DNA of 13,218 nucleotides from Pseudonocardiales bacterium (lineage in GTDB: Bacteria; Actinomycetota; Actinomycetes; Mycobacteriales; Jatrophihabitantaceae), in assembly GCA_030840415.1 (NCBI GenBank), contig JAVEEO010000095.1, positions 1-13,218 on the forward strand. The letters run 5' to 3'. The notes under the pieces are model-generated. The model had not been told where the DNA came from. It made no database searches and saw only the letters and a program-made list of their open reading frames with translations. Shown here in pieces: positions 1 through 13,218 of this stretch. Made by a program: the position numbers and the translations under genes. The first letter of the stretch is position 1; every line of letters starts with the position of its first letter.

Positions 1-1697
1 GCACCGGCCGGCGAGCCGGTCTGGGCCGGATCACCGACCACCGTCATCGACCGGGACGGGCAGCGCCGCATCAGCAGCCGCCACTGCATCGCCGACAGCT
101 CCTGGGCCTCGTCGATCACCAGGTGGCCGAACGCCCAGTTCCGGTCACTGGCCGCCTCGTCCACCAGCGCCCGCCGCGACACCGCAGCCTCGTACCGGCC
201 GGCCAGCTGATCGGCGGTGGTCATCTCCCGCGCGTCCGGCTCCATGTCGCTGATCATGTCGAGCACCCGGCCGGCGTACTCCACCTGCTGGGCGCGCTCC
301 TCCGACTCGGCGGCGGCCTCCCCGGACTCGGCCTCGTCGGTCCCCAGCAATTCCGCCGCCTCGTCCAGCAATGCCACGTCGGCCGGCGTCCAGGGGGCCG
401 ACCGGGGCCGGTGCAGTGCCCGCCGCTCGGCGGCCGACAGCCACGGCGCGGCGCCGGCGAGCGCCTGCGGGTCGGCGTAGAGGTCGCGCAGCAGGCGCTG
501 GGGGGTCAGCGGCATCCAGCACAGGTTGATCTCGCGCCGAACGTCGGGCGAGTTGCGCAGCGCGTTGATCAGTTCGGGCCGGGTGTCGGCGTCCAGGTCG
601 GTCCGCACTACCTTGGCCAGCCGGCCGGCCAGCCGCTCCAGCAGGTCGCCGACGAACCGGACCCGGGCCACGTTGTGCGGCTTGCGCGACTGCTGCGCCC
701 GGTGCCGGGCCTGCTCGACGTCGCGGGGGGACAGCGTGAGGACGCTGCCCTCGACCTCGAGCCGGACCGGTGCCGCCGGCACCCGCTGCCGGGCCTTCAC
801 CGCCGAGGCCAGCAGCCGGACCATCTTCAGGTCGCCCTTGATCAGCGCCGCCTCCGGGCTGTCGCTGCCCTGGGCATCCACGCCGGGGAACAGCTGGCCG
901 GCGGTGGCCAGCACCACGCCGGTCTCGCCCAGGCTGGGCAGCACCTGCTCGATGTAGCGCAGGAACCGGCTGTTCGGCCCCACCACCAGTACCCCGCTGC
1001 GGGCCAGCCGGTCCCGGTGGGCGTAGAGCAGGTAGGCCGCCCGGTGCAGCGCCACCACGGTCTTGCCGGTGCCGGGGCCGCCCTGCACCACCAGCACCCC
1101 GGCCATCGGCGCCCGGATGATCTCGTCCTGCTCGGCCTGGATGGTCGAGACGATGTCGCGCATCCGGCCGGTGCGGTGGGCATTGAGGGCCAGCATCAGC
1201 GCACCGTCGGCCGACACCGTCGCGGTGTCGGCCTGCGAGGCGGCGAACCGGTCCAGGTCGAGTACCTCGTCGGAGATGCCGGTGACCCTGCGGCCGGAGG
1301 TGGTCAGGTGCCGCCGGCTGACCACCCCGTCCGGCGCGGCCGGGGTGGCCCGGTAGAACGGCTGCGCGGCCGGTGCCCGCCAGTCCAGCAGCAGCCGGGC
1401 GCCATCGGGGTCGGTGAGCCCGATCCGGCCGATGTAGCGGTCGCTGCCATCGGCCATCGCCAGCCGGCCGATGCACAGCCGCTGCTCGACCGCGTCCAGC
1501 CGCTGCTGCTGCTGGGCGGTCAGCGCCAGGAAGGCGTCCCGCTCGACCCGGGCGGCCGGGGTACCGGCGGTGCCCGAGCGGCGCAGCTGGGCCAGGGTGC
1601 TCGCGGTCTCGGCGCGCAGCACGTCCAGCCGGGCATAGCGCAGGTCGAGGTCGGCCTGTTCGGCGCGCAGCAGGTCCGCCATCGCCGCCTCGGTCAC
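1..1697 (-). CDS. helR: HelR/HelD-type RNA polymerase recycling ATPase (C-terminus cut off)
   Basis: This is a superfamily 1 helicase-like ATPase of the HelD/HelR class. Known members bind RNA polymerase, clear stalled complexes from DNA and in some actinomycetes protect against rifamycins. The first 565 codons are in the window. The N-terminus has a charged helical segment (about residues 5-65) that would form the coiled coil, then the family block RYIGRIG...LLLDWRAPAAQPFYRATP. The Walker A motif GGPGTGKT is at 206-213, the Walker B motif IDEAQE around 529-533, and motif III VVGDPAQ at 553-559. The gene runs off the left edge, so the last RecA-like motifs (about a fifth to a quarter of the usual 700-740 residues) are not seen. 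The GTG start follows an in-frame TGA directly and has GGAG 8 bases upstream; the ATG at 1682 is a weaker choice. The family is firm. The choice of helR over helD, and any role in antibiotic tolerance, is inference. Confidence 0.9.
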   Translation of the reverse strand, partial: MTEAAMADLLRAEQADLDLRYARLDVLRAETASTLAQLRRSGTAGTPAARVERDAFLALTAQQQQRLDAVEQRLCIGRLAMADGSDRYIGRIGLTDPDGARLLLDWRAPAAQPFYRATPAAPDGVVSRRHLTTSGRRVTGISDEVLDLDRFAASQADTATVSADGALMLALNAHRTGRMRDIVSTIQAEQDEIIRAPMAGVLVVQGGPGTGKTVVALHRAAYLLYAHRDRLARSGVLVVGPNSRFLRYIEQVLPSLGETGVVLATAGQLFPGVDAQGSDSPEAALIKGDLKMVRLLASAVKARQRVPAAPVRLEVEGSVLTLSPRDVEQARHRAQQSRKPHNVARVRFVGDLLERLAGRLAKVVRTDLDADTRPELINALRNSPDVRREINLCWMPLTPQRLLRDLYADPQALAGAAPWLSAAERRALHRPRSAPWTPADVALLDEAAELLGTDEAESGEAAAESEERAQQVEYAGRVLDMISDMEPDAREMTTADQLAGRYEAAVSRRALVDEAASDRNWAFGHLVIDEAQELSAMQWRLLMRRCPSRSMTVVGDPAQTGSPAG

Positions 1698-1772
1698 TCA
1701 GGCTTCTCCCTGCGTTCGTGCGCGTCCGCGCCGTACCGGCCGTCGATCTTGCCCTACCGGCCCGACGCCCGG

Positions 1773-1795
1773 ACCGGCGGGCTGGCCCCGCCGGT
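1773..1795 (-). terminator. GC-rich hairpin after the transporter gene, likely terminator
   Basis: A perfect 9-bp inverted repeat (ACCGGCGGG / CCCGCCGGT) with a 5-base loop begins 14 bp past the transporter stop codon and about 75 bp before the helR start. There is no U-tract on the minus strand, which is common for actinobacterial hairpin terminators. The position suggests it separates the two-component/transporter operon from helR. The remainder of the 112-bp gap holds the helR ribosome binding site and no promoter I can assign. Confidence 0.5.
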
Positions 1796-1809
1796 TGAAA
1801 CCAGCCTGG

Positions 1810-2706
1810 CTAGCCCGATATTCGCTCGACGGCCGGTTTCTCGGTGTCGACCTTGCCGAGCTGGATGACCGCAACCCCCAACAGCGCCAGCAGCGCCACC
1901 AGGCCGAAGCCCGACCAGGGGCCGCGATGGATGTGCTCGTCGTAGACCAGCACCCCCACCACGATGGACAGCAGCGGGTCGACCGTGGCGATCGCCGGCA
2001 GGCTGGCGGTCAGCGGACCGGCCTGGAAGGCCAGCTGGCTCAGGAACAGTCCGATCGCACCCACCACCACCACGGTGTAGAGCTGCCAGCTGGTCAGGGC
2101 GACCAGCGGGCCGTGCACCGCCCGGTCGGTGAGCCCCTTCAGCAGGGCGGCGGTGGCGGCGTAGACGACCCCGACCGCCACCCCGATCAGCGCGGCGGCG
2201 TCGGCGGCGGGCCGCCGGCGGTGCGCCAGCACCAGGCAGGCCAGCGCCAGCACCACCCCGGCCGCGGCGGCCACCACGGCCGGCAACCGGTCCGGGCCCT
2301 CGTCGCCGCCGCCACCGGGATTGGTGCCGGCGAGCGCCAGGAAGCCGATCAGGCAGCCGGTCAGCACCAGCGCCCACCGCACCTCGGCCCCGGTCACCGG
2401 ACGGCCCTGCCTGCGGCGCAGCAGCAGCGAGAACAGCAGCCCGCTGATCAGCAGCGGCTGCACCACCGCCAGCGCGCCCAGGTGCAACGCCAGCACCTGC
2501 AGGCTCAGCCCGATCGCATCAGTCACGATGCCGGCCAGCCACAGCCGGTGGCTGAGGGTGGCCGCTACGAACCGGGCCACCGCGCCGGGCCGCAGCAGGC
2601 TGACGTCGGGCACCTGGGCGGCACTGGAGTGCTTGAGGTTGGTGGAGATCGCGAAGGCCAGGGCCGAGCCCAGGCTCAGGACGATGACGAGCCAGTGCAC
2701 CGGCAT
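1810..2706 (-). CDS. DMT-superfamily (EamA-like) integral membrane transporter
   Basis: The 298-residue product is almost entirely hydrophobic, with about ten predicted membrane segments in two halves split by a polar loop near 128-140 (NPGGGGDEGPDR). This is the usual size and layout of drug/metabolite transporters. Typical stretches are the N-terminal segment ending in STNLKH (about 3-25), the helix pair LGALAVVQPLLISGLLFSLLL (76-96, split over two helices) and the C-terminal half QAGPLTASLPAIATVDPLLS (228-247). Substrate cannot be read from the sequence. I chose the ATG at 2706, preceded by GGAG at 7 bases. A GTG at 2745 would overlap the kinase stop (GTGA) and add 13 polar residues, but has a poorer ribosome site. 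The short gap to the kinase gene implies co-transcription and perhaps that the transporter is a target or partner of the two-component system; that link is inference. Confidence 0.85.
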   Translation of the reverse strand: MPVHWLVIVLSLGSALAFAISTNLKHSSAAQVPDVSLLRPGAVARFVAATLSHRLWLAGIVTDAIGLSLQVLALHLGALAVVQPLLISGLLFSLLLRRRQGRPVTGAEVRWALVLTGCLIGFLALAGTNPGGGGDEGPDRLPAVVAAAAGVVLALACLVLAHRRRPAADAAALIGVAVGVVYAATAALLKGLTDRAVHGPLVALTSWQLYTVVVVGAIGLFLSQLAFQAGPLTASLPAIATVDPLLSIVVGVLVYDEHIHRGPWSGFGLVALLALLGVAVIQLGKVDTEKPAVERISG

Positions 2707-2741
2707 GCTCGCACTCCGTCCCGCTCCGCCCAGCGGCTCCC

Positions 2742-4151
2742 TCACGACCCCGTTCCGGTCGGCCAGCGAAGGGTAACCCGCGCCCCGCCACCGCCTTCGA
2801 GGTTGGCCGCCGTGGCGGTGCCCGAATGTGCCCGCATCACGCTGCGCACGATCGCCAGGCCGAGCCCGGTGCTGGCCTGCTCGCCGCCGTCGTGCTGGGC
2901 CCGGGTGCGGGCCGGGTCGTGCCGGCGGAACCGTTCGAAGGCCACCGGCAGGAACTCCGTCGCAAAGCCCGGCCCCTGATCGGTGACCACCAGCTCGGCC
3001 AGCTGCGGATCGCCGGCGGCCAGCCCCACCGCGATCCGGATCTCGCCCCCGGGCGGGGAGAACCGCCGGGCGTTGAGGACGACGTTGTCCAGGGCCCGCC
3101 GGATCCGGTCCGGGTCGCCACTGACCGGCAGCGGGCCGTCCGGGGCGTCCACGACGATGGCGACCGGCCGCGGCCGGTGCCCGGCCAGCGCCGCCTGCCG
3201 GGCCTGCTCGGCGAGCTCGACCAGATCGAATTGGACGAACCTGGCCGCCTCGTGCTCGTCGCGGTCGAGCACCAGCAGGTCCTCGGCCAGCCGGATCAAC
3301 CGCTCGGTCTGCTCGGCGGCCACCTCGATGGTGGCGGTGAGCTGTTCGGAGTTGCGGCCCGGCCGCAGCGCCAGCTCGAGCTCGCCGCGCAGCACCGACA
3401 GCGGCGTGCGCAGCTCGTGGCCGGCGTCGGCGACGAAGGCACGCTCCCGTTCGTAGGCCTCGTGCAGCCGGCTCAGCAGCCCGTTGAGCGTCTCGCCCAG
3501 CCGGGAGATCTCGTCCCGGCCGCCGGGCACCGGCAGGCCCACGGCGGCATCGCTGGCCTGCAGCTCGGCGGCCTGGGCGCGCATCCGTTCCACCGGCCGC
3601 AGCGCCGCCCGGGCCAGCAGCCAGGCACCGGGGCCGGCCAGCAGCAGCACGATGGTGCCGATGATCAGCAGCTGGGCCGCACCCCGCTCGGAGGCCTCGT
3701 CAAGCACCTCGCGGCTGGTGGCGACCGCGATCACCTGGCCCGTCCGGCCGGCCGGCTGGGCCAGGATCCGGATCTGCTGCTGGCGGGCCGACACCTGGTC
3801 CGGCTGCAGCACGCCGTTGTAGAGGTGCTCGCCGGTCAGGGCCGCCGCGGCCTGCGCGGGGCTGAGCAGCGGCCGGGACTGGGCATCGTCGGTGGACATC
3901 ACCAGCCGGCCGGTGCCGTCCAGGACCTGCCCGTAGCTGCCCTCGGGCAGCCGCAGCCGGCGCTGCTGGCCAGCCGCCGCGCCGGTGCTGTCCAGCTGGG
4001 TTATCAGGTCCTCGGCGCGTGCTCGCAGGCCGCCGTCGACGCTGCGCCGCAGGTCAGCGCGCAGGTCCAGCACGAACAGCGCCCCGATGCCCAGGAGCAG
4101 CAGCAGCGTGACGGCGGTGAACTGCAGCGCGAGCTTGAGCCGGATCGGCAC
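2742..4151 (-). CDS. HAMP sensor histidine kinase
   Basis: This 469-residue membrane kinase pairs with the response regulator just upstream. It has one membrane helix at about 8-29 and an extracytoplasmic sensor region of about 125 residues (30-156) with no recognised fold. A second helix lies at about 159-182 and a HAMP linker at about 183-235. The phosphoacceptor motif HELRTPL has its histidine at 245. The ATPase domain shows an N-box (LDNVVLNARRF, 354-363), G1 box (DQGPGF, 391-396) and G2 box (GLGLAIV, 429-435). All catalytic motifs are intact, so autophosphorylation and phosphotransfer are expected. The start is a GTG preceded in frame by TAA, so nothing further upstream is possible. It has no clear Shine-Dalgarno sequence, which suggests coupling to the regulator gene 45 bp before it. 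The signal is unknown. Orthology to a named system such as MprB or CseC cannot be settled here. Confidence 0.95.
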   Translation of the reverse strand: MPIRLKLALQFTAVTLLLLLGIGALFVLDLRADLRRSVDGGLRARAEDLITQLDSTGAAAGQQRRLRLPEGSYGQVLDGTGRLVMSTDDAQSRPLLSPAQAAAALTGEHLYNGVLQPDQVSARQQQIRILAQPAGRTGQVIAVATSREVLDEASERGAAQLLIIGTIVLLLAGPGAWLLARAALRPVERMRAQAAELQASDAAVGLPVPGGRDEISRLGETLNGLLSRLHEAYERERAFVADAGHELRTPLSVLRGELELALRPGRNSEQLTATIEVAAEQTERLIRLAEDLLVLDRDEHEAARFVQFDLVELAEQARQAALAGHRPRPVAIVVDAPDGPLPVSGDPDRIRRALDNVVLNARRFSPPGGEIRIAVGLAAGDPQLAELVVTDQGPGFATEFLPVAFERFRRHDPARTRAQHDGGEQASTGLGLAIVRSVMRAHSGTATAANLEGGGGARVTLRWPTGTGS

Positions 4152-4162
4152 CGCGTCAGGTT

Positions 4163-4207
4163 AGCCGACCGAGCCGGGTCAGCCGACCGAGCCGGGTCAG
4201 CCGACCG
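4163..4207. repeat. 18-bp tandem repeat, 2.5 copies, at regulator-kinase junction
   Basis: The unit AGCCGACCGAGCCGGGTC occurs twice perfectly (4163-4180, 4181-4198), and its first nine bases recur at 4199-4207. It covers the last codons of the response regulator and the spacer to the kinase start. Because 18 is a multiple of three, the frame is kept and each copy places another stop codon in frame. The stops are TGA at 4197-4199, TGA at 4179-4181 and TAA at 4161-4163, the last with one base difference. Confidence 0.9.
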
Positions 4208-4895
4208 GGACGGGGCTGGACCGGGTGGTGGGCAGCAGCCGGTACCCCGAGCCGCGCACCGTCTCCAACTGCTCGACCCCGAACGGACGGTCGATCTTGC
4301 GGCGCAGGTAGGCGACGTATTGGTCGACCACGTTGCTCACCCCTTCGTAGGCGAAGTCCCAGACGTGCTCGAGGATCCGGGCACGGCTGAGCACCTCGCC
4401 GGGGTGTCGCAGGAAGAGCTCCAGCAGCGCGAACTCCTTGGCCGACAGCTCCAGCACCGTGTCGCCGCGCCAGGCCAGCCGGGCGGCCGGGTCCAGCTTC
4501 AGGGTGCCGGCGGTCAGCACCGCAGGCCGGCGGGGGCTGCCGCGCCGGATCAGGGCCCGCAGCCGGGCCGACAGCTCGCTGAAGCTGAACGGCTTGGCCA
4601 GGTAGTCGTCAGCGCCGCTGTCCAGGCCGGTGATCCGGTCACGCACGTCGGTGCGGGCGGTCAGCAGCAGCACCGGTGCCCACCGGTTGGCCTGCCGCAG
4701 CCGCCGGCAGACCTCGAAGCCGTCCGCGCCGGGCAGCATCAGGTCCAGCACGATGGCGTCGTAATCGATCTCGGTGGCCTGCCACAGCGCCTCCAGGCCG
4801 TCGCCGACCACATCCACCGCATAGCCGTCCTCACCGAGGCCGCGGCGCAGCATCGCCGCCATCCGGACATCGTCTTCGGCCACCAGAATTCGCAT
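4197..4895 (-). CDS. OmpR/PhoB-family response regulator
   Basis: This 232-residue transcription factor has a receiver domain (1 to about 117) and a winged-helix DNA-binding domain (about 126-221). The receiver carries the acidic pair D8/D9, the phosphoacceptor D51 (in IVLDLMLPG), T79 and K101 (in LAKPFS), so it should be phosphorylated by the adjoining kinase. The effector half has the usual LELSAKEFALLELFLRHPGEVLSR block and the recognition helix SNVVDQYVAYLRRKID, ending in RGSGYRLLP. An open frame extends far upstream of 4895, but that part is antisense to the glycosyltransferase gene. The ATG giving MRILVAEDD fits the family start exactly. No strong Shine-Dalgarno sequence precedes it; a GTG at 4904 would add three residues. 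It is the first gene of the probable regulator-kinase-transporter operon and likely controls its own promoter, as is common for the family. Confidence 0.95.
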   Translation of the reverse strand: MRILVAEDDVRMAAMLRRGLGEDGYAVDVVGDGLEALWQATEIDYDAIVLDLMLPGADGFEVCRRLRQANRWAPVLLLTARTDVRDRITGLDSGADDYLAKPFSFSELSARLRALIRRGSPRRPAVLTAGTLKLDPAARLAWRGDTVLELSAKEFALLELFLRHPGEVLSRARILEHVWDFAYEGVSNVVDQYVAYLRRKIDRPFGVEQLETVRGSGYRLLPTTRSSPVPVG

Positions 4896-5090
4896 GACCC
4901 GCACTCTAGAAACTCGATTATGTGGAGAGCATGTCAACGGACGACTTTTCTGCGAGCCGGTCCGCGCGAGGAGGTCCGGCATCGGTAACATCCGCTCGAT
5001 GGCTGTCCACCCTGAGCTGCTCGCAACCGCCCGGTACCGCGGGGTGGGCTGCCTGCCGCGCCGCCACCGGCCGGCCCCCGGCACCGCCGA
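4896..5090. promoter_or_regulatory. Divergent intergenic region between the two-component operon and the glycosyltransferase
   Basis: This 195-bp spacer must hold the start of transcription for the response regulator operon (minus) and probably for the glycosyltransferase pair (plus). Bases 4903-4950 are clearly more AT-rich than their surroundings. On the minus strand there is a TTGACA at 4937-4932 and a CATAAT at 4922-4917, but only 9 bp apart, so they do not form a standard promoter. On the plus strand an AGGAGGT sequence (4969-4975) has no start codon at normal distance. The right half (5001-5090) is GC-rich without recognisable sites. It can encode a short 31-residue frame ending at the glycosyltransferase ATG. 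Confidence 0.45.
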
Positions 5091-6233
5091 ATGAGGATCG
5101 CGCACGTCACCGACTGCTACCTGCCCCGGATGGGTGGCATCGAACGCCAGGTGCACGGCCTGGCCACCGCCCAGCTGGCGGCCGGGCACCAGGTGACGGT
5201 GATCACCTCGGTGCTCGAGGCCGCCGAGCCGTCCCCCGCGCAGCCGGACGGCCTGACGGTGCTCCGGCCCGGCGGTCCGGCGGCGCAGCCGGGTTCGATC
5301 CGCTACCTGAGCAGCCTGCGCGGCCGGCAGGCAGGCCAGGGCTACGACCTGGTGCACATCCATGCCTCCACCTTCTCGCCGTTGGCCTACCTGGCGGCCG
5401 GGGCGGCCAGCAGGGCGGCGGTGCCGACGGTGGCGACCCTGCACTCGCTGTGGTCCTACGCCACGCCGATCTTCCGCGGCTTCGACGCCGCGCTGGGCTG
5501 GCGGCGCTGGCCGATCGCCTGGACCGCGGTGAGCACCGTGGCGGCCGGGTCGCTGGCACGGGTGCTGCGGCCGGGCACCGAGATCTCGGTGCTGCCCAAC
5601 GGCGTCTCGCCCGGGCTCTGGCAGTCGCCGCCGCGGCCGCGCGACCCCCGGCGGGTCGAGATCGTCAGCGTGATGCGGCTGGCTGCCCGCAAGCGGCCGA
5701 TGCAGCTGCTGCGGGTGCTGCGGGCGGTCCGGTCGCAGGTACCGGACGAGATCGACCTGCGGGTGCAGCTCATCGGCGACGGCCCGCAGCGCGACAGCAT
5801 GCTGGCCTACCTGCGCCGGCACTCGATGACCGACTGGGTGCGGCTGACCGGCCAGCTGGACCAGCCGGCGATCCGGGACCGGTTCGCCGGTGCCGACCTC
5901 TACGTCTCGCCGGCCACCCTGGAATCCTTCGGCATCGCCGCCCTGGAGGCGAGCTGTGCGGGGCTGCCGGTACTGGCCTACGCCGGCACCGGCGTCTCGG
6001 ACTTCATCGCCGACAGCCGTAACGGCGTGCTGGTGCGCAGCGACGACCAGTTGGCCGCCGAGCTCGTCCGGCTGGCCTGCTCGCCGGCGGCTCGCGCCGA
6101 ACTGGCCGGCCACCCGCAGGCCGGCTCGGACTACCACTGGGACCAGGTGCTGGCCACCTGCGAGCAGGTCTACCGACGCGCCTTCGCACAGTGGGGCAGG
6201 CCGGTGCCGGTCGAGGCCACCCCGGCGCTCTGA
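5091..6233 (+). CDS. GT4-family retaining glycosyltransferase
   Basis: The 380-residue protein is a two-Rossmann-domain (GT-B) glycosyltransferase of family 4. It transfers a sugar from a nucleotide- or lipid-linked donor, probably at the cytoplasmic face. The N-terminal acceptor domain begins MRIAHVTDCYLPRMGGIERQ with the conserved glycine pair at 15-16 and has VHIHAS at 88-93. The C-terminal donor domain shows SVMRLAARKRP (193-203, with the donor-phosphate-binding R and K), LIGDGPQR (227-234) and the EX7E motif ESFGIAALE (278-286). There is no signal peptide or membrane helix. The ATG matches the family start, although no Shine-Dalgarno sequence precedes it. The stop lies 5 bp before the PIG-L deacetylase gene, so the two are almost certainly co-transcribed. 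This pairing recalls MshA/MshB of mycothiol synthesis, but many GT4/PIG-L pairs act on other glycans, and I do not assign a substrate. Confidence 0.92.
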   Translation: MRIAHVTDCYLPRMGGIERQVHGLATAQLAAGHQVTVITSVLEAAEPSPAQPDGLTVLRPGGPAAQPGSIRYLSSLRGRQAGQGYDLVHIHASTFSPLAYLAAGAASRAAVPTVATLHSLWSYATPIFRGFDAALGWRRWPIAWTAVSTVAAGSLARVLRPGTEISVLPNGVSPGLWQSPPRPRDPRRVEIVSVMRLAARKRPMQLLRVLRAVRSQVPDEIDLRVQLIGDGPQRDSMLAYLRRHSMTDWVRLTGQLDQPAIRDRFAGADLYVSPATLESFGIAALEASCAGLPVLAYAGTGVSDFIADSRNGVLVRSDDQLAAELVRLACSPAARAELAGHPQAGSDYHWDQVLATCEQVYRRAFAQWGRPVPVEATPAL

Positions 6234-6238
6234 CGCCC

Positions 6239-7057
6239 GTGAGCTTCTGCCTGGTCTCCTTCCACGCCCATCCGGACGACGAGGCGCTGCTGACCGCCGG
6301 CACCCTGGCCCGGGCGGCCGCCGAGGGCCACCGGGTGGTGCTGGTGGTCGCCACCCGGGGTGAGGCCGGCCTCAGCGACGTCGGGCCGGGCAGCGCGCTG
6401 GGCGACCGGCGCGCCGACGAGCTGGACCGGTCGGCCGCCGCGCTGGGGTGTGCCCGGGTGATCCGGCTGGACTACCCGGACTCGGGCATGCACAACGAGC
6501 ACCGGGGCTTCGCCTCGATGCCGGTCGAGGAACCCGCCGAGCGGCTGGCCGAGATCCTGCGCGCCGAGCGGGCCGACGCGCTGACGGTCTATGACCGCAA
6601 CGGCGGCTACGGCCACCCCGATCACGTCCAGGTGCACCGGGTCGGGCACCGGGCCGCGCAACTGGCCGGCACCCCGCTGGTGCTGGAGGCAACCGTGGAC
6701 CGCACCGCCCTGCTGCGGGCGCTGTCGCCGGTGCGCCGGCTGCTGCCACCGGACTTCGCCCCGGACCGGCTGCGGCACAGCTACACCGACCGGGCCGCGA
6801 TCACGCACCGCATCGACGTCCGGGCCTTCACCGGTGCCAAGCGCCGGTCGATGGCCGCGCACGCCAGCCAGGCCACCGGCGGTGACCGCCGCACCCTGGC
6901 GCTGTTCCTGAAACTGCCAGGTCCCTTGTACCGCAGGGTATTCGGCACCGAATGGTTCGTCGAAGCCGGCCGGGAGCCGAACCGGCCGCCGCTGTCGGAC
7001 CTGTTCGCCAGCCTGCGGCCGGGGCCGGCCGGACCGTCCGGAGATTCTTCGGAATAG
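6239..7057 (+). CDS. PIG-L/LmbE family zinc-dependent deacetylase
   Basis: This 272-residue protein belongs to the family that removes N-acetyl groups from GlcNAc-containing substrates or cleaves related amides (MshB, Mca, GlcNAc-PI deacetylase). The N-terminal motif FHAHPDDE (8-15) supplies the metal-binding His and Asp and the catalytic Asp. The second motif GYGHPDHVQVH (123-133) gives the third metal-binding His. TRGEAGLSD (39-47) and the acidic patch YDRNGG (118-123) are also typical. I take the GTG at 6239, 5 bp after the glycosyltransferase stop, because the protein then starts directly in its first beta strand. An in-frame GTG at 6191 would overlap the upstream gene and add unlikely residues. 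It has no obvious ribosome site and is probably read by translational coupling. It likely deacetylates the product, or a precursor, of the adjacent glycosyltransferase (inference). Confidence 0.92.
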   Translation: MSFCLVSFHAHPDDEALLTAGTLARAAAEGHRVVLVVATRGEAGLSDVGPGSALGDRRADELDRSAAALGCARVIRLDYPDSGMHNEHRGFASMPVEEPAERLAEILRAERADALTVYDRNGGYGHPDHVQVHRVGHRAAQLAGTPLVLEATVDRTALLRALSPVRRLLPPDFAPDRLRHSYTDRAAITHRIDVRAFTGAKRRSMAAHASQATGGDRRTLALFLKLPGPLYRRVFGTEWFVEAGREPNRPPLSDLFASLRPGPAGPSGDSSE

Positions 7058-7061
7058 GGTC

Positions 7062-7089
7062 TTGACAGCTGGCGAATGCTACGTAGAGT
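7062..7089 (+). promoter_or_regulatory. Strong housekeeping-type promoter in a convergent gap
   Basis: A TTGACA -35 box (7062-7067), a 16-bp spacer and a TAGAGT -10 box (7084-7089) match the consensus of actinobacterial HrdB/SigA promoters, in which the -10 is commonly TAGRRT. It begins 5 bp past the PIG-L stop codon and points into a 91-bp gap that ends at the stop of a convergent gene. It therefore cannot be the promoter of any recognised protein gene. Expected transcription start is about 7095-7097. Confidence 0.65.
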
Positions 7090-7095
7090 AACCGA

Positions 7096-7152
7096 CGAAA
7101 GCCGCTAAACCTTCGTGTCTCCCCCGTGGCAGGAATGGCGTAGCGGCTTTCG
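7096..7152 (+). ncRNA. Candidate small hairpin RNA with C-rich apical loop
   Basis: Directly downstream of the promoter at 7062-7089 is a perfect 12-bp inverted repeat: CGAAAGCCGCTA (7096-7107) and TAGCGGCTTTCG (7141-7152). The inner 33 bases also pair: CC-TTC (7110-7114) with GAA-T-GG (7133-7138), and TGTC (7116-7119) with GGCA (7128-7131). This leaves the apical loop TCCCCCGT (7120-7127). The RNA would begin at or next to the base of this helix and be one long, nearly continuous hairpin of about 57 bases. The 3' arm is followed by CTTTGCCC, a weak U-run, so the element may also be its own terminator and stop read-through from PIG-L. Alternatives are a plain bidirectional terminator for the two convergent genes or a leader of an antisense transcript. 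The C-rich loop resembles that of the actinobacterial 6C RNA, but only one five-C run is seen. Confidence 0.5.
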
Positions 7153-7180
7153 CTTTGCCCGGACACCACTGGATCGGCAG

Positions 7181-8344
7181 CTACAGGCCCGGGTCCGGTT
7201 CCATTCCCAGCAGCGCGCGGCCGGCCATCTCATAGCCCACCGCGCTGATCCCGTAGTGCTGGGTGGCGGTGTTGACGTCGCGCAGCACCCGCTGCAGCGG
7301 ATGGCTACGGGGCAGCGCGGTGGTGCCGGCGCCGCGGTAGCACAGCTGCACCGCCTCGGCGGCCCCGGCGGTGGCGTGCACCGCCGCCAGCCGGGCCTGG
7401 GCACGCTGTCGCACGCTCGGCACCGCACCGGCCGCTCCGGCGTCCCAGAGCGCCTGCATGCTCAGTTGCAGGAGGTGGTGGCCGGCCTCGACCAGCGCGG
7501 TGGCCCGGGCCAGGTCGGCCTGCAGCACCTCACGCTCGGCCAGCAGCCGGCCGGACCGGAACGGGGTCTTGGTCACCGCCAGCGCGGCGAGCTCGCCGAT
7601 CGCCCGCCGGGCCAGGCCCAACGGCACCGCGGCCAGCACCGGAAAGATCAGCGACATCAGCGGAATCCGCCACATCGGCCCGGTCGGCCACGGGCTGATG
7701 CGTTCCAGGGCGATGCTGTGCTCGACGGGCACCCGGACCCCGGCGGTCCGGTAGTCCACGCTGGCGGTGCCCCGCAGGCCGAGGGCGTCCCAGCTGTCGT
7801 CGACGAACTCCAGTTCGGCAGCCGGCATCACCACCGCCCGGACCAGCGGCGGCCCGCCGGCCGCCGGGTTCGCCAGCATCGCGCCGCCGACCACCCAGTC
7901 GCAGTGCTGCACGCCGCTGCCGAAGGACCACCGGCCCTGCACCAGGTACGAACCGTCCGGCTGCGGGGTGGCCCGGCCACCGGGCATCAGGGCACCACCG
8001 GCCAGCTCCGAGCCGGTCGGGTAGAGCTGACGGGCACCGTCCTCGGCGACGAAGCCGCCGACGCTGTTGCTGGCCATCCCGGTGGCCGCGCACCAGCCCG
8101 TCGAGCCGTCGGCCTCGGCCAGCGTCTCCAGAACCCGCAGCACGACCGGGGGCTCGGCCTCCAGGCCGCCGAGCTCGCGCGGCATCCAGAGCCGGAACAC
8201 CCCGGCCCGGTGCAGGGCGGCGACCACATCGACGGGCAGCCGGCCGGCGCGTTCGATCTCGAGGCCGCGCGCGGGCAGCTGCTCGGCGAGATCGGTGACC
8301 GCGGCCATCACCGCGTCGGCCTGCGGGACTACGGCACTGCTCAC
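7181..8344 (-). CDS. Acyl-CoA dehydrogenase/HsaA-type flavin oxidoreductase
   Basis: The 387-residue protein has the acyl-CoA dehydrogenase fold. The order is an N-terminal helical domain (about 10-110, with RAGVFRLWMPRELGG at 46-60), a middle beta domain (about 110-215, with LVQGRWSFGSGVQHCDW at 134-150 and LGLRGTASVDY at 188-198) and a C-terminal helical bundle. The C-terminal pattern, ending LPRSHPLQRVLRDVNTATQH (344-363), is that of the Acyl-CoA_dh_2 subgroup. That subgroup includes reduced-flavin monooxygenases such as HsaA and DszC as well as dehydrogenases. It may thus be either an oxygen-using hydroxylase or a dehydrogenase; no dedicated flavin reductase gene is nearby. I chose the GTG at 8344, with AGGTG 9 bases upstream, over a GTG at 8380 whose ribosome site touches the start codon. 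It lies 72 bp downstream of the flippase-like gene, in the same direction. Substrate is unknown. Confidence 0.85.
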   Translation of the reverse strand: MSSAVVPQADAVMAAVTDLAEQLPARGLEIERAGRLPVDVVAALHRAGVFRLWMPRELGGLEAEPPVVLRVLETLAEADGSTGWCAATGMASNSVGGFVAEDGARQLYPTGSELAGGALMPGGRATPQPDGSYLVQGRWSFGSGVQHCDWVVGGAMLANPAAGGPPLVRAVVMPAAELEFVDDSWDALGLRGTASVDYRTAGVRVPVEHSIALERISPWPTGPMWRIPLMSLIFPVLAAVPLGLARRAIGELAALAVTKTPFRSGRLLAEREVLQADLARATALVEAGHHLLQLSMQALWDAGAAGAVPSVRQRAQARLAAVHATAGAAEAVQLCYRGAGTTALPRSHPLQRVLRDVNTATQHYGISAVGYEMAGRALLGMEPDPGL

Positions 8345-8416
8345 GGCGTTGCACACCTCAGGTCTCGACGCTGGCCGCACCCTCTGGACGTGGCCCCGGC
8401 GATTCGAAGATAGCGT

Positions 8417-10795
8417 CTACAAAGCGTCCCTGCGTTGTAGCCACTGCAGCGCGAGCCAACCGGCCGGCACCGGCAGCCAGAAGGTGGCCAGCCGGAACAG
8501 CAGCACCGCACTGATCGCGGCCGCGCTGGCCATGCCGGCCGCGGCCAGCCCGGTGGCCAGCGCGATCTCCACCGCCCCCAACCCACCAGGGGTCGGCGCG
8601 GCCGAGCCGATCGCCGAGCCGGCCAGGTACACCACCGCGACCTGCGCCAGCCCCACGCCACCGGCGAAGGCGTGCACCGAGAACCACAGCGCAGCGATGT
8701 AGCAGGCGTTGAGCAGCAGCGCGCCGAGCAGGCCCTCGGCCAGCTTCGCCGGCCTGGTCAGCAGGTTCAGCAGCCTGGGCAGCGCCTCGGCCAACGGCGG
8801 CAGCAGCCGGGCCACCAGCCAGCGCCGGGTCACCGGCACGGCCAGCAGCACCGAGACCCCGATCCCGAGCGCGCCGAGGGCACCGAACGCCCAGCCGGGA
8901 ATGGGCACGCTGTGCCGGGTGGAGACCCCACTGGCGGCGGCGAAGACCAACAGCAGCACCACGTGGGACGCACCGTTGACCACCTGGGCCATCCCCACGC
9001 TGGTGGCCGCGCCGGCGGTCCGCAGCCCCGCCTTGCGCAGGTAGCGGATGTTGATCGCCAGCCCGCCGACCGCCGGCGGGGTGACGAAGCCGGCGAACGA
9101 GGCCGCCAGCTGCACCAGCACGGTCCGCAGGAAGGACAGCCGCTCCCCCACGTAGCCGGTCAGCGCCAGCGCCGCGGCCAGGTAGGTGCCGGCCGAGGCC
9201 GCCAGCACCGGCGGCAGCCATTCCCAGCGGGCACTGGCCAGCACCGTGGCCAGGTCGACCGAGCCGAGCTGGCCGACGACCAGGTAGCCGGCCACCAGCA
9301 CCGCGACCACCGAGATGATGGTGCGCGGCCGGACCCGCTCCACCCTGGTCAGCTCCGGCGCCGGCTGGTGGGTCAGGCCCTCGATCTCGTCGCGGATCGC
9401 ATCGACCAGTCCCGGGTCGTTGCGGATCGCCTCCCGGGTGCGCCGGCTCAGCGCGATCGGCTGCAGCACCGCGACGGTGGCGGCCAGCTCGTCGTCGGTG
9501 AGCACGCCGCGGGCGCTGCGCACCGCCCGCTGGACGCCCACCAGCCCCACGGTGCTGACCAGCAGTTCGACCCGGTCCAGGTTGATCCGCAGGTCGGTGG
9601 CGAACGCCGTCCCGTCCTGCGGGATCGGCAGCAGCACCGCGCCGCCGGGCTCGACCAGCAGGTTGGCCGCCCGCAGCCCGCGGTGGGTGATCCGGTTGCG
9701 GTGCAGCCGCAGCACCCCGGCCCACAGCTCGTCCAGCTGGCGGTCGGTCGGCTCGACCAGCGGGCTGCCGGTCACCCGGTCATAGACCAGCGCGATGGCG
9801 TCCGGGCCGCAGCGCACCCCGGCCACCAGCCGGGGCATGGCGACCCCGGTGGCGGCGGCCGCCATCGCCAGCAGCGAGCGGTGCTCGGCCACCCGTTCCA
9901 GCGACAGCGCCGGCGACGGGGCGATCTCGGTCCGGATCCGGATCAGCCGGTAGGCGTTGTAGACCGCGCCGGAGGCGATCTGGTCCCGGTCCAGCACGTG
10001 CACCAGCAACTGCCGCCCCTCGCAGTCGGTGCCGAGGTAGCTGCGGTGCTCCTCCCGCTCGGCCGCGGTGCGCTCCAGGCGGCGCAGCAGGATCCCCCGC
10101 TCGGCCAGCGCGGCGGCGATCTGCCGGCCGTCGGGCCGCTTGTCGATGCTGCCGGCCAGGTAGCGCACCGCGATCCCGACGGCCGTTCCGATCACCAGGC
10201 TGAGCATCAGCGACAGCAGCGAGACCTTGGTGGCGGTGAACACCGACACCACGTACAGGGCGGTGGTGCCCACCACCAGCGAGCGCCAGCGCGGGTCCTG
10301 GGACACCCCGACGACCGCGACGAAGGCCAGCAGCGCGGCCAGGTAGGTATCGAGTGGACGGACCGAGCCGGCGGCGCCGGGACGCAGCAGCGCCGCCTGC
10401 AGCGCGTCGGAGGCGAAGGCGTCGACCAGCCGGTCCAGCACCTCGACCACCGCGATCGCGGCCATGCCGGTGGCCAGCGCCTCGATCAGCCGGCGGGTCT
10501 GGGACCGCACGATCTCGCGGACCATGAACGCCAGCGGCACGGCCAGCGCGCCGAAGGCGGCCAGCGTCCGCAGGGTCCGGACCAGCAGCGGCGGGACGTC
10601 GGCCAGCAGCCGCACCAGGTCGTTGTCGATGCCCCGGCCGGTGTCGCTGGCCACCACGCCCAGGCCGGTCAGCAACAGGCCCGCCACCACCAGGCCGGAC
10701 AGCCGCACCAGGTCCAGCGGCCGGCGCACCCGGGTCGGGACGACGTCGAGGACTTCCACGGTCGACGCCGAGGACTGCGGGCGCTCTGGGTTCAC
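8417..10795 (-). CDS. LPG-synthase-type (flippase-like) membrane protein with degenerate kinase domain
   Basis: This 792-residue protein has three parts. First is a membrane region with about six helices (roughly 33-215). Second is a cytoplasmic segment (about 225-485) that follows a protein-kinase-like plan: a strand pair GRQLLVHVLDRD (260-271), an AEHRSLLAMAAAATG helix (303-317), a hinge-like LVYDRVTGSPL (336-346) and a catalytic-loop equivalent ITHRGLRAANLLV (369-381). In that loop the essential aspartate is replaced by glycine (G373), and the lysine position in the strand reads VHV, so it looks catalytically dead. Third is a C-terminal region (about 490-785) with about eight helices and the LPG-synthase/TIGR00374-type marks GFVTPPAVGGLAINIRYLRKAG (569-576 onward) and PTPGGLGAVE (734-743). 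Such domains occur in lipid aminoacyl transferases and putative flippases. No tRNA-dependent aminoacyl transferase domain is present, so lipid or polyprenyl-linked substrate translocation is the better guess. GTG start; ribosome site weak. Confidence 0.85.
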   Translation of the reverse strand: MNPERPQSSASTVEVLDVVPTRVRRPLDLVRLSGLVVAGLLLTGLGVVASDTGRGIDNDLVRLLADVPPLLVRTLRTLAAFGALAVPLAFMVREIVRSQTRRLIEALATGMAAIAVVEVLDRLVDAFASDALQAALLRPGAAGSVRPLDTYLAALLAFVAVVGVSQDPRWRSLVVGTTALYVVSVFTATKVSLLSLMLSLVIGTAVGIAVRYLAGSIDKRPDGRQIAAALAERGILLRRLERTAAEREEHRSYLGTDCEGRQLLVHVLDRDQIASGAVYNAYRLIRIRTEIAPSPALSLERVAEHRSLLAMAAAATGVAMPRLVAGVRCGPDAIALVYDRVTGSPLVEPTDRQLDELWAGVLRLHRNRITHRGLRAANLLVEPGGAVLLPIPQDGTAFATDLRINLDRVELLVSTVGLVGVQRAVRSARGVLTDDELAATVAVLQPIALSRRTREAIRNDPGLVDAIRDEIEGLTHQPAPELTRVERVRPRTIISVVAVLVAGYLVVGQLGSVDLATVLASARWEWLPPVLAASAGTYLAAALALTGYVGERLSFLRTVLVQLAASFAGFVTPPAVGGLAINIRYLRKAGLRTAGAATSVGMAQVVNGASHVVLLLVFAAASGVSTRHSVPIPGWAFGALGALGIGVSVLLAVPVTRRWLVARLLPPLAEALPRLLNLLTRPAKLAEGLLGALLLNACYIAALWFSVHAFAGGVGLAQVAVVYLAGSAIGSAAPTPGGLGAVEIALATGLAAAGMASAAAISAVLLFRLATFWLPVPAGWLALQWLQRRDAL

Positions 10796-10866
10796 TTGCG
10801 TTACACCGTCCGGTCCGGTCGACGGCTACGACAAGCGCGAGGGTATTACAGCGACCTCCGGCCAGC

Positions 10867-13218
10867 TCAGCTGCCGACGCTGAGCAGCCGCAGCCGGGGC
10901 GCGGCCTCGGTGGTGCGGCTCAGCCAGCTGCGCAGGTCGGCACCGGGCATCGGCCGGCTGATGTAGTAGCCCTGCGCGACCTGGCAGCCCAGCCCGCGCA
11001 GCTCGTCCAGGGTCGCCAGGTCCTCGATGCCCTCGGCCACGATCCGCAGGTTCAGGTCCGCACCCAGCCCGATGATGGTCTTGATCAGCGCACGGGTGCT
11101 GGCCCGGTTCTCCCCGGACAGCCCCTGGACGAAGGACCGGTCGATCTTGACCTCGCCGACCGGCAGCCGCTGCAGGTAGGACAGGCTGGAGTAGCCGGTG
11201 CCGAAGTCGTCCAGCGACAGGCACACGCCGAGGTCGCGCAGCTGGTGCAGCACCGGCAGCGTCTGCTCCGGGTCGCCCATCACGCTGCTCTCGGTGATCT
11301 CCAGGATCACCCGGTCGGCGGGCAGCCCGGCCCTGGCGATGGCCCGGGCCACCCGCTCGGGCAGCAGCGGGTCGCTGATGTTGCGGGCCGACAGGTTCAC
11401 CGCGACGCTGATCGGGTAGCCGTCGGCGGTCCAGGTGCGGCACTCGGCCAGGCCCGCCTCCAGCACCAGCGGGGTGAGCCCCTCGATCAGGCCGGTGGAC
11501 TCGGCCAGCGGGATGAACCGGTCCGGGCCCAGCACGCCCAGGGTGGGGTGCGCCCAGCGGACCAGGGCCTCCACGCCGGTCACCAGCCCGGTCTGCAGGT
11601 CGATCTTGGGCTGGTAGTGCAGCAGCATCTGCTCGGGGTGGTCGCTCAGCGCCATCCGCAGGTCGGCGACCAGCGCCAGCCGCTCGATCCGGCCGCGGTC
11701 CATCTCCGGCCCGTACACCGCCACCCGGCGGTCGTTGGCCTTGGCCTCGTACATCGCGGTGTCGGCCTGGCGCAGCAGGTCCGGCTGGGCCGACAGGCCG
11801 GTGGTGATGGCGACTCCGACGCTGCTCTCCGGGGTCAGCATCGCCTCCTCGAACTGCACCGGCTCGGCCAGCGTGTCGGCGACCAGTTCGGCGAGCTCGG
11901 CGGCGCGCTCGGCACCCGGCAGCAGCACCGCGAACTCGTCGCCACCCAGCCGGGCGACGGTGGCATCGGCCGGCAGGCAGCCGCGCAGCCGGTCGGCGAC
12001 CACCTTCAGCAGCCGGTCGCCGACGTCGTGGCCCAGGATGTCGTTGACCTCCTTGAACCGGTCGAGGTCCAGCAGCAGCACCGCCGCGGCCCCGGTGCCG
12101 GTGGACAGCACCGAGTTGATCTGGTCGCTGAGGTGGGCCCGGTTGGACAGCCCGGTCAGCGAGTCGTGAGTGGCGTCGTAGCCGAGCTTCTCGACCAGCC
12201 GGGTGCTGCGGATGGCGACCGCCAGGTGGCCGGTCAGCGTCTGCAGCAGGGTCAGGTCGTCCTCGACGAAGGTGGCCGTCTCGCCGAGCCGGTCCATCAC
12301 GGTCAGGGTTCCGGCCGACCCGCTGGACAGCGGCAGCGCCACCACCACCGCGTCGCGCACCCCGCGCTCCATCAGCCAGCGCCGCAGGCCGCGGTCCTTG
12401 GTGGTGCGCGAGGCCAGCGTGGGCTCCTCCTGCACCAGCGCCCGCACCGCGATCCAGTCGGAGTAGTCGACCGTGCGGCGGCCGACCACCAGCATCTCGT
12501 CCTCGCCGATGGTCAGGGTGATCCCGGTGGTCGGCTCGGCGTCCGGACGGGCCGCGGTGAGGTTGGCCAGCTGGCCGTCGACGATCATCACCTCGACGGT
12601 GGCCGCCCGCAGCAGCTGGCGGATCCGCGACAGCAGTTGGCCGGCCAGCTGCTCCAGCGACTCGGCGCCGACGCCGTCGGAGACGAACTCGTGGATCAGG
12701 GTCAGCGCCTGGTGCCGGCGGCGGGTCGAGGCGTGCCCGCGGTAGGCCCCGGCCCCGACCGCGATCACCAGCACCACCAGGGCGGCGCCCAGCGCGCCGT
12801 TGCGCAGCAGCAGCAGCACGATCACCGCGAAGGCGCTGGCCACCGCGCTGAGCGCGGCGGCCGAGACCAGCACGTCGGCGATCTCGCGACCGCTGAGCGG
12901 GCCGTTGTGCAGCCGGATCAGGCTCAGCACCAGCAGGCTCATCAGCTGGTCCACGCCGGCGATCACCACCAGCACGATGGCCACGGTCGCCGGGTTGACC
13001 TCGGCGCGCTGCTGCAGCCACAGGTGGATGATGGTGGCGTCCAGCGCGGCTTCGCAGGCGTAGGCCGCACCGTTGTAGAGCATCTTGTCGACGTTGATCC
13101 GCTGCAGGACGAAGGCGATCATGGCCGCGCTCAGCCGGGCGATCACGAAGGTCTGCGGCGAGACCAGCAGCACGCCCAGCACCAGCGGGACCCCGGCCAG
13201 GGTCAGCGAGTGCGCCTG
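10867..13218 (-). CDS. Membrane GAF-GGDEF-EAL cyclic-di-GMP synthase/phosphodiesterase (N-terminus cut off)
   Basis: The reading frame is open to the right window edge, so the true start is outside; residue numbers here count from the internal GTG at 13182. About four to five membrane helices (1-147) form the sensor region, followed by a GAF-like domain (about 160-325). The GGDEF domain (about 333-490) has DSLTGLSNR (340-348), DLDRFKEVND (372-381) and an intact GGDEF (413-417). The RxxD inhibitory site is absent: its R and D positions are P404 and A407. The EAL domain (about 500-757) has EALVRW (538-543), NLSARN (596-601), EITES (628-632), DDFGTGYSSL (658-667), KID (679-681), EGIE (717-720) and GCQVAQGYY (732-740). 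All metal and catalytic residues appear present. It could therefore make or degrade cyclic di-GMP; in many dual proteins one activity dominates. It lies 71 bp upstream of the flippase-like gene. Confidence 0.93.
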   Translation of the reverse strand, partial: QAHSLTLAGVPLVLGVLLVSPQTFVIARLSAAMIAFVLQRINVDKMLYNGAAYACEAALDATIIHLWLQQRAEVNPATVAIVLVVIAGVDQLMSLLVLSLIRLHNGPLSGREIADVLVSAAALSAVASAFAVIVLLLLRNGALGAALVVLVIAVGAGAYRGHASTRRRHQALTLIHEFVSDGVGAESLEQLAGQLLSRIRQLLRAATVEVMIVDGQLANLTAARPDAEPTTGITLTIGEDEMLVVGRRTVDYSDWIAVRALVQEEPTLASRTTKDRGLRRWLMERGVRDAVVVALPLSSGSAGTLTVMDRLGETATFVEDDLTLLQTLTGHLAVAIRSTRLVEKLGYDATHDSLTGLSNRAHLSDQINSVLSTGTGAAAVLLLDLDRFKEVNDILGHDVGDRLLKVVADRLRGCLPADATVARLGGDEFAVLLPGAERAAELAELVADTLAEPVQFEEAMLTPESSVGVAITTGLSAQPDLLRQADTAMYEAKANDRRVAVYGPEMDRGRIERLALVADLRMALSDHPEQMLLHYQPKIDLQTGLVTGVEALVRWAHPTLGVLGPDRFIPLAESTGLIEGLTPLVLEAGLAECRTWTADGYPISVAVNLSARNISDPLLPERVARAIARAGLPADRVILEITESSVMGDPEQTLPVLHQLRDLGVCLSLDDFGTGYSSLSYLQRLPVGEVKIDRSFVQGLSGENRASTRALIKTIIGLGADLNLRIVAEGIEDLATLDELRGLGCQVAQGYYISRPMPGADLRSWLSRTTEAAPRLRLLSVGS

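Follow-up and report, generated by a model that had tools for sequence, protein, structure and literature searches.

The promoter and hairpin in the convergent gap

The DNA analysed here, hereafter the window, is the whole 13,218-nucleotide stretch of a contig from a Pseudonocardiales bacterium, and the element of interest lies in a gap of 123 bases between a PIG-L/MshB-like gene and an acyl-CoA-dehydrogenase-like gene, which converge on it. A glycosyltransferase frame (5091-6233) overlaps the PIG-L frame (6191-7057) by 43 bases as called, and the true start of the PIG-L gene is likely to be internal to its called frame; the pair resembles enzymes of mycothiol or bacillithiol synthesis, with scores under the curated cut-offs. 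The features are given below with the evidence for each, where G002 and G003 are genomes of the same genus, G006 is a third genome of that genus, f15 is another family of the order, and R1-R3 are the covariance models with which relatives were found.

6191..7057, + strand: upstream neighbour, PIG-L family deacetylase, MshB-like (best NCBIfam match under its cut-off)
7062..7067, + strand: -35 box TTGACA (direct reading and promoter scan; invariant in G002 and G003)
7084..7089, + strand: -10 box TAGAGT after a 16-nt spacer (promoter scan; unchanged in G002 and G003; three G006 copies have TAGCGT)
7095..7158, + strand: predicted small RNA, hairpin and short tail (span of models R1-R3; fold; 62/64 and 63/64 bases kept)
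7096..7107, + strand: outer stem, 5' arm (fold; double changes at 7 of 12 outer pairs among 16 sequences)
7110..7119, + strand: middle and inner stems, 5' side (fold; double changes at 8 of 9 pairs)
7120..7127, + strand: octaloop UCCCCCGU, proposed seed (fold; YCCCCCGU in 16 of 16 aligned sequences)
7128..7138, + strand: inner and middle stems, 3' side (fold)
7141..7152, + strand: outer stem, 3' arm (fold)
7153..7158, + strand: tail CTTTGC, proposed weak terminator end (same CTTTGC in G006 copy L044)
7181..8380, - strand, 3' end at 7181: convergent neighbour, acyl-CoA dehydrogenase / flavin monooxygenase-like (not adjoining the RNA in G002 and G003)

Direct reading of the sequence places a -35 box, TTGACA, at 7062-7067 and, after a spacer of 16 nt, a -10 box, TAGAGT, at 7084-7089. 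The first-pass annotation had called this the best promoter of the window, and a promoter scan of the whole window bears this out: only two sites were returned, of which this one matches 10 of 12 positions and the other 9 of 12, compared with a mean of 0.2 sites in 50 shuffles of the window. Six bases separate the -10 box from the hairpin, putting the predicted start at about 7096, the first base of a perfect outer stem of 12 bp (arms 7096-7107 and 7141-7152), as had been noted at the outset. The additional pairing that had been proposed inside the stem, around a C-rich loop, is likewise seen in the predicted fold, in which further helices within the outer stem lead to an apical octaloop at 7120-7127 (UCCCCCGU; TCCCCCGT on direct reading of the sequence). 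The hairpin proper measures 57 nt (7096-7152), and the fold of 7095-7165 has a predicted energy of -33.4 kcal/mol (z -4.2), a stability equalled by none of 200 shuffles. A protein-coding frame running across the hairpin was rejected, as the similarity between relatives, judged by eye, stops beyond the hairpin.

Conservation of the RNA and its promoter

The element is found at the same place in two of eight same-genus genomes, G002 and G003, where 62/64 and 63/64 of the RNA bases, respectively, and all six bases of both promoter boxes are kept. By comparison, the aligned third codon positions of PIG-L, counted at positions below 7000, are kept at 192/257 (G002) and 192/254 (G003), about 75%, and the 22 bases directly 3' of the RNA at 6/22 and 14/22. 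These sequence comparisons indicate that promoter and RNA are under selection as one unit. The convergent neighbour does not share this constancy: in G002 (L022 2304-2494) the dehydrogenase gene was not found beside the RNA and the next long frame is a convergent, flippase-like one, while in G003 (L023 2295-2609) a short stretch resembles the end of the dehydrogenase gene and the convergent neighbour is again flippase-like. The RNA is thus independent of the dehydrogenase gene, which adjoins it in neither genome. Five further same-genus genomes with PIG-L carry no similar sequence just past that gene. Models R1 and R2 gave no match at E <= 1 in G001, G004, G005, G007 or G008, and R3 gave weak matches only (best E 0.015), the one plausible match among these five genomes being that in G005 (L099, E 0.05), for which no promoter was found and which overlaps the end of a long high-GC3 frame on the opposite strand (rough call).

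The first-pass annotation had proposed a covariance search of related genomes for compensatory changes in the stem, and such changes were found. Model R1, built from the window, G002 and G003 sequences, was run against 24 genomes of the window's family (f1) and gave one further strong match, in G006 (E 2.6e-5), the remaining matches being opposite-strand echoes or having E >= 0.08. This copy (L044) lies at a different locus, and 7 of its 21 pairs are changed on both sides with pairing kept. Adding it to the model (R2) revealed six copies in G006, a genome that is 63% complete, and, when 397 genomes of the order were searched, 40 with matches at E <= 0.01: four of the window's genus, 34 of f15, spread over genera g26 and g66, and two of f14. 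The f15 figure counts matched genomes only; 25 of the 34 f15 matches were read at the level of the locus. One f14 match (L078) was rejected, being without the octaloop, and the other (G301) is outside the loci read. In f15 loci of both genera (L065 1631-3058 and L064 1915-3063) the RNA sits on the downstream side of a gene whose translation resembles, by eye, a protein O-mannosyltransferase, and the two converge.

An alignment was made of 16 sequences (the window, six from G006 and nine from f15, the last nearly identical to one another). Compensatory double changes occur at 15 of the 21 stem pairs, 93.1% of cells are paired, and the covariation score is 0.439, compared with 0.185 ± 0.017 in shuffled alignments and no more than 0.100 when the partners are slid. 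The octaloop reads YCCCCCGU in all 16 sequences, an invariance that is partly a product of the search, because the models reward the loop. Outside the models such a loop is seldom seated on a stem: in a G003 sample of 667,276 bases, taken on both strands, none of 16 YCCCCCGT sites reached a stem score of 4, and the same scoring gave ten family members 5 to 15. Comparison of these sequences indicates that an exposed C-rich loop on a conserved structure is present.

The promoters ahead of the relatives provide evidence independent of the covariance models, which contain none. A distance of 6-8 nt separates the end of a -10 box from the stem, and a -35 box stands 16-17 nt further upstream, in the window, G002 and G003, each promoter matching 10/12. 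Half of the six G006 copies have a promoter within this range of distances (scores 8, 8 and 7 of 12), and the other three (L044, L093 and L095) have no recognisable promoter by the same test. Nine f15 loci that were scored show a promoter of 6-7 of 12, again within this range, against a background, counted over the scored loci without removing the sites, of 0.96% of positions scoring >= 7 and 4.2% scoring >= 6; when read directly, all 25 f15 loci carry TTGTGY, a 17/18-nt spacer and TAnnnT. By these sequence matches an own promoter, within a narrow range of distances from the stem in most copies tested, is present in the window, in G002 and G003, in three of the six G006 copies and in 25/25 of the f15 loci read, and we infer transcription from it. 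The first-pass annotation held that its reading would fall if relatives kept just a generic hairpin, with neither promoter boxes nor a C-run; instead, structure and C-loop are kept, as are the boxes in most of those tested.

Six copies in a single genome that is 63% complete could also be taken to mean that the hairpin is a mobile or repeated element, of the REP or MITE kind, that has spread in G006. This we regard as scarcely credible. The G006 copies differ in their stems and yet still pair; by a rough call all six lie outside long high-GC3 frames, save that L092 touches one by 2 bases; and L065 and L064, from two genera of f15, have the RNA, by eye, beside the same kind of gene. Viral contigs held no exact match to either core, and plasmid searches returned none save one 26-base chance match. 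A dispersed repeat in G026 (L008 1501-1530 and further places) is similar to some 30 bases of the query and was set aside as another structure.

Several groups of matches were rejected or left out of the family count. Reverse-strand model matches at the same places are echoes of the palindrome, and L045-L049, L053-L055, L078, L082-L084, L096, L097, L101-L103, L107, L109, L110, L117, L118, L124, L126, L128, L131 and L133-L136 were taken for chance matches, showing by eye no octaloop on a stem. The count excludes the C-rich-loop candidates L098, L099 and L100 (f1) and L116, L130 and L132 (outside the order), of which L100 has a poor promoter (6/12, atypical -35 box) and the other five have none by the test used; it also excludes the f1 C-rich-loop candidates L104, L106 and L108, and L125 and L129 of f15, which have the same octaloop with promoter scores of 5 and 6 and atypical -35 boxes. 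On the class scale R2 matched 9 of 394 genomes, at most 13 candidates being scored per genome. On the phylum scale R3 proved too permissive in a first look: each genome gave thousands of candidates, 13 of them were scored, and 5 of 396 genomes matched, so that these matches are no measure of absence outside the order.

Termination and the relation to 6C

The position of the hairpin, 38 nt past the PIG-L stop, and its 12-bp stem might suggest that it is simply an intrinsic terminator, either serving PIG-L or ending both genes of the convergent pair, and that the promoter-like sequence upstream is there by chance; a match from the class-wide search (L130) does sit directly after an isocitrate-dehydrogenase-like frame in the fashion of a terminator. 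We consider this explanation improbable, on several grounds. The two promoter boxes do not vary among three genomes, all 25 f15 loci read retain promoter and loop, and a terminator has no need of a fixed octaloop. At L065 the neighbouring genes are divergent (upstream) and convergent (downstream), so that the hairpin there cannot terminate the upstream one; at L064 the one clear neighbour is the downstream, convergent gene. The T-run of the window copy is also weak: a terminator scan of the window found no T-run terminator-like site, and the sequence gives this copy only a weak terminator role because its tail is only CTTTGC. Elsewhere the stem is followed by TTTTTT (G006 copy L091) and, among the 25 f15 loci, by a run of at least five Ts in 10 and of at least four in 13. 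For the predicted RNA we infer that the hairpin probably helps to terminate its own transcript.

A C-rich loop on a stable hairpin in an actinobacterium calls to mind the 6C RNA, and the first-pass annotation had offered two possibilities, a reduced relative of 6C or an unrelated RNA using the same principle. At the gathering score Rfam gave no family in the window and none in 18 related loci, and at E values up to 10 the window gap gave three matches far under their cut-offs, 6C (RF01066) not among them. Within the same order 6C exceeds the Rfam cut-off in 25 of the 61 genomes searched (any match, 28/61, every one in a family other than the window's), and 6C copies of this order are built of two hairpins whose loops differ from the one here, as against the one hairpin of the window element. 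None of the 24 f1 genomes yielded 6C, with 64 candidates scored per genome, as might be expected if the new RNA were a 6C member that had been reduced or had moved. Three f15 genomes (G037, G049 and G058), however, have 6C and the new RNA at separate places on the same contig, 300-400 kb apart, and because they have both, the new RNA is not a reduced 6C. With neither the window nor the related loci matching the Rfam 6C model, descent from 6C is very improbable, and the second possibility, an unrelated RNA working on the same principle, fits better.

That principle has been described for mycobacterial B11/6C in excerpts of two reports, according to which the C-rich loop of a terminator hairpin pairs with G-tracts beside ribosome-binding sites (PMC12395582, PMC8628891). 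The likeness to 6C/B11 lies in a small RNA with C-tracts in hairpin loops; the difference lies in its two hairpins, its model of 75 positions and its other loops, where the new RNA has one hairpin and no Rfam match. Two groups of highly expressed intergenic Streptomyces small RNAs are also described as having C-rich terminal loops: scr5583/sar2652/svr5279, with 67% C, and scr1434/sar6912/svr1031, with a very stable stem-loop (PMC3765725). The C-rich terminal loop is the feature that scr5583 and scr1434 share with the new RNA, and these groups could be members of the same family. A parallel from another phylum is the LhrC RNA of Listeria, a multi-copy small RNA with C-rich pairing regions, which by description resembles the present case in having several sibling copies, as in G006. 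The literature searched, mainly open-access, contained no description of the YCCCCCGU one-hairpin motif.

Proposed action of the loop

The reading that we favour, on balance, is that the element belongs to a new family of free-standing, one-hairpin small-RNA genes that would act through the C-loop by pairing. The first-pass annotation had proposed a small RNA from the promoter and hairpin of the window; to this are now added the conserved structure, the C-loop and a promoter in most relatives tested, the support coming from sequence comparison. In the proposed scheme a housekeeping-type promoter would start transcription at the first base of the long hairpin, giving a product of about 57-65 nt of which the hairpin would be nearly the whole, and the stem would stabilize the RNA and probably help to end its own transcription. 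A start at the base of the stem leaves little single-stranded sequence except the loop, and for this reason the loop is the likely seed, if the RNA pairs at all. Held open in this way, the octaloop YCCCCCGU could pair with short runs of G, at the longest ACGGGGGR. The likeliest place for these is near the ribosome-binding sites of several mRNAs, and such pairing would lower the translation or stability of the target mRNA. Pairing with G-tracts beside ribosome sites is what would be expected by analogy with B11.

Target counts in the genomes are low. A perfect 11-nt complement of the loop region, the RNA itself excluded, occurs 0 times in G000, 0 in G003 and once in G002, and a backwards control is equally rare (1, 0 and 0). 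Of 306 roughly called starts, 9 have GGGGG upstream, compared with 3 of 306 interior windows, and for ACGGGGG the two figures are 0 and 0; in both counts the starts were chosen by SD score and are hence biased.

The main rival to a pairing seed is a protein-binding loop, in which case a stable one-hairpin RNA would present YCCCCCGU to a protein, as a decoy or as a component of an RNP, and not to an mRNA. Protein binding would also explain a fixed eight-base loop that includes the non-C bases GU in 16/16 sequences; the G003 sample has few G-tract targets, and perfect 11-nt targets are nearly absent. Against it stands B11, the best-studied comparable RNA that we met, which acts, in the excerpts cited above, by pairing of a C-rich loop. 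We judge a protein-binding role unlikely, while giving it real weight.

Returning to the pairing reading, we put at about even the chance of the fuller description, namely that this is an undescribed actinobacterial small-RNA family in which the whole RNA would be one terminator-like hairpin starting at +1, with the octaloop YCCCCCGU as its best-conserved sequence, with at least six siblings in one lineage that share the seed and differ in their stems, and separate from 6C, beside which it would occur in another family. Little of the small-RNA regulation of GC-rich actinobacteria has been mapped, and in the literature searched the case of C-loop pairing that has been worked out is 6C/B11. Another RNA family of simpler structure, which two bacterial families keep together with its promoter and which one lineage has multiplied, would provide a clean system for asking how an eight-base C-loop finds its targets in a GC-rich genome. 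It would also raise the question of whether a terminator-like hairpin alone suffices as a regulator and, if the reading is true, the RNA would be a minimal, loop-only one.

Two further hairpins were seen in the course of the searches. In family f18, L130 (1501-1553) has a hairpin with a CUCCCCCGUG loop directly 3' of the isocitrate-dehydrogenase-like frame, named by eye, which may be a terminator or a 3'-end small RNA. In two g66 genomes (L125 1501-1555 and L129 1501-1547, both on the - strand) a second, different hairpin carries the UCCCCCGU octaloop and a T-rich end; the upstream regions of the two are similar to each other, and this hairpin is possibly a second paralogue.
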